Assembly: GCA_027484825.1 (NCBI GenBank) | Contig: JAIXSE010000023.1 | Location: 1-64,000 of the forward strand | Direction: 5' to 3' | Source of the DNA: Rubrivivax sp. | GTDB taxonomy: Bacteria > Pseudomonadota > Gammaproteobacteria > Burkholderiales > Burkholderiaceae_C | Length of the DNA stretch: 64,000 bases | Part shown: positions 1 through 64,000 of the stretch, one piece after another | Layout: each line of letters starts with the position of its first letter | Position numbering within the stretch: position 1 is the first letter of the stretch | Made by a program: the position numbers and the translations under genes | The notes under the pieces: generated by a model | Databases searched by the model: none | Told to the model about the DNA's origin: nothing | The model's input: the letters and a program-made list of their open reading frames with translations, nothing else

Positions 1-414
<414 letters not shown>

Positions 415-468
415 TGGCCGGCTGAGCAGTCTCTGCCCGCGGGCGGCGACTGTGACGCCTGGAACCGA

Positions 469-493
469 CGCCTCCCTTGCGGAGGCGTTTTTT
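469..493 (+). terminator. Rho-independent terminator after eno
   Basis: A 7-bp G+C stem (CGCCTCC with GGAGGCG) and a 5-nt loop are followed directly by six T residues at 488-493. It ends the enolase transcript and separates it from ftsB. Confidence 0.9.
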
Positions 494-615
494 CATGCAA
501 ACCTCGCCCACCCGTTGTGTGGGCACTGCACCCCACCCGCATTTGTGCATGGCCCACCCATATGCGGTAGGCCAGCCATCAAGGCTTGCAGCCCAGTCCG
601 GCTAAACTTCGGCCC

Positions 616-885
616 GTGAAAGTCCTGGCCATCGTCCTGACCGCCTTCCTGGTCGCCATCCAGGCTCAGCTCTGGCTGGGCAAGGGCGGCCTCGCCCGTG
701 GCGTTCAGCTGCGCGCGGAATTGCAGCAGCAGCAGGAGGCCAACGAGAAGGCCCGTGCCCGCAATGCGCAGCTGCAGGCCGAACTGCTGGACCTGCGGGA
801 AGGCCTGGAAATGGTCGAAGAAAAAGCCCGCATGGAACTGGGCATGGTCAAGCCGGACGAAGTGTTTGTGCCGCTGCGACGCTGA
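616..885 (+). CDS. ftsB: Cell division protein FtsB
   Basis: FtsB is a small bitopic inner-membrane protein of the divisome. It forms the FtsQ-FtsB-FtsL complex that activates septal peptidoglycan synthesis. The protein has a short cytoplasmic start, one transmembrane helix (VLAIVLTAFLVAIQAQLWL), the family motif around Gly-Lys-Gly-Gly, then a periplasmic coiled coil rich in Gln and Glu (about residues 30-70). I chose the GTG at 616 (89 residues) because it puts the membrane helix directly at the N-terminus as in the family. A TTG at 586 would add ten residues. Neither start has a strong ribosome-binding site. The position downstream of eno is canonical. Confidence 0.9.
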   Translation: MKVLAIVLTAFLVAIQAQLWLGKGGLARGVQLRAELQQQQEANEKARARNAQLQAELLDLREGLEMVEEKARMELGMVKPDEVFVPLRR

Positions 886-890
886 TCCCG

Positions 891-1535
891 ATGCTGCCTG
901 ACCTGCTGAAAGCGCTGCTCGACCTGGCGCTCTCCCCCGCCTTTACCGCCCTGGGCAGCCCGATCACCTGGCTGGAGCTGGTGGCGTTTGTGCTGGCGCT
1001 GTGGATGGTCGTGTGCAACATGCGGGTGCAGGTGCTGGCCTGGCCGCTGGCGCTGACCAGCTCTTTGCTCTACTTTGTGCTGTTCTGGAGTGGCAAGCTG
1101 TACGGAGAGGCCACGCTGCAACTGCTGTTTGCTGGCCTGGCCCTGTGGGGTTGGTGGCAGTGGATGCGCGGTCGCACAGCTGAGGGCGACACACTGCATG
1201 TGCGCACCCTGGGCTGGCGCGGGCGCTGGCTAGCCCTGGCCGTGACGCTTGCGGCCTGGCCGCTGCTGGGGCTGTTCCTGCAGCACCGCACCGACTCCCC
1301 GCTGCCGTATTGGGATGCGCTGCCGACCGTGGCCAGCATCACCGGGCAGTGGTTGCTGGGTCGCAAATACCAGGAGAACTGGCCGGTGTGGGTGGTGGTC
1401 AACCTGGTGAGCATTGCGCTCTTTGCCTTCAAGGGCTATTGGCTGACCGTGGTGCTGTATGCGGTGTTTGTGCCGATGTCGGTTGCCGGCTGGCGGGCCT
1501 GGCAGCGCCAGATGGGGACCGCGGTGCCGGCCTGA
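891..1535 (+). CDS. pnuC: Nicotinamide riboside/mononucleotide transporter PnuC
   Basis: PnuC family proteins import nicotinamide riboside by facilitated diffusion, with trapping by phosphorylation inside the cell. The 214-residue protein is almost entirely hydrophobic with about seven membrane helices. It has PnuC-type features: WLELVAFVLALWMVVCNMR near the N-terminus, the aromatic run WGWWQW in the middle, and the late GQWLLGRKYQENWPVWV segment. It starts 5 bp after ftsB. The next gene encodes the matching NadR-type kinase, so uptake and trapping are encoded together. Substrate choice (riboside or another vitamin such as thiamine) cannot be settled from sequence, but the kinase neighbour favours the riboside. 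Confidence 0.88.
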   Translation: MLPDLLKALLDLALSPAFTALGSPITWLELVAFVLALWMVVCNMRVQVLAWPLALTSSLLYFVLFWSGKLYGEATLQLLFAGLALWGWWQWMRGRTAEGDTLHVRTLGWRGRWLALAVTLAAWPLLGLFLQHRTDSPLPYWDALPTVASITGQWLLGRKYQENWPVWVVVNLVSIALFAFKGYWLTVVLYAVFVPMSVAGWRAWQRQMGTAVPA

Positions 1536-1643
1536 GCGGCGCCGGCCTGAGCGGGATCGTCTGAACGCCCATCCCCGCCGTCTCAACCACTCCGGTCGCC
1601 GCAAGGTCTGTCCGCCTCCAATCCTTCAACACAACCTGGACCC

Positions 1644-2303
1644 ATGGCGCTCCACATAGCCCTGCTTGGCGCAGAAAGCACTGGCAAGAGCCAACTGGGT
1701 GAGGCCCTGCTGGACCATCTGCGTCAGAACACAAGCCTGCGCCCAGCGCTGGTGGCCGAATACCTGCGGGAATGGTGCGATCGCGAAGGCCGAACGCCAC
1801 TGCCGCACGAACAGCAGGCAATCGCCCTGGAACAGCAGGCCCGCGGCGAGCAGGCGGCGCGAGACCACGACATCGTCCTGCACGATACGACGCCGCTGAT
1901 GACGGCGGTTTACAGCGATCTGCTGTTCCGGGACGTGAGCTTGTATCCGCTGGCGCTGCAGCACCAGGCCGGCATGCATGCGAATTTGCTGATGGCCCTG
2001 GACCTGCCCTGGACGGCCGATCCCCAGCGCGACGGTCCGCACGCTCAGGCGCCGACCGACCAGCGGATCCGCCGCGCGCTGCTGGGTGCACGGCTGGACT
2101 TCAGCGTGGTGAGCGGCCAGGGCCCGGACCGGCTGGCGCAGGCCTTGAATGCGCTGGGGCCGCTGCTGAGGCCTCACCTGTCCACGGGCGATGGCCTGTT
2201 CAGCCGCCTCATGGACCGAGCCGACCGCCTGGGCGGTGAGTGGCGCTGTGAACATTGCGACGACCCGGTCTGCGAACACGCGTCCCGGCTGCAACGCCGC
2301 TGA
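1644..2303 (+). CDS. NadR-like P-loop ATPase, probable ribosylnicotinamide kinase
   Basis: This 219-residue protein has a Walker A loop at its very N-terminus (GAESTGKS, residues 9-16), the form typical of the kinase domain of NadR. That domain phosphorylates nicotinamide riboside to NMN. The DNA-binding and NMN-adenylyltransferase domains of full-length NadR are absent, so this is a kinase-only version. It lies 108 bp after pnuC on the same strand, which supports a role in trapping the imported riboside. The C-terminal tail carries a compact Cys/His cluster (Cys202, Cys205, Cys210, His212) that could bind a metal and is not part of the classical kinase fold. No regulatory site was recognised. 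Confidence 0.78.
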   Translation: MALHIALLGAESTGKSQLGEALLDHLRQNTSLRPALVAEYLREWCDREGRTPLPHEQQAIALEQQARGEQAARDHDIVLHDTTPLMTAVYSDLLFRDVSLYPLALQHQAGMHANLLMALDLPWTADPQRDGPHAQAPTDQRIRRALLGARLDFSVVSGQGPDRLAQALNALGPLLRPHLSTGDGLFSRLMDRADRLGGEWRCEHCDDPVCEHASRLQRR

Positions 2304-2383
2304 CCCTCAAGCAAAGGCACAATCCCGGCCCAACCGGCTTCGCAAATGTTTGCGGAGCTCTGCGTGACTGCCTGGAGCCTTTG

Positions 2384-4159
2384 ATGATCGCTCGACTCTC
2401 CCGCCTGATGCCGGTGCTGCCGGCCACCCTGGGCGCCGTGCTGCTGGCCGCGTGCGGCTCGATGTCCTCCGTGCCGACTCCCCAGGCGCCCGTCGCGCAG
2501 GCACCCATCACGCAGGGACCGACGTCGCCCCCCGCCAGCGCCAGCGTTTCGGTCAAGGTGCTGGCGATCAATGATTTCCACGGCAACCTGCTGCCGTCGC
2601 CGGGCGGTATCCGCATCAAGGATCCGGCCCAGTCCGACCAAGTCATCACCATCCAGGCCGGCGGTGCCGAGCGGCTGGCCACCATCGTGCAGCAGCTCAA
2701 GGCCAAGAACCCCAACCATGTGTTCGTGGCCGCTGGCGACCTGGTCGGCGCCAGCCCGCTGCTGTCCGCGCTCTTCCATGACGAGCCGACCATCGAGTCC
2801 CTGGGCATGATGGGGCTGGATCTCTCCGCCGTTGGCAATCACGAGTTTGACCAGGGTCTGGCGGAACTGCTGCGCAAGCAGCAAGGCGGCTGCCATCCGA
2901 AGGACGGCTGCAAGGGACCGACGCCGTTTACCGGTGCCAAATACCAGTACCTGGCCGCCAGCACCGTGGACACGGCCACCGGCAAGACGGTCCTGCCCGC
3001 CTACAGCATCAAGCGTTTTGAGGGCGTGCCGGTCGGCTTCATCGGATTGACGCTCAAGGGGACCCCGGAGCTGGTCAGCCCCAGTGGCGTCAAGGGCTTG
3101 GCCTTCCAGGACGAAGCGGAGACGGTGAACCGCCTCGTGCCCGAGCTGACGAAGCAGGGCGTGCAAACGGTGGTGGTGCTGATCCATGAAGGCGGCGTGC
3201 CGACGGGCGGCTACAACGAATGCCCGGGCATCTCCGGCCCGATCGTGGACATCGTCAAGAAGCTGGACCCGCATGTGGGCCTGGTGGTGTCCGGCCACAC
3301 CCATCGCGCCTACAACTGCCGCATCGACGGCCGCCTGGTCACGAGCGGCGACAAGTACGGCACCCTGGTCAGCGAGATCGACCTGACCCTGGACCGCGCC
3401 AGCGGCCGACTGACCGAAGCCCGTGCGGACAACCTCATCGTCCGTCCGGAAACCCCCAAGGACCCACGCCAGACGGCGCTGATCGAGTCCTACCAGAAGC
3501 TGGCGGGGCCGCTGATTGAACGACCGGTCGGCTTCCTAGGCCGCACGCTGAGCAAGGAAGGTCAGGACAAGGACCGCGGCGGCGGCAGCACCGTGGGTCA
3601 GGCCGTGGCGGATTCGATGCTGGCCGCAACGCAGGCACCGGACGCCGGTGGCGCGCAGATCGCCCTGGCCAACATCGGCGGCGTACGCACCGGCATCGTC
3701 CGCCGCCCAGACGGAGTCGTCACCTTCGGAGACCTGTTCGCCGCCCTGCCCTTCAGCAACATGCTGGTGGTCATGGAGTACACCGGGGCGCAGTTCCAGC
3801 AGGCGCTGGAGGAGCAATGGCAGGGCAAGGATGACCGCTTCATGCCGCTGCAGGTGTCACAAGGGCTGCGTTATGAATGGGACCAGCGCCGTCCGCAGGG
3901 TCAGCGCCTCGTGCCGGGCAGCCTGACGCTCAACGGTCAGCCGATCCGGCCGGACCAGCGCCTGCGTGTAGTGGTCAACAGCTTCCTGCAAGCAGGTGGC
4001 GACGGATTCCCGACACTGGCCAAGGGACGGCAGGTGCTGATCGGACCGAGCGACGTCCAGGCCCTGGAGGCCTACTTCAAGAGCTATGGCAGCACGCCGG
4101 TGATGCCGACGGCGCTGAACCGGACGGTGCGGGTGGATCAGGGCGGTCAGGAGGACTGA
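2384..4159 (+). CDS. Lipoprotein bifunctional metallophosphatase/5'-nucleotidase
   Basis: UshA/5'-nucleotidase family enzymes hydrolyse nucleotides outside the cytoplasm. The 591-residue protein starts at ATG 2384 with a lipoprotein signal peptide ending in the lipobox LLAAC, so it is predicted to be membrane anchored. The N-terminal metallophosphatase half shows NDFHGN (dinuclear metal site), AAGDLVGASPL, VGNHEFDQG and SGHTHRAYNC. The C-terminal nucleotide-binding half shows NIGGVRTGI and FGDLFAALPFSN. A longer open frame upstream overlaps the previous gene and lacks a signal sequence, so I rejected that start. Its 3' end overlaps the convergent GHKL gene by 13 bp. Its place after the PnuC/NadR pair suggests nucleotide and NMN scavenging as a common theme. 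Confidence 0.92.
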   Translation: MIARLSRLMPVLPATLGAVLLAACGSMSSVPTPQAPVAQAPITQGPTSPPASASVSVKVLAINDFHGNLLPSPGGIRIKDPAQSDQVITIQAGGAERLATIVQQLKAKNPNHVFVAAGDLVGASPLLSALFHDEPTIESLGMMGLDLSAVGNHEFDQGLAELLRKQQGGCHPKDGCKGPTPFTGAKYQYLAASTVDTATGKTVLPAYSIKRFEGVPVGFIGLTLKGTPELVSPSGVKGLAFQDEAETVNRLVPELTKQGVQTVVVLIHEGGVPTGGYNECPGISGPIVDIVKKLDPHVGLVVSGHTHRAYNCRIDGRLVTSGDKYGTLVSEIDLTLDRASGRLTEARADNLIVRPETPKDPRQTALIESYQKLAGPLIERPVGFLGRTLSKEGQDKDRGGGSTVGQAVADSMLAATQAPDAGGAQIALANIGGVRTGIVRRPDGVVTFGDLFAALPFSNMLVVMEYTGAQFQQALEEQWQGKDDRFMPLQVSQGLRYEWDQRRPQGQRLVPGSLTLNGQPIRPDQRLRVVVNSFLQAGGDGFPTLAKGRQVLIGPSDVQALEAYFKSYGSTPVMPTALNRTVRVDQGGQED

Positions 4160-6114
4160 TTCTCGGCCACCTCGCCCCACACCCCGTCCAGATACTTGGC
4201 GTAGTGCCCCTGCAGGTGCTTGAGGGCTGTGCCCTTGTCCACCTGGTACTCCAGCTTCTCCTGATAGAACTGAAGCCGGGCACGATTCTCATCGATGATC
4301 TGGGCCCAGGTTTTGAGGAAGATGGACACGTTGTCGTGGGACATGATTTGACCGTCACCGCGCCCCACGCGAAACCGGCCAACGCTTCCAAGTTCGTCAC
4401 TGACGGCCCAAAATTCCCATTGCACATTGACGTTGCGGAATCGCTCATCTGCCATCACCGAGGCCGCATACGCCTCGATCTGCGCGATCTCGTCCCGGTC
4501 CAGCTTCACGGACGGCGCTTTGAGCTCGACCACCAGGTGACACAGGCTGTTGGCCTTGTGCCTTCGAATCGCCTTGGAGAGCATCAGATCCACGATGCCA
4601 CGCTCCTGGGAGACATGTCGCACCGGCGCATCAATAACCACACCTTCCCCGAGCAGCTTTCTGTGCTTGCGTAGCACCTCGGTGAGGGACTGATCGTCTA
4701 CAGACAAGCTGAACTGCTCTCCGAAGAGCCAGGTGTTCTGGGCCACGATACGGTGCAGTTGGCTGCGTTCCTTGAGTCGCTTCCTGGGCTCGCGGTCGAA
4801 GAGAATCGCTTCGAGTCCAGTCAGGAAGCGCAACCGGTCCGCCACGACCTTGGCCGAACTGATGAGCGCCGACAGGGACACATCCCGCAGCAAATCGGCC
4901 AGTTCCTCCTGCTTTCGGCGAGGCAATCGCAGCACCTCGGACAGGATCAATTGAAGCTCTTCCGGGCTTTTTTCGATCGCTTGTCGCAGCATGCGCAACT
5001 GAAAGGCCTTGTTGGGTGACTTCGCTTCTTCAAAATCCGGAAGATGACGGGCCACGCTGACAGCAACGATGTCGAACACCTGTCGCTCCACCTGCTCGAC
5101 AGGATTGCGAGGATCCTCCGCAAACGGGTAGACGCGCTCGGCCTTCCATTCCTCCACATAGCCTCGGGCAGCGATCGCCGCAAGCTGCCGGCAGTAGGTC
5201 TTGATCTGCTTGACCGCCTCTTCGATGGCGCCAACCAAAGGGGCCTGCATTTCAAGCAGTTCAAGCGTGCCCTCTCGCTGCGCCGCACTCAGGTACGAGG
5301 TCTCCAGATAGGCGGTGAACTGGACATCGCCGACATGAAAGCGCCGGTCTGCTTGAATCAGCGGGAAGCGCTTGTCATTGCAGAGGAACAAGGTCCGGTT
5401 CGACACGCCTTTCCACTCGACGATCTCGAGTCGGGCGGGGTGAGAGACGCTGCCCGCAACAATGTCGGCCAATGCAATGACTTTGCGGCTTTTGATGACC
5501 GCTCGGGCATCGATCTTCTGTCCCGCAATGCTCACGTTGACGGCGGGATAGTCCGCAAGGTAGAGCGCGAAGATCTCCGTCAGGGACTGCAGTCCAGCAT
5601 CGATGACAAACGCCTTGATTTCCTTGTGGGGCTCGGTGATCGTGAGCGTGACACCCAGTGGCACCCCAGGAGCTTCCACTTCTTCCGAGATGCAGACGTG
5701 GCGCATGTCTGCGGCAGTCATGGTGATCTGGTAGGACCAGCGCCGACCGCCGCGCTCGTAAACGACGGCCCACTGCGCGTGGTTCCCAATGGCGAAGGCC
5801 TTGAACCGTCCCCGACCTTCCTGTCCATGCAGCAAGCGCCCTGCCGGGGTTGACGCGCCGGAGCGTTTCCAGGAGCCGCCCAGGCGGCGAAAGCACTCCG
5901 GGGCCTTGTCGCGCGGGAGCCCGATGCCGTTGTCGCGCACGATCACCGCGGACAGCGTTTCGAGCGCGTTGTATCGGAACAGAACCTCAACGTCGGCCGC
6001 ATCCGCATCCAACCCGTTCCAGATCAGCTCCGCCAGGGCTTGGACCGGTTTGGCGCCGGTGATCTTCTTCAGGAAATCGGGTTGTACTTCGACGGGATAT
6101 TGCTCGTTTGCCAT
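4147..6114 (-). CDS. GHKL ATPase fused to Shedu-like (DUF4263) nuclease domain, candidate defence protein
   Basis: This 655-residue protein is probably not housekeeping. The N-terminus has a complete GHKL ATP-binding site: N-box Glu29/Asn33/Asp36, DNGIGL at 61-66, and a glycine lid with Gly97, Gly100 and Gly102. A long helical middle follows (about 280-460). The C-terminus carries a PD-(D/E)XK-like pattern: Asp509 in GIVDLML, Glu530-x-Lys532 in VVELKAP and a downstream Gln545, which matches the Shedu/DUF4263 nuclease type. Shedu proteins are known anti-phage effectors with varied N-terminal sensor domains, so a GHKL clamp feeding a nuclease is a plausible single-gene system. It stands alone, has lower G+C than its neighbours, overlaps the convergent nucleotidase by 13 bp, and is preceded by a 10-bp inverted repeat. 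The defence role is inferred. Confidence 0.75.
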   Translation of the reverse strand: MANEQYPVEVQPDFLKKITGAKPVQALAELIWNGLDADAADVEVLFRYNALETLSAVIVRDNGIGLPRDKAPECFRRLGGSWKRSGASTPAGRLLHGQEGRGRFKAFAIGNHAQWAVVYERGGRRWSYQITMTAADMRHVCISEEVEAPGVPLGVTLTITEPHKEIKAFVIDAGLQSLTEIFALYLADYPAVNVSIAGQKIDARAVIKSRKVIALADIVAGSVSHPARLEIVEWKGVSNRTLFLCNDKRFPLIQADRRFHVGDVQFTAYLETSYLSAAQREGTLELLEMQAPLVGAIEEAVKQIKTYCRQLAAIAARGYVEEWKAERVYPFAEDPRNPVEQVERQVFDIVAVSVARHLPDFEEAKSPNKAFQLRMLRQAIEKSPEELQLILSEVLRLPRRKQEELADLLRDVSLSALISSAKVVADRLRFLTGLEAILFDREPRKRLKERSQLHRIVAQNTWLFGEQFSLSVDDQSLTEVLRKHRKLLGEGVVIDAPVRHVSQERGIVDLMLSKAIRRHKANSLCHLVVELKAPSVKLDRDEIAQIEAYAASVMADERFRNVNVQWEFWAVSDELGSVGRFRVGRGDGQIMSHDNVSIFLKTWAQIIDENRARLQFYQEKLEYQVDKGTALKHLQGHYAKYLDGVWGEVAENQSS

Positions 6115-6200
6115 GCCACTGCACCTCGGCTCGATTTATCGGCCAGCGCAGTCTATGGCGCGCAAGATCGCCTATCACCCTTCGGCGGCACGGGGTTGAG

Positions 6201-6228
6201 GACATCGATCGAAACTCTGATCGATGTC
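6201..6228. promoter_or_regulatory. Perfect 10-bp inverted repeat upstream of the GHKL-nuclease gene
   Basis: GACATCGATC (6201-6210) and its exact reverse complement GATCGATGTC (6219-6228) flank an 8-nt spacer. The site lies 87-114 bp upstream of the minus-strand start at 6114, between that gene and hslO. No T-run follows on either side, so an operator is more likely than a terminator. The binding factor is unknown. Confidence 0.45.
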
Positions 6229-6310
6229 ATGGACGAGCCACCTGTACGAGTCAGGAGACCCGCTCAGGCAAGTCGGCCATATTCTTGACGGAGGGCCGAA
6301 GGCCCGACCG

Positions 6311-7267
6311 TCATTGAATCTGCCCACTCCCAGGCGCTTGATTCTGCGGATCGGTGAACAGCTCGCCCACGTCCACCGCGTCGAACTTGTAGTGGTTGCC
6401 GCAGAACTCGCAACCGATCTCGACCCCGCCCAGCTCGGCCAGCACTTCATCCACTTCCTTGCGGCCCAGGCCCAGCAGCATGCGGCCCACCCGCTCGCGC
6501 GAGCAGGTGCAGGCAAAGCGCGGGGTCTGCGGTTCAAAGCGGCGCACGGTCTCTTCCCAGAAGAGACGGCGCAGGATGGTGTCGCTGTCCAGCGTCAGCA
6601 GCTCTTCGCTGGTCAGCGTCGCTGCCAGCATGCTGATGCGGTTGTAGGCGTCCTCCATCAGCTCACGCTCGACCCCGGAACTGGCGCCGGCTTCCAGATT
6701 GCCTTCGCCTTCCATCGGCAGGCGCTGGATCAGCAGCCCGGCCGCCATCTGGTCGTTGGCCGCCAGCACCAGCGTGCTGTCCAGCTGTTCGGACTGACGC
6801 ATGTAATGCTGCAGCACCTCGGACAGCTTGTTCAGCGGCTCCCCTTCCGGCCCCACCAGCGACACCAGCCCTTGATACGGCTGCTGCCCGGGCAGGCGGT
6901 CCTTGGGGTCCAGGGTGATGGCGCAGCGGCCTTGGCCATGCGCGTTCAGCATCTGCTGCAAGGTGGCGTCGTCCGCCACCTCGTCGCGGGTCTTGGCGGT
7001 GGCGCGGAAGCTCATGTCCGGCTGCACCTCGGCCACCGCCAGCTTCAGCGGACCGTCCCCCATCACCTGAAAAATCAGCGCGCCGCTGAACTTGATGTTG
7101 GCCTGCATCAGCACACCGGCTGCGGCCATCTGCCCCACCAGGTCGCGAACGGCCGGCGGCAGCGGCTCCTTGCGACGGCTCAGCAGCTCTTTCCAGCTGT
7201 CGTCCAGCCGCACCAGCACGCCGCGCACCGGCAGGCCTTCAAACAGGAACTTGTGCAGTTCGCTCAT
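6311..7267 (-). CDS. hslO: Redox-regulated chaperone Hsp33
   Basis: Hsp33 is a cytosolic holdase switched on by oxidation: loss of zinc and disulphide formation unfold its C-terminal switch. The 318-residue sequence has the family N-terminus (FLFEGLPVRGVLVRL) and, near the C-terminus, the zinc-binding Cys-x-Cys (CTC) followed about 30 residues later by Cys-x-x-Cys (CEFC), so all four redox cysteines are present. It begins 10 bp after the gamma-carbonic anhydrase gene on the same strand, so the two are probably co-transcribed. A weak G+C hairpin near 6291-6305 downstream may be part of its transcription end. Confidence 0.96.
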   Translation of the reverse strand: MSELHKFLFEGLPVRGVLVRLDDSWKELLSRRKEPLPPAVRDLVGQMAAAGVLMQANIKFSGALIFQVMGDGPLKLAVAEVQPDMSFRATAKTRDEVADDATLQQMLNAHGQGRCAITLDPKDRLPGQQPYQGLVSLVGPEGEPLNKLSEVLQHYMRQSEQLDSTLVLAANDQMAAGLLIQRLPMEGEGNLEAGASSGVERELMEDAYNRISMLAATLTSEELLTLDSDTILRRLFWEETVRRFEPQTPRFACTCSRERVGRMLLGLGRKEVDEVLAELGGVEIGCEFCGNHYKFDAVDVGELFTDPQNQAPGSGQIQ

Positions 7268-7277
7268 GGTCTCTCTT

Positions 7278-7802
7278 TCAATCGATTCGGGTCAGGGTGT
7301 CGGCATAACGCTGGCCATTGCGCACGTAATGCGCGGCACTGAGCGCCAAGCCCTGGATCTGTTCGGGCGTCAACTCACGCACCACCTTGGCCGGACTGCC
7401 CATGATCAGGCTGCCGTCCGGAAATTCCTTGCCTTCGGTCACCAGCGAGCCCGCGCCCACCAGACAGTTGCGGCCGATACGGGCACCATTCAAGACCACG
7501 GCCCCAATGCCGATCAGGGCGTTGTCGCCCACCGTGCAGCCGTGCAGCATCACCTGGTGCCCCACCGTGACGTTCTGGCCCAGCACCAGCGGCATTCCGG
7601 CGTCCGCATGCAGCACGCTGCCGTCCTGGATGTTGGAGCCGGCGCCGATGGTCAGATGGTCGCTGTCGCCGCGCAGCACCGCGTTGAACCAGACGCTGAC
7701 CCGGTCACCGAGCGTCACCCGCCCGATCACCTGGGCGCTGTCGGCCACCCAGACGGACTCCCCCAGTTCGGGCCTGTGTTCGCCCAGTTGATAGACAGCC
7801 AT
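7278..7802 (-). CDS. Gamma-carbonic anhydrase family protein (left-handed beta-helix)
   Basis: The 174-residue protein is built of hexapeptide repeats that form a left-handed beta-helix trimer, as in the YrdA/PaaY/CaiE group of gamma-class carbonic anhydrase-like proteins. The metal-binding His pattern is visible in VLHADAG and in the [10 protein letters not shown] stretch. The end [10 protein letters not shown] is typical of the family. Many members bind zinc without clear carbonic anhydrase activity, so the reaction is uncertain. It is the first gene of a probable two-gene unit with hslO and is divergent from the DUF455 gene across 57 bp. Confidence 0.9.
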
Positions 7803-7859
7803 ATGAGGTGCTCCCGGTGGTGGCCGGCGGCAGCCGACGCAAAAGCGATAATTCTAAAG

Positions 7860-8645
7860 ATGGAACTCCGTACCCGCGCCTTGCAGGTTCTTCTGATCCC
7901 GGACCCTCACGAGAAGGCGGACGCCGCCCGCGCGCTTTTTGATCAACGCGACGCCCTGGTCCTGGACCGGGACGCCGTGCTGCAGCCGGACGCCGAACTG
8001 CCCGGTCGGCCCGAGCGGCCGCGCTTGATGTCGGTGCTGCAGGTGCCGTCCCGCTCCCCGTTCACGACGCAGGGCCGGGCCGCGCTGCTGCATGCCATCG
8101 CCCATATCGAGTTCAATGCGATCAATCTGGCGCTGGACGCCGTCTGGCGCTTCCCGGGCATGCCGCAGGACTACTACATCGACTGGCTGCAGGTGGCCAC
8201 CGAAGAGGCGCTGCATTTCAGCTTGCTGGACGGGCATCTGCGGTCGTTGGGATGTCGTTATGGCGACTTCGACGCCCATGACGGCCTGTGGTCCATGGCG
8301 CGGCGCACCGAAGGCGACGTGCTGGCCCGCATGGCGCTGGTGCCCCGCACGCTCGAGGCCCGCGGACTCGACGCCACGCCGCCGCTGCAGGCCAAGCTGG
8401 GCAAGGCGGGCGATCAGCGGGCGGTGGAGATCCTGGACATCATCCTGCGCGACGAAGTCGGCCATGTGCGCATCGGCAACCACTGGTACCGCCACCTGTG
8501 CCGGGAACGCGGGCTGGACCCGGTGGCGCTGTATCCCAGTCTCGTTGAGCAGTTCGAAGCGCCGCGCCTGCGGCCCCCCTTCAATGTTCGCGCTCGCAGC
8601 GAGGCCGGCTTCAGCGATGAGGAAATCGCCTACCTCAGCAGCTGA
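7860..8645 (+). CDS. DUF455 ferritin-like di-iron family protein
   Basis: This 261-residue protein belongs to the DUF455 group of ferritin-like four-helix proteins. Glu/His metal-ligand patterns appear on successive helices: AIAHIEFNAI, ATEEALHFSLL and RDEVGHVRIGNHWY, consistent with a di-iron centre. The biochemical role of the family is not established. I chose ATG 7860; a longer open frame upstream runs through the divergent carbonic anhydrase gene and is not credible. The following EamA transporter begins about 70 bp later on the same strand. Confidence 0.85.
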   Translation: MELRTRALQVLLIPDPHEKADAARALFDQRDALVLDRDAVLQPDAELPGRPERPRLMSVLQVPSRSPFTTQGRAALLHAIAHIEFNAINLALDAVWRFPGMPQDYYIDWLQVATEEALHFSLLDGHLRSLGCRYGDFDAHDGLWSMARRTEGDVLARMALVPRTLEARGLDATPPLQAKLGKAGDQRAVEILDIILRDEVGHVRIGNHWYRHLCRERGLDPVALYPSLVEQFEAPRLRPPFNVRARSEAGFSDEEIAYLSS

Positions 8646-8713
8646 GTCCAACACCGATCGCACCGTTTTCGCCCCGTTCCCACTCGGTTTCGCACTGAGC
8701 GAGCAACCGGACG

Positions 8714-9634
8714 ATGACCGCCCACCCTCCTGACCGCGCCATGTCCCGAATTCAAGCCAACCTGCTGCTCACCCTGGTCGCCGTCATCTGGGGGTCCGCC
8801 TTCGTGGCGCAGTCTCACGCCATGCAGGTGATGGGACCGATGATGTTCACCGGCATCCGCTTCCTGATCGGTGCGCTGGTGGTGCTGCCGCTCATCGTGC
8901 GGGAACGCCGCGCTCCGGCGGCCCGGCCGCTCACCCTCTCCGACGGCGGGAAGATCGTCGGCCTCGGTGTGCTGCTGACCGTCGGTGCCGCGCTGCAGCA
9001 GATCGGCATTCAATACACCTCGGTCACCAACGCCGGCTTCCTCACCGCGCTGTATGTGCCGCTGGTGCCGCTGCTGGGCTGGCTGCTGCTGCGTCATTGG
9101 CCGCACTGGTCGGTGTGGCCGGGGGCGCTGGCGTGTCTGGTGGGGGCGTTTTTGCTGTCCGGCGCTCATGAGCTGAAGATCGGTCTGGGGGATGCCTGGG
9201 TGATGGCGTCGGCCCTGCCCTGGGCGGTGCATGTGCTGCTGATCGGCGCCGTCGCGGACCGGATGAATGCGCCCTACACCGTTGCCGGTGGCCAGTTCCT
9301 ACTGTGCGGCTTGCTGAGTCTGGCCTGGGGCCTGCTGTTCGAGCCGGTCAGTTGGGAGGCCATCCGGTCCGCGGCCGGGCCGCTGCTCTATACCGGTGTG
9401 CTGTCGGTGGGGGTGGCCTTCACCGCGCAAGTGGTGGCGCAGCGCTATGCCCATGCGGCGGATGCCGCCATCATCCTGTCCTCCGAAACCCTGTTCACCG
9501 CTGCCTTCGGCTACCTGCTGATGGGTGACCGGCTGCCCCCCGCCGGACTACTGGGCTGCGGCTTGATCCTGGGAGCGATGCTGCTGATCCAGCTGCTGCC
9601 GATGCTGCGAGTGCTGCGCCCTCGGGCGGCTTGA
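8714..9634 (+). CDS. DMT superfamily (EamA) permease
   Basis: A 306-residue integral membrane protein with ten predicted helices in two EamA repeats. The first repeat starts with NLLLTLVAVIWGSAFVAQ, the tryptophan-containing signature of drug/metabolite exporters. Such proteins move amino acids or other small metabolites, but the substrate cannot be read from sequence. An internal ATG at 8741 is an alternative start. The gene ends 18 bp before the convergent Lrp regulator. Confidence 0.85.
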   Translation: MTAHPPDRAMSRIQANLLLTLVAVIWGSAFVAQSHAMQVMGPMMFTGIRFLIGALVVLPLIVRERRAPAARPLTLSDGGKIVGLGVLLTVGAALQQIGIQYTSVTNAGFLTALYVPLVPLLGWLLLRHWPHWSVWPGALACLVGAFLLSGAHELKIGLGDAWVMASALPWAVHVLLIGAVADRMNAPYTVAGGQFLLCGLLSLAWGLLFEPVSWEAIRSAAGPLLYTGVLSVGVAFTAQVVAQRYAHAADAAIILSSETLFTAAFGYLLMGDRLPPAGLLGCGLILGAMLLIQLLPMLRVLRPRAA

Positions 9635-9652
9635 TCCCGCCGGGGAACCCCG

Positions 9653-10135
9653 TCATTCCAGCGGAAACGCCGTGCTCCGCTTGACCGTCCTGAGCACCAG
9701 CATCGAATTGGCCCGAGCCACGCCCGGCAGTTGCATCAGCACCTGGGTGTGGACCCGCTCCAGGTCCTCGGCGTCCCGGTAGGCAAAACGCAGCAGATAG
9801 TCATTGCTGCCGGCCACGTAGAAGCAGTCCAGGATGTCCGGCGAGTCCTTCACCGCCTGCTCGAATTCCGCCAGCGCCGCAGGTGTCATGCGCTCCACAT
9901 TGATGATGGTGTAGCTGGTGCCGGGCTTGCCGATGGCCTTTGGATTGAGCAGCGCCACCACCCGGTCGATGACACCTTCGTCTTCCAGTCGCTTCACCCG
10001 CCGCAGACAGGCGGAGGGCGACAAATGGATCTGCTGCGCCAAGGCCTGGTTGGACAGGCGTGCATCCCGCTGCAAGGCCGCCAGAATGGCGCGATCAATC
10101 GAATCCAGTGTGGGCGGTGTGCTCATGGGCCGCAT
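9653..10135 (-). CDS. Lrp/AsnC family transcriptional regulator
   Basis: This 160-residue protein has an N-terminal winged helix-turn-helix (IDRAILAALQRDARLSNQAL, then LSPSACLRRVKRLE) and a C-terminal RAM/AsnC ligand-binding domain with DCFYVAGSNDYLLR. Members are octameric or dimeric amino-acid-responsive regulators. It is divergent from the omega-aminotransferase gene, which is its likely target. An ATG at 10126 could also be used. The intergenic region contains a spaced direct repeat described separately. Confidence 0.92.
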   Translation of the reverse strand: MRPMSTPPTLDSIDRAILAALQRDARLSNQALAQQIHLSPSACLRRVKRLEDEGVIDRVVALLNPKAIGKPGTSYTIINVERMTPAALAEFEQAVKDSPDILDCFYVAGSNDYLLRFAYRDAEDLERVHTQVLMQLPGVARANSMLVLRTVKRSTAFPLE

Positions 10136-10168
10136 TTTCTGCCAGGATTTCTGAACAAGACCGCAGAA

Positions 10169-10218
10169 GATTGCGCCATTCCGGGTTTGCCCGACATCAC
10201 GACGCTTCCCGATTGCGC
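10169..10218. promoter_or_regulatory. Direct repeat between lrp-like gene and aminotransferase gene
   Basis: GATTGCGC occurs at 10169-10176 and again at 10211-10218. The spacing is 42 bp, about four helical turns, as expected for a multimeric Lrp-type protein contacting one DNA face. Short and only suggestive. Confidence 0.3.
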
Positions 10219-10259
10219 AGCACGTTCTCTAGACTGAGGGCCTCTCGCAAGGATTGGTC

Positions 10260-11636
10260 ATGACCAACAAGCCCTCTTACCCCGCATACCAGGCGACGCA
10301 TCAGCCAACGCATGCCTCCCCGCACGCCCCGAAGCAGGACATGAACGCGTACTGGATGCCCTTCACCGCCAACCGGCAGTTCAAGGAATCCCCCCGTTTG
10401 CTGACCCGGGCCGACGGCATGTATTTCACCGACGACCAGGGCCGCCAGGTGCTCGACGGCATTGCGGGCCTGTGGTGTGTCAACGCGGGCCACAATCGGC
10501 CGCGCATCGTGCAGGCCATCCAGGAACAGGCGGCCGAGCTGGACTTCGCACCGCCCTTCCAGATGGGACATCCCAAGGCGTTTGAGCTGGCCTCGCGGCT
10601 GACCGAGATTTCGCCGGAAGGAATGAACCGGGTGTTCTTCACCAACTCCGGCTCCGAGGCGGTGGAGACGGCCCTGAAGATCGCCCTGGCCTACCACCGC
10701 GCCCGCGGCGAGGGCCAGCGCACCCGGCTGATCGGGCGGGAGCGCGGTTATCACGGCGTGAATTTCGGCGGCATGTCGGTCGGCGGCATGGTGGCCAACC
10801 GCAAGATGTTCGGCACCTTGCTGGCCGGCGTGGACCACATCCGTCACACCCTGGACATTTCGCGCAATGCCTTCAGCGTCGGTCTGCCGGCGCAGGGGGC
10901 CGAGCTGGCGGACGACCTCGAGCGCCTGGTGGCGCTGCATGATGCCTCCACCATTGCAGCCGTGATCGTGGAGCCGATCGCCGGGTCGGCCGGTGTGCTG
11001 CTGCCGCCCCAGGGCTATCTCAAGCGTCTGCGCGAGATCTGCGACAAGCACGGCATCCTGCTGATCTTCGACGAGGTCATCACCGGCTTTGGCCGTACCG
11101 GCCAGCCCTTCGCCGCCCAGACCTTCGGCGTCACCCCCGACCTGATGACGGTGGCCAAGGGCCTGACCAACGGCTGCGTGCCGATGGGCGCCGTGTTCGC
11201 CCGCCAGTCGATCCACGACACCTTCATGCAGGGGCCGGCGCATCTGATCGAGCTGTTCCACGGCTACACCTATTCCGCCCATCCGCTGGCCTGTGCCGCG
11301 GGCCTGGCCACGCTGGATACCTATGCCGATGACCAGTTGCTGACCCGCGCCAGTCACATCGGCGGGCACTTTGCCGAAGCGCTGCACTCGCTGCGCGGTG
11401 AGCCGCATGTGATCGACGTGCGCAACTTCGGGCTGGTCGGCGGCGTGGAGCTGACCCCGCGCCCGGGCGAACCCACCAAACGGGCGTTCAGCGTCTTCCT
11501 CGATTGCTGGGAGCAAGGCGTGCTGGTGCGAACCACGGGCGACATCATTGCGCTGTCGCCGCCGCTGATCGCCAGCGCGGAGGACCTCAGCCGCATGGTT
11601 GAGGCCATCCGGACGGCACTGCGGCGGCTGGATTGA
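10260..11636 (+). CDS. Class III omega-amino acid:pyruvate aminotransferase
   Basis: The 458-residue PLP enzyme is of the beta-alanine/omega-amino acid:pyruvate aminotransferase type and transfers an amino group from a terminal amine to an oxo-acid. It has the substrate-pocket motif NAYWMPFTANR, GLWCVNAGHN, FTNSGSEAVETALK for the cofactor phosphate, IFDEVITGFGR with Asp271, and the PLP lysine Lys300 in VAKGLTNG. The ATG at 10260 is preceded by AAGGA at a 6-nt spacing, better than a TTG two codons upstream. An Lrp-type regulator is divergent, and an EamA exporter follows 33 bp downstream, suggesting a small amine/amino-acid module. Confidence 0.92.
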   Translation: MTNKPSYPAYQATHQPTHASPHAPKQDMNAYWMPFTANRQFKESPRLLTRADGMYFTDDQGRQVLDGIAGLWCVNAGHNRPRIVQAIQEQAAELDFAPPFQMGHPKAFELASRLTEISPEGMNRVFFTNSGSEAVETALKIALAYHRARGEGQRTRLIGRERGYHGVNFGGMSVGGMVANRKMFGTLLAGVDHIRHTLDISRNAFSVGLPAQGAELADDLERLVALHDASTIAAVIVEPIAGSAGVLLPPQGYLKRLREICDKHGILLIFDEVITGFGRTGQPFAAQTFGVTPDLMTVAKGLTNGCVPMGAVFARQSIHDTFMQGPAHLIELFHGYTYSAHPLACAAGLATLDTYADDQLLTRASHIGGHFAEALHSLRGEPHVIDVRNFGLVGGVELTPRPGEPTKRAFSVFLDCWEQGVLVRTTGDIIALSPPLIASAEDLSRMVEAIRTALRRLD

Positions 11637-11669
11637 GCCACTGCGGCGCCCCGGTCCTGGCGCTGAGGC

Positions 11670-12671
11670 ATGATGGCGGCCCTGATGCCTAGCTCTACGC
11701 CCTCCACCACCGCCACGCCCTCTACTCCCGCCGCTTCGGCCGGCCAGTCCGCGCTTCCTTCGCACGCCGCCGTCCCGTGGCTGGCCTACGGCTGCCTAGC
11801 GGCCAGCACCAGCCTGATCGGCAGTTATGTCGGCCTGTCCAAGCTGCTGGTGGCCGCGTTCCCGGTCTTCCTGCTGGCCTGGCTGCGTTTTGGCATGGCG
11901 GCGGTGATCATGGCGCCCTGGCTGGTCCGCACCCCCGATGAGGCGCCGCTGTCCCGCCGCACCAAGGGCCTGCTGTTCCTGGAATCCTTCTTCGGCAACT
12001 TCCTGTTTTCCATCTGCCTGCTGTTCGGCGTGCGTCACAGCTCGGCCGTGGTGGCGGGTGTGGTCATGGCCGGTATTCCGGCGGCGGTGGCCTTGCTGTC
12101 TTTCGTGTTCCTGCGGGAGCGCATCGGCGGGCGGGTGCTGGCCGGCATTGCGCTGGCGGTGTCAGGCATTGCGATGGTCGCCCTTCACAAGCAGGAGGGC
12201 GGAACGGCCCAGAGCGGCTGGGGCGCCCTGCTGCTGCTGGGGGCGGTGCTGTGCGAAGGCAGTTATGTCGTCATCGGCAAGCAGCTGACACAGGCGCTGT
12301 CGGCCAAGCGCATCAGTGCGCTGATCAACCTCTGGGGCCTGGCCCTGGTGACGCCGCTGGGCCTGTGGCAGGCGCTGGACTTCAATTTTGCGGCGGTGGA
12401 ACTCAAGCAATGGGGCTTGCTGCTGTTCTATGCGGTGGCGGCCAGCATGGTGACAGTCTGGCTGTGGATGCAGGGGCTGCGGCATGTCAGCGCGCCCAAG
12501 GCCGGCGTGTTCATGGTGTTCCTGCCGATCTCGACTGCGGTCATTGGCGTCGTGTTCCTGCATGAGTCCATGTCGGGACTGCAGGCGCTGGCCTACGGAC
12601 TGGCTCTGGGCGGCGTCGTGCTGGCGACGTGGCCGCAGCGGGACCGGGGAATCGAGCGCGGCGGGCGCTGA
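11670..12671 (+). CDS. DMT superfamily (EamA) exporter
   Basis: A 333-residue membrane protein with two EamA repeats and about ten helices after a Ser/Thr/Pro-rich N-terminal tail of about 30 residues. A second ATG at 11673 and one at 11685 are possible starts. It follows the aminotransferase by 33 bp on the same strand, so export of that enzyme's substrate or product is possible but not shown. The 225 bp after it contain two TACCA repeats near 12833-12853 in an AT-richer stretch that may be the promoter of the next gene. Confidence 0.85.
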   Translation: MMAALMPSSTPSTTATPSTPAASAGQSALPSHAAVPWLAYGCLAASTSLIGSYVGLSKLLVAAFPVFLLAWLRFGMAAVIMAPWLVRTPDEAPLSRRTKGLLFLESFFGNFLFSICLLFGVRHSSAVVAGVVMAGIPAAVALLSFVFLRERIGGRVLAGIALAVSGIAMVALHKQEGGTAQSGWGALLLLGAVLCEGSYVVIGKQLTQALSAKRISALINLWGLALVTPLGLWQALDFNFAAVELKQWGLLLFYAVAASMVTVWLWMQGLRHVSAPKAGVFMVFLPISTAVIGVVFLHESMSGLQALAYGLALGGVVLATWPQRDRGIERGGR

Positions 12672-12896
12672 GCGCTCTCGCCCATTCCGCCCACGTCGGC
12701 CCGCGTCGGCCCATATTCGCCGAGTTCGGCCCGTTTCCACGTCATTCACCGCCTCCTTATGGGCGGCCCACAAAAAGCAATACATAAAGCGCGCAGATCG
12801 GCAGCAAAAGAGGTCATTACGGCGTCAGGTTTACTACCAATGTAATACCATTTGGCATTCTGCCGCTGTCTCCCGGCCCTTGGCCAGCTGTTGCTC

Positions 12897-13784
12897 ATGC
12901 CCGATTTCGACCATTCCCTCACCAGTTCAAGCCCCGCCTCGCAATGGGAGGCCTGGGTGGAGAAATGGTGTGCTGTCTTGCAGCAGGCCCCCCGCAAGAG
13001 CGTCTCACCCAAGCACACCGGACGCACGACAGCGCGCAACAAGGCGCTGATCTTCGCGCCGCATCCGGATGATGAATGCATCGTCGGCGCCCTGCCCTTG
13101 CGCCTGAGCCAGGAGGCCGGATGGTCCGTGTTCAATGTGGCGGTCACCCTGGGCAGCCGTCAGGAACGGCGCGCCGAGCGGCTGGCGGAACTTCGGGACG
13201 CTTGCGAGGTGCTTGGCTTTGGCCTGCATCTGCTGAGCGATGACGGTTTTGAGCAGGTCAAGCCGGAAGCCGCCGCCGCCCGCACGCCGCAATGGCAGGA
13301 GCAAGTGGCCCAGGTGGCCGACCTCCTGGGCACCGTGCAGCCGGCCCTGGTGCTGGTGCCACATGCCGCAGACGGCATTCCCACCCACATGGGCGTGCAT
13401 GCGCTGGTGTCCGAAGCCCTGGCGCAGGCGCGGCTGACCACCGTCGTCGCCTGGACCGAGTTCTGGGCGACCCAGGCGGCGCCCAACCTGCTGGTGGAAA
13501 CAGGCGTGGGCGACACCGCCCGTCTGGTGCGGGCGCTGTCCTGCCACCATGGCGAGATCGCCCGCAACCCGTATCACCTGCGTCTGCCCGCCTGGATGGC
13601 CGACAACGTGCGACGCGGCGGAGAATTGCTGGCCGGCCCCGGCGAGACCCCGCCGCCCTTCGGCTTCGCGACGCTTTATCGACTCACCCGCTGGGTGGAC
13701 GGCCAGGCGCAGGACGATCTGCCGCCGCGCATGCTCTCCTGCGAGGATGCACTCGCCGCGGAGTCGCTGTTCGCGAGCCGTTAA
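12897..13784 (+). CDS. PIG-L/LmbE family deacetylase
   Basis: This 295-residue protein has the zinc-binding signature HPDDE within IFAPHPDDECIVGALPLRL and a downstream His-containing segment (LVPHAADGIPTHMGVHALV). Both are typical of the LmbE-like N-acetylglucosamine-type deacetylases. Family members remove acetyl groups from amino sugars or natural-product intermediates; the substrate here is unknown. I chose ATG 12897. Upstream frame extension lacks sense as protein. It is followed by an aspartoacylase-like hydrolase on the same strand. Confidence 0.85.
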   Translation: MPDFDHSLTSSSPASQWEAWVEKWCAVLQQAPRKSVSPKHTGRTTARNKALIFAPHPDDECIVGALPLRLSQEAGWSVFNVAVTLGSRQERRAERLAELRDACEVLGFGLHLLSDDGFEQVKPEAAAARTPQWQEQVAQVADLLGTVQPALVLVPHAADGIPTHMGVHALVSEALAQARLTTVVAWTEFWATQAAPNLLVETGVGDTARLVRALSCHHGEIARNPYHLRLPAWMADNVRRGGELLAGPGETPPPFGFATLYRLTRWVDGQAQDDLPPRMLSCEDALAAESLFASR

Positions 13785-13974
13785 GGCTGCGCTTTGACGG
13801 CGGATGTTCCAATGCGGTGTGGCGATTGAACGCCGCCTCCAATGTCGGCATCAACATCCGCAAAAAAGTCCGCAACAACGTCCGCATCAAGGCCCACGTC
13901 AACGTCCAAGTCTCGTCCAAGTCCCTTTCACGTCCCGTTCACGTTCCCGCCCACGCCACCGCGCCCCCAGCACC

Positions 13975-14970
13975 ATGAGCCAGACCTCCCGCCCCACCCA
14001 TCTGCGCATCCACCAATTCGCCGGCCTCAAACCAGGCCCTCGCCTGCTGGTGACGGCAGCGGTGCACGGCAATGAGGTGGCCGGTGTCGGTGCCATTGAG
14101 CGGGTGCTGAAGCTCCTGGACGACGGCACCCTCACGCTGCTGCGCGGCACGCTGACGATGATCCCCATCGTCAATCCGCTGGCGCACCGCCTGCAGCGCC
14201 GCGAGGGGGACCGCAACCTCAACCGCAATCTGCGCCCCACCCCCATCCCACAGGACTTCGAAGACCGCATCGCCAATCAGCTGTGCCCCTGGCTGGCCGC
14301 CAGCGACGTCCTGCTGGATCTGCACAGTTTCAACAATCCCGGCCCCGCCTTTGCCATGCTGGGCCCGCGCAACAACGAAGGCGATCTGGAGCCGTTCCGT
14401 CATCAGGCCGCTGAAAGCGCACTGGCGCTGGCGGTGGGCACCGGCCGGATCGTCGAGGGATGGTTGTCCACCTATGCGCTGGGCCTGAAGCGCCGCGCCG
14501 ACAAGGCCAGCGACGGCAGCCGTCGCATGGCGCTGCAGCAGGACCCGCACTACGGCGTCGGCACCACCGAATACATGCGCAGCCAGGGCGGCTACGGCAT
14601 CACCCTGGAATGCGGGCAGCATGAGGATCCGCAGGGCCCGGAGGTCGCGTTCAAGGCCATCCTGCGCACGATGGTGTTGCTGGGCATGGTGGCGCCGGGC
14701 AGCGCGGGGGTGGAGGCGGCGGATCCGAAGCGTCCGGTGGAGCTGCTGCAGTTGTACGAGGTCATCGACCGTGACCATGCCGACGACCGCTTTGAACGCC
14801 CCTGGGCCAGCTTCGACGCCGTGGCCGAGGGCGAGCGCATCGGCACTCGCGCGGATGGCACGCCGGTGCTGGCGCCAGCCGGTGGCCGCATCGTGTTTCC
14901 CAACAGCAAGGCCGAGCCGGGCAACGAATGGTTCTATCTGGCAAAACCCAGTGACCGAGCATTGACTTGA
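13975..14970 (+). CDS. Succinylglutamate desuccinylase/aspartoacylase family protein
   Basis: A 331-residue zinc carboxypeptidase-fold protein of the AstE/AspA group. The zinc motif HGNE is present in TAAVHGNEVAGV, followed by RNLNRNLRP and LLDLHSFNNPGPAF, which supply the other ligand and the substrate contacts. The family cleaves N-acyl amino acids or removes small amide-linked groups; the exact substrate is not evident. The ATG at 13975 matches the family N-terminus. The 190 bp before it contain degenerate repeats of an ACGTCCGCA-like unit (about 13845-13915) and no gene. Confidence 0.85.
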   Translation: MSQTSRPTHLRIHQFAGLKPGPRLLVTAAVHGNEVAGVGAIERVLKLLDDGTLTLLRGTLTMIPIVNPLAHRLQRREGDRNLNRNLRPTPIPQDFEDRIANQLCPWLAASDVLLDLHSFNNPGPAFAMLGPRNNEGDLEPFRHQAAESALALAVGTGRIVEGWLSTYALGLKRRADKASDGSRRMALQQDPHYGVGTTEYMRSQGGYGITLECGQHEDPQGPEVAFKAILRTMVLLGMVAPGSAGVEAADPKRPVELLQLYEVIDRDHADDRFERPWASFDAVAEGERIGTRADGTPVLAPAGGRIVFPNSKAEPGNEWFYLAKPSDRALT

Positions 14971-14992
14971 GCCTGCGGCTAGAGTGCGGGGC

Positions 14993-15688
14993 ATGACTGA
15001 CACCACCCGCCCCGCGCCTGTGCGCATCGATTTCGTCTCCGACGTGGCCTGCCCCTGGTGCGCGGTCGGCCTCAAGTCCCTGGAGACCGCCCTGACGCGT
15101 CTGCCGGAGGTCAAGGCGGACCTGCACTTCCAGCCTTTCGAGCTGAATCCGAACATGCCGCCCGAGGGCGAGGACATCGAGGAGCACCTCACCCGCAAGT
15201 ACCGCTCGTCGCCGGAGCAGCGCCAGCAGATCCGCCAGCACCTGCGGGACCGGGGCGCCGCCGTGGGTTTCACCTTCACCGAAGGCGCCCGCAGCCGCAT
15301 CTACAACACCTTCGACGCCCACCGTCTGATCCACTGGGCCGGCCTGCAGTCACCCCAGGCGCAGCGCGACCTGAAGCTGGCCCTGCTCACCGCCTATCAC
15401 ACCAGCGGCAAGAACCCGGGTGACCGCGAGGTGCTGCTTGACACCGTGGCCAGCATCGGCCTGGACCGGGCGGAGGCCGCACGGGTGTTTGATGGCGGAG
15501 ACTTCGCCGACGAGGTTCGGGAAGCGGAAACGCTGTGGCAGGACCGGGGCATCAGCTCGGTGCCGGCGGTGATCCTCAACGAAAAATACCTGATCTCAGG
15601 CGGCCAGCCGCCGGAAGCCTTCGAGCAGGCGCTGCGCCAGGTGGTGCAGGAAATGTCGGAGGGGATGGCGCAAAACAGCCAGACCTGA
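14993..15688 (+). CDS. DsbA family (FrnE-like) oxidoreductase
   Basis: A 231-residue cytoplasmic thioredoxin-fold protein with the active site CPWC in DFVSDVACPWCAVG and a helical insertion, followed by the cis-Pro segment GISSVPAVILN. This layout matches the FrnE/polyketide-type DsbA-like proteins, thought to act in disulphide exchange or isomerisation. There is no signal peptide. ATG 14993 is preferred over a GTG at 14984. It is followed by a strong terminator. Confidence 0.9.
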   Translation: MTDTTRPAPVRIDFVSDVACPWCAVGLKSLETALTRLPEVKADLHFQPFELNPNMPPEGEDIEEHLTRKYRSSPEQRQQIRQHLRDRGAAVGFTFTEGARSRIYNTFDAHRLIHWAGLQSPQAQRDLKLALLTAYHTSGKNPGDREVLLDTVASIGLDRAEAARVFDGGDFADEVREAETLWQDRGISSVPAVILNEKYLISGGQPPEAFEQALRQVVQEMSEGMAQNSQT

Positions 15689-15756
15689 AATGCAAGGGGG
15701 ATGATCCGCCTTCGGCGACTTCCCCAGACCTGAGACAATCGGCAGACGTTTCGCCG

Positions 15757-15791
15757 GGGCCCACGCTGTCCGCGTGGGCCCTTTTGTTTTT
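15757..15791 (+). terminator. Rho-independent terminator between dsbA-like gene and rdgC
   Basis: A 10-bp stem (GGGCCCACGC with GCGTGGGCCC) and a 5-nt loop are followed by a T-rich tract (15782-15791) interrupted by one G. It ends 20 bp before rdgC, so it separates the two transcripts. Confidence 0.9.
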
Positions 15792-15811
15792 GCGCATCTG
15801 TAGTTCCGTCC

Positions 15812-16831
15812 ATGTTCAAGAACCTGATCATTTACCGCATCGCCAATGACTGGCAGCCGAGCGTCGAGAAGCTGGAAGACGCGCTGGAGCAGGAACGCTT
15901 CGAGCCCTGCGGGGCCACACAGGCGCTGTCGGCCGGCTGGGTGCCGCCGCGCGGCGAGCCGGGCGCCCGGCTGCTGGAAGAAATCGACGACCACTGGCTG
16001 CTGAGCCTGCGTCTGGAAAAGCGCGTGCTGCCGGGTTCGGTGGTGCGCGAGCATGTGGAAGAGCTGGCCGAGAAGATCGAGCAGGAAACCGGCCGACGCC
16101 CTGGCAAGAAGCAGCAGCGCGACATGAAGGAGCAGGTGGAGCTGGAGTTGCTGCCCCGCGCCTTCACCCTGCAGTCGCATCTGCGGGTGTGGATCTCGCC
16201 CAAGCAGCATCTGCTGATGGTGGATGCCGGCTCCATTGGCAAGGCCGACGAACTGATCACTCTGCTGGTGAAGGCGGACAGCTCGCTCAATCTGCATCTG
16301 CTGCAAAGCGCCGAATCGCCGGCCGCCTGCATGGCCGCATGGCTGATGGACGGCGTGCCGCCCAAGGACTTCGTGATCGACCGCGATTGCGAGCTCAAGG
16401 CCGCCGACGAGATGAAGGCTGCTGTCCGCTATGCCCGGCACAACCTGGACACGGATGAGGTCAAGGCCCACCTGACCAGCGGCAAGATGCCGACGCGCCT
16501 GGCACTGACCTGGAAGGAGCGCGTCTCCTTCACCCTGACCGACACGCTGCAGGTCAAGGGCATCAAGTTCCTGGACATCGTGTTCGACGGGCGGGACAAG
16601 CCGGCCAAGGACGAAGCCTTTGACGTGGACGCGGCCCTGGCGACCGGCGAGCTGAGCCAGCTGATTCCGGATCTGGTGGAGGGTCTGGGCGGCGAGCTGG
16701 ACTTCATCGGCCAGTCCGCCAAGATTGCGGCGGAGCATGCGCCGAAGTCCGGCGCGGCCGACGCAGTGCAAGACCACCGCACGCCGGCGCTGGACGCGGA
16801 TCTGGCGACGGAAGCTGCGCCCTGGGACTGA
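15812..16831 (+). CDS. rdgC: Recombination-associated protein RdgC
   Basis: RdgC is a nucleoid-associated DNA-binding protein that forms a ring dimer around duplex DNA and modulates RecA-dependent recombination. The 339-residue protein opens with MFKNLIIYRIANDW and contains LRLEKRVLPGSVV and RRPGKKQQRDMKEQV, matching family features from end to end. Its length is slightly above the usual 300 residues because of an acidic C-terminal tail. It stands alone after a terminator and converges with dusA. Confidence 0.96.
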   Translation: MFKNLIIYRIANDWQPSVEKLEDALEQERFEPCGATQALSAGWVPPRGEPGARLLEEIDDHWLLSLRLEKRVLPGSVVREHVEELAEKIEQETGRRPGKKQQRDMKEQVELELLPRAFTLQSHLRVWISPKQHLLMVDAGSIGKADELITLLVKADSSLNLHLLQSAESPAACMAAWLMDGVPPKDFVIDRDCELKAADEMKAAVRYARHNLDTDEVKAHLTSGKMPTRLALTWKERVSFTLTDTLQVKGIKFLDIVFDGRDKPAKDEAFDVDAALATGELSQLIPDLVEGLGGELDFIGQSAKIAAEHAPKSGAADAVQDHRTPALDADLATEAAPWD

Positions 16832-16857
16832 AGCCCAACACCGACAGCAAAGGCGAA

Positions 16858-16901
16858 AGGCCGATACCCTTAGGCCGTAAAGCCGATGCCTGAAGGCCGT
16901 A
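16858..16901. repeat. Imperfect 22-bp tandem repeat between rdgC and dusA
   Basis: Two adjacent 22-bp copies, each beginning with a form of AGGCCGAT and ending AGGCCGTA, lie between the convergent genes. The unit contains short palindromic GGCC cores, so it may form a hairpin in either transcript. Confidence 0.5.
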
Positions 16902-16931
16902 AGGCCGCCAGGCCTTGGCCGTGACGGTCAC

Positions 16932-17990
16932 TCAGGCGTCGGCCGAGGCCTGGAAGGCTGGATGCTGGCGCGCGATCTCTGCGGCCGTCTCCCGCGCTTC
17001 GGTGGCTTGGCGGGCCACTTCGCGCACCGGCAGCGCTTTGAGGCGGTGGTCCGACCACACCTGACGCCAGCGCCGCGCACCCGGCAGTCCGTTCCACAGG
17101 CCCAGCGCATGACGCATGGCCTGAGACCACGGACGGCCGCTGGCCACCTGCTGCTCGAGGTAGACCAGCCACTGGTCTTCCACCTCTTCGCGGGTCTGCA
17201 CCGCCGCCGCCTCCGCGCCGAAAAAGCGCTGATCCCAAGCAGCCATCTGCCACGGCTCGTGATAGGCCTGGCGGCCCACCATGACGCCATCGACGTGCGC
17301 CAGTTGGGCTTCGATCTGGTCGTCGGTCTTGATGCCGCCGTTGATCGCGATGGTCAGCGCGGGGAACTCCTGCTTCAGACGGTGCACCAGTTCGTAGCGC
17401 AGCGGCGGGATGTCGCGGTTCTCCTTGGGGGACAGCCCCTGGAGCCAGGCGTTGCGGGCATGGACGATGAAGACTTCGCAGCCAGCCTCGGCGATGGTGC
17501 CGACAAAGTCGCGGACGAAGTCGTAGCTTTCGATCTTGTCGATGCCGATGCGGTGCTTGACCGTGACCGGGATGCTCACCGCGTCCTTCATGGCCTTGAC
17601 GCCATCGGCCACCAGGCCCGGCTCGGCCATCAGGCAGGCGCCGAAGGCCCCGCGCTGCACCCGCTCGCTGGGGCAGCCGCAGTTCAGGTTGACCTCGTCA
17701 TAGCCCCACTGCTGGGCGAGCTTGGCGCACGCGGCCAGGTCGGCCGGCTCTGAGCCGCCCAGTTGCAGGGCGACCGGGTGCTCCTGCTCGCTGAAGTCCA
17801 GATGCCGCGGCTGGTCCCCGTGCAGCAAGGCGCCGGTGGTGACCATCTCGGTGTAGAGCAGCGTGTGGCGGGTCAGCAGCCGGTGGAAGTAGCGGCAGTG
17901 GCGGTCGGTCCAGTCCAGCATGGGCGCGATGGACAGACGCCACATACCGGGAGATACGGGCTTCATAGCGGGATGGGGAGTCACTGGCAT
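16932..17990 (-). CDS. dusA: tRNA-dihydrouridine synthase A
   Basis: DusA is an FMN- and NADPH-dependent enzyme that reduces U20/U20a in the tRNA D-loop. The 352-residue protein contains SIAPMLDWTDRHCRYF, LNCGCPSERVQRGAFGACLM with the catalytic Cys, and FIVHARNAWLQGLSPKENR, a segment specific to the DusA subgroup. The first ATG at 17990 is used; ATGs at 17966 and 17945 are possible because the first 15 residues are not conserved. It is convergent with rdgC. Confidence 0.95.
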   Translation of the reverse strand: MPVTPHPAMKPVSPGMWRLSIAPMLDWTDRHCRYFHRLLTRHTLLYTEMVTTGALLHGDQPRHLDFSEQEHPVALQLGGSEPADLAACAKLAQQWGYDEVNLNCGCPSERVQRGAFGACLMAEPGLVADGVKAMKDAVSIPVTVKHRIGIDKIESYDFVRDFVGTIAEAGCEVFIVHARNAWLQGLSPKENRDIPPLRYELVHRLKQEFPALTIAINGGIKTDDQIEAQLAHVDGVMVGRQAYHEPWQMAAWDQRFFGAEAAAVQTREEVEDQWLVYLEQQVASGRPWSQAMRHALGLWNGLPGARRWRQVWSDHRLKALPVREVARQATEARETAAEIARQHPAFQASADA

Positions 17991-18167
17991 GGTAATGGGC
18001 GCTCAAACGACGCCGCTGGCGTGCTTCTTCAGCGCCCGGAGGCACCCTTGAACGCAAGCATCGGCGCCGTGCTGCGCCGGAATCATCCCCGCCATTCTCG
18101 CATGCAGGCACCACACAGGAGCGGCGTCAGATGTGCACCTCAACCAGGCTCATCGGCAAACACCCGA

Positions 18168-18551
18168 TCATTTCTCCGCACACATCCGCATCACCTGCGC
18201 CCACTCCTTGCGCGTCCGGGCCGTCCAAAAGCGGATCCGCAGTCGCAGAAACAGGCTTCTGCGCGGCATCGCCTGCAGCCGATGTCGCTGGATGGCGTGC
18301 ATCAGCCACTCTTCATCGAACCCTTCCCACACGCCGCCCGGCAGCGCCCACAGGTTCCGCCAACACGCAGGCGCCACTTCCGTCTCATAGATCCGCTGCA
18401 GCTCCGCCTCCGACAAACCCGTCGCCTTTAGCACGCGCGCCAAGGCGCCCAGGTCGGCCTTGCGCAATTCCGTATCCAGGAACAGGCACGAGATCGCCAC
18501 CTGCGCCTCGCGAATCGCGGCTGCCCGCCACTCCACCTCATTGCGGGACAT
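18168..18551 (-). CDS. Small uncharacterised protein, probable DUF7079 family
   Basis: This 127-residue soluble protein has no signal or membrane segment. The pattern AISCLFLDTELRKADL, a central YETEVAPACWRNLW and then GGVWEGFDEEWL resembles the DUF7079 family, whose function is unknown. The start at 18551 is preceded on its strand by a purine-rich GAGGGAGG ribosome-binding site; an upstream start would add eight residues. It is divergent from the TonB-dependent receptor. Confidence 0.6.
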   Translation of the reverse strand: MSRNEVEWRAAAIREAQVAISCLFLDTELRKADLGALARVLKATGLSEAELQRIYETEVAPACWRNLWALPGGVWEGFDEEWLMHAIQRHRLQAMPRRSLFLRLRIRFWTARTRKEWAQVMRMCAEK

Positions 18552-18614
18552 GGTCCCTCCCTCTTCTGTCAACAAACGTACACCAGTTGTTTCCGCGCGA
18601 CTTCACCGTATGTC

Positions 18615-18630
18615 TCCCAGTTTGCTGGGA
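18615..18630. promoter_or_regulatory. Inverted repeat upstream of the TonB-dependent receptor
   Basis: TCCCAG, a 4-nt TTTG spacer and CTGGGA form a 6-bp inverted repeat in the 137-bp divergent region between the DUF7079-like gene and the receptor. No T-run follows. It could be an operator or an RNA hairpin in the receptor leader. Confidence 0.3.
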
Positions 18631-18688
18631 TGGCACGGATTCCTAGACTGCGCCCAAATGCCTTATTGGACTTGCAGGGACGAATGAC

Positions 18689-21550
18689 ATGAACACCTCC
18701 TCCACCCGCCCGGACCTTCGATCCGCCCAAGGATCGCACGGCCCGGCCCAGATCAAGTCCCGAGCGCCCCGCCCCGCCCCCCATCAACTCGCCGCTGCGC
18801 TTGGATTGACGGCCACTTTATCTCTGCTTTCGCCCCTGTCCGTACTGGCGCAAGCCACGGGCACCTCCGCGGCCGACACCGACGCCGCCCCGCGCAAGCT
18901 CGAACGCGTCGAAGTCACCGGCTCGGCCATCAAGCGCCTGGCCGATGAAGGCGCCCTGCCCGTGCAGGTCCTCACCCGCCAGGACATCATCAAGGCCGGC
19001 GTGACCACCGCCGCCGAACTGCTGGCCACCGTCTCCGCGGCCAGCAAGGGCCTGACCGACGGTGTGAGCATCGGCACCGGCGGCTTCAAGGACCAGATGG
19101 GCCTGAACTCGGCCAACCTGCGCGGCCTGGGCACCTCCTCCACCCTGGTGCTGCTCAACGGCCGCCGCATGGCCAACTTCGCCTCGCCGGGCGACGACCA
19201 GGGCGTGGACCTGAACAACATCCCCGCCGCCGCCATCGAACGGGTGGAAGTGCTGCTGGACGGCGCCTCCGCGCTCTACGGCACCGACGCCATCGGCGGC
19301 GTCGTCAACTTCATCACCCGCAAGGACTTCCAGGGCGTCCAACTGGACGCCTACGGCGGCTTCTCCGGCGAAGGCGGCGCCGGCAAGCGCACCGGCACCG
19401 TCTCCGCCGGTTACGGCGACGTGGGCCGCAACGGCTTCAACGTCTTCGGCGTGCTGGACTTCCAGCGCACCGACGCCCTGCGCACCTCGCAGCGCGACTT
19501 CATTGCCGACCTGAAGATTCCCGAACGCCTGCCGCATCTGCTCTCCGGCGTGACCTTCCCCGGCAACATCCGCCTGACCAGCGATCAGCGGGACTATCTG
19601 CAGTCGGTGAACTTCGCCATCAACGGCAAGCCCATCGTCAACCGCACCATCAACCTCAGCGCCCCCACCTGCCAGCCGCCGCACACGCTCTATCTGCCCA
19701 ATGGCATCGGCGGCGAAGACGCCTGCACCTACGACTACATGCGGGACCTGGAGCTCTATCCGAAGACGGAAAAGACCGGCTTCCTCGGCCGCGGTGTCTT
19801 CAAGATCAATGACAACCACCAGGCCTTTGTCGAATACGCCTACAGCCGCGCCCGCAGCTGGTACGTCGGCACCAGCAACCGCATCAATGCTCAGTTGGAC
19901 GTCTCCAAGATCCCGGTCCTGGACGCCACCGGACTGGGCGATGCCCTGCCGGAAGACCGCAGCATCGAGGTCCGCACCCGCATGATCGAAGGCGGCAACC
20001 GCGCCAGCCAGCTCACCAGCACCGGCAGCCGGGTGGTGGTCGGCATGAACGGCACTGTCGCCGGTTGGGACTATGACTGGGGCTACAACCACAGCGTCAA
20101 CCGCGTGTCCGACCGGGACGTGCAAGGCTACTTCCCGGAAGACCAGACCCTGCAAGCCTATGCCGACGGTCTGCTGAACCCCTTCGGCCCGTCCAGCGCC
20201 GAAGGGCTGGCGCTGCTGAAGTCGCTCAACATCAATGAGGAAGTGCGCCGCGCCCGAGGCTCGATGGACTCGCTCGATGCCAAGATCACCCGCTCGCTCA
20301 CCAAGCTGGAGGGGGGCGATCTGGCCGTGGCGCTGGGCGCCGAGTTCCGCCGCGAGCGCTCCAAGTCGGCCGCCAGCGACCTGCTGATCTCCGACAACAT
20401 CCTCGGCGACGGCTCCCCGGGCGACGCCCAGTTCACCAACAACTCGCGCAAGGTCTGGGCGGCCTACGGCGAACTGCTGGCCCCCTTCGCCAAAGGCTGG
20501 GAGGCGCAGTTCTCCATCCGCCATGACCGCTACCAGAAGATCGGCGCCACGACCAATCCCAAGCTGGGTCTGCGCTGGACGCCCATGCCGGACCTGACCC
20601 TGCGCGCCTCCGCGGGCACCGGCTTCCGTGCGCCGTCCATGGACGATCTGTACCGTCCCACCAAGGTCGCCTTCACCTCCACCCTGCCGGACCCGGTCTG
20701 CATGGCCGAGAACGACAACGACCTCAGCTACTGCGCCGACGCCTGGGAGACCCACACCTTCTCCAACCCCAAGCTGAAGCCGGAGAAGTCCCGCCAGTTC
20801 AGCATCGGGGTGCTGACCGACCCCACGCCCAACCTCAGCGTCGGCGTGGACTACTGGAACATCCAGAAGCGCAACCTGATCACCACCCTGGGCGACGACG
20901 TGATCCTGTCCAACCTGGACAAGTACGAGCCGCTGGTGCACCGCTACAACGAGGACGAGGGCCAGCCCGGCTGCGACTACGACCCGGACGACTCCGCCAT
21001 CTGCTTCATCGAGCTTCGCAAGGAAAACCGCGGTCGTGAAAAGGCCTCGGGCCTGGACCTGACCCTGCAAGTGCGCTCCAACCCCACCGAGTGGGGCCGC
21101 TTCTCGGCCAAGCTGGTGGGCACCTGGACGCTCAGCTCCAAACGCCAGACCGGCGATGGCGACCCCTACATCAGCAACCTGGGCCGCTTTGTCACCGATG
21201 GCGTGGTGCAGCGCTGGCGCCACCGGCTCAACCTGGACTGGTCACGCGGCGACTGGAGCCTGAACCTGGCCAACACCTTCTACAGCGGCTACACCGACCA
21301 GAACTCCGCCATCGACACCGACACCGGCACGGTGGTGGCCAAGAACAAGGTGAAGGCGTATTCGCTGTGGGACCTGTCGGGCGGCTGGGACGCGACCAAG
21401 TCGCTGTCCCTGCGGGCGGGCATCAAGAACCTGTTTGACACCGCGCCGCCATTCTCCAACCAGGCCTACTTCTTCATCTCGGGCTACGACCCCAGCTACA
21501 CCGACCCGCGCGGCCGCTTCTTCTACATGAGCGGCAGCTACCGGTTCTGA
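18689..21550 (+). CDS. TonB-dependent outer-membrane receptor
   Basis: A 953-residue outer-membrane transporter powered by TonB. After a long N-terminal region with a signal peptide (hydrophobic LAAALGLTATLSLLSPLSVLAQA) comes a TonB-box-like ERVEVTGS. The plug domain follows, with NLRGLGTSSTLVLLNGRR and RVEVLLDGASALYGTDAIGGVVNF, then a 22-strand barrel region ending in an aromatic Phe as the family requires. The subtype resembles receptors for plant-derived or peptide compounds rather than classical siderophores, but substrate assignment is not possible. ATG 18689 has an AGGGA site. It ends 20 bp before the convergent MocR regulator. Confidence 0.92.
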   Translation: MNTSSTRPDLRSAQGSHGPAQIKSRAPRPAPHQLAAALGLTATLSLLSPLSVLAQATGTSAADTDAAPRKLERVEVTGSAIKRLADEGALPVQVLTRQDIIKAGVTTAAELLATVSAASKGLTDGVSIGTGGFKDQMGLNSANLRGLGTSSTLVLLNGRRMANFASPGDDQGVDLNNIPAAAIERVEVLLDGASALYGTDAIGGVVNFITRKDFQGVQLDAYGGFSGEGGAGKRTGTVSAGYGDVGRNGFNVFGVLDFQRTDALRTSQRDFIADLKIPERLPHLLSGVTFPGNIRLTSDQRDYLQSVNFAINGKPIVNRTINLSAPTCQPPHTLYLPNGIGGEDACTYDYMRDLELYPKTEKTGFLGRGVFKINDNHQAFVEYAYSRARSWYVGTSNRINAQLDVSKIPVLDATGLGDALPEDRSIEVRTRMIEGGNRASQLTSTGSRVVVGMNGTVAGWDYDWGYNHSVNRVSDRDVQGYFPEDQTLQAYADGLLNPFGPSSAEGLALLKSLNINEEVRRARGSMDSLDAKITRSLTKLEGGDLAVALGAEFRRERSKSAASDLLISDNILGDGSPGDAQFTNNSRKVWAAYGELLAPFAKGWEAQFSIRHDRYQKIGATTNPKLGLRWTPMPDLTLRASAGTGFRAPSMDDLYRPTKVAFTSTLPDPVCMAENDNDLSYCADAWETHTFSNPKLKPEKSRQFSIGVLTDPTPNLSVGVDYWNIQKRNLITTLGDDVILSNLDKYEPLVHRYNEDEGQPGCDYDPDDSAICFIELRKENRGREKASGLDLTLQVRSNPTEWGRFSAKLVGTWTLSSKRQTGDGDPYISNLGRFVTDGVVQRWRHRLNLDWSRGDWSLNLANTFYSGYTDQNSAIDTDTGTVVAKNKVKAYSLWDLSGGWDATKSLSLRAGIKNLFDTAPPFSNQAYFFISGYDPSYTDPRGRFFYMSGSYRF

Positions 21551-21570
21551 TCGGGCGAGCCACGGCCGGG

Positions 21571-22962
21571 TCACACCGGCTTGGTGAGGAAGGCCATGGC
21601 GCGCGGATCATCGATGTAACTCACGTTGATCCGCAGCCATGGGCAGACCGCCATATCCGGCGTGAACACCGACCCGGGCGAAAAGCTGACCCCACGCGCC
21701 GCCGCCCGCGCGACCAGCTCGGTGGCGTCGTCAATGCCCGGCCAGCGGGCCCAAAGGAACATGCCGCCGGACGGGCGGCAGAACAGCTGCCAGCCGGCCG
21801 TGGTCAGCACCCGGCTGGCCTGCGCCAGTTGGCGGTCCAGTCGGCGCCGCAGCCGCTCCACCAGCTTGCGGTAGCTGCCGTTCTCCAGCATCACCGCCAG
21901 CACCTCCTCCGCAAAACGTGAGGACGTGATGCTGGTGAGCATCTTCAGGTCGACCAGCCGCTTGATGAGCGCCGGCGCAGCCGCCACAAACCCCACCCGC
22001 AGCGAGCACGACAGGCTCTTCGAAAAGCTCCCGATGTAGATGACGCGGTTGAGCTGGTCCAGTGCCGCCAGGCGCGGTGTGGTGCTGGTCTGGAAGTCGG
22101 CATAGATGTCGTCTTCCACGATGTTGAAGTCGTGCCGCTCCGCCAGTTGCAGGATGCGGTGGGCCGTCGCCACCGAGATGGTGCTGCCGGTCGGGTTCTG
22201 GAACACGCCGTTGAGGAAGAAGAGCTTGGGCTGATGGGTCTCGAGCAGGCGCTCCAGCGCCTCCACATCCGGCCCGCTGGGCGTGCGCGGCACCCCCAGC
22301 ATGCGGATGCCCTGCAGCTTCAGCAGGCCGAAGAGGTTGTAGTAGCCCGGGGTCTCCACCAGCACCGTGTCGCCCGGCCGCAGCAGCAGACGCACCAGCA
22401 GGTCCAGCGCCTGGCTGGCGCCGCTGGTCAGCAGGAACTGATTGACCGGGGCCTCGATGTCCATGCTGTAGAGACGCCGGCTGAGCGCCTTGCGCAGGCT
22501 GGGACTGCCCAGCGGCGTGCCGTAGTCAAACAGCCCGCTGCGGTCCCGCCGCACGGTCTGGCGGATGGCGTAGGCCATGTCCTCGCTCTCGCGCCAGCTG
22601 TCGGGCAGCCAGCCGCAGCCCAGCTTGACGCTGTCGTTCTGCTCGCGGAAGAGGTGCCAGAGCTCGTCGGTGACGCTCTCCGCATCCCGCGGGTTGGCCA
22701 TGCCGGCGGACGGGAAGCGCATGGCGCCGTCCTCGACGTAATACCCCGAGCCAGGCTGGGAGCGCGCCAGACCGCGAGTGACCAGGCGGTCATAGGCTTC
22801 GATGACGGTGTTGCGGCTCACGCCCAGGTTGGTGGCCAGGCTGCGGATGGACGGCAAGCGGGCGCCCGGGGCGTACACCCGGCGGCCGATATGGGCCTGC
22901 AGGCCCTGCTCCACCTGGTCGGCCAGCGGGATGTCGGAGTCGCGTTGGATCTGGAGATTCAT
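21571..22962 (-). CDS. MocR family PLP-dependent transcriptional regulator
   Basis: A 463-residue fusion of a GntR-type winged helix (about residues 8-78; GARLPSIRSLATNLGVSRNTV) to a class I aminotransferase-like domain that binds PLP as effector cofactor. The latter keeps QNPTG (255-259), Asp285 in EDDIYADF, the PLP lysine Lys315 in GSFSKSL and Arg322. MocR proteins usually regulate a divergent neighbour, here the MFS exporter starting at 23091; GGGTAC repeats lie between them. Cycloserine attacks PLP in aminotransferase-fold proteins, so this regulator could sense the product of the adjacent cluster; that is inference. ATG 22962 gives the family N-terminus. Confidence 0.92.
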   Translation of the reverse strand: MNLQIQRDSDIPLADQVEQGLQAHIGRRVYAPGARLPSIRSLATNLGVSRNTVIEAYDRLVTRGLARSQPGSGYYVEDGAMRFPSAGMANPRDAESVTDELWHLFREQNDSVKLGCGWLPDSWRESEDMAYAIRQTVRRDRSGLFDYGTPLGSPSLRKALSRRLYSMDIEAPVNQFLLTSGASQALDLLVRLLLRPGDTVLVETPGYYNLFGLLKLQGIRMLGVPRTPSGPDVEALERLLETHQPKLFFLNGVFQNPTGSTISVATAHRILQLAERHDFNIVEDDIYADFQTSTTPRLAALDQLNRVIYIGSFSKSLSCSLRVGFVAAAPALIKRLVDLKMLTSITSSRFAEEVLAVMLENGSYRKLVERLRRRLDRQLAQASRVLTTAGWQLFCRPSGGMFLWARWPGIDDATELVARAAARGVSFSPGSVFTPDMAVCPWLRINVSYIDDPRAMAFLTKPV

Positions 22963-23000
22963 GCTGAGGCTCAGTCGCGGACACTGTTTCGTAAACGGAT

Positions 23001-23048
23001 GGGTACGGAGGGTACAGGATAGGCTGAACTGTGCCTGTGTTTGTACCC
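23001..23048. promoter_or_regulatory. Candidate MocR operator region (GGGTAC repeats)
   Basis: In the 128-bp space between the divergent MocR and MFS genes, GGGTAC occurs at 23001-23006 and 23010-23015 as a 9-bp-spaced direct repeat. Its reverse complement GTACCC lies at 23043-23048. MocR regulators bind spaced direct and inverted repeats in such divergent promoters, so this is the best operator candidate. Confidence 0.5.
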
Positions 23049-23090
23049 ATGTCCTGGATATCCTGCAATGCAGGCCACCCCGAGGACCCG

Positions 23091-24284
23091 ATGAAGACTC
23101 CGAGACAAGCCCACCCGTCATGGCTGGCCGCCGCGCTGTGCGTCATGACCACCGGTGTGAATCTGCAGGCGCCGCTGTATGCCGCTTATGCGAGGGCGGA
23201 CGGCGTCGGCGTCATGGCAACGACCATTGCCTTCTCCTTCTATGTGGCCGGCGTGCTACCGGTGCTGCTGGCGCTGGGGGGCCTGTCGGACCGCATCGGG
23301 CGCAGGCGGGTGATGCTGCTGGCGCTGGCCCTGTCCGCCGTGGGCACGCTGCTGATGCTGCTGCATCCGCATGTGAGCACGCTGGCGGTGGCGCGGCTGG
23401 TGCTGGGAACCGGCACGGCCTTGATGTCGGCCACCGCCACGGCCTACATGCTGGAGCTGTTCGGCGCGGCGCGGGCGTCCCGCGCAGCCAACTGGGTGAC
23501 CGCCAGCACCTCCATCGGATTCGGCCTCGGCCCGGTGCTGACCAGCGTCTGCCTGATGGTGCAGGAGTCCCTTGCCCCGCCCAGCTTCCTGCTGCATCTG
23601 GCGGCCGTGGCCGTGTCTGCCGTGCTGGTCTGGCGGCTGCCGGAGACCGCGCCGCGCAGCGGCCCGAAAGCGCCGATGCTGCGACTGCCGTATTTCACCG
23701 CGGACGGACTGTGGTTTGGCGCGGCCATCCTGCTGTGCTGGGCTACGACCGGGCTGGTGATTTCCATCCTGCCGTCGGTGCTGGCGCCGCACGGCTTGTC
23801 CCGATACTCCGGGCTGGCGACGATGCTGGCCATCAGCTGCGGCCTGCTGTTCCAGCCGATGGCCCGGCGGCAGGAGCCGCGTCACGCGGTCCGCATCGGG
23901 CTGGTGGTGCTGGTGCCGGCCTATGCGCTGCTGGCCTGGGGCGCGTGGTCCGGCACCTTGCTGGCGGTGTTGCTGGGCGCACTGGCGGCCAGCAGTGCCT
24001 GCTACGGCTTTGTGTACCTGGGGGGACTGGCCGGGACGGCGGAAGCCGCCGGCACCCAGACCACCCGCGCCAGCGCCGCCTACTTCCTGATGGCCTATGT
24101 GGGCTTCAGCCTGCCGGTGATCTTCACCGGGCTGCTGGCGGACCGCTACGGCATTGCCACCGCTCTGCTCACCTTCGGACTGGTGCTGGCCGCTGGCGCG
24201 CTCGCCCTGCTGAGCCGGCCGGTGCGGGTGGTGGACCTGTCCGACCTGCCGACGCGCCCGGCCGAGGCCCTGCTCAAGCGTTGA
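23091..24284 (+). CDS. MFS efflux transporter, candidate exporter of the cycloserine-like product
   Basis: A 397-residue major facilitator protein with about 12 helices and the loop 2-3 signature GGLSDRIGRRR at residues 63-73, typical of proton-driven drug exporters. A second, N-terminal-half motif GTGTALMSATATAYMLELFG follows. It starts at ATG 23091 after GAGGAC and stops 8 bp before the convergent end of the ATP-grasp gene. It is divergent from the MocR regulator. The Streptomyces D-cycloserine cluster also includes a membrane efflux protein (DcsJ), so a role in export and self-protection is likely, though not proven. Confidence 0.85.
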   Translation: MKTPRQAHPSWLAAALCVMTTGVNLQAPLYAAYARADGVGVMATTIAFSFYVAGVLPVLLALGGLSDRIGRRRVMLLALALSAVGTLLMLLHPHVSTLAVARLVLGTGTALMSATATAYMLELFGAARASRAANWVTASTSIGFGLGPVLTSVCLMVQESLAPPSFLLHLAAVAVSAVLVWRLPETAPRSGPKAPMLRLPYFTADGLWFGAAILLCWATTGLVISILPSVLAPHGLSRYSGLATMLAISCGLLFQPMARRQEPRHAVRIGLVVLVPAYALLAWGAWSGTLLAVLLGALAASSACYGFVYLGGLAGTAEAAGTQTTRASAAYFLMAYVGFSLPVIFTGLLADRYGIATALLTFGLVLAAGALALLSRPVRVVDLSDLPTRPAEALLKR

Positions 24285-24292
24285 CCGTGGAC

Positions 24293-25201
24293 TCAGGCGC
24301 CCACACGACGAGCGATCGCCTGCGCAAAGCGCAGCGCACTCCCGTCGGAGAACGGCAGGTTCAGCGACGGCTCGCACAGCTCGAGTTCCAGCACCCGGGG
24401 CTGGCCCTGCTGATCCCGGATCAGGTCCACGCGGGCGTAGAGCAGCGGCGCCTGCAATTGCAGATGACGGGCCGCAGCCGCCAGTGCCTGCCCGGCGACC
24501 GCCTGCTCCTGGGCATCGGCCTGGCGGGCCTGGCGCAGGTCCTGCGTCGGCACATGCACCGTGCCGTCGGCCATCAGCATGGCGCTCTTGCGGATGGCAT
24601 GGCTGTAGTGGCCGTCGAAGAAGGCCAGATTGGTTTCGCCGTCCCGGTCGATAGCGCTGAGGTAGGGCTGCAGCATCACATGGCAGCCCCGCTGCTGAAG
24701 CCGGACGATGTAGCGATGGGCCTGGTGCGCCGCCGACCGCGGAAAGCGCTGCACGTCCCGGGAATAGGCGCCGACGGTCGGCTTGATGACGAATTCCCCG
24801 GACTGCGGATGCCCGGCCATGAAGGCCTGCAGCGCTGCCTGCGACGCCTGCTCGGGCAGGTCAGGTGCCAGGAACTCGGTCGGCACGACCGGCACGCCAT
24901 GCCGGGAGAGATCCGCCAGATACCGCTTGTCCAGCGACCAGCGGGAGACCTCTGGCGGATTGAAGAGCCGCGTGCGCTGCGCCACCCGGTCGCACCAGGC
25001 CAGAAACGCCGGCAGGTCCTCCACGTAGTTCCAGGGGGACCGCAGCACCGCCGCATCAAAGTGCCCCCATGACACCTGCGGATCTTCCCAATCACAGACC
25101 TGCGCCTGCAGACCCACCGTCTGACAGGCCTTGAGCAGCAGCGGCATGTCGACGTCGATCGGCAGGCTGCCACGACTGGTGACCAAAGCGAGAGTTTTCA
25201 T
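24293..25201 (-). CDS. ATP-grasp ligase, DcsG-like (O-ureidoserine cyclo-ligase candidate)
   Basis: A 302-residue ATP-grasp protein. The N-terminal substrate lobe shows the cycloserine/hypothetical ATP-grasp pattern DAAVLRSPWNYVEDLPAFL and SLDKRYLADLSRHGVPVVPT. The nucleotide lobe shows FVIKPTVGAYSRDVQRF. The metal-binding end is YARVDLIRD with VLELELCEPSL. DcsG in Streptomyces closes O-ureidoserine to cycloserine with release of CO2 and NH3, using ATP. This is the last gene of the six-gene operon; a 81-bp gap with a hairpin separates it from the SDR gene. ATG 25201 is preferred; a TTG four codons upstream is the alternative. Assignment rests on family and context. Confidence 0.82.
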   Translation of the reverse strand: MKTLALVTSRGSLPIDVDMPLLLKACQTVGLQAQVCDWEDPQVSWGHFDAAVLRSPWNYVEDLPAFLAWCDRVAQRTRLFNPPEVSRWSLDKRYLADLSRHGVPVVPTEFLAPDLPEQASQAALQAFMAGHPQSGEFVIKPTVGAYSRDVQRFPRSAAHQAHRYIVRLQQRGCHVMLQPYLSAIDRDGETNLAFFDGHYSHAIRKSAMLMADGTVHVPTQDLRQARQADAQEQAVAGQALAAAARHLQLQAPLLYARVDLIRDQQGQPRVLELELCEPSLNLPFSDGSALRFAQAIARRVGA

Positions 25202-25228
25202 GATGTTTGGCAATGAACGTGAATGTGA

Positions 25229-25246
25229 AAGGGCCGAACGGCCCTT
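25229..25246 (-). other. Hairpin between SDR and dcsG-like gene
   Basis: On the transcribed strand AAGGGCC, a GTTC loop and GGCCCTT form a stable 7-bp stem 28 bp before the dcsG-like start. No real T-run follows, so it is more likely an RNA-processing or translation-tuning element than a full terminator. Confidence 0.4.
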
Positions 25247-25282
25247 GAGCGAGGAGGCCGTTGGGCCGTGGGCGCCGCAGCT

Positions 25283-26152
25283 TCACCATGGAATCTGGCG
25301 GCCCATGTGCACGTACTGGCCGGTCGGTCCCTCCTCGCCCAGCAAGGCCATGCGCACACTGGTCCATGCGCCCTGCCGCGGCTCCAGTTCTCCGGCACCA
25401 TCGTTCATGGCGGTCTTGGTGTAGCCGGGGTGCACGGCGTTGACCTTGATGGCGGTCTCCCGCAGCTCATAGGCCAGGTGCACCGTCCAGGCATTGAGCG
25501 CGCTTTTGGAGGCGCTGTAGGCCGGCAGCGACTTGAACATGTCGCTGTAGGCATAGGACGCCGGATCGCTGTGGGTGCCCATGGACGCCAGCAGGCTCGA
25601 GACGTTGACGATGCGCGCGGCCGGGGCACGTCTGAGCAGCGGCAGCATGGCCTGGGTGACGGCCACCACGCCGAAGAGATTGGTGGCGAAGGTCTGGTGC
25701 CACAGCGACAGCGGCTGCTGGGACGGGGAACGACCATAAGGCTCGACGCGGATGGCGGCGTTGTTGATGAGGATGTCCAGGCGACCGTGGCGCTGCTCGA
25801 TCCCATCGGCCGCCGCCTGGATGCTGCGCGGGTCGGTCACGTCGATCACCACCGCCTCGACCGCCAGTCCTTCGCTGGCCAGCTGCCGGGCGGCTTCGGT
25901 CGTGGCTTCCGCGCTGCGACCGCTCAGCAGGACCTGGATGCCAGCCTCGGCCAGTTGCCGGCAGATCTCCAGGCCAATGCCTCGATTGCCTCCCGTCACG
26001 AGCGCTACGCGGCCACGGGCAGTCCCGTCCGAGATCCCTGCAAACGCAAGTGACGTGCCTTCAGCACCCAGGGGCTGTGCACCGGCCACGCTGGACGGCG
26101 GCATGACGTCGATCGTGTCTTGAAGACGCTGGGGAACACTCTGTGCAGACAT
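25283..26152 (-). CDS. Short-chain dehydrogenase/reductase inside the cycloserine-like operon
   Basis: A 289-residue SDR with an extended N-terminal tail of about 45 residues before the Rossmann start VALVTGGNRGIGLEI. It has NNAA, the catalytic Ser in NVSSLLAS and YSASK with catalytic Tyr and Lys, as in carbonyl-reductase-type classical SDRs. The known cycloserine pathway has no reductase step that needs it. The gene starts 9 bp after the MetX-like gene and so is part of the same transcript. It may tailor the product, supply a precursor or detoxify; none of these is shown. Confidence 0.88.
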   Translation of the reverse strand: MSAQSVPQRLQDTIDVMPPSSVAGAQPLGAEGTSLAFAGISDGTARGRVALVTGGNRGIGLEICRQLAEAGIQVLLSGRSAEATTEAARQLASEGLAVEAVVIDVTDPRSIQAAADGIEQRHGRLDILINNAAIRVEPYGRSPSQQPLSLWHQTFATNLFGVVAVTQAMLPLLRRAPAARIVNVSSLLASMGTHSDPASYAYSDMFKSLPAYSASKSALNAWTVHLAYELRETAIKVNAVHPGYTKTAMNDGAGELEPRQGAWTSVRMALLGEEGPTGQYVHMGRQIPW

Positions 26153-26161
26153 GGCGAGCCC

Positions 26162-27373
26162 TCAAACAGCGGTCAGGGTGGAGGAAGCCTGCGGGGCACG
26201 GAGCCGCTCGGCAGGATGAGGAAGCCCCGACGGATCGCTCCCCACCAGCCGACCACTGTCGATGCCGGACAGGAAGGCCGCGATCGGCGGCCCGAACTGC
26301 GCCAGGTCAGCGAGGAACGCATCGTGGCCCGCGAGCGAACTCACTTCCCGATAGCTCACCCCCACCCCGCCCGCCTGCAGGCCCTGCGCAATCTGCCGCT
26401 GCTGCGACACCGGGAACAGGAAGTCGCTGTCTACGCCCATGACCAGCGCGCTGTCCAGTTGCAGGTGCCGCAGTGCGGCGTCCGCATCTCCCTGCGCCTC
26501 ATCCCCCAGATCGAACCCATCCATCGCCCGGCTCAGCGCTAGGTAGGCGTTGGGGTCGAAAGCCCGCACGAAGCGCTGCGCATGGCAGGCCAGGTAGCCC
26601 TCCACCGCGAAGCCCATCGCAGGCGCGCCGGCGGCAGCGGCGAGGGCCGGATCGAGCCGCTGCCGACCGAAGCGCTGGGTCCAGTCCTGCGTGGACCGGT
26701 AGCTGAGCAGCCCCAGCTTGCGGGCCGCCACCATGCCGCTGAGCGGCCTATCGGCGGCCTCATAACAGCCTTGCTGCCACAGCGGATCCGACTGGATCAG
26801 CTCCCGCTGCAAGGCTCTGAGCGCGATGGCAAACGGCTCGGCGTGGACCGCGCCGGAGAGATTGATCATGTGCCGCGTCAGCCCCGGATGCCGCGCGACC
26901 AGGGACAGTGCCGTCATGCCGCCCATCGACGCGCCGACCACCACGGCCAGTTGCTCGATGCCCAGCGACCGCACGACATGGGCGGCCGCATCGGCCAGGT
27001 CTTCCAGCGACAAGGGCGGGAAGTCCGGCCCGTAGCGCCGGCCGGTGGCCGGGTGGACGGACGCAGGACCGGTCGAGCCCTTGCAGCTGCCCAGCGCATT
27101 GACGCACACCACAAACCACCGATCGGTATCCACCGGCTTGCCGGGCCCGACCATGCCGTCCCACCAGCCGGGCGCGGGATGGTGCTCATGGGCGCAGACA
27201 TGGGCGTCGGGGGACAGGCCGGTGAGGATCAGCACGGCATTGCTGCGTGCAGCATTGAGACGCCCCACCGTCTCGTAGGCCATGCGGGCGCCGGTCAGTG
27301 AGCCGCCGCGCTTGAGCTTGAATCCGTCGGGAAGCGCCACGAAGCGAGTGGCGGGCGGTATGAATTCCATCAT
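26162..27373 (-). CDS. MetX-like O-acetyltransferase, DcsE-like (L-serine O-acetyltransferase candidate)
   Basis: A 403-residue alpha/beta-hydrolase of the homoserine/serine O-acetyltransferase family. The triad is visible: Ser149 in VVGASMGGM, Asp317 in VDSDFLFP and His350 in LAGHDAF. It also has the oxyanion/substrate segment VVCVNALGSCKGSTGP. In the D-cycloserine pathway DcsE makes O-acetyl-L-serine from serine and acetyl-CoA. Primary-metabolism metX in betaproteobacteria is normally followed by metW; here it sits between a cysteine-synthase homologue and an SDR, favouring the secondary role. The start at 27373 has AGGAG 6-7 bp upstream; a longer frame would run into the dcsD-like gene. 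Confidence 0.85.
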   Translation of the reverse strand: MMEFIPPATRFVALPDGFKLKRGGSLTGARMAYETVGRLNAARSNAVLILTGLSPDAHVCAHEHHPAPGWWDGMVGPGKPVDTDRWFVVCVNALGSCKGSTGPASVHPATGRRYGPDFPPLSLEDLADAAAHVVRSLGIEQLAVVVGASMGGMTALSLVARHPGLTRHMINLSGAVHAEPFAIALRALQRELIQSDPLWQQGCYEAADRPLSGMVAARKLGLLSYRSTQDWTQRFGRQRLDPALAAAAGAPAMGFAVEGYLACHAQRFVRAFDPNAYLALSRAMDGFDLGDEAQGDADAALRHLQLDSALVMGVDSDFLFPVSQQRQIAQGLQAGGVGVSYREVSSLAGHDAFLADLAQFGPPIAAFLSGIDSGRLVGSDPSGLPHPAERLRAPQASSTLTAV

Positions 27374-27419
27374 GGACAACTCCTGGATGCTGAGGTCTGC
27401 AGGACAGGCGATCTGCCGG

Positions 27420-28445
27420 TCAGGCGGGCTGGGCTTCCACCGGGTCCGCCGCGTCCACGGCGTGCGCCAGCATGTGCACCGTCGGCCCGCCAAGGTCCGC
27501 CAGCCAGTCGTCGTCCGAGCCCTCGTTCATGCCCTCGAGCAGGAAGGTGGAGAGGTAGCGCTCGCCGGTGTCCGGCAGCATGGCCAGCAGCACCGAGCCG
27601 GCCGGGGCCTCACGGGCCACGTCCAGCGCCGTTGCCACCGTGGCGCCGGCGGAGAGGCCCACAAAAATGCCCTCCTCCGCCGCCAGCCGCCGCGACGTGT
27701 CCCGCCCGACCACTTCATCGATCGGCCGCAGCTCATCAATCACACTCGGGTCCAGCACGCTGGGCACGAAGTTGGGCGCCCATCCCTGGATCTGGTGCAC
27801 CTGCCAGGGCTGGCCCGCCAGCACCGCCGCATTGGCCGGCTCCGCGGCCACCACCCGCACCTGCGGACGGGCCAGCTTGAGCATCTGGCCCACGCCGGTC
27901 AGCGTGCCGGTGGTGCCGAAGCCGGTGACGAAGTAGTCGAGCCGCTTGCCGGCGAAGTCGCTGAGGATTTCGGCGGCGGTGGTCTCGCGGTGGAAGGCCG
28001 GGTTGGCGGGGTTGTCGAACTGACGGGCGCGGAACCAGCCGTGGCGGGCCGCGAGTTCATCGGCGATCCGGTTGCCCCCGCTGCTGCCCAGCGCGGCCGG
28101 GAACAGCAGCACCTTGCCGCCATAGGCGCGGATCAGCTTGCGGCGCTCGATCGAATACGAATCCGACATCACCGCCACAAACCGATACCCGCGCGCCGCC
28201 GCCACCATGGCCAGCGCAATGCCGACATTGCCGGAGGTGCATTCGCAGATCGTGTCGCCCGGCTTGAGCAGGCCCTTGGCTTCAGCGTCCAGCACAACGG
28301 CCAGTGCGAGGCGGTCCTTGACCGACCCGCCAGGGTTGAAGGATTCGACCTTGACGTAGAGGCTCACATGCGGCGGCGCCACGCGATGCAGCTTGACGAT
28401 GGGGGTGCGGCCGATGGTGTCGAGGATGCTGTTGTAGAGAGGCAT
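27420..28445 (-). CDS. Cysteine synthase-like PLP enzyme, DcsD-like (O-ureido-L-serine synthase candidate)
   Basis: A 341-residue fold-type II PLP enzyme of the O-acetylserine sulfhydrylase family. Lys43 in NPGGSVKDR binds PLP; the substrate loop TSGNVG (70-75) has Val where the canonical loop has Thr. The cofactor phosphate loop is GFGTTGTLTG (175-184). DcsD joins O-acetyl-L-serine with hydroxyurea to give O-ureido-L-serine. Here it follows the arginase-like gene by 88 bp and precedes the acetyltransferase that would provide its substrate. AGGA lies 7 bp before the start. Ordinary cysteine synthesis remains possible for the enzyme alone, but the operon argues against that. Confidence 0.87.
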   Translation of the reverse strand: MPLYNSILDTIGRTPIVKLHRVAPPHVSLYVKVESFNPGGSVKDRLALAVVLDAEAKGLLKPGDTICECTSGNVGIALAMVAAARGYRFVAVMSDSYSIERRKLIRAYGGKVLLFPAALGSSGGNRIADELAARHGWFRARQFDNPANPAFHRETTAAEILSDFAGKRLDYFVTGFGTTGTLTGVGQMLKLARPQVRVVAAEPANAAVLAGQPWQVHQIQGWAPNFVPSVLDPSVIDELRPIDEVVGRDTSRRLAAEEGIFVGLSAGATVATALDVAREAPAGSVLLAMLPDTGERYLSTFLLEGMNEGSDDDWLADLGGPTVHMLAHAVDAADPVEAQPA

Positions 28446-28533
28446 GGTGGTGTCCTGGTGAGAGGGATGAGGATGGGGATGTGAAGGGATCGAAGGATGG
28501 ATCGAAGGATGAATAGCGCGATGAATGAAGCGA

Positions 28534-29370
28534 TCACGAGCGGCACACGGCCGGGCGCTCCCCGCGTTGATCGAATACGGGCGCCACGATGTCCAGAATC
28601 ACGTCGAGCGCTGCGGCATTGACCGCTTCATCGAGCGAGGCGTTGAACTCGGCCAGTTCGATGCCGCGCAATTGCGCCGCGGGGATCGCCTCGAACAGCG
28701 CGCGGATCTGCGACGGATGCAATCCGTTGGGTACGACGTAGTCGGCCGGCAGATGCCCCGGCTCCAGCACATCCCAGTCGATGTGCACCCAGACGGGGGC
28801 TTGCCCGATGGCCGCCAGCACCGCTTCGGGCGTGACCTGCGCGGGAGGCAGGATGCGCACGCCGGCCTGGGTGAGCAGCGCCTGCTCCGCCGCGTCGATG
28901 TCGCGGGCACCGACCAGCACCACCTGGCGGGGCTGCAGGCCGGCGCCGTGGCCGCTGTCCCACAGCCCGCAGGCGCCGGCCAGCACCATGCCGCCGAGGT
29001 AGCCGGAGCCGGTGGTGTCCGGCGTGTTGAAGTCGCCATGTGCATCGATCCAGAGCACCACCGCGTCGGGATGCTCCTGCGCCACGCGAGGCAGGCTGGC
29101 CAGGCTCGCCGAGCAGGTGTTGGACAGCATCACCGTCAGGGGCTGGCTGCGCAGGCTGCGGTCGATGGCGTCGCGCAGGCCCAGCAGCGTGTCGCGGGCT
29201 TGCGGCAGGCTGTCTCGCCAGTCGTCCTGCGCAGCAGGCTGCGGCTGGCCGATGGCGCGGATGCCAAACCCATAACGCTGCTGCAGGGCCTGCGCCGTGC
29301 GGGCGGCGCCTTCGATCATGCGCGGAGCGCGGTCGGCCACGCGGCCTTGGGACACGATCAGTTCAATCAT
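28534..29370 (-). CDS. Arginase-like hydrolase, DcsB-like (N-hydroxy-L-arginine amidinohydrolase candidate)
   Basis: A 278-residue ureohydrolase-fold protein. The binuclear metal motif WIDAHGDFNTP (Asp109, His111, Asp113) and HIDWD (Asp198, Asp200) are intact. The usual GGDHS metal-ligand segment is replaced by LSNTCSAS, placing Cys86 at the His position, and the SGNLHG segment with the arginase general acid/base His reads SGYLGG (Gly126). These are the two active-site differences known for DcsB, which cleaves N-hydroxy-arginine, not arginine, to release hydroxyurea. The start overlaps the stop of the previous gene as ATGA, so the two are translationally coupled. Confidence 0.9.
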   Translation of the reverse strand: MIELIVSQGRVADRAPRMIEGAARTAQALQQRYGFGIRAIGQPQPAAQDDWRDSLPQARDTLLGLRDAIDRSLRSQPLTVMLSNTCSASLASLPRVAQEHPDAVVLWIDAHGDFNTPDTTGSGYLGGMVLAGACGLWDSGHGAGLQPRQVVLVGARDIDAAEQALLTQAGVRILPPAQVTPEAVLAAIGQAPVWVHIDWDVLEPGHLPADYVVPNGLHPSQIRALFEAIPAAQLRGIELAEFNASLDEAVNAAALDVILDIVAPVFDQRGERPAVCRS

Positions 29371-30131
29371 GGTGTGGAGGTGCTGGTGGAGAGACGTTGG
29401 AGGAAGGGGCACTGGTCGGCGCGCGGACCGTTGTGGTCCAGCAGGCCGTACTGCCACCATTCGCGGCTGTCGGCGCCGAAGAAGCCCAGTTGGGGGGCGT
29501 GCGGCTGGCCGTCATAGCGCTCGATGCGCTGGCGAATGTTGGTGCGGACCTGGCGGCCGCCGGGGGTGTTGCCCGCGAAGATGTCAAAGCGCTCCCGCGG
29601 GTTGATCACGAAGAGAAAGTGACGGCCCAGGTTGCGGCTTCGGCGCGCCTGATGGGCCGGATGGCTCATGTTGACGAACAGGGGCATGCCGTCGAAACAC
29701 ATGGACCAGTCGGCGGCATCGGGGTTCTCTCCGACGTGGTCGGGCCATGGGGCCGGGTCTTGTTCATGCAAGGCCTGCAGCACGCGCCATCCGAAGGCGT
29801 GATAGGCCTCGGTGGCATCCGCCTCGACAGCGGCGCGGGAGAAACCCACCACCAGCGGATAGGCCGTATCCAGGCTCCCATCCCAGGCACGGGAGAGATG
29901 GACATACTCGCTCAAACCCGCAGCGAGGTGCCGGAGTCCGGTGTTTTTCACATCCGGCACAAATATGAAGCGGATGAGTTTTTTCTTGAAGGCATTCTTC
30001 GAAAAAACACACGGAAAACCGGAGTCTCCGGACAGTCTGGATTCCAGATCGTGCAATATCTCCTTCCACCATGCGGGTGAATCACTGGATATTTGTGCCT
30101 GCGTCAGAAGCGGTGAGGACAAACCGTTCAT
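29367..30131 (-). CDS. YqcI/YcgG family protein, DcsA-like (haem-dependent L-arginine N-hydroxylase candidate)
   Basis: A 254-residue soluble protein of the YqcI/YcgG family. Typical segments are FPCVF (39-43), MPLFVNMSHPAHQARRSRNL (149-168), FVINPRERFD (174-183) and NIRQRIERYD (198-207). DcsA of the D-cycloserine cluster belongs to this family and is a haem protein that hydroxylates the guanidine of L-arginine. Here it is the first gene of the operon and is coupled by an ATGA overlap to the DcsB-like hydrolase that would act on its product. ATG 30131 is used; a TTG six codons upstream is the alternative. AGGA lies about 10 bp before the ATG. Confidence 0.85.
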   Translation of the reverse strand: MNGLSSPLLTQAQISSDSPAWWKEILHDLESRLSGDSGFPCVFSKNAFKKKLIRFIFVPDVKNTGLRHLAAGLSEYVHLSRAWDGSLDTAYPLVVGFSRAAVEADATEAYHAFGWRVLQALHEQDPAPWPDHVGENPDAADWSMCFDGMPLFVNMSHPAHQARRSRNLGRHFLFVINPRERFDIFAGNTPGGRQVRTNIRQRIERYDGQPHAPQLGFFGADSREWWQYGLLDHNGPRADQCPFLQRLSTSTSTP

Positions 30132-30474
30132 GAATGATGATTCCTGCAAACGGCCACGGCGGGGCCAGGCCTGGCGCCAAGCAGCCGCCAGGGGGACGTG
30201 AAAAAGCGGGGGAATGCGCGGAACCGAAGCGCCCGTGTCAGGCCGGCGGGAGCCTGGCCAGGAGACCGTCTTTCATTATTTGAAACCCGAATATCAAGCG
30301 ATTCAGTTCAGCGACGGGCTCAGGATATCCAGACCGGAAACTTTGAAGAAGGTACGCTTTGGATGAATTAAATAGGTCTGTTACCGACGCACATTTGGGC
30401 CGAACACCCCTGTTCGTGGCATTGAAATATGCAGCGCACGCTCCGACGCATCCGGGTTCGATAACCGTTTGGCG

Positions 30475-30490
30475 CTGTTTTGCAAAACAG
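30475..30490. promoter_or_regulatory. Perfect 16-bp palindrome, candidate operator for the cycloserine-like operon
   Basis: CTGTTTTGCAAAACAG reads identically on both strands. It lies 344-359 bp upstream of the dcsA-like start in the AT-richer stretch. The form CT-N12-AG is the general layout of LuxR-type quorum-sensing boxes, though other dimeric regulators could use it. Confidence 0.45.
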
Positions 30491-30800
30491 TTGCAAGAGC
30501 TAGACGGGAAAACCCGGGAGCGCGGGGAGGCATCCGGGTATTGAACAGATCCAGGAAGCGAAGGGTCGCGGGGGGTTGTGGAGGGGTTGTGGCGCAGCGT
30601 CGAGTCGTGCCCCGCATGCAAGCGACGTGGCGCCTGCGCCCTCATCAACTTAGGCGTTGACCGAGCGCAAGGGCGAGCGCACAACGCGATGGAGAGCCCC
30701 ACGACCTTGACTGAGCGCAAGGCCGCGGACGGCGTGCAGGCGCACGCTCTGACCCATGCCCTTGAAGCAATCTCGCCGAGAGGGCCGCAAGGAGAAAGCC

Positions 30801-30944
30801 ATGATTGCCCTGACCCTGTTCACCCGTCTGTGCGCTGTTGTTCGTCAAGTCGCGCTTGCGCTGCAAGCGGGGTATGGACGCAGCGGCTTGCGGGCGACCT
30901 CAGCCTTGTCCCGGGTGATGGAAGGCGGCAGCGCAGGCGGCTGA
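30801..30944 (+). CDS. Possible 47-residue protein of unknown function
   Basis: The only support is a near-ideal ribosome-binding site, AAGGAG at 30790-30795, six bases before ATG 30801. The encoded peptide starts MIALTLFTRLCAVVRQVALAL, a short amphipathic/hydrophobic segment, then becomes Gly/Ser-rich. No family was recognised and the surrounding DNA has no other gene. It may be spurious. Confidence 0.25.
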   Translation: MIALTLFTRLCAVVRQVALALQAGYGRSGLRATSALSRVMEGGSAGG

Positions 30945-31053
30945 AGCCGCGCCTCGCGCCACCACCCTCGGCTGAGACTCGCTCCCGCGAGCTCAGCGAT
31001 GCTGTTCAGCCTCAGTGCTGCTGGGCGAGGTGCCTGTCAGCCCGCGCTCTGCA

Positions 31054-31183
31054 GCCTGCAAGCCTGCAAGCCTGCAAGCCTGCAAGCCTGCAGCTCTGTA
31101 ACCCTACAAGCCTGCAGCTCTGTAACCCTACAAGCTTGCAGCCCTGTAGGAACCCTGCAAGCCTGCAGCATTGCAGCCCTGCA
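31054..31183. repeat. Tandem repeat array built on GCCTGCAA
   Basis: Four perfect 8-bp GCCTGCAA units at 31054-31085 are followed by two identical 24-bp units (31086-31109 and 31110-31133), each starting GCCTGCAG and containing CTCTGTAACCCTACAA. Decaying copies continue to about 31183. The array stops just beyond the 3' end of the minus-strand MFS gene. There are no unique spacers, so it is a simple microsatellite-like array and not CRISPR. Confidence 0.9.
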
Positions 31184-31188
31184 ACGCA

Positions 31189-32451
31189 TCATCCATGACG
31201 CGCCGCGAGTTCCTGCTGCTTGCGACCCGCCGTCGCCCACAGCACCATGGCGAACACGGCGCCCACCACGCTGCACAGGCCGAAGAACAACATCATGTCG
31301 TTGTAGCCGGCCGGATTCTGCGCACTCGCCCCTGCGCGGGTATTGAGCCACCCGGCGATCAGGTTCGCAGCGCCGATGCCTGCGTTCTGCACCACCCACA
31401 TCAGCCCGATGGCGGTGCCGAAGCGATGCGGCGCCACCACCTTGCTGGCCAGCGGCCACATCACCGCCGGCACCAGGGAGAAGCTGATGCCGATCAGCGC
31501 GGTGGACACCCACAGGCCGGAGTGGCTCAGGGCCATCACCGCCAGCGACACCGGCAGCAGCACCGCACCGAATGCCAGGAACGGGGCATAACGCCCCACC
31601 CGGTCACACAACCAGCCGAAGGCCGGCGTGGCAAACACGGCAGCCAGGAACACGTAGCTGTTCATCTCCCCCGCCGCCGCCAGATCCAGCCCATGCACAT
31701 GCTGGAAGTACTTGATGGAGAAGGTGCTCCGAAACGCCAGGATCACGGAATACCAAAGCACGCACAGCACCAGCAAAAACCAATAGGCCTTGCCGAAATG
31801 CAGCAGGTCCCGCCACACAAACGGCTGAGCCTGCGGCGCAGCCACCTGCTTGGCCGAGGCCGCCACCCGGCGGTCCAGCCACCAGTACAGCAAGGCGGCC
31901 GCAAACGAGGCGGCGGCCATGGCTGCGGCAATCAGCAACGGCGGCTGCCAGCCCTGCGCATAGGCGTGCGGGAACCAGGTCGGGGACATGTCGGTGGAAT
32001 AGGACCCCAGCCGCCCCAGGGACAGCGCCAGGCCCATGGTGAAGGCCACATTGCTGCCTGCGAAGTATTCGGCCAGCACCGCCAGGGTCGAGATGCCGAA
32101 GGTTTCCGCGCCAATGCCAAACAGCAGACGCCCGGCCACCATGCCTTCGAAGTTGGGACTCAAGGCCGTCAGCAGTGCGCCGACCAGGCAGATGGCCGCC
32201 GTGCCCAGCGTCACCTTGGCGGCGCCGAAGCGGTCCACCAGGACGCCGCCGAGCAGGATCAACACCACGTTGGGCAGGTTGTAGACGGCATTGAGCAGGC
32301 CGACCTGCGTGTCGCTGAAGCCGCGCTGGGTCTGCAGCGCATCGGCCACCGGGCCGATGGAGTCATAGACGTAATAGTTGCCGTACAGCGCCGCGGCCAC
32401 CAGGCCGCAGATCCACCAGGCCGTTGCACGGCTGGGAGTGTTGGGGGTCAT
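31189..32451 (-). CDS. MFS transporter
   Basis: A 420-residue major facilitator protein with 12 predicted helices. It has GGVLVDRFGAAKVTLG after helix 2 and CDRVGRYAPFLAFG at the equivalent loop of the second half. The layout resembles anion:cation symporter or nitrate/phthalate-type MFS members rather than drug exporters, but substrate is unknown. ATG 32451 gives a normal N-terminus; longer frames add non-conserved sequence. It is separated from the cycloserine-like operon by 1 kb and need not belong to it. Confidence 0.85.
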   Translation of the reverse strand: MTPNTPSRATAWWICGLVAAALYGNYYVYDSIGPVADALQTQRGFSDTQVGLLNAVYNLPNVVLILLGGVLVDRFGAAKVTLGTAAICLVGALLTALSPNFEGMVAGRLLFGIGAETFGISTLAVLAEYFAGSNVAFTMGLALSLGRLGSYSTDMSPTWFPHAYAQGWQPPLLIAAAMAAASFAAALLYWWLDRRVAASAKQVAAPQAQPFVWRDLLHFGKAYWFLLVLCVLWYSVILAFRSTFSIKYFQHVHGLDLAAAGEMNSYVFLAAVFATPAFGWLCDRVGRYAPFLAFGAVLLPVSLAVMALSHSGLWVSTALIGISFSLVPAVMWPLASKVVAPHRFGTAIGLMWVVQNAGIGAANLIAGWLNTRAGASAQNPAGYNDMMLFFGLCSVVGAVFAMVLWATAGRKQQELAARHG

Positions 32452-32759
32452 GCCAGATGCTCGAGAGCGGATCGGGGTCGATCCAGAGTGCGCGATTCTC
32501 CGGGATTCCCGCAGCAGTCCCGCGGAATTTCCGAATGCGGGCGGCAAGCGTGATCCAGAGGGTGCCTCAAGCCAGGGGCTTTTGACGACATCTGCGCTGC
32601 AAACCCAGTCACTTTTGCACGCCCCTCGCCCGGGCGTGGCCCGGTTTGCAAGCAGATGTTGTGGCGTTGTCACCGCGTTGCAGTTGGAGAGCTTCCCGTC
32701 TGGGAAGGCAACAGCGCTGCGGCTATCCTGAGGCCATCTCGTTCAAACTGATCGTGCTC

Positions 32760-33227
32760 ATGAGCTCACGTCTCCTGCGTTCCGCGCTGTTCTCGTCCAT
32801 CACCGCTGTGCTGCTGACGGCCACAGGGGCCAATGCCTGGGCCGCCTGCCGGGTCCTGACGCCGCCGGAAGGCTGGTCCGCCAGCACCGTCCAGTGGGAA
32901 GGCGCCTGCATCGGCGACAACGCTGACGGATTGGGCGTGCTGAAGGAGTTGCAAGGCAGCTCGGTCAAGCGCAGCTTCCTGGGCCGGGCCTCCAAGGGCG
33001 ATCTGCTGCTGGGCGTGCTGGAAGAGCCGGGCAAGCCGTGGGTGGCCGGGCACTTCGACAAAGGCCGCCTGCTGCCCACCGAGGACCGCTGGCCGGCCAT
33101 CAGTGCCTTTGAAGAAGCCGCCAAGGCCGCAGCCGAAGCCGCGGCCCGTCTGGAGGCCGCCGGTGACAAGCCGGGCGCGCAGGCGCTGCGCGAGAAGTCG
33201 GATCTGCTGCGCAAGCAGATGGAGTGA
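32760..33227 (+). CDS. Secreted protein of unknown function
   Basis: A 155-residue protein with a clear signal peptide (hydrophobic LFSSITAVLLTATGANAWA, cleavage probably after AWA). The mature part starts with a Cys-containing segment (ACRVLTPPEGW) and GACIGDNADGLGVLKEL, which resembles a degenerate MORN-like repeat. It ends in an Ala/Glu-rich helix (about residues 110-150). No enzyme motif is visible. ATG 32760 was chosen because it places the signal peptide at the N-terminus. Convergent with the glutaminyl cyclase gene. Confidence 0.7.
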   Translation: MSSRLLRSALFSSITAVLLTATGANAWAACRVLTPPEGWSASTVQWEGACIGDNADGLGVLKELQGSSVKRSFLGRASKGDLLLGVLEEPGKPWVAGHFDKGRLLPTEDRWPAISAFEEAAKAAAEAAARLEAAGDKPGAQALREKSDLLRKQME

Positions 33228-33305
33228 CGCGGCTGGCGGTGTGTTCTGGCGGATGTGTTGGACCTCCCGCCAGGGGTCAGCGCGAGGCCGCCTTGGAGAC
33301 CGCCT

Positions 33306-34145
33306 TCAGCGCCGCGGCCCCGCCGCCTTCACAAGCTGCACCTCAAACAGCTTGGGCCAGAGCTTGCCGGTCACGAACAGGCGTTTGGCCTTGGCGTCGT
33401 AGGCGATGCCGTTGGGTACGTCCTCGCCCTGCGCGTCAGGATTGCGTTCCGTCATCAGACCGGTCAGGTCGATCCAGCCGGTGACCTTGCCACTGGCCGG
33501 ATCGATGCGCGCAATGCGGTCGGTCTGCCAGATGTTGGCCAGCACCTCGCCCTCCACCCATTCCAGCTCATTGAGCTTCTCCACCGGCTTGCCGCCCGCC
33601 GTCACCCGCACGCGGCGCGTCTCCTTGAAGGAGACCGGATCGATGAAGCGCAACTCCGGCGTGCCGTCGCTCATGATCAGCTCCTTGCCGTTCTGGGTCA
33701 GGCCCCAGCCTTCACCGGCATAGCTGAACTTGCGCCACAGTTTGAGAGTGTTGATGTCCAGCACATAGCCGATCTGGTCGGTCCAGGTCAGGCCGATGAC
33801 GCGGTCGCCCCAGTTCGTGATGCCTTCCCCGAAGACTTCGGCCGGCAGGCTGGTGTCCATCACCACCTCGCCGGTCTCCAGCTTGACCTTGCGGATGCCG
33901 GAGCGGCCCTTCAGGCCGGTGCTCTCCCACATGAAGCCGTCCTTGAAGAACAGGCCCTCGGTGAACGCGCCGCGGTCGTGGGGATAGGCCTTCACCACCC
34001 TCACGGTGTAGACGGGCAGGCCCGCATCGGCCGCCGTGGCCGCAGGCGCTTGCAGATGCAGCGCCAGGGCGCCGACCGCCAGCAGGCCCTTGCCGGCCCA
34101 GGACATCAGGGCCCGACGGCCCATGGGAGACAGGATGGTGCGCAT
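33306..34145 (-). CDS. Glutaminyl-peptide cyclotransferase (plant/bacterial-type beta-propeller)
   Basis: A 279-residue exported enzyme that cyclises N-terminal glutamine to pyroglutamate. A signal peptide (GLLAVGALALHLQAPAATA) precedes a five-bladed propeller. Family motifs are PHDRGAFTEGLFF, WESTGLKGRSGI, GLTWTDQIGYVLD, MSDGTPELRFIDP, LNELEWVEGEVLANIW and PNGIAYD near the C-terminus. It is divergent from the iron-uptake operon and convergent with the secreted protein gene; the Fur box region between the operon and this gene may influence both. Confidence 0.9.
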   Translation of the reverse strand: MRTILSPMGRRALMSWAGKGLLAVGALALHLQAPAATAADAGLPVYTVRVVKAYPHDRGAFTEGLFFKDGFMWESTGLKGRSGIRKVKLETGEVVMDTSLPAEVFGEGITNWGDRVIGLTWTDQIGYVLDINTLKLWRKFSYAGEGWGLTQNGKELIMSDGTPELRFIDPVSFKETRRVRVTAGGKPVEKLNELEWVEGEVLANIWQTDRIARIDPASGKVTGWIDLTGLMTERNPDAQGEDVPNGIAYDAKAKRLFVTGKLWPKLFEVQLVKAAGPRR

Positions 34146-34266
34146 GAGAGTTCCAGAGGAAGGCCCCGCAATCTACACGATTCCGCACCCGGGGCGGACG
34201 GGCTGGCCGCAGAGCGCCCAGGCACCGGTTTCCCCGCGCCGAATGCCCGTTTTTTCTGTCACTCCC

Positions 34267-34285
34267 GATAGGAATCATTCTCATC
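34267..34285. promoter_or_regulatory. Fur box upstream of the iron-uptake membrane operon
   Basis: The minus strand reads GATGAGAATGATTCCTATC, close to the beta-proteobacterial Fur site built from GAGAAT/ATTNTC half sites. It lies 74-92 bp upstream of the DUF3649-like gene and in the shared promoter region with the glutaminyl cyclase gene, indicating iron repression of the operon. Confidence 0.75.
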
Positions 34286-34358
34286 TTGTAGGACACTGCG
34301 GCCTCGGTCGGCGAGTCTCCCGGGTCCCCGGGGCCGCTGTGATTGCCGCTTCCACACC

Positions 34359-34670
34359 ATGACGTCCTCGACAACGCTGAGCCGCGTGCGGCCCGCGCTG
34401 CCTTGGGTCCTCCGCATTCTTGCGGCGACCCTGGGTGGCTACCTCTTTTGCTGGGGCTTCATCGCCCTGACGCTGGCCGGCGGCTATGCGGCGGGCATGT
34501 CCTTCCACGATGCCGAGCACCTGTCCGCGATGCTGGGCATGCTCGTCTTTCTGGGCCTGTTCCTCTGGGCCTTCGCCGCGCGCAGCGTGCTGCGGGTCTG
34601 GGTGACGCTGCTGGCGGGCGGCGGTTTGATGGCGGGTGCGGCGGCGCTGGTGCAGCGCGCGCTGGTTTGA
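34359..34670 (+). CDS. Small iron-uptake-associated membrane protein, DUF3649-like
   Basis: A 103-residue protein with three predicted membrane helices (LRILAATLGGYLFCWGFIAL, LGMLVFLGLFLWAFAARSVL, VWVTLLAGGGLMAGAAALV). AFAARSVLRVW is typical of the DUF3649/iron uptake protein family found before PepSY membrane proteins. It is the first gene of a three-gene unit behind a Fur box; the next gene begins 14 bp downstream. The molecular role is unknown. Confidence 0.75.
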   Translation: MTSSTTLSRVRPALPWVLRILAATLGGYLFCWGFIALTLAGGYAAGMSFHDAEHLSAMLGMLVFLGLFLWAFAARSVLRVWVTLLAGGGLMAGAAALVQRALV

Positions 34671-34684
34671 TCGGAGACGTCCTG

Positions 34685-36394
34685 ATGTTCCAAAGCTTCC
34701 GACTCTCCATGGCCTGGCTGCACACCTGGTTTGGCCTGGTGCTGGGGTTTGTGCTGGTGGTGGTGTTCTTCTTCGGCTCGCTGTCGGTGTTCGACCGTGA
34801 AATCGACCGCTGGGCGATTCCGCAGTCCCGCTTCGAGCCGCAACCGATGCCCTCCTTCGACAAGATGCTGGCGCCGGCACTCGCCGCCATGCAGCCGGAC
34901 CCGGCCGTGGTGGCCGGCGTCAAGGACCGGGTCAACGGCCCGCTGCCCCAGCGTTTTGAGGAGGTGAAGACCTGGGGCGTCTACACCACCCATCGCGACC
35001 CGGTGACCACGGTGTTTGCCGGCTTTGCGGTGCCGAATGCGAAGGACCCGGAGGAGACGCTGTGGGCCGTGCATGCAATGGACCCGCGCGACGGCAAGCT
35101 GCTGCCGCAGAGCCAGCTGGCCATTGGCAGTCAGTGGTTCTATCCGATGCATTACAGCTTGAATGTGACCTGGCGGGAGCTGGGCACCTGGGTGGTGGGC
35201 TTTGCCGCGCTGATGATGCTGGCCGCGCTGGTCAGCGGTGTGGTGATGCACCGCAAGATCTTCCGCGAGTTCTTCACCTTCCGTCGCAACAAGAGCACGC
35301 AGCGCAACACGCTGGACCTGCACAACCTGACGGGTGTGGTCGCCCTGCCCTTTCACTTCTTCTTTGCCTTCACCGGGCTGGTGATCTTTGCGGGCATCTA
35401 TTTCCCGGTGGCGCATACCCAGCTCAATGCACTGCATGAGCTGAGCGAGAAGATCGAGGCGTCGGAGACCGGGCTGCCGCATGAGCGTGCAGGCGTGGCC
35501 ACGCCCATGGCTTCAGTAGATGCGATGGTGGCCGAGGCGCAGCGGCGCTGGCAGGCCAAGGGCATGGCGGGAGAAGTCGGCTACCTGCAGGTGCAGCACC
35601 CGGGCGATGCCAATGCGTATGTGAGCGTCTACCGGGCCGGCACCGACCGCGTGGCGCTGACCGGCGAAGGCATCCACTTCAAGGCCAGCACCGGCGAACT
35701 GCTGCGGGAAGATCCGCCGCGCACGGTGGTGGACAACACCACGGAATTCCTCGAAGGCCTGCATCTGCAGCATTTCCGGCACTGGCTGCTGCGATGGCTG
35801 TATGTGCTGGGCGGGCTGACCGGCTGCGTGTGTATCGCCACCGGCTTCATCTTCTTTGTTGAGAAGCGCAAGGCGCAGCATGCCAAGGCAGGCAGCCAGG
35901 GCAGCCGCGTGGTGGATGCGATGGCCGTGACGACGATGACCGGCATGCTGATCGCAACCGTTGCGATGCTGCTGTCCAACCGCTTGCTGCCGGAGGACCT
36001 GGTCGGCAAAGGACTGTGGGAACAGCGGGTGTTCTGGGGCGCGTGGGCACTGGCCTTGGTCCATGCGATATGGCGCAGCGCGCCGGTGGCGTTGGGGCGG
36101 ATGAATCCGGCTTGGCGTGAGCAATGCATCGTTGTGGCCGGGGTGGCGATGGCGGCCGTGGTGGCCAATGCGGTGAGCACTGGGGATCACCTTCTGCGGA
36201 CGCTGGCCCATGGGTACTGGCCGGTGGCGGGCGTGGACCTGAGCTTACTGGTGCTGGCGGCGGTGTGCGGCATGGCGGCCCGTCGCTTGGGTGCTCGGGC
36301 CAAGGCTCAGCAAACGCAGGCGCGGTCCGGGGCTGAGGAGACTCGCCAGGCCGCAGTGACCGGTCTCGCATCCGCGGAGGTGGGCCGTGGTTGA
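34685..36394 (+). CDS. PepSY-associated transmembrane protein (PiuB-like)
   Basis: A 569-residue inner-membrane protein of the PepSY_TM family, associated with reduction or handling of ferric siderophores. It starts WLHTWFGLVLGFVLVVVFFFGS, followed by a periplasmic part, LDLHNLTGVVALPFHFFFAFTGLV with His residues suited to haem or metal binding, a second periplasmic PepSY part, and a four-helix C-terminal block. It ends with a variable tail. It overlaps the DUF3325 gene by 8 bp and follows the DUF3649-like gene closely, so the three are co-transcribed under the Fur site. Confidence 0.9.
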   Translation: MFQSFRLSMAWLHTWFGLVLGFVLVVVFFFGSLSVFDREIDRWAIPQSRFEPQPMPSFDKMLAPALAAMQPDPAVVAGVKDRVNGPLPQRFEEVKTWGVYTTHRDPVTTVFAGFAVPNAKDPEETLWAVHAMDPRDGKLLPQSQLAIGSQWFYPMHYSLNVTWRELGTWVVGFAALMMLAALVSGVVMHRKIFREFFTFRRNKSTQRNTLDLHNLTGVVALPFHFFFAFTGLVIFAGIYFPVAHTQLNALHELSEKIEASETGLPHERAGVATPMASVDAMVAEAQRRWQAKGMAGEVGYLQVQHPGDANAYVSVYRAGTDRVALTGEGIHFKASTGELLREDPPRTVVDNTTEFLEGLHLQHFRHWLLRWLYVLGGLTGCVCIATGFIFFVEKRKAQHAKAGSQGSRVVDAMAVTTMTGMLIATVAMLLSNRLLPEDLVGKGLWEQRVFWGAWALALVHAIWRSAPVALGRMNPAWREQCIVVAGVAMAAVVANAVSTGDHLLRTLAHGYWPVAGVDLSLLVLAAVCGMAARRLGARAKAQQTQARSGAEETRQAAVTGLASAEVGRG

Positions 36395-36695
36395 TTCACT
36401 GGTTCTTCAGTTGGCGGCGGCCGCTGCCGCCATCGTCGGATTCGGTTGGCTGGCGCTGGCCATGGACAGGCATTGGGAACAGGCACATGGCGATCGGCCG
36501 CAGCCGGCGCTCGCGGTCCGGGTGATGCGCGTGATGGGGACGGTTGCATTGGCTGCGTCCTTGGCGCTGTGCCTGAGCGCGGACCATGCGTCGATGGCAG
36601 TGCTGGTGTGGCTGATGCTGCTGGCGGCGGCGGTGCTGACCGTCGCCATGACGCTGTCGTGGCGGCCGCAATGGCTGCGTTATCTGTGGCCGTGA
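36387..36695 (+). CDS. DUF3325 family small membrane protein
   Basis: A 102-residue protein with three membrane helices. The second half keeps the DUF3325 look: ALAMDRHWEQAHG between helices and a short C-terminal tail RPQWLRYLWP. The family is found at the end of PepSY-containing iron-uptake units. It overlaps PepSY by 8 bp and overlaps the convergent histidine kinase gene by 16 bp. Confidence 0.82.
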   Translation: MVDSLVLQLAAAAAAIVGFGWLALAMDRHWEQAHGDRPQPALAVRVMRVMGTVALAASLALCLSADHASMAVLVWLMLLAAAVLTVAMTLSWRPQWLRYLWP

Positions 36696-38266
36696 GGCGC
36701 TGCTGGGCGCAGCGCGTGAAGCACTTCCTGCACATCCACGGGTTTGACCAAGTGGTCGTCAAACCCGGCGCTGCTCGCCGCCAGCTTGTCCAGCGGCTGA
36801 CCGTAACCGGACACCGCCACCAACCTCACGCCGGCGAGTGACGGGTCGCTGCGCACCTCGCGGGCCACTTCCAGGCCGCTGAGCATGGGCATGCCAATGT
36901 CCAGCAGCACCACGTCCGGCACCTGCTCACGGATGAGCTCCAGGGCCCGCAAGCCGTCATGCGCGGTTGCGACCTGATGGCCCAATGCGCGCAGCAGTAT
37001 GGCGAGGCTGTCGGCGGCATCGATGTTGTCGTCGACGATCAGCAGTCTGCGGCTGGTGAGCTCACCGCCCTGCTCGGGTGAGTCGCTTGAGCGGGAGGTC
37101 GAACGGATAGCACCGGCGCCCTCCACAAGCAGCGGGAAACGCACCGACACGACCGCCCCTTGGCCAAGCCCGTCGCTGAAGGCCTGCGCACTGCCGCCAT
37201 GATGCTGGGCGATGCTGCGGACCAATGCCAGCCCGAGGCCCAGGCCGCTTTCGCCACGGCTGTAGCGGCTCTCGGCCTGCGAGAACGGCTCGAAGGCGCG
37301 CTGGAGCGTGTCCGGCTCCATGCCGATGCCGTTGTCCGACACCGAGAGACAGGCTTCATGGCCCTGCTGCCGGAGCCTGAGTTCGATGTGGCCGGGCGGG
37401 GTCGTGAACTTGACTGAGTTGTTCAAGAGATTGGAGACCAGCTGGATCAGGCGCGTGCGGTCCCCTTGCATCCACAGGGGCTCTGACGGCCAATCAACGG
37501 TAAGCGCATGGCCCCGTTCGTCCAAGGTCGGGCGCATGCCCTCAACCGCTTCCTTCACCACATCGACCAGGTCCACCCGCTCCATCGTCAGCCGCACCTT
37601 GCCGGTGGTGACGCGGCTGACATCGAGCAGATCTTCCACCAGCCGGTTGATGTGACGCACCTGCTTGGCCGCCACATCCAGGCACCACTGCGAACGCGGG
37701 CTCTGCGGCTCACGGGCCATGATGGCCAGCACGTTCATGATGGGCGACAGCGGATTGCGCAGTTCGTGCGACAGCATGGCGATGAACTCGGTCATGCGGC
37801 GACCCTCGTCCTGCAACGCGGCCATGCGGCGGCGGTCGCTGAGGTCGCGGGTGACTTTGGCGAAGCCGAGGAATTCGCTGTCACTGCCGTAGATGGCGGT
37901 GATGACGACGTTGGCCCAGAAGGTGGACCCATCCTGCCGCACGCGCCAGCCTTCGTCCTCGACACGGCCGCGCTCGTGGGCCAGGGTCAGCTCCTTTTGG
38001 GGCCAACCGGCGGCGACATCGGCCGGGGTGTAGAAGATGGAAAAGTGCTTGCCGATGATGTCGGCTGCGGCGTAGCCCTTGATGCGCTGGGCGCCCGCAT
38101 TCCAGGTGGCGACGTGGCCGGCAGGGGTCAGCAGGAAGATGGCGTAGTCCAGGACGCCTTCAACCAGGTGGCGGTAGGTGGCGTCGCCGGCGCTGCGCAG
38201 GCGGCGGATGTGCTCGTCTTCGTGCTCAGCGGCTGGCGGTTCCTGCTCGCGCTGCAATCCCGACAT
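36680..38266 (-). CDS. Hybrid histidine kinase with PAS, HisKA, HATPase and receiver domains
   Basis: A 528-residue soluble sensor kinase without membrane segments. Order: PAS/PAC domain (about 30-145; ITGxF-like NAGAQRIKGYAAADIIGKHF), HisKA with phosphoacceptor His167 in MLSHELRNPLSP, HATPase_c with NLLNNSVKF, DNGIGM and GESGLGLGL, and a C-terminal receiver with IVDDN, phosphoacceptor Asp456 in LLDIGMP and Lys in VKPVD. No partner response regulator with an output domain is adjacent. Start at 38266 follows GGAAGGAAG; an upstream start would add 21 residues. Its signal is unknown. Confidence 0.92.
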   Translation of the reverse strand: MSGLQREQEPPAAEHEDEHIRRLRSAGDATYRHLVEGVLDYAIFLLTPAGHVATWNAGAQRIKGYAAADIIGKHFSIFYTPADVAAGWPQKELTLAHERGRVEDEGWRVRQDGSTFWANVVITAIYGSDSEFLGFAKVTRDLSDRRRMAALQDEGRRMTEFIAMLSHELRNPLSPIMNVLAIMAREPQSPRSQWCLDVAAKQVRHINRLVEDLLDVSRVTTGKVRLTMERVDLVDVVKEAVEGMRPTLDERGHALTVDWPSEPLWMQGDRTRLIQLVSNLLNNSVKFTTPPGHIELRLRQQGHEACLSVSDNGIGMEPDTLQRAFEPFSQAESRYSRGESGLGLGLALVRSIAQHHGGSAQAFSDGLGQGAVVSVRFPLLVEGAGAIRSTSRSSDSPEQGGELTSRRLLIVDDNIDAADSLAILLRALGHQVATAHDGLRALELIREQVPDVVLLDIGMPMLSGLEVAREVRSDPSLAGVRLVAVSGYGQPLDKLAASSAGFDDHLVKPVDVQEVLHALRPAAPHGHR

Positions 38267-38490
38267 GTCGCTTCCTTCCCGGTCTTGGGCCGTTTGTTTG
38301 CAATGCTGGACTTGGAACGATCGGTTCAACCCACGGTGCGGGTGCCAAGGGTGGGAGTGTGCGGCAATTGCCGGTCCCGGGCGAGTTGATCATGCGTGCG
38401 GTTCAGGAGGGATCTCCTCCCATGATTCTGCTGCGCAGCACGCCCTTCAATTGGAAAATGTCGGTTCTCGCTACGGAGATCTTTCACCCT

Positions 38491-38991
38491 ATGGAAGACG
38501 AACAGATTGATATGACCTCACACGATCATGTCCAGGTTGCAGTGGAGGGCGCGCTATCGAAAGGCGCTGAGTGGGTTCCGGCAGAGTACGTCGAAGACGG
38601 AAAGTGGCGTCTGCTTCGATCCCCTCTTTATGCGATGCAGCTTGCAGCAGGCGACACCATCAAGGTTAGTCCCAACGAAACCGGTAGTTTTGAGATTATT
38701 TCCCGGGGAGGAAACGTAGCTGTCCACTTCTATCTTCCCAATTCTCAGTTGGATGATCCTGAAGCAACCAGTGCCGCTGCGGGTGAGCTCGCGTCAAAAG
38801 TCGCCAAGTTGAAAGGTCGGTTGGATGGCAAGACTCTGGGCTTAATGGTATTTACCATTCCCCTTGAGACGACATTCGGAGCCATCGAAGAGATATTCGA
38901 TGCGGCAGTCAATGATCGACCGGGTGCCCAGTGGCAGTTTGTGAACGTTTATGACCCGACAACGGGGGAACCGTTGGGGTGGTGGGAGTAG
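38491..38991 (+). CDS. DUF4265 family protein, lower-G+C orphan gene
   Basis: A 166-residue soluble protein. The DUF4265 pattern is seen as VQVAVEGALSKGAEWVPAEY, a central LAAGDTIKVSPNETGSFEII and a C-terminal segment with TLGLMVFTIP and DPTTGEPLGWWE. Function is unknown; members often occur as scattered accessory genes. The gene body is visibly richer in A+T than its neighbours, suggesting transfer. ATG 38491 is used; MTSHD at 38512 is the alternative. The 236 bp after it contain a G+C-rich stretch whose minus strand encodes a short open piece without recognisable identity. Confidence 0.65.
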   Translation: MEDEQIDMTSHDHVQVAVEGALSKGAEWVPAEYVEDGKWRLLRSPLYAMQLAAGDTIKVSPNETGSFEIISRGGNVAVHFYLPNSQLDDPEATSAAAGELASKVAKLKGRLDGKTLGLMVFTIPLETTFGAIEEIFDAAVNDRPGAQWQFVNVYDPTTGEPLGWWE

Positions 38992-39227
38992 TCACCGCCC
39001 AGATCCAGGCCGTGTCGCGTGGCCAAGCCGTGCAGCTCCAGGGCCGCGGCGCAGGGCCGCGTGAGTGAGTAGCTCATCGGAGGCGCCATGCGCGTTGCGC
39101 CGGGCCAGCAACTCGGCGTGCTGCGAGGCGCTTGCTCAGCGCTGAACGATTGGGAACGCAGCGCGAGGACTGTTCTTCAGTCCTTCACGCTCGCTTAGGG
39201 GGTGATGAGGCCTTGATCGGACCCTGT

Positions 39228-40334
39228 TCAGGCCAACCCGCGCAGCGGATGCTCCGCACTCCCCCACGGACTGACAAAGAACCTCGCCACCTCCGCCGCA
39301 TCCAACTGATCCACGCTCACCGGATTCCACTTCGGCGCATGGTCCTTGTCCACCGCCAGCGCCCGGATCCCCTCCACCGTCTCACTGGCCGCGCCCGGCC
39401 GCAGATGGAAGCAGTGATGCACCAGATCCCGCTCCATACGCAGATCGTCCGCCAGGGACATCCCCCGCGCCCGCCGCACCTGCTCCAGCGTCACCGCCAT
39501 CATCAGCGGCGAGCGCTTCTTCAGCATCTCCAGCGTCGCCTGCGCCCACGGATCCGCGTCCGCTGCGAGCGACGCCATCAGCGCCGGCACCGACGCCGCG
39601 CTGAAATGCTGATTGATCTTCTGCCGCGCTTCCCAATGCTCAGCATCCGGCGCCAGGTCCGCCCGCTCCATCACCGTGGCCACCACATGCTCGGCGCTGT
39701 CCTGATGCCCGGTGCGGAAGGCCTCGATGATCGCCGGCAGCTCGCTGCTCTTCACGAACACATCCCCCAGGCCCAGCTCGATCGCGTCGCCCGCGCCGAT
39801 CATCTGCCCGGTCAGCGCCAGCCACTCCCCACTGAAGCCCGGGCAGCGCGACAGAAAATACCCGCCCCCCACATCCGGGAACAGACCGATATTCGTCTCC
39901 GGCATCGCCAGCTTGGAGTGCTCGGTCACCACCCGCAGCTTCGCCCCCTGGCTGATGCCCATGCCGCCACCCATCACCACCCCATCCATCAAGGCGATGT
40001 AGGGCTTGGGGAACTGGTGGATGAGATGGTTAAGCGCGTATTCCTCAGTGAAAAACGCGTCCAGCGCGGCATCCCCGGCCAGCGCGGCCTGATGGAAGAA
40101 ACGGATGTCGCCCCCGGCGCAGAACGCGGCCGGCTTGCCTTCGCGGCCAGCGCCCAGCACCACCACCGCCTGGATGCGGGCATCCGCCGCCCAGGCCGTC
40201 AGCAGCGTGGTCAGGTCGCGAATCATGGCCAGCGACAGCGCATTGAGCGCCTGCGGACGGTTCAGGGTGATCAGGCCCAGGCAGCCATTGACCTCGGCCA
40301 GGACCAGGCCTTCAGATTGCAGCGACGGAATCAC
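39228..40334 (-). CDS. Enoyl-CoA hydratase/isomerase family, 3-hydroxyisobutyryl-CoA hydrolase-like
   Basis: A 368-residue crotonase-fold enzyme. Its extended length, FCAGGDIRFFHQ, MDGVVMGGGMGIS for the oxyanion hole and MPETNIGLFPDVGGGYFLSRCP with the catalytic Glu/Asp place it in the 3-hydroxyisobutyryl-CoA hydrolase subgroup of valine breakdown. Strict substrate choice cannot be proven. No other valine-pathway gene is next to it. It lies downstream of the gap that ends the typA unit on the same strand. Confidence 0.87.
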   Translation of the reverse strand: MIPSLQSEGLVLAEVNGCLGLITLNRPQALNALSLAMIRDLTTLLTAWAADARIQAVVVLGAGREGKPAAFCAGGDIRFFHQAALAGDAALDAFFTEEYALNHLIHQFPKPYIALMDGVVMGGGMGISQGAKLRVVTEHSKLAMPETNIGLFPDVGGGYFLSRCPGFSGEWLALTGQMIGAGDAIELGLGDVFVKSSELPAIIEAFRTGHQDSAEHVVATVMERADLAPDAEHWEARQKINQHFSAASVPALMASLAADADPWAQATLEMLKKRSPLMMAVTLEQVRRARGMSLADDLRMERDLVHHCFHLRPGAASETVEGIRALAVDKDHAPKWNPVSVDQLDAAEVARFFVSPWGSAEHPLRGLA

Positions 40335-40721
40335 GACGTCAAATCTCCAGTACGGGGCCGCCTCGTACGCTCACGTGCGTGCATGTGCGGCCATTTCTTT
40401 TATCAAACAACGCGGGCAGCACCATAACACCCCCAACCCGCCGATGCAGGACCCCTCATCTTGACGGATCCCCTGACGAGTCCAGTCACGCCATCGCTCA
40501 CGATGTCGTTCAAGAGGTCGCTCACGAAATCGCCGACGCAAGTGCCAACGAAAGCCCTGCCGCCCGGCAAGCGGGAATGATGCAGAACTTTCCCCGCAGC
40601 CAAAAGAGCAAAAGGTCATGTGAAAAAACAAAGAGCGTCGCAGTGCGACGCTCTTTGAGGGGTCTGCGAGCCCATCCCTCTGACCCGGAAGTCAGGCGGG
40701 ATGCGGCCGCAAGGCCGGGGC
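40335..40721. other. Intergenic region between typA and the crotonase gene
   Basis: About 390 bp hold the typA terminator at 40622-40656 and, near 40490-40550, short repeats around GTCGCTCACGA. No gene with convincing composition or ribosome-binding site is seen. Confidence 0.6.
40622..40656 (-). terminator. Rho-independent terminator after typA
   Basis: A 12-bp stem (AAAGAGCGTCGC with GCGACGCTCTTT, 40630-40656) has a 3-nt loop. On the minus strand it is followed by a run of six T residues (complement of 40623-40628). It closes the translation operon. Confidence 0.92.
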
Positions 40722-42545
40722 TCAGCTGCGCTGGGCGCGCTTGCGTTCGTTTTCCGTCAGGAAGCGCTTGCGCAGGCGGATCGACTTCGGGGTGATCTCC
40801 ACCAGCTCGTCGTCCTCGATGAATTCCACGCCGTATTCCAGCGTCAGCTCGATCGGAGGTGTGATCTTGATGGCGTCTTCCTTGCCGCTGACACGGAAGT
40901 TGGTCAGCTGCTTGGTACGGGTGGCGTTCACCACCAGGTCGTTGTCGCGGCTGTGGATGCCAACGATCATGCCCTCATACACCGGGTCGTTCGGCTTGAC
41001 GAACATGCGGCCGCGGTCGTCCAGCTTGCCCAGGGCGTAGGTGAAGATTTCACCGGCGTCCATCGAGATCAGCACGCCGTTCTTGCGACCGGCGATGTCA
41101 CCCTTGTGCGGCTCATAGCCGTCAAAGATGTTGGAGATCAGGCCGGAACCGCGGGTCAGGTTCAGGAATTCGTTGCTGAAGCCGATCAGGCCACGGGCCG
41201 GAATGCGGTATTCCAGGCGCACACGGCCACGGCCGTCCGGTTCCATGTTGACCAGTTCACCCTTGCGCTCGCCCAGAGCCTGCATCACGCCGCCCTGATG
41301 GCCTTCTTCCACGTCGGCCGTCACCAGCTCGATCGGCTCGTGGCGCACGCCGTCGATGTCCTGGAACACCACGCGCGGCTTGGACACGGCCAGCTCATAG
41401 CCTTCCCGGCGCATGTTTTCCAGCAGGATGGTCAGGTGCAGTTCACCGCGGCCCGACACCTCGAAGATGCCGTCTTCGTCGGTTTCCTTCACGCGCAGGG
41501 CGACGTTGTGCTGCAGTTCCTTCTGCAGACGGTCCCAGATCTGGCGGCTGGTAACGAACTTGCCTTCACGGCCGGCCAGCGGCGAGGTGTTGACGCAGAA
41601 GTTCATCGTCAGCGTCGGCTCGTCCACCTTCAGCATCGGCAGCGGGGCCGGGTTGGTGGGGCTGGTCACCGTCACGCCGATACCGATCTCGTCGATGCCG
41701 TTGATCAGCACGATGTCGCCGGGGCCGGCTTCCGTGGTCTGCATGCGGTCCAGACCCTGGAAGGTCAGCACCTGGTTGATGCGGCCCTTGATGCTCTTGC
41801 CGTCCGGGCCTTCCATCACCAGCACGTCCATGGACGGCTTCAGGGTGCCCTGGCTGATACGGCCCACGCCGATGCGGCCGACGAAGGTGGAGAAGTCCAG
41901 CGCGGAGATCTGCAGCTGCAGCGGCGCGCTCGGGTCGCCGCTTTGCGACGGCACGTGCTTCAGGATGGTGTCGAACAGGGCGGACATGTCCTCGCCCCAC
42001 TTCTCGCCCGGTGCGCCCTCTTCCAGCGACGACCAGCCGTTGATGCCCGAGGCATACACGACCGGGAAGTCCAGCTGTTCGTCATTGGCGCCGAGCTTGT
42101 CGAACAGGTCGAACGCGGCGTTGATGACGGCGTCGGGCTTGGCGCCCGGCTTGTCGACCTTGTTCACCACCACGATCGGCTTCAGGCCCAGGGCCAGCGC
42201 CTTCTTGGTGACGAAACGGGTCTGCGGCATCGGGCCTTCCTGGGCGTCGATCAGCAGCACCACACCGTCCACCATGGACAGGGCGCGTTCCACTTCGCCG
42301 CCGAAGTCCGCGTGTCCCGGGGTGTCCACGATGTTGATGTGGGTGCCCTTCCAGCTGACCGCGCAGTTCTTGGCCAGGATGGTGATGCCACGTTCACGTT
42401 CGATGGCGTTGTTGTCCATCACCGTGTCGACGACCTTCTCGTGCTCGGCGAAGGTGCCGCTCTGGCGAAGGAGCTGGTCCACCATGGTGGTCTTGCCATG
42501 GTCGACGTGGGCGATGATGGCGATGTTGCGGATTTGCTTGCTCAT
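40722..42545 (-). CDS. typA: Ribosome-associated GTPase TypA/BipA
   Basis: TypA/BipA is an EF-G-like translational GTPase that binds 70S ribosomes and aids 50S assembly and stress adaptation. The 607-residue length is exactly that of the family. G motifs: [12 protein letters not shown] (G1), [12 protein letters not shown] (G3), NKVDKPGA (G4). The C-terminus has [18 protein letters not shown], unique to BipA. The true start is at 42545 (MSKQIRN); a long upstream frame is non-coding. It follows truB by 80 bp on the same strand and ends at a strong terminator. Confidence 0.98.
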
Positions 42546-42625
42546 GGTGAGGCTTTCGCTTTCGGGCTTTCTTCGGAGACTCTGAAGTTCTTGGGAATCG
42601 GTGAATCGGTCGTGCGCCTGTTGGC

Positions 42626-43579
42626 TCAGCCAGCCGCCTGCATGAGCATGGAGGCGATCTCGGTGGGGCTCAGCAGCCGGTCGGCGATCAGCTCGCCCCC
42701 GGTGATGTGCCCACTGCCCAGAAAGGCGCGCGGCATCTGGCCGTAGACCCGCACTTGCGGGGCGTCGGCCAGCGCCACACGGCGGCGCATGCCGGAGAGG
42801 AAGCGGCCAGCCTCCTCGTTGCTCAAGACCACCTCGGGCCATTCGCCCAGCAGGCTGTCGGGGGCCGTCAACCGGGCCAGACGCGCGGTGTCGTCCATGG
42901 CTTCCAGCTGTTCCAGCGTGACGGCCTGCTCGACCCGGACCGGGCCGCTGCCGGTGCGCCGCAGCGCCGCCAGATGCGCCCCGCAGCCGAGCCGCTCGCC
43001 GATGTCCTCGGCCAGGGTGCGGATGTAGGTGCCTTTGGTGCAGCGCACGTCCATCACCAGCAGCGAGGCTTCAGCCTGCCACTGGACGATGTCGAGCGCA
43101 TGAATCGTGATGAGACGGGGCTGCCGCTCCACCGTGATGCCTTCGCGCGCCAGCTCGTACAGGGCCCGGCCCTGGTGCTTGAGCGCGGAATACATCGGGG
43201 GCAGCTGCGAGATGGGGCCCTTGAAGGCGTCGCAGGCGGCCTGGATCTGCTCGGGCGTCACGCTCACTGCGCGCTGCTGGAGGATCTCGCCTTCGCCGTC
43301 ACCGGTCGTGGTGGTGATGCCCAGCTGCAGCGTGGCGCGGTAGCTCTTGTCGGCTTCCAGGCTGACCTGGCTGAACTTGGTGGCCGCACCAAAGGTGAGC
43401 GGCAGCAGGCCGGTGGCCAGCGGGTCCAGCGTTCCGGTATGGCCGGCCTTCTCCGCCCGCATCAGGCGCTTGACCTTCTGCAGGGCGTCATTGCTGGACA
43501 GGCCCAGCGGCTTGTCCAGCATCAGCACGCCGTGCACGGCGCGCTTTTCGATCTTGGGGCGGGGAACGACGGCGTTCAT
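42626..43579 (-). CDS. truB: tRNA pseudouridine(55) synthase TruB
   Basis: TruB makes pseudouridine 55 in the T-loop of tRNA. The 317-residue protein shows GVLMLDKPLGLSSN, the catalytic-Asp motif GHTGTLDPLATGLLP, and KGTYIRTLAEDIGERLGCG. ATG 43579 is used; a GTG two codons upstream is possible. It lies 56 bp after rbfA, in the standard nusA-infB-rbfA-truB order. Confidence 0.97.
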   Translation of the reverse strand: MNAVVPRPKIEKRAVHGVLMLDKPLGLSSNDALQKVKRLMRAEKAGHTGTLDPLATGLLPLTFGAATKFSQVSLEADKSYRATLQLGITTTTGDGEGEILQQRAVSVTPEQIQAACDAFKGPISQLPPMYSALKHQGRALYELAREGITVERQPRLITIHALDIVQWQAEASLLVMDVRCTKGTYIRTLAEDIGERLGCGAHLAALRRTGSGPVRVEQAVTLEQLEAMDDTARLARLTAPDSLLGEWPEVVLSNEEAGRFLSGMRRRVALADAPQVRVYGQMPRAFLGSGHITGGELIADRLLSPTEIASMLMQAAG

Positions 43580-43635
43580 GATCACTACACGGCAGCCCCG
43601 CGGGGCTGCGCTTGAAACAGGGGGCGGATGGACGG

Positions 43636-44016
43636 TCAGTCTTCTTTGGACTCATCGTCCAGCGCACGGCTGGCATTGGCCTTGGAAATCAGGGCGCTCA
43701 TCTCGGCTGCACGTTCGGTGGTGCGGTCGAAATGGAAATGCAGGCTGGGCACGGTGTGGATCTGCAGCCGCTTGAACAGGCCGTTGCGCAGGAAACCGGC
43801 CGCTTCATTGAGCGCCTCCTGCGTTTCATCCGGGTTGCCCACCAGCAGGGAGAAATAGACCTTCGCATGGGCGTAGTCTGGCGTGACCTCAACGGCACTC
43901 ACCGTGACCATGCCAATGCGCGGATCTTTCAGATCACGGATCAGCTCGGCCAGATCGCGCTGGATCTGGTCCGCCACCCGCAGACCGCGGTTAGGAATCG
44001 ATCGCTTATGACGCAT
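43636..44016 (-). CDS. rbfA: 30S ribosome-binding factor RbfA
   Basis: RbfA is a KH-type protein that binds the 16S rRNA 5' helix during late 30S maturation. The 126-residue protein has [31 protein letters not shown] and [14 protein letters not shown], all family marks, and an acidic end. ATG 44016 follows a GAGGT site. It sits between infB and truB. A hairpin precedes it in the infB-rbfA gap. Confidence 0.96.
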
Positions 44017-44066
44017 CTCTGACCTCAATCATCCAAAACACTAAAACAGCTCTTCATTAAACGCAA

Positions 44067-44091
44067 ACCCCGCCTGATCATCAGGCGGGGT
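44067..44091 (-). other. Hairpin in the infB-rbfA intercistronic gap
   Basis: A perfect 11-bp stem (ACCCCGCCTGA with TCAGGCGGGGT) has a 3-nt loop, and is followed on the minus strand by TTTGCGTTT. It looks like a leaky terminator or RNA-processing hairpin that would lower rbfA-truB-typA expression relative to infB. Confidence 0.65.
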
Positions 44092-44115
44092 ATGAGAGAC
44101 GCGGTGGAGCGTCGC

Positions 44116-47106
44116 TTACAGGGTGCGGGCGACTTCCTTGATCTCGAAGAACTCCAGCTGATCACCTTCGTTGATGTCGTTGTAGTTCTTGAGCTTGATA
44201 CCGCACTCGAAGCCTTCGCGGACTTCCTTGACGTCGTCCTTGAGGCGCTTGAGCGACTCGACTTCGCCGGTGTAGACCACCACGTTGTCGCGCAGCAGAC
44301 GGAAGCGCGAGCTGCGGGTGACATGACCACTGGTGATCATGCAACCAGCCACCGTGCCGATCTTGGAGGCCACGAACACGGTGCGGATCTCGGCCATACC
44401 GATGATCTCTTCTCGCTGCTCCGGCGCCAGCATGCCAGCCATCGCGGCCTTCACCTCATCCACGGCGTCGTAAATGATGTTGTAGTACCGCAGATCGACA
44501 TCATTGTGCTCGGCCAGCTTGCGCGCACCGGCATCGGCACGCACGTTGAAGCCGATCACCACCGCCTTGGACGCGATACCCAGGTTGACGTCAGACTCGC
44601 TGATGCCACCGACTGCCGCGTGCACGATCTGCACCTTGACCTCATCGGTCGAGAGCTTGAGCAGCGAGGCGGCCAGCGCTTCCTGCGAACCCTGCACGTC
44701 GGCCTTGATGATCAGCGGCAGCGTCTGCACGTCGCCGGCGGTCATGTCGGAGAACATGTTCTCCAGCTTGGCAGCCTGCTGGCGAGCCAACTTGACGTCA
44801 CGGTACTTGCCAGCACGGAAGGTGGCGATTTCACGGGCACGACGTTCGTCGGACAGCACCATGAATTCATCACCGGCCTGCGGCACTTCGGTCAGACCCT
44901 GGATTTCCACCGGGATGGAAGGACCTGCCTCGTTCGCCGGCTTGCCGTCTTCGTCCAGCATGGCGCGCACGCGGCCATAGGTCGATCCGGCCAGCACGAC
45001 GTCGCCGCGCTTGAGCGTACCGGTCTGCACCAGCACCGTGGCCACCGGGCCGCGGCCCTTGTCCAGCTTGGCTTCGATGACCAGACCCTTGGCCAGGGAA
45101 TCCTTGGCGGCCTTGAGTTCCAGCACTTCGGCCTGCAGCAGCACCTGTTCCAGCAGATCGTCGATGCCCTGGCCGGTCTTGGCCGACACCGGGACGAACG
45201 GCGAGTCACCACCGAATTCTTCCGGCACGACCTCTTCCGCCACCAGCTCGCTCTTCACGCGCTCGGCATTGGCATCGGGCTTGTCGATCTTGTTCATCGC
45301 CACGACGATGGGCACGCCCGCCGCCTTGGCATGGTGGATGGCTTCCTTGGTCTGCGGCATGACGCCGTCGTCCGCAGCCACCACCAGGATGACGATGTCA
45401 GTGGCCTTGGCACCGCGGGCACGCATGGCCGTGAAGGCCTCGTGACCCGGGGTGTCGAGGAAGGTGATCATGCCGCGCGGCGTATCGACGTGATAGGCGC
45501 CGATGTGCTGCGTGATGCCGCCGGCTTCGCCCGCCGCCACGCGAGCGCGGCGGATGCTGTCCAGCAGCGAGGTCTTGCCGTGGTCCACGTGACCCATGAC
45601 GGTGACCACCGGTGCGCGGGGCAGCAGTTCGTGCTCCGCTTCGGCGGCCGCGCCCTCTTCTTCCAGGAACGCGTCCGGATCGTCCAGCTTGGCCGCGAAG
45701 GCCTTGTGGCCCATTTCCTCGACCAGGATCATGGCGGTTTCCTGATCCAGCTGCTGGTTGATGGTGACCATCTGACCCAGCTTCATCAGGTGCTTGATGA
45801 CCTCGGAAGCCTTCACCGACATCTTGTGAGCCAGATCGGCCACCGAGATGGTTTCGGGGACATGGACTTCCTGGACCACCGGTTCGGTCGGCGCCACGAA
45901 GTTGGACGGCATGCCGCGGTCGTTGCGGTCGCCACGGCGGCCCGCACCGGCGCCCTTGGGCGCACGCCAGCCAGCCGGACGCGCCGCGCCCGCACCGGCG
46001 GGAGCGTCGGTACGGCCCTTGGCCGCGCCACCGCGCTTCTTGGCGTCATCGGCCCAGCTGGACGACAGTTTCTCGGACTTGACCGATTTCTTGTCGCCCG
46101 GCTTGGCGCCAGCCCCGGCCGCGGCCGTGGTGCCAGCGGCACCCGGTGCGCCAGCCGGCTTCTTGTGAATGGTGCCCTTGATGCCGGCCGCATTGGCTGC
46201 GGCTTCCGGCTTGGGCTCTTCCTTCTTCGCCACCAGCACCTTCTTGGGTGCATTCATCATGGCGCGAATGGCGGCCGCTTCGGCCTCGGCAGCCTTGCGG
46301 CGGCGCTCCAGTTCGGCCTGACGGGCCTTTTCGTCGGCGCCGTTGTCGGCGGCCTTGACGACTCGCAGGACCGGCTTGGCCACCACTGGTTCCACAGGGG
46401 CAGGCGCAGGCGCGGGAGCAGCCGCAACAGGTTTTTCGACGACCTTGTCGGCCGTTTTTTCCAAAGACTTCTCCACAGGCTTTTCGTTGGTCTTCGCGGA
46501 CACCTTGGCCTGAGCGGCCTTGGTCTTCGCTTCCTCGGCGCGACGCGCCTCTTCTTCAGCAGCGGCCTTGGCCGCAGCTTCGGCGGCAGCGCGCGCCTCG
46601 GCCTCACGGGCCAGACGCTCTTCCTCGCGGCGCTTTTCTTCCGCTTCGCGGGCAGCCCGTTCGGCTTCCTCGCGCTCGCGCATCTTGCGGGCCAGTTCCT
46701 CTTCCTGCTGACGCAGGGATTCGGCCTGTGCCTGGGCTTCTTCTTCGCGACGCTTGAGTTCAGCCTCTTCCGCCGCAGCGGCCGTGGCTTCGTCCATGTT
46801 GTCGTCACGCTTGACGAAGACGCGCTTCTTGCGCACTTCCACCTGGATGGTGCGGGCCTTGCCGGAGGCATCGGCCTGCTTGATCTCGCTGGTGGACTTG
46901 CGGGTCAGGGTGATCTTCTTGCGCTCGGCGCCGCCGGTGGTGCCATGCGCAGTGCGCAGGTGCTCCAGCAGACGTTCCTTGTCGCTTTCGTTGAGGGTGT
47001 CCTCGGTGGACGCCTTCTTGACGCCCGCAGCTTGAAGCTGCTCCAGCAGTGTGGTCGCAGGCCTGTTCAGCTCTGCGGCCAACTGGGCGACGGTGGTCAC
47101 GGCCAT
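44116..47106 (-). CDS. infB: Translation initiation factor IF-2
   Basis: IF-2 is the GTPase that brings fMet-tRNA to the 30S subunit. The 996-residue protein starts with the IF2-N fold ([20 protein letters not shown]), then a long Ala/Glu/Lys-rich linker (about 90-400) and a second IF2-N domain. The G domain has [20 protein letters not shown] and NKIDKPDAN. Domains for ribosome and fMet-tRNA binding complete the C-terminus. It follows nusA by 53 bp. Confidence 0.98.
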
Positions 47107-47159
47107 TGTTGAATCCTTAAATCTTGTGTGGGCGGAGCGGTCTGGTGTGGCGCAGGGTG

Positions 47160-48638
47160 TTATGCGTTGAACCAGTGCTCGCGCGCCTTCATGATCAAAG
47201 CGCGTGCCGCTGCCTCGTCGAGGGAGGAAACTTCAACCAGCTCGTCCACGGCCAAATCGGCCAAGTCGTCGCGGGTGTGGATGTCACCGGCTGCCAGCTT
47301 GGCCAGCAGCTCGGGGGTGATGCCGTCGAGGTCACGCAGGTCTTGCGAGACTTCCTCGACCTTCTCTTCGCGGGCGATTTCCATCGTCAGCAGCGCATCC
47401 TTTGCACGGGTGCGCAGTTCGTTGACGGTGTCCTCGTCGAAGGCTTCGATCTCCAGCATTTCCTGCATGGGGACGTAGGCGACTTCTTCGAGGCTGGCAA
47501 AGCCCTCGGCGATCAGGATGTCGGCGACTTCTTCGTCCACATCCAGTTTTTCCACGAACAGGCGACGAACCGACTCGGATTCCTCAGCCTGCTTGGCGGC
47601 CGATTCCTCAGCCGTCATGATGTTGATCTTCCAGCCGGTCAGCTCGGAGGCCAGGCGCACGTTCTGACCGCCGCGACCGATGGCGATGGCGAGGTTTTCC
47701 TCGTCCACCACCACGTCCATGGCGTGACGCTCTTCATCGACCACGATCGACTGCACATTGGCCGGAGCCAGGGCGCCGATGACGAACTGCGCCGGATCTT
47801 CCGACCACAGCACGATGTCCACACGCTCGCCAGCCAGCTCATTGGTCACGCCGTTGACGCGGGAGCCGCGCACACCGACACAGGTGCCGATCGGGTCCAC
47901 GCGCTTGTCGTGCGAGACGACGGCGATCTTGGCGCGGCTGCCGGCATCCCGGGCGCAGCTCTTGATCTCCAGCAGGCCTTGCTCGATTTCGGGCACTTCC
48001 TGGGCGAACAGTTCCTTCATGAACTCGGGCGCGGAGCGCGAGAGCATGATCTGCGGGCCACGCTGGGTGGGGTCCACGCCCAGGATGACGGCGCGAACGC
48101 GGTCACCGGTGCGCAGGTTTTCCTTGGGGATCATTTCGCCGCGCTTGAGGCGGCCTTCGACCCGGCCGGACTCGGCAATGATGTCGCCCTTGTCCAGGCG
48201 CTTGACTGTGCCGACGAAGATCTTCTCGCCGCGCGACATGAAGTCGTTCAGCAGTTGCTCGCGCTCGGCGTCGCGGATCTTCTGCAGGATGACCTGCTTG
48301 GCGGCCTGGGCACCGATACGGCCGATGGGCACGGACTCCACGCCTTCCTCGATGTGGTCATCCACCTCGATGTCAGCGATCTGTTCCTGGGCTTCAAACA
48401 GCAGGATTTCGGCGTCGGCGTTCTGCAGACCCGCCTCGTTGGGCACGACGTGCCAGCGGCGGAAGGTCTCGTATTCGCCGGTGTCGCGGTCAATGGCCAC
48501 ACGGATGTCGACCTCGCCGCCATACAACTTCTTGGTGGCCGAAGCCAATGCTGCTTCCACAGCACCAAACACCACATCGCGCTCCACGCTCTTTTCGCGC
48601 GAGATGGCATCCACCAGCATCAACAGTTCGCGGTTCAT
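47160..48638 (-). CDS. nusA: Transcription termination/antitermination factor NusA
   Basis: NusA binds RNA polymerase and nascent RNA and controls pausing, termination and antitermination. The 492-residue protein has the N-terminal polymerase-binding domain, S1 ([16 protein letters not shown]), two KH domains ([33 protein letters not shown]), and two C-terminal acidic repeats as in proteobacteria. Its start overlaps rimP by 4 bp (ATGA), so translation is coupled. Confidence 0.98.
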
Positions 48639-49342
48639 TGATCGAGACCTCCGTCAACCTTGTCATCCGTTTGCCGGGTCTTGGCATTGCTCTTCTTCTT
48701 CGTCGCCTTCGCAGCCTTCGAAGCCTGGGGCGCCAAACCCGTCTTTTCCAACTTTGCCGCCGAAGGGCCCGCGCCCGACGGGGTCTTGCCGCCCGGCGCT
48801 GCCGCCGGACGACCCTTGAAACTGATCTGCGGGACCAGCTTGGCCGAGCGCACCTCGTCCAGGCTGAAGTCCAGGGCCTGCTCCTGCTTGCCGTCGCTGA
48901 AGATCACCCGCCACTGCGAGGGGGGCGCCGCGAAATCGGGGGCAGCATCGTCCGGGGTGGTCAGTACACCGCGGTACTTCTTGCGGCCCTGGAAGGCTTC
49001 ACGCAGGGTGACTTCCACTTCCAGGCCAGCGAAGCGGGCGTAATCGATGGGGTGATTCAGCGGGCGGTCCATACCAGGCGTGGAGACTTCCAGCCGCTGG
49101 TAATCGCACTCTTCCACTTCCAGCACGTAACGCAGCTGGCGCGTCACGCGCTCGCAATCTTCAACGTTGACGGCGGTCTCAGGCTCTTGCCAGACCACAG
49201 CACCGTCTTCGCCCGGCGTCTGCACAAGGGGTTTGTCGATGTAGACGCGTAGCAAGCCTCCGGCGCTGCGTTCGCAGCCCACCACCTCGTAACCCAGACC
49301 GGTCACGGTTTTTTCTACAACGGCTTGCCAGCTCAAACTCAT
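48635..49342 (-). CDS. rimP: Ribosome maturation factor RimP
   Basis: RimP helps early 30S assembly. The 235-residue protein has [35 protein letters not shown] and [13 protein letters not shown], the family motifs. The family is usually about 150-200 residues; the extra length is a Lys/Ala/Gly-rich C-terminal tail of about 60 residues. It is the first gene of the rimP-nusA-infB-rbfA-truB-typA unit, so the operon promoter should lie just beyond 49342. Confidence 0.95.
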
Positions 49343-49764
49343 CGACGACTAATCTTCCTTGTATAACTCTTGCGAGTCAAAACCGACATCTGCTTTCGAC
49401 ACCAGCGCGGCGCACCCCGGGGCATTCCCCGCGACACACCCCGGGGCATACCACCCAGCGCACAAGCAAAAAAAATGGGCTGGATGAATCCGCCCACTCC
49501 TACGCTTTCGCGTCGTCTCGTGCAATGTCGCGCTCACTACGCGTCCACCTTGTTGAGCGTGAGGTTCATGCACCTAGGCACCATGAACCTCTTCTCTTCG
49601 TAACAGTGTTATGCGCGGGCTTGCAGCCCCTGCAGCACATCTGCTATCCGGTGAAGCCGCAAGTGTACTATGCAAACACCTCACCGGCAAGGCGCAGGAA
49701 TCACGAGCGTGCTTGCGTGAGAGAATCCTGGCCTTTCCAGAATCCATGAATACCAGGAGCAGAC
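49343..49764. other. Divergent promoter region of the rimP operon and fabI
   Basis: About 420 bp contain no gene. Two copies of CACCCCGGGGCAT lie at about 49413-49425 and 49437-49449. A 10-bp inverted repeat lies at 49561-49591. The region must contain both divergent promoters, but no confident -35/-10 pair could be picked. Confidence 0.6.
49561..49591. promoter_or_regulatory. Perfect 10-bp inverted repeat between rimP and fabI
   Basis: GAGGTTCATG (49561-49570) and CATGAACCTC (49582-49591) flank an 11-nt spacer that itself contains the palindromic CCTAGG core. It could be an operator or a leader RNA hairpin of the rimP transcript. No T-run supports a terminator. Confidence 0.45.
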
Positions 49765-50547
49765 ATGGGATTTCTCGCTGGCAAGCGACTGCTGATCACG
49801 GGCGTGCTGTCCAACCGTTCCATCGCCTACGGCATCGCCAAGGCCTGCCATCGCGAAGGGGCTGAACTGGCCTTCAGCTATGTCGGCGAGCGCTTCAAGG
49901 ACCGCATCACCGAGTTTGCCGCTGAGTTCGGCTCTACGCTGGTGTTCGACTGCGATGTCGGCGACGACGCACAGATCGACCGCATGTTCGCCCAACTCGG
50001 CGAACACTGGCCGGAATTTGACGGCTTTGTCCACTCCATCGGCTTCGCCCCGCGTGAAGCCATTGCGGGTGACTTCCTGGACGGTCTGTCGCGCGAAAAC
50101 TTCCGTATCGCCCACGACATCTCGGCCTACAGCTTCCCCGCCATGGCCAAGGCCGCCCAGGCCCGCCTGCGCCCCGGCGCCGCGCTGCTGACGCTGTCCT
50201 ACCTGGGCGCAGAGCGGTTTGTGCCCAACTACAACACCATGGGCCTGGCCAAGGCGTCGCTGGAAGCCAGCGTCCGTTATCTGGCCTACAACCTGGGTGC
50301 GAAGAACATCCGCGTCAACGGCATCTCGGCCGGTCCGATCAAAACCCTGGCCGCATCCGGCATCAAGGATTTTGGCAAGCTGCTCAATCAGTTCGCCGCC
50401 ACGACCGCCATTCGCCGCAATGTCACCATTGACGATGTGGGCAATACCGCCGCCTTCCTGATGTCCGACCTCTCGGCCGGCATCAGCTCGGAAATCATTT
50501 ATGTGGACGGCGGCTTCAGCCACAGCGCGCTGGCAGGCACCGAATAA
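49765..50547 (+). CDS. fabI: Enoyl-[acyl-carrier-protein] reductase (NADH) FabI
   Basis: FabI performs the last reduction of each fatty-acid elongation cycle. The 260-residue SDR-like protein has the FabI nucleotide motif [26 protein letters not shown], and the Tyr-x6-Lys pair in [13 protein letters not shown] preceded by [16 protein letters not shown] lies 8 bp before ATG. It is transcribed alone, and ends at a bidirectional terminator. Confidence 0.97.
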
Positions 50548-50565
50548 GCGTCCGTGCCCCCAATG

Positions 50566-50595
50566 AAAATGGCCTCCACTCGGGAGGCCATTTTT
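50566..50595. terminator. Bidirectional terminator between fabI and the decarboxylase gene
   Basis: A 12-bp stem (AAAATGGCCTCC with GGAGGCCATTTT) has a 5-nt loop and A/T runs on both sides, so it can stop both convergent transcripts. Confidence 0.9.
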
Positions 50596-50641
50596 CTTGC
50601 CGCGTCGGGCGATCAGCCGGTCAGGCCGGCCAATCAGGCGG

Positions 50642-52906
50642 TCAGCGATCCACCACGCAGTCCACGTAGTAGCGCACACGCCCTTCTTCATCCTTCTCCG
50701 CCACCAGGCCATGCACGTCGGTCGCAAAGCCGGGGAAGCGGGCATTGAAGTCGCGGGTGAACTTCAAATACTCAACAATCTTCTTGTTGAAGCGCTCACC
50801 CGGGATCAGCAGCGGAATGCCCGGTGGGTAGGGCGTGAGCAGCGCCGTGGTCACGCGGCCTTCCAGATGGTCAATTTCCACCCGCTCGGTCTTGCGATGG
50901 GCGATATGCGCATAGGCGTCGCTGGGCTTCATCGCCGGCTCGAGGTCCGACAGATAGACCTCAGTCGTCAGACGGGCAATGTCCCCCGACGCATAGGCCT
51001 CGTGGATGCTCTGGCACAGGTCGCGCAGGCCCATGCGCTCATAGCGCGGGAAGGCGGCCACGAACTCCGGCAGGATGCGCCAGATCGGGGCATTGCGGTC
51101 GTAATCGTCCTTGAACTGCTGCAGCGCAGTCAGCAGCGTGTTCCAGCGGCCCTTGGTGATGCCGATGGTGAACATGATGAAGAACGAGTACAGACCCGTC
51201 TTTTCCACCACCACGCCATGCTCGGCCAGGAACTTGGTGACGATGCTGGCGGGAATACCGGTCTTGGCGAACTTGCCGCTCATGTCCAGCCCGGGCGTGA
51301 TGATGGTGGACTTGATCGGGTCCAGCATGTTGAAGCCCTCTTCGATCGGGCCGAAACCATGCCACTTCTCGTTGGTCTTCAACATCCAGTCGGCCGGCTT
51401 GCCGACGCCTTCGTTGGCCAGCTTCTCCGGACCCCAGACCTTGAACCACCAGTCCTTGCCGTAGTCCTTCTCCACCTTGCGCATGGCGCGGCGGAAGTCC
51501 AGCGCCTCGGAGATGGACTCTTCCACCAGCGCAGTACCCCCGGGAGGCTCCATCATCGCCGCAGCCACGTCGCAGCTGGCAATGATCGAGTATTGCGGAC
51601 TGGTGGACGTGTGCATCAGATAGGCTTCATTGAACAGATGCCGATCCAGCTTCACATTCTGTGAATCCTGCACCAGCACCTGCGACGCCTGCGAAATGCC
51701 GGCCAGCAGCTTGTGCGTGGACTGCGTGGCGTAGACCATGGCGGTCTTGGGCCGCGGGCGGTGCTTGCCCATCGCATGGTAGGACCCATAGAAGCTGTGG
51801 AAGGCCGCATGCGGCAGCCAGGCTTCGTCAAAGTGCAGCGTGTCGATCCAGCCGTCCAGCTTGCTCTTGATGGTCTCGGTGTTGTAGAGCACGCCGTCGT
51901 AGGTGCTCTGCGTCAGCGTCATGATGCGCGGCTTGACCGTCTTGGGGTCCACGCCGGCCAGCAGCGGATTGCGGGCGATCTTCTTGCGGATGGTCTCCGC
52001 CTCGAATTCCTGCTCCGGAATCGGCCCGATGATGCCGTAGTGGTTGCGGGTGGGCGTCATGAAGACCGGCACCGCGCCGGTCATGATGATGCTGTGCAGG
52101 ATGCTCTTGTGGCAGTTGCGGTCCACCACCACCACGTCGCCCGGCGCCACCGTGTGGTGCCAGACCATCTTGTTGGAGGTCGAGGTGCCGTTGGTGACGA
52201 AGAAGCAGTGATCCGCATTGAAGATGCGAGCCGCGTTCTTCTCGCTCTCGGCCACCGGACCGGTGTGGTCCAGCAACTGGCCCAGCTCTTCCACCGCATT
52301 GCACACGTCGGCGCGCAGCATGTTTTCACCGAAGAACTGGTGGAACATCTGGCCGACCGGGCTCTTCAGGAAGGCCACGCCGCCGGAGTGACCGGGGCAG
52401 TGCCAGGAGTAGGAGCCGTCCTGCGCATAGTCCATCAGCGCCTTGAAGAAGGGGGGCGCCAGACCGTCGAGGTAGCTCTTGGCCTCCCGGATGATGTGGC
52501 GGGCCACAAATTCCGGGGTGTCCTCGAACATATGGATGAAGCCATGCAACTCACGCAGGACATCATTGGGCAGATGCTGGGAGGTGCGGGTCTCACCGTA
52601 CACATAGATGGGGATGTCCGCATTCTTGAAGCGGATCTCCTGGATGAACTTGCGCAGGTTCAGCACGGCGGGGTCGAGTTCCGGCCCGGCGCTGAATTCC
52701 TCGTCGTCGATCGACAGGATGAACGCGCTGGCCCGGCTCTGCTGCTGAGCGAACTGACTCAGGTCGCCATAGCTGGTGACGCCCAGCACTTCGAAGCCTT
52801 CCTTCTGGATGGCATCGGCCAGGGCGCGAATGCCCAGACCCGAGGTGTTCTCGGAGCGGTAGTCCTCGTCAATGATGACGATGGGGAAGCGGAAACGCGG
52901 CGTCAT
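50642..52906 (-). CDS. Orn/Lys/Arg decarboxylase (fold-type I), probably arginine or lysine
   Basis: A 754-residue PLP decarboxylase of the large bacterial group. It has an N-terminal response-regulator-like wing domain (about 1-130), a PLP domain with SWHCPGHSGGVAFLKS, FVTNGTSTSNK, Asp360 in HFDEAW and PLP Lys399 in QSTHKLLAG, and a C-terminal domain with LLTPYPPGIPLLIPGERF. Members make agmatine, cadaverine or putrescine from Arg, Lys or Orn. Substrate preference cannot be fixed by eye. It lies alone, convergent with fabI. The 298 bp upstream of it hold no gene. Confidence 0.9.
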   Translation of the reverse strand: MTPRFRFPIVIIDEDYRSENTSGLGIRALADAIQKEGFEVLGVTSYGDLSQFAQQQSRASAFILSIDDEEFSAGPELDPAVLNLRKFIQEIRFKNADIPIYVYGETRTSQHLPNDVLRELHGFIHMFEDTPEFVARHIIREAKSYLDGLAPPFFKALMDYAQDGSYSWHCPGHSGGVAFLKSPVGQMFHQFFGENMLRADVCNAVEELGQLLDHTGPVAESEKNAARIFNADHCFFVTNGTSTSNKMVWHHTVAPGDVVVVDRNCHKSILHSIIMTGAVPVFMTPTRNHYGIIGPIPEQEFEAETIRKKIARNPLLAGVDPKTVKPRIMTLTQSTYDGVLYNTETIKSKLDGWIDTLHFDEAWLPHAAFHSFYGSYHAMGKHRPRPKTAMVYATQSTHKLLAGISQASQVLVQDSQNVKLDRHLFNEAYLMHTSTSPQYSIIASCDVAAAMMEPPGGTALVEESISEALDFRRAMRKVEKDYGKDWWFKVWGPEKLANEGVGKPADWMLKTNEKWHGFGPIEEGFNMLDPIKSTIITPGLDMSGKFAKTGIPASIVTKFLAEHGVVVEKTGLYSFFIMFTIGITKGRWNTLLTALQQFKDDYDRNAPIWRILPEFVAAFPRYERMGLRDLCQSIHEAYASGDIARLTTEVYLSDLEPAMKPSDAYAHIAHRKTERVEIDHLEGRVTTALLTPYPPGIPLLIPGERFNKKIVEYLKFTRDFNARFPGFATDVHGLVAEKDEEGRVRYYVDCVVDR

Positions 52907-53204
52907 GGGGCCTCCGGCGAAGCGGGGTCAAACAGGAAAGGCGCGAAGTGTAGGGCCAACCCTCGGTCACGCAAGTGTCGCAGGCCCATTAACCCAAAAT
53001 CGTGACGCGAACGTCGCGCAAACAGGACGCTTGGGGTTTTGCGCCCCCCCTCCACACCCCTCCCCGACACACCCCTTGGAAGGATGCGAAGACGAGCCCT
53101 TCGGCACCCCCTGGGGCGTACACTTTCTTTCAGGCGAGGACGGCCTGCCGCCCCGCTGAGAGCAATTTCAAGACAACAGGGATGGCTGACATCCGGAGGC
53201 TGAC

Positions 53205-53636
53205 ATGGACTGGAGCCTGTCCACCTGGTGGTGGGTGGTGTGCGGAGGATTGGTAGCGGCCGAACTGGCCAGCGGCACGACGTTTTATCTGCTGATGCTG
53301 GCGCTCGGGGCCGCCACGGCAGCGCTGGCGGCGCATGCGGGGCTGGAGTTCAGCCTGCAGATGATCATGGCGGCGGTGATCGGCGGCGGCGCGGTCACCT
53401 GGTGGCACCGGCGCCAACTGCGTCACCCGCGGACACCGGCCCAATCCAATCCGAACGTCAACCTGGACATCGGCCAGAGCCTGGATGTGCTTCACTGGCG
53501 TGCCGACGGCACGGCAGAGGTGAAGTACCGCGGCGCCGCCTGGCAGGCCCGGTTCATCGGCAACGGCGCGCCCAATACCGGGCGGCATGTGATCCGTGCG
53601 GTGGAAGGCTCCTGCCTGCTGCTGGAACCGGTCTGA
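53205..53636 (+). CDS. NfeD family membrane protein
   Basis: A 143-residue short NfeD protein with three N-terminal helices (WWWVVCGGLVAAELASG and two more up to about residue 70) and a C-terminal OB-fold-like domain (about 80-143; VNLDIGQSLDVLHWRADGTA). NfeD proteins pair with SPFH proteins to organise membrane microdomains; the partner gene is next, 212 bp downstream. Confidence 0.9.
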   Translation: MDWSLSTWWWVVCGGLVAAELASGTTFYLLMLALGAATAALAAHAGLEFSLQMIMAAVIGGGAVTWWHRRQLRHPRTPAQSNPNVNLDIGQSLDVLHWRADGTAEVKYRGAAWQARFIGNGAPNTGRHVIRAVEGSCLLLEPV

Positions 53637-53663
53637 CCGCCCCACCCGCCGCTTGGGCGATCA

Positions 53664-53699
53664 ACGCCCAAACAGACACCCAAACAGACGCCCAAACAG
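53664..53699. repeat. Three 12-bp tandem repeats between nfeD and the paraslipin gene
   Basis: Three direct copies of ACRCCCAAACAG (R = A or G) lie just after nfeD. Copies one and three are identical. No function is evident. Confidence 0.85.
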
Positions 53700-53848
53700 G
53701 CGCACAACCCAGGGCGGTGCCACCCTGCAGCGGACGGCCATCTGGCCCCCGCGCGGCGCTGCACCGCCATTTCACGCCACGCTCGTCGTGACGCTCCCCG
53801 GGCCCGCGGGCCTGTTCTCTCTCGACTTCGCTGAGGAGTTTGCTTTCC

Positions 53849-54766
53849 ATGGAAATCGTTGCACTGGTTCTGCTGGTGGTGGTGGTGGTCTTCGTCATCC
53901 AGTCGGTCAAGGTGGTCCCCCAGCAAAACGCCTGGGTGGTGGAGCGCCTGGGTCGCTACAACGCCACACTCACCCCCGGCCTCAACATCCTGGTGCCCTT
54001 TGTGGACCGGCTGGCCTACAAGCATTCGCTCAAGGAAATTCCGCTGGATGTCCCCAGCCACATCTGCATCACCAAGGACAACACCCAGCTGACGGTGGAC
54101 GGCATCCTGTACTTCCAGGTGACCGACGCCATGCGTGCGAGCTACGGATCCAGCAACTACATCGTGGCCATCACGCAGTTGGCGCAGACCACGCTGCGCT
54201 CGGTCATCGGCCGCATGGAGCTGGACCGCACCTTCGAGGAGCGGGACATCATCAACAGCGCCGTGGTCCAGGCCTTGGACGAAGCCGCCCTGAACTGGGG
54301 GGTGAAGGTGCTGCGTTATGAAATCAAGGACCTGACGCCGCCCGCGGAAATCCTGCGCTCCATGCAGGCCCAGATCACGGCCGAGCGTGAAAAGCGTGCG
54401 CTGATCGCCGCGTCTGAAGGCCGCCGCCAGGAGCAGATCAACATCGCCACCGGTGAACGCGAAGCCGCGATTGCTCGCTCCGAAGGTGAGAAGCAGGCCG
54501 AGATCAACAAGGCGCAGGGTGAAGCCGCGGCCATCACCGCCGTGGCCGAGGCCAGCGCCGACGCCATCCGCAAGATCGCCGCCGCCATCCAGCAGCCGGG
54601 CGGTGAAGATGCGGTGCAGTTGAAGGTCGCCGAGAAGGCGGTGGAGGCCTTCGCGCAACTGGCCCAGAAGAACAACACCATGATCGTGCCGGGCAATATG
54701 AGCGAGGTCTCCGGCCTGATTGGCACGGCGATGGCGCTGTTCAAAAACCAAAAAACGAATTTGTGA
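53849..54766 (+). CDS. SPFH/Band 7 paraslipin (QmcA-like)
   Basis: A 305-residue membrane-anchored SPFH protein. An N-terminal helix (IVALVLLVVVVVFVIQSV) is followed by the Band 7 domain (VPQQNAWVVERLGRY, GILYFQVTDA, RSVIGRMELDRTFEERDIIN) and a long Ala/Glu-rich coiled coil (about 180-265) used for oligomerisation. ATG 53849 follows GAGGAG; a TTG three codons upstream is the alternative. It forms the usual pair with nfeD. Confidence 0.92.
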   Translation: MEIVALVLLVVVVVFVIQSVKVVPQQNAWVVERLGRYNATLTPGLNILVPFVDRLAYKHSLKEIPLDVPSHICITKDNTQLTVDGILYFQVTDAMRASYGSSNYIVAITQLAQTTLRSVIGRMELDRTFEERDIINSAVVQALDEAALNWGVKVLRYEIKDLTPPAEILRSMQAQITAEREKRALIAASEGRRQEQINIATGEREAAIARSEGEKQAEINKAQGEAAAITAVAEASADAIRKIAAAIQQPGGEDAVQLKVAEKAVEAFAQLAQKNNTMIVPGNMSEVSGLIGTAMALFKNQKTNL

Positions 54767-54815
54767 TCACAACTTTGTTTTCGTCCGAAAAAACTGCGCT
54801 ATGATGGCGGGCTTC

Positions 54816-54906
54816 GGAGAGATGGATGAGTGGTTTAAGTCGCACGCCTGGAAAGCGTGTGTGGGTTAATAGCCCACCGCGGGTTCGAATCCCGCTCTCT
54901 CCGCCA
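54816..54906 (+). tRNA. tRNA-Ser (anticodon GGA)
   Basis: The 7-bp acceptor stem GGAGAGA/TCTCTCC, D-arm with TGAGTGGTTTAAGTCG, anticodon loop CTGGAAA closed by CACGC/GCGTG, a long class II variable arm (GTGGGTTAATAGCCCAC), the T-arm GCGGGTTCGAATCCCGC and an encoded CCA end are all present. Anticodon GGA reads UCC/UCU serine codons. A terminator follows. Confidence 0.97.
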
Positions 54907-54917
54907 CAGACATGAGC

Positions 54918-54950
54918 AACCCCGGTAGACGAAAGTCTTCCGGGGTTTTT
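54918..54950 (+). terminator. Rho-independent terminator after tRNA-Ser
   Basis: A two-step stem, AACCCCGG with CCGGGGTT and inner AGAC-GAAA-GTCT, is followed by a T-run that continues to 54950. Confidence 0.92.
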
Positions 54951-55065
54951 CATTTGCGCGCCACCCTTCATGCGGCATAAGGTCGGGGATGAGCGTCGGC
55001 GGTCCTCGGTTGGGCACAAAGCCTGCCCACTGACGCGCACTCAGTCTGACTCCAAGGAGACCCGC

Positions 55066-55596
55066 ATGAAGACACGCCACTGGCTGGCCACGTCCCTGAT
55101 CGCCCTGTGCCCCCTCATGGGCGCTTATGCGGCGGACACCACCGTCACCCTCAAGATCGCCACGCCGCAGGGCGACGGGGAAACGGTCGGCACGGTCCGC
55201 ATCGTCGAGACCCGTTATGGCCTGGTGTTCTATCCGCAGCTCACCAACCTGCCAGCCGGCCTGCATGGTTTCCATGTCCATGCGAATCCTTCCTGCGCAC
55301 CCGGCATGAAAGACGGCAATCCTGTCCCGGCCGACGGTGCCGGCGGCCACATGGATCCGGACAAAAGTGGCCGCCACGGTGAACCCTGGGGCGAAGGCCA
55401 TCTGGGCGACCTCCCGGCGCTGTACGTCGACCCGCAAGGCAATGCCACCAACCCGGTGCTGGCCCCGCGACTGATGCGGCTGCTGGATGTGCGCAAACAT
55501 GCGCTCATGGTCCATGCCGGCGGAGACAACCATGCCGATCACCCGGCTCCGCTGGGCGGTGGCGGACCGCGCATCGCCTGCGGCGTCATCGAATAA
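55066..55596 (+). CDS. sodC: Periplasmic Cu,Zn superoxide dismutase
   Basis: SodC converts superoxide to oxygen and peroxide in the periplasm. The 176-residue protein has a signal peptide ([13 protein letters not shown], cleavage before AD). Copper/zinc ligands are seen in [19 protein letters not shown], and a later [12 protein letters not shown]; the disulphide partner Cys is in ACGVIE. ATG 55066 follows AAGGAG. It has its own terminator. Confidence 0.96.
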
Positions 55597-55646
55597 AGAC
55601 GACTGGCGCGGGCCGCAAAGGCCCTCTCTCCCCACCGTACTGTGTC

Positions 55647-55675
55647 AAGCCCCTTCGGGGGCTTTTTCTTTTTCT
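55647..55675 (+). terminator. Rho-independent terminator after sodC
   Basis: A 7-bp stem (AAGCCCC with GGGGCTT) around a TTCG-type loop is followed by a T-rich tract. Confidence 0.9.
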
Positions 55676-55735
55676 GCGCGGGCACGCTGCTTGCCTTTGA
55701 AACGCGCAGTATCAAACTTCAACAAAGGACACATC

Positions 55736-55945
55736 ATGAGCCACCACGCCGCCTCCGTGACGATGCCGGTCAACGACCCGGCCCAGTTGCTGCAGCGTCA
55801 CCTCCTGCAGTGCGCGAAGGCTCGAGGCCGATGGTTTGGCGTCTCCGTCTGGGCGGAGCGCCTGCACGGCATGATTCTGCCGCGCCTGGCCACCACGGCC
55901 GCCGTGGGCGGTTTGACACTGGCAGCGGTGGTCCATTGGCTGTGA
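55736..55945 (+). CDS. Small membrane protein preceding the cyclic glucan synthase
   Basis: A 69-residue protein of no recognised family. A polar N-terminal half with Gln/Arg-rich helix (about 16-35) is followed by one membrane helix (LATTAAVGGLTLAAVVHWL) at the very C-terminus, giving a tail-anchored layout. AAAGGAC lies 5-6 bp before ATG 55736. Its stop codon overlaps a GTG start of the giant synthase (GTGA), so the two are translationally coupled. It may be a small partner or regulator of that enzyme; this is inference. Confidence 0.6.
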   Translation: MSHHAASVTMPVNDPAQLLQRHLLQCAKARGRWFGVSVWAERLHGMILPRLATTAAVGGLTLAAVVHWL

Positions 55946-58900
55946 GGGAAGCGGTGTCGGCGCCGGATCGGGCGCCAACGCCCACACCCCCGGAGATCAA
56001 CGAAGAACTGGCCCTGCTGGACCCTGCCCTCGGCGCACTGGAGCCCCCGGTGCGCTCCGTGCTGTTCGGCGCGGCGCGCTTCGAGCAGCATGGGCGCAGC
56101 CTCGCGCGCGCGCAGGCCGTGCAAGGCACTGCCGGTGCCAGCCGGTTCTTTCCGCGGCTGGACGACAACCTGGCCATGCTGCAGCAGGCCCGGGCTCTCA
56201 TCGAGAAACGCTCGCGGGACTACCGTCATCTCGGTGCTGCCGGCAAATGGCTGCTGGACAACGCCACGCTGATCGACGAGCAGACCGACCAGGTCCGCCG
56301 CGGCCTGCCGCGGGGTTTCTTCCGCCTGCTGCCGCGCCTGCGCGACGAACCGCTGGCGGGTCTGCCCCGCATCTACGGCATCACCTGGGCCTGGGTGGCC
56401 CACACCGACGGCGGCTTCGACATCGAGCTGCTCACCCGCTACCTCAAGGCCTACCAGGAAGAGCGCGCGCTGTCGCTGGCCGAGCTTTGGGCCCTGCCCA
56501 CCACCTTGCGGGTGGTGCTGGTGGAAAACCTGCGCCGCCTGGCCGAACGATTCGCCACCCTGCAGGCCGCCCGCGATGTCGTGCATCACTGGTATGACGG
56601 CAACCCGGCCAAGACCGGCCTGCAGGCCGTGACCGATCTCGAACCCCGCATGCGCGAACGCGGCGTGCTGGAGGCGTTCTGGCTGCAGCTTGATCATCGC
56701 CTGGAAGAGTTGCCCCACGCACTCGGCGCCGAACTGCGCGCCTGGCTGAGCACCCGGCTGCCTTCGGCGTCCCAGGCGCTGGGCCGCCAGCAGGACGAAT
56801 CCATCCGCGACCTGCAAAGCATCCGCAACGCCATCACCGCGCTGCGCCGCATCGACCAGACCGACTGGCGCCGACTGGTGCAGGCGGTCAGCCCGGTGAT
56901 GCAGACCCTGGCCGAATCGCCGGTGTATGCGGCCGAGGCCACCGAGACGCAGGACCTGACCCTGCATGAGATTGAACAGCTCGCCCGCAAGTCCGGGCGC
57001 AGCGAACTGGAAGTGGCCAAGGAGCTGCTGACGCTCACCCGCACCGCCAGCACCTCGATCGATGTCGACCGCCGCAGCGCGCCGATTTACTGGTGGCGTG
57101 GCGCTGGCCGTCCGCAACTGATGGCCGTGCTGGGCATCCGCGCCCGCCCGGGCTGGCCGGTGGATCCGGCGCAGCGGGAACGCTGGGCCGCCGCCGCCTA
57201 TCTCGCCGGGCTGATGCTGCTGAGCACGCTGGTGCTGGTCTGGCTGGTGGGTCGCATGCGGCCGGACCTGACCCTGGGCTGGCAGATTCTGGTGGCCGTG
57301 CTCGCGGCCGGCCCGATCAGCGAAGCCGTGGTGGCCCTGACCAACCGCTGGATCAGTGAACTCTCCCGTCCGGTGCGCCTGCCGCGCCTGGACCTGCCAG
57401 AGGGCATTCCCGCCACCGAAGGCACGCTGGTGGTCATGCCGGTGATGTTCCCCGGCCCTGCTGCAGCCGCGCCCCTGTGCGCCCAGCTGGAGCAGCACTA
57501 CCTGGCCAACCGCGAACCCCATGCGCGTTTCGCGCTGCTCAGCGACTTCGCCGATGCGGTGGAGGAACACCGGGACAACGACGACGCCATCCTCACCGCG
57601 GCCGTTCAGGCCGTGCAGGCGCTGAATGAGCGGCACGGCCCCCTGCCGGACGGCAGGCTGCGCTTCCTGCTGCTGCATCGCCCGCGGACCTGGTCCCGCA
57701 CCGAGCGCAAATGGATCGGCTGGGAGCGCAAACGCGGCAAGCTGGAGCAGTTGCTGCAATGGCTCAACACGCCCGAGGCCCCCTCGCCCTTCATCGACTT
57801 CGGACCGATGTCGGTGCCCAGTGGCGGCGCGCGCCACCTCGTCACCCTGGACAGCGACACCGACATGCCCCCGGGCCGCCTTCGCGCGCTGGTGGGCACA
57901 GCCGCGCACCCGATGAACCGGCCGCGTCTGTCCACCGACGGCCTGCGCATCATCGAGGGCTACGCCATCCTGCAGCCCCGCGTGCTGGCGCCGATGCCCG
58001 AAGACCATCAGGGCACGCCCTACCACCGCCTCTTCGGCGGCCAGTTCGGCATCGATCCCTACAGCGCCGTCAGCTCCGAGATCTTCCAGGACCTGTTCGG
58101 TGAAGGCAGCTTCACCGGCAAGGGCCTGATCGACGTGCAGGCCGCCCATGCGGTGCTGACCGGCCGCTTGCCGGAAGGCCAAGTGTTGAGCCATGACCTG
58201 CTGGAAGGCAGCATCGCCCGCTGCGCCGGCGTCTCCGACATCACCGTGGTCGAAGACTCGCCCATGCATGCCGATGCGGCCCATGCCCGTCTGCACCGCT
58301 GGACGCGTGGGGACTGGCAACTGCTGCCCTTCCTCTTCAACGTCCGGCGCTATCGACTGGGCGGCATCAACCGCTGGAAGCTGCTGGACAACCTGCGACG
58401 CTCGCTGGTGGCGCCGCTGTCGCTGGCGCTGGTGCTGGCGGTGCTGGTCACGGACGCCCTGCCCCTGGGCCTGACGCTGGCCCTGGTCGCGGCGGCTTTC
58501 AGCATCGGGCCGATGGTCGGCGCGCTGGCGGGCCTGGTGCCCAGCCGCGAAGGCCTGGCCCTGCGTCATTTCTATCGCGAGACCGGGGCCGACCTCGGCC
58601 GTGCCGTGGCCCTGGCGGCCTGGCACCTGGCCTTGCTGCTGCACCTGGGCCTGCTCTACCTGGACGCCATCGGACGCGCCTTGTGGCGTCAGACGGTCAG
58701 CCGCCGCCACCTGCTGGAATGGACCACCGCAGCCGCCGCGCAGGCCGCGGCCAAGCATGAACTGCCCGCGCTCTTCGCCCAGCACCTGCGGGTGCCGGTC
58801 TCGGCCGTTGTGCTGGGGGCGCTGCTGATCTGCGCCCACCTGCTGGGAGCCCCGGTCAACGGCACGGCGGCGGTCTGGCTGCTGCTGATCTGGGGCCTGT

Positions 58901-61900
58901 CTCCGGTCTGGATCTGGTGGGCCAGCCGCCCGCGTCCGGCGCTGCAGGACACCGAGCCGATGCTGGACCCGCAAGGCCGCGACTACCTCTGGCAAGTGGC
59001 ACGCGACACCTGGCGTTTCTACGACCGCCATGTCGGCCCGAGGGACCACCACCTGCCGCCGGACAACGTGCAGCTCACGCCGCACCTGCTGGTGGCGCAC
59101 CGTACGTCGCCGACCAACATCGGCATCTACCTGCTGACGGTGGCTTGCGCCCGCGAGCTGGGCTTCATCGGCCTGGTGAGCATGACCGAACGCCTCACCG
59201 CCACCCTGGACACGCTGGACCGGCTGGACCGCTGGCAAGGCCATTTCTACAACTGGTACGACACCCAGACCCTGGCGGTGCTGCCACCGGGGTATGTCTC
59301 CGCCGTGGACAGCGGCAACTGCTCCGGCCACCTCCTGGCGGTGGCGCGCGCTTGCGAAATGCTGACCGACACGCCGTCGGAATCGATCGCCCGCAACACC
59401 CGCCAGGCGCTGAAGCAGACGCTGCACCGACTGCGCATCCACCAGCCGCCACTGGCCACCGGCGGCCTGCTGCCGGCCAGCACGGCGCTGGTCGAGGCGC
59501 TGTCGGCGCTGGAGGTGCTGGATGCCCACGTGGAAGAGCAGCAGGCGCTGCTGGCGTCCAAGGTGCAGGCGGCACGTCTCGAAGTCGGCGAAGCATCGCC
59601 GGCCGGTCTGGATGCGGACGGCAAACCGCTGGCGATTCCCAACGATCTGCCCCCGCCCGCGGACCAGGCGGTCGCGCCCACCGGCCCTGATACGCCGCTG
59701 CACTGGCTGGTGCGTGACCTCGTCGCCCAGCTGGAGTCCTACTGGCGCGACCAAGGCGCCGCCCTGGCCCAGGCCCGGACGCAGTTGCGCCACCTGGCCG
59801 ACCGCGCCCGTCGCTTCGCGCTGGAAGCGGACTACCGCCCGCTGTTCGACCCGGAACGCCGCCTGCTGCGCATCGGCTGGCGGGCGGACGCCCAGCAACT
59901 GGACGACAACCACTATGACCTGCTGGCCAGCGAGGCCCGGCTCACCAGTCTCGTGGCCATCGCCAAGGGCGACCTGCCGCCGGAGCATTGGCGCTCCCTG
60001 GGCCGCCCCTTCTTCGCGCGCAACACGCCGGATGCCTCGCTGGGCCTGAAATCCTGGTCCGGCTCGATGTTCGAGTACCTGATGCCGTCGCTGGTGCTGC
60101 GTGAACCGGCCGCCAGTGCGCTGGGCCGGGCCATCCGGACCGCAGTGGCGGAGCAGCAGGCCGAGGCGGAGGGACGCCACACGCCGTGGGGCATCTCCGA
60201 GTCGGCGATTGCCGGCCAGGACCACACGCTGGCCTACCAGTACGGCCCGCAGGGCATCCAGACCCTGGCGCTGGCGCGTCTGTCCACCGAGGAACGCGTG
60301 CTGGCGCCTTATGCGGCCATCATGGCCAGCGTGGTGGCGCCGTCCACCGTGGTGCGCAACCTGCAGGCCTTCGAGCGGCTGGGGGCCCGCGGCAGCTTCG
60401 GCTTCATCGAGTCACTCGACTACACGCCGCAGCGCCAGACCGCCGGCACGCCCTTCACTCTGGTGCAGACCTACATGGCCCACCACCAGGCGATGGGCTT
60501 TGTGGCTCTGACCAATGTGCTGGCCGACGAAGCCCCGCGCCGCTGGTTGATGAGCGACCCGCACATCAAGGCGGTGGCCACCCTGCTGCATGAACGCGCG
60601 CCGCGCGAGGTGACGCCGCTGGCCGTGCCGCCGCCGGAAGTCCTGCCGCGCCGCCGCGAGCTGCGCAAGGCCCGCATGGTGCGCGAGACCGAGCCGCTGG
60701 GCGACGCCCTGCCCCTGACCCACATGCTGACCAATGGCCGGTATGCCGTGGTGCTGCGCAGCCATGGCGGCGGCTACAGCAGTTGGCAAGGCACCGGCGT
60801 GAGCCGCTGGCGGGACGACCTGCTGCGCGACCAGCACGGCCAATTCCTCTTCCTGCGCAGGCAGGGCGAGGCCGAGTGGTTCAGCGCGACCGCCCGTCCG
60901 GCCCCGGACCCGCGCGCCAGCTACCACTGCCGCATGCAGGCCGAGCGGGTGCTGTTCGAGGCCCGCTGGCCGGACCTGCGAAGCTGCACCACCGTCTGGG
61001 TCAGCCCAGAGGACGACTGCGAACTGCGCCAGGTGGAACTGTGCAACACCGGCCATGAGCCGATCCAGCTGGAGCTGGCGTCCTGCTTCGAAGCGACCCT
61101 GGCGCCGCAGCGCTCGGACGAGGCCCATCCGGCCTTCTCCAATCTGTTCATCCAGGCGCGCTGGGTGGAGGCGGAACATGCGCTGCATCTGCGCCGCCGC
61201 CCGCGCCTGTTCGATGAAGCGGCCACACGCGCCGTGTTCTTCATGGTCCCGGAAGAAAACCCCGCAAACATTCCGGGCCACCCCCTGCGGGCCAAGGCCC
61301 CGGTCGGGCCTCAGGCGCGCATTCTCGACGTGACGCCCATGACGGACCGCGCTCGCTGGCTCGGTCGCTACGGCAGCACCACACGGCCGGCGGGGGATGC
61401 CGGCGTGACGGTCGTGGACGATGCGGCGGACATGGCCTCCGCCGGCGAACCCGGACGGCTGCTGGACACCGGACTGGACCCCTTGGCCGGCATCCGCCTG
61501 CAGGTGGAACTGCCGCCGGGCACCACGCTGCGCATGACCTTCTGCACCGCAGCCGCGAATGATCTGGACCAGTTGTCCGCCCTGGTGGACAAGTACCGCC
61601 AGACCGCGCATCTGGAGCGCAGCGCCGCCATGTCGCACACCATGGGCGGCATCCGCCTGCGGGAGCTTCAGTTCGACACCCCCACCTGGGGCTCGCTGCT
61701 GCAGCTCAACACCCTGATCACCGGCCAGGCGGCCCGCGAGCCGCTGCATGCCCGCGAATCCATGGGCCGCTGCGACCGGCGCCTGTTGTGGCGCTTCGGC
61801 ATCTCCGGCGACCGTCCGCTGATTGCGGTGCAGATCAGCGGCGAGGAAGGCCTGGATCTGCTGCGGGCGCTGAAGAAGGCGCTGCGCATGTGGAGCTCCC

Positions 61901-64000
61901 ATGCGGTCGGGGTGGATCTGGTGGTGCTGAACGAGGAACCCGCCTCCTACTTCGCGCCGGTGCAGCAGGCGCTGGCGGCGTTGCAGGCGCGGCTGGACAG
62001 CCAGCATCAAGGCCGTCCGGCGAATCTGCGTTCCGCCATGCATGTGCTGCGGGAAAACGACCTCAGCACCGATGAGCGATTCACCCTGAACTCGCTCACC
62101 CGCATCCGTCTGCAGGCGGACGGCCGGAACCTGGCCCAGCAGGTGGACCGATGGCTGGATGACCTGCGCCCGGCGGAGGACGCTGCCCGCCTGATCGTGC
62201 CGCAGACGCTGCCCCTGAAGCCCGACCCTGCCCTGGCGCCACGCACACCCGACGGCCAGTTCGATACGGAGCACGGCGGCTTCCGCTTCGACGTGTCCGC
62301 CTCGCGCCATCCGTCGCGGCCCTGGGTCAACGTGCTGGCCAATCCGGACTTCGGCTGCCAGGTGACCGACATTGCCGCTGGCTACACCTGGGCAGGCAAC
62401 AGCCGCATGCATCAGGTCACGCCGTGGTCCAACGATCCGCTGCTGGACCCGCCCGGGGAATGGCTGCTGCTGCACGACCTGGACCATCAGCGCGTCTGGT
62501 GTCTGGGCCGCCATGTGCTGGACCAGGCGCCGCTGCGGGTGGAGCATGGCATCGGCTACAGCCGCATTCATCAGCAGCTCGACGATCTGGAGATCAAGCT
62601 GTGCTGGTGCGTGGACCGTGACGCCCCCGTGAAGCAGCTGCAGGTGGAGATTCGCAGCACGGCGGCGGAGCGCCGTCATCTGCGACTGGTCGCCATGGCG
62701 GAATGGCAGATGGGCAGTGCCCGCAGCGAGCGCTTGTCCGTCACCACCCGCAATGACTGGCTCACCGTCGGCCCCTTGGGTGCGGGCTTGCCGCAACCGG
62801 AACGCGCCCTGTCCCTGTGCGCCACGCAGCTCGATGAGACGGGCGGCTTCGGACAGGCCACCGCGGCCCTGAGCCTGCGCCCCCGGCAGTCGTCGGACAT
62901 CGGTGTGGCGCCAGAGGCGACCGCCCGCATGCGCCTGGACACGCAGGACTGGACCTGCGACCGCCGGGAGTTCTTTGATGCTTCCGGCCGCCTGGTCGTC
63001 CCCACCGCACTGGGCAAACGCTGCGGCGGCGGCCTGGATGCCTGCGCGGGTCTGGCGGCTCGGCTGGAGGTCGATCCGGGACAAACCGGCGCGTTCAGCG
63101 TGCTGCTGGGCCATGCGGCCTCGCCGCAGGCGGCCCATGCGCTGATGGAAGCGGCCTGGCAGGTCGATCCGGCACAGCGACTGGCCGCGCAGCGCCAGCA
63201 GTGGCCCGAGCTGCTGGGCGGGCGCCAGGTGCGCACGCCGGACCCACGCTTTGATGCGCTCACCAACTTCTGGCTGCCCTACCAGACGCTGGTCTGCCGC
63301 ATGTGGGCCCGCGCCGGCTTCTATCAGGCTGGTGGTGCCTTCGGCTACCGCGACCAGTTGCAGGATGCGATGGCGCTCACCGATGTGGCGCCCCAGTTGC
63401 TGGCCCATCAGCTTCGCCGCAGCGCGGCGCGCCAGTTCCCCGAGGGCGATGTGCAGCACTGGTGGCATGAGCCGGGCGGCGCCGGCGTGCGGACGCATTT
63501 CTCGGACGACCGCCTGTGGCTGCCCTATGGCCTGGCGCACTACGCCGCCCGCACCGGCGATCTGGCGCTGATGGACGAGCAGGTGCCCTTCTTGATCGGC
63601 CAGCAGGTGCCGGAGGGCGCGGAGGACATCTACGAGACGCCGCGCACCGACGGACCGATGGCCACGCTCTACGAGCATGCAGCCCGGGCCATCGACCGGA
63701 GCCTGGAGAGCGGCCAGCATGGCTTGCCGCTGTTCGGCACCGGCGACTGGAACGACGGCATGAACCGCGTGGGCCATGAAGGCCGGGGCGAATCGGTCTG
63801 GATGGCCTGGTTCCTGTGCCAGGTCATCGAGGACTTTGCGCCGCTGGCCATCGCCAGAGGCGACAGCGAACGGGCGCAGCGCTGGACCGCGGCCCGTGAC
63901 GGCTGGGTGCGGGCGCTGGACGGCCCCGGCTGGGACGGTCAGTGGTACCGCCGCGGCTTCTTCGACGACGGCTCGCCGCTGGGCTCCGCTGCGAATCCGG
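55942..64000 (+). CDS. ndvB: Cyclic beta-1,2-glucan synthase, NdvB/ChvB type (3' end outside window)
   Basis: This giant inner-membrane enzyme makes, elongates and cyclises beta-1,2-glucan for the periplasm, with roles in osmoadaptation and host interaction. More than 2,680 codons are open to the window end; the family has about 2,800-2,900. After a soluble start come membrane helices (57190-57320, more near 58420-58900). Between them lies the GT84 core, with LVTLDSDTD near residue 635, FTGKGLIDV, HDLLEG near 750 and RWTRGDWQ near 785. A putative GH94 phosphorylase-like end that sets chain length contains GDWNDGMN near residue 2,600. The GTG at 55942 overlaps the upstream stop; a GTG at 55954 with GAGGGA is also possible. 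Confidence 0.92.
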   Translation, partial: MREAVSAPDRAPTPTPPEINEELALLDPALGALEPPVRSVLFGAARFEQHGRSLARAQAVQGTAGASRFFPRLDDNLAMLQQARALIEKRSRDYRHLGAAGKWLLDNATLIDEQTDQVRRGLPRGFFRLLPRLRDEPLAGLPRIYGITWAWVAHTDGGFDIELLTRYLKAYQEERALSLAELWALPTTLRVVLVENLRRLAERFATLQAARDVVHHWYDGNPAKTGLQAVTDLEPRMRERGVLEAFWLQLDHRLEELPHALGAELRAWLSTRLPSASQALGRQQDESIRDLQSIRNAITALRRIDQTDWRRLVQAVSPVMQTLAESPVYAAEATETQDLTLHEIEQLARKSGRSELEVAKELLTLTRTASTSIDVDRRSAPIYWWRGAGRPQLMAVLGIRARPGWPVDPAQRERWAAAAYLAGLMLLSTLVLVWLVGRMRPDLTLGWQILVAVLAAGPISEAVVALTNRWISELSRPVRLPRLDLPEGIPATEGTLVVMPVMFPGPAAAAPLCAQLEQHYLANREPHARFALLSDFADAVEEHRDNDDAILTAAVQAVQALNERHGPLPDGRLRFLLLHRPRTWSRTERKWIGWERKRGKLEQLLQWLNTPEAPSPFIDFGPMSVPSGGARHLVTLDSDTDMPPGRLRALVGTAAHPMNRPRLSTDGLRIIEGYAILQPRVLAPMPEDHQGTPYHRLFGGQFGIDPYSAVSSEIFQDLFGEGSFTGKGLIDVQAAHAVLTGRLPEGQVLSHDLLEGSIARCAGVSDITVVEDSPMHADAAHARLHRWTRGDWQLLPFLFNVRRYRLGGINRWKLLDNLRRSLVAPLSLALVLAVLVTDALPLGLTLALVAAAFSIGPMVGALAGLVPSREGLALRHFYRETGADLGRAVALAAWHLALLLHLGLLYLDAIGRALWRQTVSRRHLLEWTTAAAAQAAAKHELPALFAQHLRVPVSAVVLGALLICAHLLGAPVNGTAAVWLLLIWGLSPVWIWWASRPRPALQDTEPMLDPQGRDYLWQVARDTWRFYDRHVGPRDHHLPPDNVQLTPHLLVAHRTSPTNIGIYLLTVACARELGFIGLVSMTERLTATLDTLDRLDRWQGHFYNWYDTQTLAVLPPGYVSAVDSGNCSGHLLAVARACEMLTDTPSESIARNTRQALKQTLHRLRIHQPPLATGGLLPASTALVEALSALEVLDAHVEEQQALLASKVQAARLEVGEASPAGLDADGKPLAIPNDLPPPADQAVAPTGPDTPLHWLVRDLVAQLESYWRDQGAALAQARTQLRHLADRARRFALEADYRPLFDPERRLLRIGWRADAQQLDDNHYDLLASEARLTSLVAIAKGDLPPEHWRSLGRPFFARNTPDASLGLKSWSGSMFEYLMPSLVLREPAASALGRAIRTAVAEQQAEAEGRHTPWGISESAIAGQDHTLAYQYGPQGIQTLALARLSTEERVLAPYAAIMASVVAPSTVVRNLQAFERLGARGSFGFIESLDYTPQRQTAGTPFTLVQTYMAHHQAMGFVALTNVLADEAPRRWLMSDPHIKAVATLLHERAPREVTPLAVPPPEVLPRRRELRKARMVRETEPLGDALPLTHMLTNGRYAVVLRSHGGGYSSWQGTGVSRWRDDLLRDQHGQFLFLRRQGEAEWFSATARPAPDPRASYHCRMQAERVLFEARWPDLRSCTTVWVSPEDDCELRQVELCNTGHEPIQLELASCFEATLAPQRSDEAHPAFSNLFIQARWVEAEHALHLRRRPRLFDEAATRAVFFMVPEENPANIPGHPLRAKAPVGPQARILDVTPMTDRARWLGRYGSTTRPAGDAGVTVVDDAADMASAGEPGRLLDTGLDPLAGIRLQVELPPGTTLRMTFCTAAANDLDQLSALVDKYRQTAHLERSAAMSHTMGGIRLRELQFDTPTWGSLLQLNTLITGQAAREPLHARESMGRCDRRLLWRFGISGDRPLIAVQISGEEGLDLLRALKKALRMWSSHAVGVDLVVLNEEPASYFAPVQQALAALQARLDSQHQGRPANLRSAMHVLRENDLSTDERFTLNSLTRIRLQADGRNLAQQVDRWLDDLRPAEDAARLIVPQTLPLKPDPALAPRTPDGQFDTEHGGFRFDVSASRHPSRPWVNVLANPDFGCQVTDIAAGYTWAGNSRMHQVTPWSNDPLLDPPGEWLLLHDLDHQRVWCLGRHVLDQAPLRVEHGIGYSRIHQQLDDLEIKLCWCVDRDAPVKQLQVEIRSTAAERRHLRLVAMAEWQMGSARSERLSVTTRNDWLTVGPLGAGLPQPERALSLCATQLDETGGFGQATAALSLRPRQSSDIGVAPEATARMRLDTQDWTCDRREFFDASGRLVVPTALGKRCGGGLDACAGLAARLEVDPGQTGAFSVLLGHAASPQAAHALMEAAWQVDPAQRLAAQRQQWPELLGGRQVRTPDPRFDALTNFWLPYQTLVCRMWARAGFYQAGGAFGYRDQLQDAMALTDVAPQLLAHQLRRSAARQFPEGDVQHWWHEPGGAGVRTHFSDDRLWLPYGLAHYAARTGDLALMDEQVPFLIGQQVPEGAEDIYETPRTDGPMATLYEHAARAIDRSLESGQHGLPLFGTGDWNDGMNRVGHEGRGESVWMAWFLCQVIEDFAPLAIARGDSERAQRWTAARDGWVRALDGPGWDGQWYRRGFFDDGSPLGSAANP

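Follow-up and report, generated by a model that had tools for sequence, protein, structure and literature searches.

Cycloserine is used in the clinic against tuberculosis, and to our knowledge the Streptomyces cluster is the only cycloserine gene cluster to have been characterised. The locus described here, located in a 64,000-nucleotide stretch of DNA (the window) from a bacterium of the genus Roseateles, raises the question of which product would be formed by a set of dcs-type genes from which the racemase gene dcsC is missing. We regard it as nearly certain that the window cluster specifies a cycloserine-type pathway, and the complete reading, namely a racemase-less form of this pathway most likely making L-cycloserine, has about an even chance of being correct. 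In the open-licence literature, neither a proteobacterial nor a racemase-less cycloserine cluster was found to be described, a result that does not imply absence from print.

Organization of the dcs-type locus

Six co-directional dcs-type genes occupy the minus strand from position 30131 to 24293, with the open reading frames and five Dcs families described in the initial annotation. The features of the locus are as follows.

30320–30355, minus strand: candidate promoter element 5' of dcsA (GTACCTTCT at 30347–30355; TATCCT(GA) at 30320–30327)
29367–30131, minus strand: dcsA-like gene (Pfam PF08892, 200.8 bits; AglA structures, E 9.8e-24; 60% identity to L068 DcsA)
28534–29370, minus strand: dcsB-like gene (6lug, E 6.6e-116; 64% identity; DAHGDF and DWDV motifs)
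27420–28445, minus strand: dcsD-like gene (3x43, E 2.5e-172, 576 bits; 81% identity)
26162–27373, minus strand: dcsE-like gene (3vvl, E 8.7e-149, 499 bits; 61% identity)
25283–26152, minus strand: SDR gene (Pfam adh_short, 171 bits; TGGNRGIG and YSASK motifs)
24293–25201, minus strand: dcsG-like gene (NCBIfam NF058666, 482 bits, cut-off 360; 6jil, E 3.9e-114; 59% identity)
23091–24284, plus strand: MFS transporter gene (Pfam MFS_1, 97.9 bits), convergent with dcsG
22963–23090, no strand assigned: MocR–MFS intergenic region, candidate operator (GGGTAC/GTACCC boxes at 23001–23006, 23010–23015 and 23043–23048)
21571–22962, minus strand: MocR/PdxR-like regulator gene (GntR, 64 bits; Aminotran_1_2, 133.5 bits), divergent from the MFS gene

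The reading frames of all eight genes (six dcs-type, MFS and MocR) are intact from ATG to stop. An ATGA overlap at 29367–29370, reported earlier as coupling two of the genes, joins dcsA and dcsB, and the MFS gene lies alongside the cluster as had been stated, converging on dcsG from the plus strand. The initial annotation had overlooked the absence of dcsC and the SDR as the sixth co-directional gene. This SDR is probably dcsF; its start codon is uncertain, with ~47 N-terminal residues extending beyond the aligned part of most relatives.

The MFS protein, which we propose to be an exporter, is encoded next to the cluster in all five Roseateles clusters and has counterparts in a Ramlibacter MAG (73%) and a Legionella MAG (39%). 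The regulator has a PLP-binding aminotransferase domain, scores 273.7 bits on the NCBIfam PdxR model (under the cut-off of 320) and is kept in 5/5 Roseateles. Two to three GGGTAC/GTACCC boxes recur at similar positions in the MocR–MFS intergenic region of the same five and may form an operator. Inspection by eye also located GTACCTTCT with TATCCT upstream of dcsA in all five, a possible promoter element.

Relationship of the window proteins to Dcs enzymes

Sequence comparison strongly supports the window A, B, D, E and G proteins as orthologues of the Streptomyces dcs pathway proteins. The DcsB-, DcsD- and DcsE-like proteins score much higher against Dcs enzymes than against arginase, CysK or MetX, as illustrated by the DcsD-like protein (576 bits to 3x43 versus 289 to the best cysteine synthase) and the DcsE-like protein (499 bits to 3vvl versus 235 to the next different enzyme). 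No solved DcsA structure exists, and the DcsA-like protein was compared with DcsA of L068, a cluster in which DcsG shares 88% identity with the solved enzyme. The expectation that the proteins would match beyond primary metabolism was thus borne out for DcsB, DcsD, DcsE and DcsG, and for DcsA it rests on the 60% identity to the L068 protein. Dcs membership was found for DcsA, DcsB, DcsD, DcsE and DcsG; a DcsC in the cluster was not found. The model of the window DcsG has a mean pLDDT of 85.5 and 6jil as its best fold match; the protein carries Ser89, Gln220 and Leu222 (own numbering).

From these families, the dcsA-like product is proposed to be a YqcI/YcgG-family heme oxygenase that N-hydroxylates L-arginine, and the dcsB-like product a putative arginase-fold N-hydroxyarginine hydrolase that yields hydroxyurea. 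The dcsD-like product is a predicted O-ureido-L-serine synthase of cysteine synthase fold, the dcsE-like product a predicted L-serine O-acetyltransferase of MetX fold, and the dcsG-like product a predicted ATP-grasp cycloserine synthetase.

Absence of the racemase gene

There is no dcsC between dcsB and dcsD in the window, where the gap is 92 bp, and the 25 kb surrounding the cluster contained no DapF match. A search of the genome recovered one DapF-type gene, the housekeeping one on another contig, which scored 247 bits on a DcsC HMM compared with 527 bits for the Ramlibacter DcsC, a sequence left out when the HMM was built. The genome is 95% complete and divided into 36 contigs, and it is possible, though improbable, that a dcsC was missed. 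A single DapF-type gene was found in 14 of 15 racemase-less genomes; the fifteenth, G473, has a second DapF-like gene, which was rejected as a DcsC (112 bits on the HMM; identity to a DcsC, 32%). The earlier proposal that the strain makes cycloserine or a relative stands, with strong support for a cycloserine-type pathway from orthology and conserved gene order. However, the racemase step that makes the D form has no gene here, which leaves the Streptomyces route to D-cycloserine unestablished for this strain.

Distribution and history of racemase status

We typed 25 clusters from two phyla as racemase-bearing (C+, with dcsC between dcsB and dcsD; 10 clusters) or racemase-less (C−; 15 clusters, including 5/5 Roseateles). 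The order A-B-(C)-D-E-SDR-G is repeated in all 25, in agreement with the co-occurrence in relatives that had been set beforehand as a test. The C− clusters outside Roseateles are L014–L017, L066, L067, L069, L070, L087 and L090, from Streptomyces katrae and others. L020 (a Thalassovita MAG) ends inside dcsE and was excluded from all C+/C− counts. The Ramlibacter cluster was initially set aside because of a contig end, and its dcsC was then located on a second contig (L096 plus L013).

Within the genus of the window, 5 of 16 genomes carry the cluster and the other 11 lack DcsG. Roseateles depolymerans DSM 11813 and R. terrae CECT 7247 each possess the cluster. The patchiness within the genus, together with the missing dcsC of the published set, would fit paralogues from primary metabolism, or a silent cluster in decay, without any cycloserine-type product, but such an origin is very improbable given that every frame is intact, that Dcs scores lie far above those to CysK, MetX and arginase, and that the five Roseateles clusters share the same order with protein identities of 67–94%. 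Plasmid carriage was considered and set aside: a DcsG search of 72,556 plasmid records gave 7 matches, all below 60% identity. Of 392 Streptomyces genomes, 287 have DcsG matches solely below the cut-off, and these matches are probably another ATP-grasp family; no dcsA, B, D or E match was found at six sub-threshold or borderline DcsG loci that were fetched (L072 and L073, just above the cut-off; L078, from the class of the window, and L079–L081, from Streptomyces, below it).

The SDR lies between dcsE and dcsG in 25/25 typed clusters. In the window it has an intact Rossmann motif and is nevertheless surplus to the published E. coli route, which needs only DcsABCDEG (PMC10214352), and one may consider a different related product such as uncyclised O-ureido-L-serine or an SDR-modified cycloserine. 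We view this as unlikely, as the window DcsG is an intact orthologue of the solved synthetase and the SDR is equally present in C+ clusters. Its presence in 10/10 C+ clusters also rules out the SDR as a substitute racemase.

Racemase status has changed several times among the clusters. The Ramlibacter cluster is the sister of the Roseateles clusters (support 99/97), the A+B+D+E tree is incompatible with placing all C+ in one clade (p-AU 1.2e-6), and L016, a C− cluster, retains a decayed DcsC end (E 1.2e-5). On the DcsG tree, a single C+ clade was not rejected (p-AU 0.109), and the nine C+ rows other than Ramlibacter grouped at just 37/26 support. The number of status changes on DcsG was two with a careful tree and four with a quick tree, the latter equal to DcsA and DcsE. 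A separate DcsG history for L090 was not significant (p-AU 0.379). The comparison of C+ with C− comprises only two to three independent contrasts.

Correlation of DcsG with racemase status

DcsG tends to follow racemase status. Residue 220 is Leu in 9/11 C+ and 0/15 C−, with Gln in 13/15 C− and Phe in L016 and L087, and with the Ramlibacter cluster still untyped this column gave the cleanest separation among 1739 ungapped columns, drawn from six proteins in 24 clusters. The Ramlibacter DcsG is a clear exception, having Gln220 despite dcsC, which counts against the use of Gln220 to mark loss of the racemase and means that Gln220 by itself is no sign of L-specificity. Five fully diagnostic columns among the first 19 DcsG sequences (rows L013 and L020 set aside) fell to zero after six more clusters, and as no column fully separates C+ from C−, we limit the claim to a tendency. 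By label permutation, which ignores ancestry, the excess divergence between classes was equalled in a fraction of 0.0002 of 5000 permutations for DcsG, and DcsD also showed an excess, a small one (0.0044).

A D-Ala-D-Ala ligase gene occurs within the cluster stretch in 3/10 C+ and 0/15 C− (p 0.052 by Fisher's test, which also ignores ancestry), although position is weak evidence with stretches varying from 9.6 to 25 kb and the L088 Ddl lying 6.6 kb past dcsG. Ddl copy number as a class marker was clean in the Streptomyces genomes searched and failed outside Streptomyces.

These observations bear on the main rival to L-cycloserine, in which dcsC is dispensable, O-ureidoserine is racemised in trans by DapF, Alr or another racemase, and ordinary D-cycloserine results. 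The window genome does contain an Alr-type gene and other racemases besides DapF, the NCBI family of its DcsG is called D-cycloserine synthetase, and the sister Ramlibacter cluster combines dcsC with a DcsG that shares 65% identity with the window protein and also has Gln220. However, 10 clusters retain a specific DcsC despite a housekeeping DapF (where searched), DcsG residues track dcsC status in most clusters, and no second Ddl was found near C− clusters in the stretches examined. We consider D-cycloserine from a substitute racemase possible but less likely than L-cycloserine.

Proposed pathway and its implications

L-cycloserine, as the main product, is a reading that we hold with evenly divided confidence. 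In the window strain, DcsA would hydroxylate L-arginine, DcsB would release hydroxyurea, and DcsE would acetylate L-serine, after which DcsD could couple hydroxyurea with the acetylated L-serine to form O-ureido-L-serine. DcsG would close the ring using ATP, most likely on the L substrate to give L-cycloserine because no DcsC is present to invert the amino acid. The MFS protein would export the product under the control of the PLP-binding MocR-type regulator. The reactions, stereochemistry, export and regulation are all inferred from the genes.

More tentatively, and a little short of an even chance, C− clusters in general may be L-cycloserine pathways, in which repeated loss of dcsC and retuning of DcsG to L would let a six-gene cassette switch the handedness of an antibiotic in actinobacteria and Burkholderiales. 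With such a switch, the likely targets would no longer be D-alanine enzymes but PLP enzymes acting on L-amino acids. L-cycloserine would then gain a genetic basis, the clusters would constitute a natural series for a change in ATP-grasp stereospecificity, and the NCBI family name may give the wrong enantiomer for the window DcsG. A racemase-less cluster in a Gram-negative bacterium widens the range of possible cycloserine producers.

Comparison with known systems

AglA and the guanitoxin protein GntA belong to the same YqcI/YcgG family as the DcsA-like protein and serve pathways other than cycloserine; the GntA model scores 50 bits on the window protein against a cut-off of 145. The D-cycloserine cluster of Streptomyces lavendulae has ten genes in a dcsA–J layout. 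The window likewise has orthologous A, B, D, E and G in the same order, and L068, a near relative of the S. lavendulae cluster, has the SDR at the same place. In contrast to S. lavendulae, the window lacks dcsC and an adjacent Ddl, its DcsG has Gln220 instead of Leu220, and its transporter is of the MFS rather than the EamA type. The Streptomyces katrae-type C− clusters contain the A-B-D-E-SDR-G set without dcsC, as in the window, but differ in having an EamA transporter within the fetched stretch. The Ramlibacter sp. MAG cluster differs from the window in the presence of dcsC and in that no MocR match was found in the stretches examined, but it shares a window-like MFS family (73%) and a DcsG with Gln220 and Leu222.

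An intact cycloserine-type gene cluster

The initial annotation had proposed a cycloserine-type cluster in a betaproteobacterium, and the cluster proved real and intact. Six genes with intact reading frames occupy the minus strand from 30131 to 24293, and the ATGA coupling of two cluster genes noted earlier was confirmed between the first two (dcsA-like and dcsB-like). The locus is arranged as follows:

18689–21550, TonB-dependent receptor gene flanking the cluster
21571–22962, MocR/PdxR-like regulator gene, past the MFS gene
23091–24284, plus strand, MFS gene converging on the cluster
30131–24293, minus strand, dcsA, dcsB, dcsD, dcsE, SDR and dcsG
25283–26152, minus strand, SDR (short-chain dehydrogenase/reductase), the sixth co-directional gene
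33306–34145, glutamine cyclotransferase (Glu_cyclase_2) gene flanking the cluster

In a search of solved structures, the cycloserine enzymes 6lug, 3x43, 3vvl and 6jil, which we take to be S. lavendulae proteins, were the top matches of the window DcsB, DcsD, DcsE and DcsG (64%, 81%, 61% and 59% identity, respectively). DcsB matched 6lug with an E value of 6.6e-116 and 390 bits, against 77 bits for the best other arginase; for DcsD, the score was 576 bits with 3x43 and 289 with the top cysteine synthase; for DcsE, it was 499 bits with 3vvl, the next different enzyme reaching 235. The structure table labels 3vvl a homoserine O-acetyltransferase, and the DcsE primer given in PMC10214352 encodes the start of this protein. 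For DcsG, 6jil was the sole solved-structure match and also the first match of its predicted structure (mean pLDDT 85.5), and its score with NCBIfam NF058666 was 482 bits (cut-off 360). The DcsA-like protein belongs to the YqcI/YcgG family and is 60% identical to the DcsA of L068, a fetched cluster with a DcsG that shares 88% identity with 6jil.

Distribution of the cluster

DcsG proteins over the cut-off were found in 1 of 369 genomes of the window's class, 2 of 250 of its family (both from the window's genus), 5 of 16 of its genus, 9 of 392 Streptomyces genomes, and 6 of 397 and 3 of 345 genomes of two further actinobacterial orders. Two of the nine Streptomyces loci (L072 and L073) gave no dcsA, B, D or E match in the fetched sequence. 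A related ATP-grasp family is common in Streptomyces, with scores reaching about the DcsG cut-off (L072, L073 and L079–L081; also L078, from the window's class). Since two members (370–377 bits) pass although none of dcsA, B, D or E was matched in their vicinity, the NCBIfam cut-off may admit paralogues.

A pattern-based scan of named genomes provided 12 loci (3 Roseateles, 6 actinobacteria, and Ramlibacter, Thalassovita and Legionella MAGs). We typed 25 distinct clusters from two phyla: 5 Roseateles, 1 Ramlibacter, 1 Legionella MAG and 18 actinobacterial, the last including the closely related Streptomyces clusters L014 and L069. The Thalassovita cluster was cut off and therefore excluded.

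Absence of the racemase gene

The published route comprises DcsABCDEG (PMC10214352), with DcsC as the O-ureidoserine racemase (PMC8142540, PMC12039745). A DapF-like dcsC lies between dcsB and dcsD in 10 of the 25 clusters (C+) and is missing from 15 (C−), including all five from Roseateles. Searching all 15 C− genomes for DapF revealed a single gene in 14; the second gene, present only in genome G473, is not DcsC-like. A DcsC HMM built with the Ramlibacter DcsC left out scored the window genome DapF at 247 bits versus 527 for the Ramlibacter DcsC; the single DapF genes of C− genomes G390, G744, G757, G660, G1137 and G918 were counted and left out of this scoring. The dcsB–dcsD interval of the Actinorugispora cluster L016 (about 6555–6855) retains a decayed DcsC C-terminus of ~41 residues directly upstream of dcsD (E 1.2e-5), so dcsC has been lost at least once. 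The corresponding gaps of the other 14 C− clusters gave no significant DcsC match.

Accessory genes and putative regulation

The SDR gene occupies the dcsE–dcsG interval in all 25 typed clusters, C+ and C− alike, and its products in L018 and L086 lack the YSASK motif. The published E. coli route (PMC10214352) runs without a seventh enzyme. Of the 18 actinobacterial clusters, 16, drawn from both classes, had an EamA-type transporter within the sequence fetched (77–100% identity to the query in 14, 37–41% in L016 and L091), with no match in the L018 and L086 stretches. Roseateles and Ramlibacter instead carry MFS proteins that are 73% identical.

MocR-type regulators occur near the Roseateles clusters (window 21571–23090) and near 6 of 18 actinobacterial clusters (L015, L016, L019, L087, L089 and L091; 28–30% identity). 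Cycloserine, which reacts with PLP, could be sensed by the PLP-binding domain of these regulators. GGGTAC/GTACCC boxes are kept in the MocR–MFS intergenic region of all five Roseateles, as are GTACCTTCT and TATCCT upstream of dcsA (30320–30355). Because TGGATATCCTG recurs, reversed, in the window MocR–MFS region (22963–23090), the common motif hints that the two regions may be under shared regulation.

DcsG residue 220 and racemase status

The first 19 DcsG sequences contained five columns that told the two classes apart. With the PDB sequence removed from this first set, DcsG still had five, compared with one each in A, D, E and SDR and none in B. Among six clusters found later, position 220 (window numbering) matched racemase status in all four with Leu or Gln, and two had Phe. 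Altogether, C+ sequences carried Leu in 9, Phe in 1 and Gln in 1 (n = 11, with the solved S. lavendulae DcsG entered as C+ on literature), and C− sequences Gln in 13 and Phe in 2 (n = 15; Fisher p 1.8e-5, ancestry ignored). The miss is Ramlibacter, with Gln220 despite dcsC. Independent pairs on well-supported branches, counted before Ramlibacter was typed, numbered two, both in the expected direction and too few for significance.

In this region of the DcsG model, confidence is lowest at residues ~200–220 (block means 80, 71, 63 and 78), which mostly lack regular structure. ATP-grasp enzymes such as D-Ala-D-Ala ligase have a mobile active-site loop, and by analogy the stretch would behave as expected of one.

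Evolution of racemase status

The best A+B+D+E tree required five status changes (bootstrap range 4–6; starred branches force 3), rejected a single C+ clade (p-AU 1.2e-6) and placed Ramlibacter (C+) as sister to Roseateles (C−) with support of 99/97. The careful DcsG tree required just two changes and did not reject a single C+ clade (p-AU 0.109); without Ramlibacter, a branch supported at just 37/26 set its C+ rows apart from the rest. This contrast depends on method, since quicker trees gave 4 changes for DcsG, 4 for A, 5 for B, 6 for D and 4 for E (3, 4, 5, 5 and 4 without Ramlibacter). In label permutations, which ignore ancestry, excess between-class divergence relative to the other proteins was 0.037 for DcsG (0.0002 of 5000 as high), smaller for DcsD (0.011; 0.0044) and absent in A, B and E.

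Predicted product

In the proposed pathway, DcsA and DcsB would convert arginine to hydroxyurea, DcsE and DcsD would yield O-ureido-L-serine and DcsG would close the ring, with L-cycloserine as the simplest outcome of a route lacking DcsC. Counting against the L product are possible racemisation in trans and the joint occurrence of Gln220 and dcsC in Ramlibacter. According to the enzyme literature, S. lavendulae DcsG takes the D form. L-cycloserine is reportedly a natural product of Erwinia uredovora, for which our literature search gave no confirmation.

Of the stretches fetched, 3 of the 10 from C+ clusters contain a D-Ala-D-Ala ligase gene, plausibly a shield against D-cycloserine, compared with none of the 15 from C− clusters (Fisher p 0.052). 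Genome-wide Ddl number fails to separate the classes, and G1137 and G918, C− genomes outside Streptomyces, hold four and three strong copies. The window cluster is a racemase-less form of a known cluster type.
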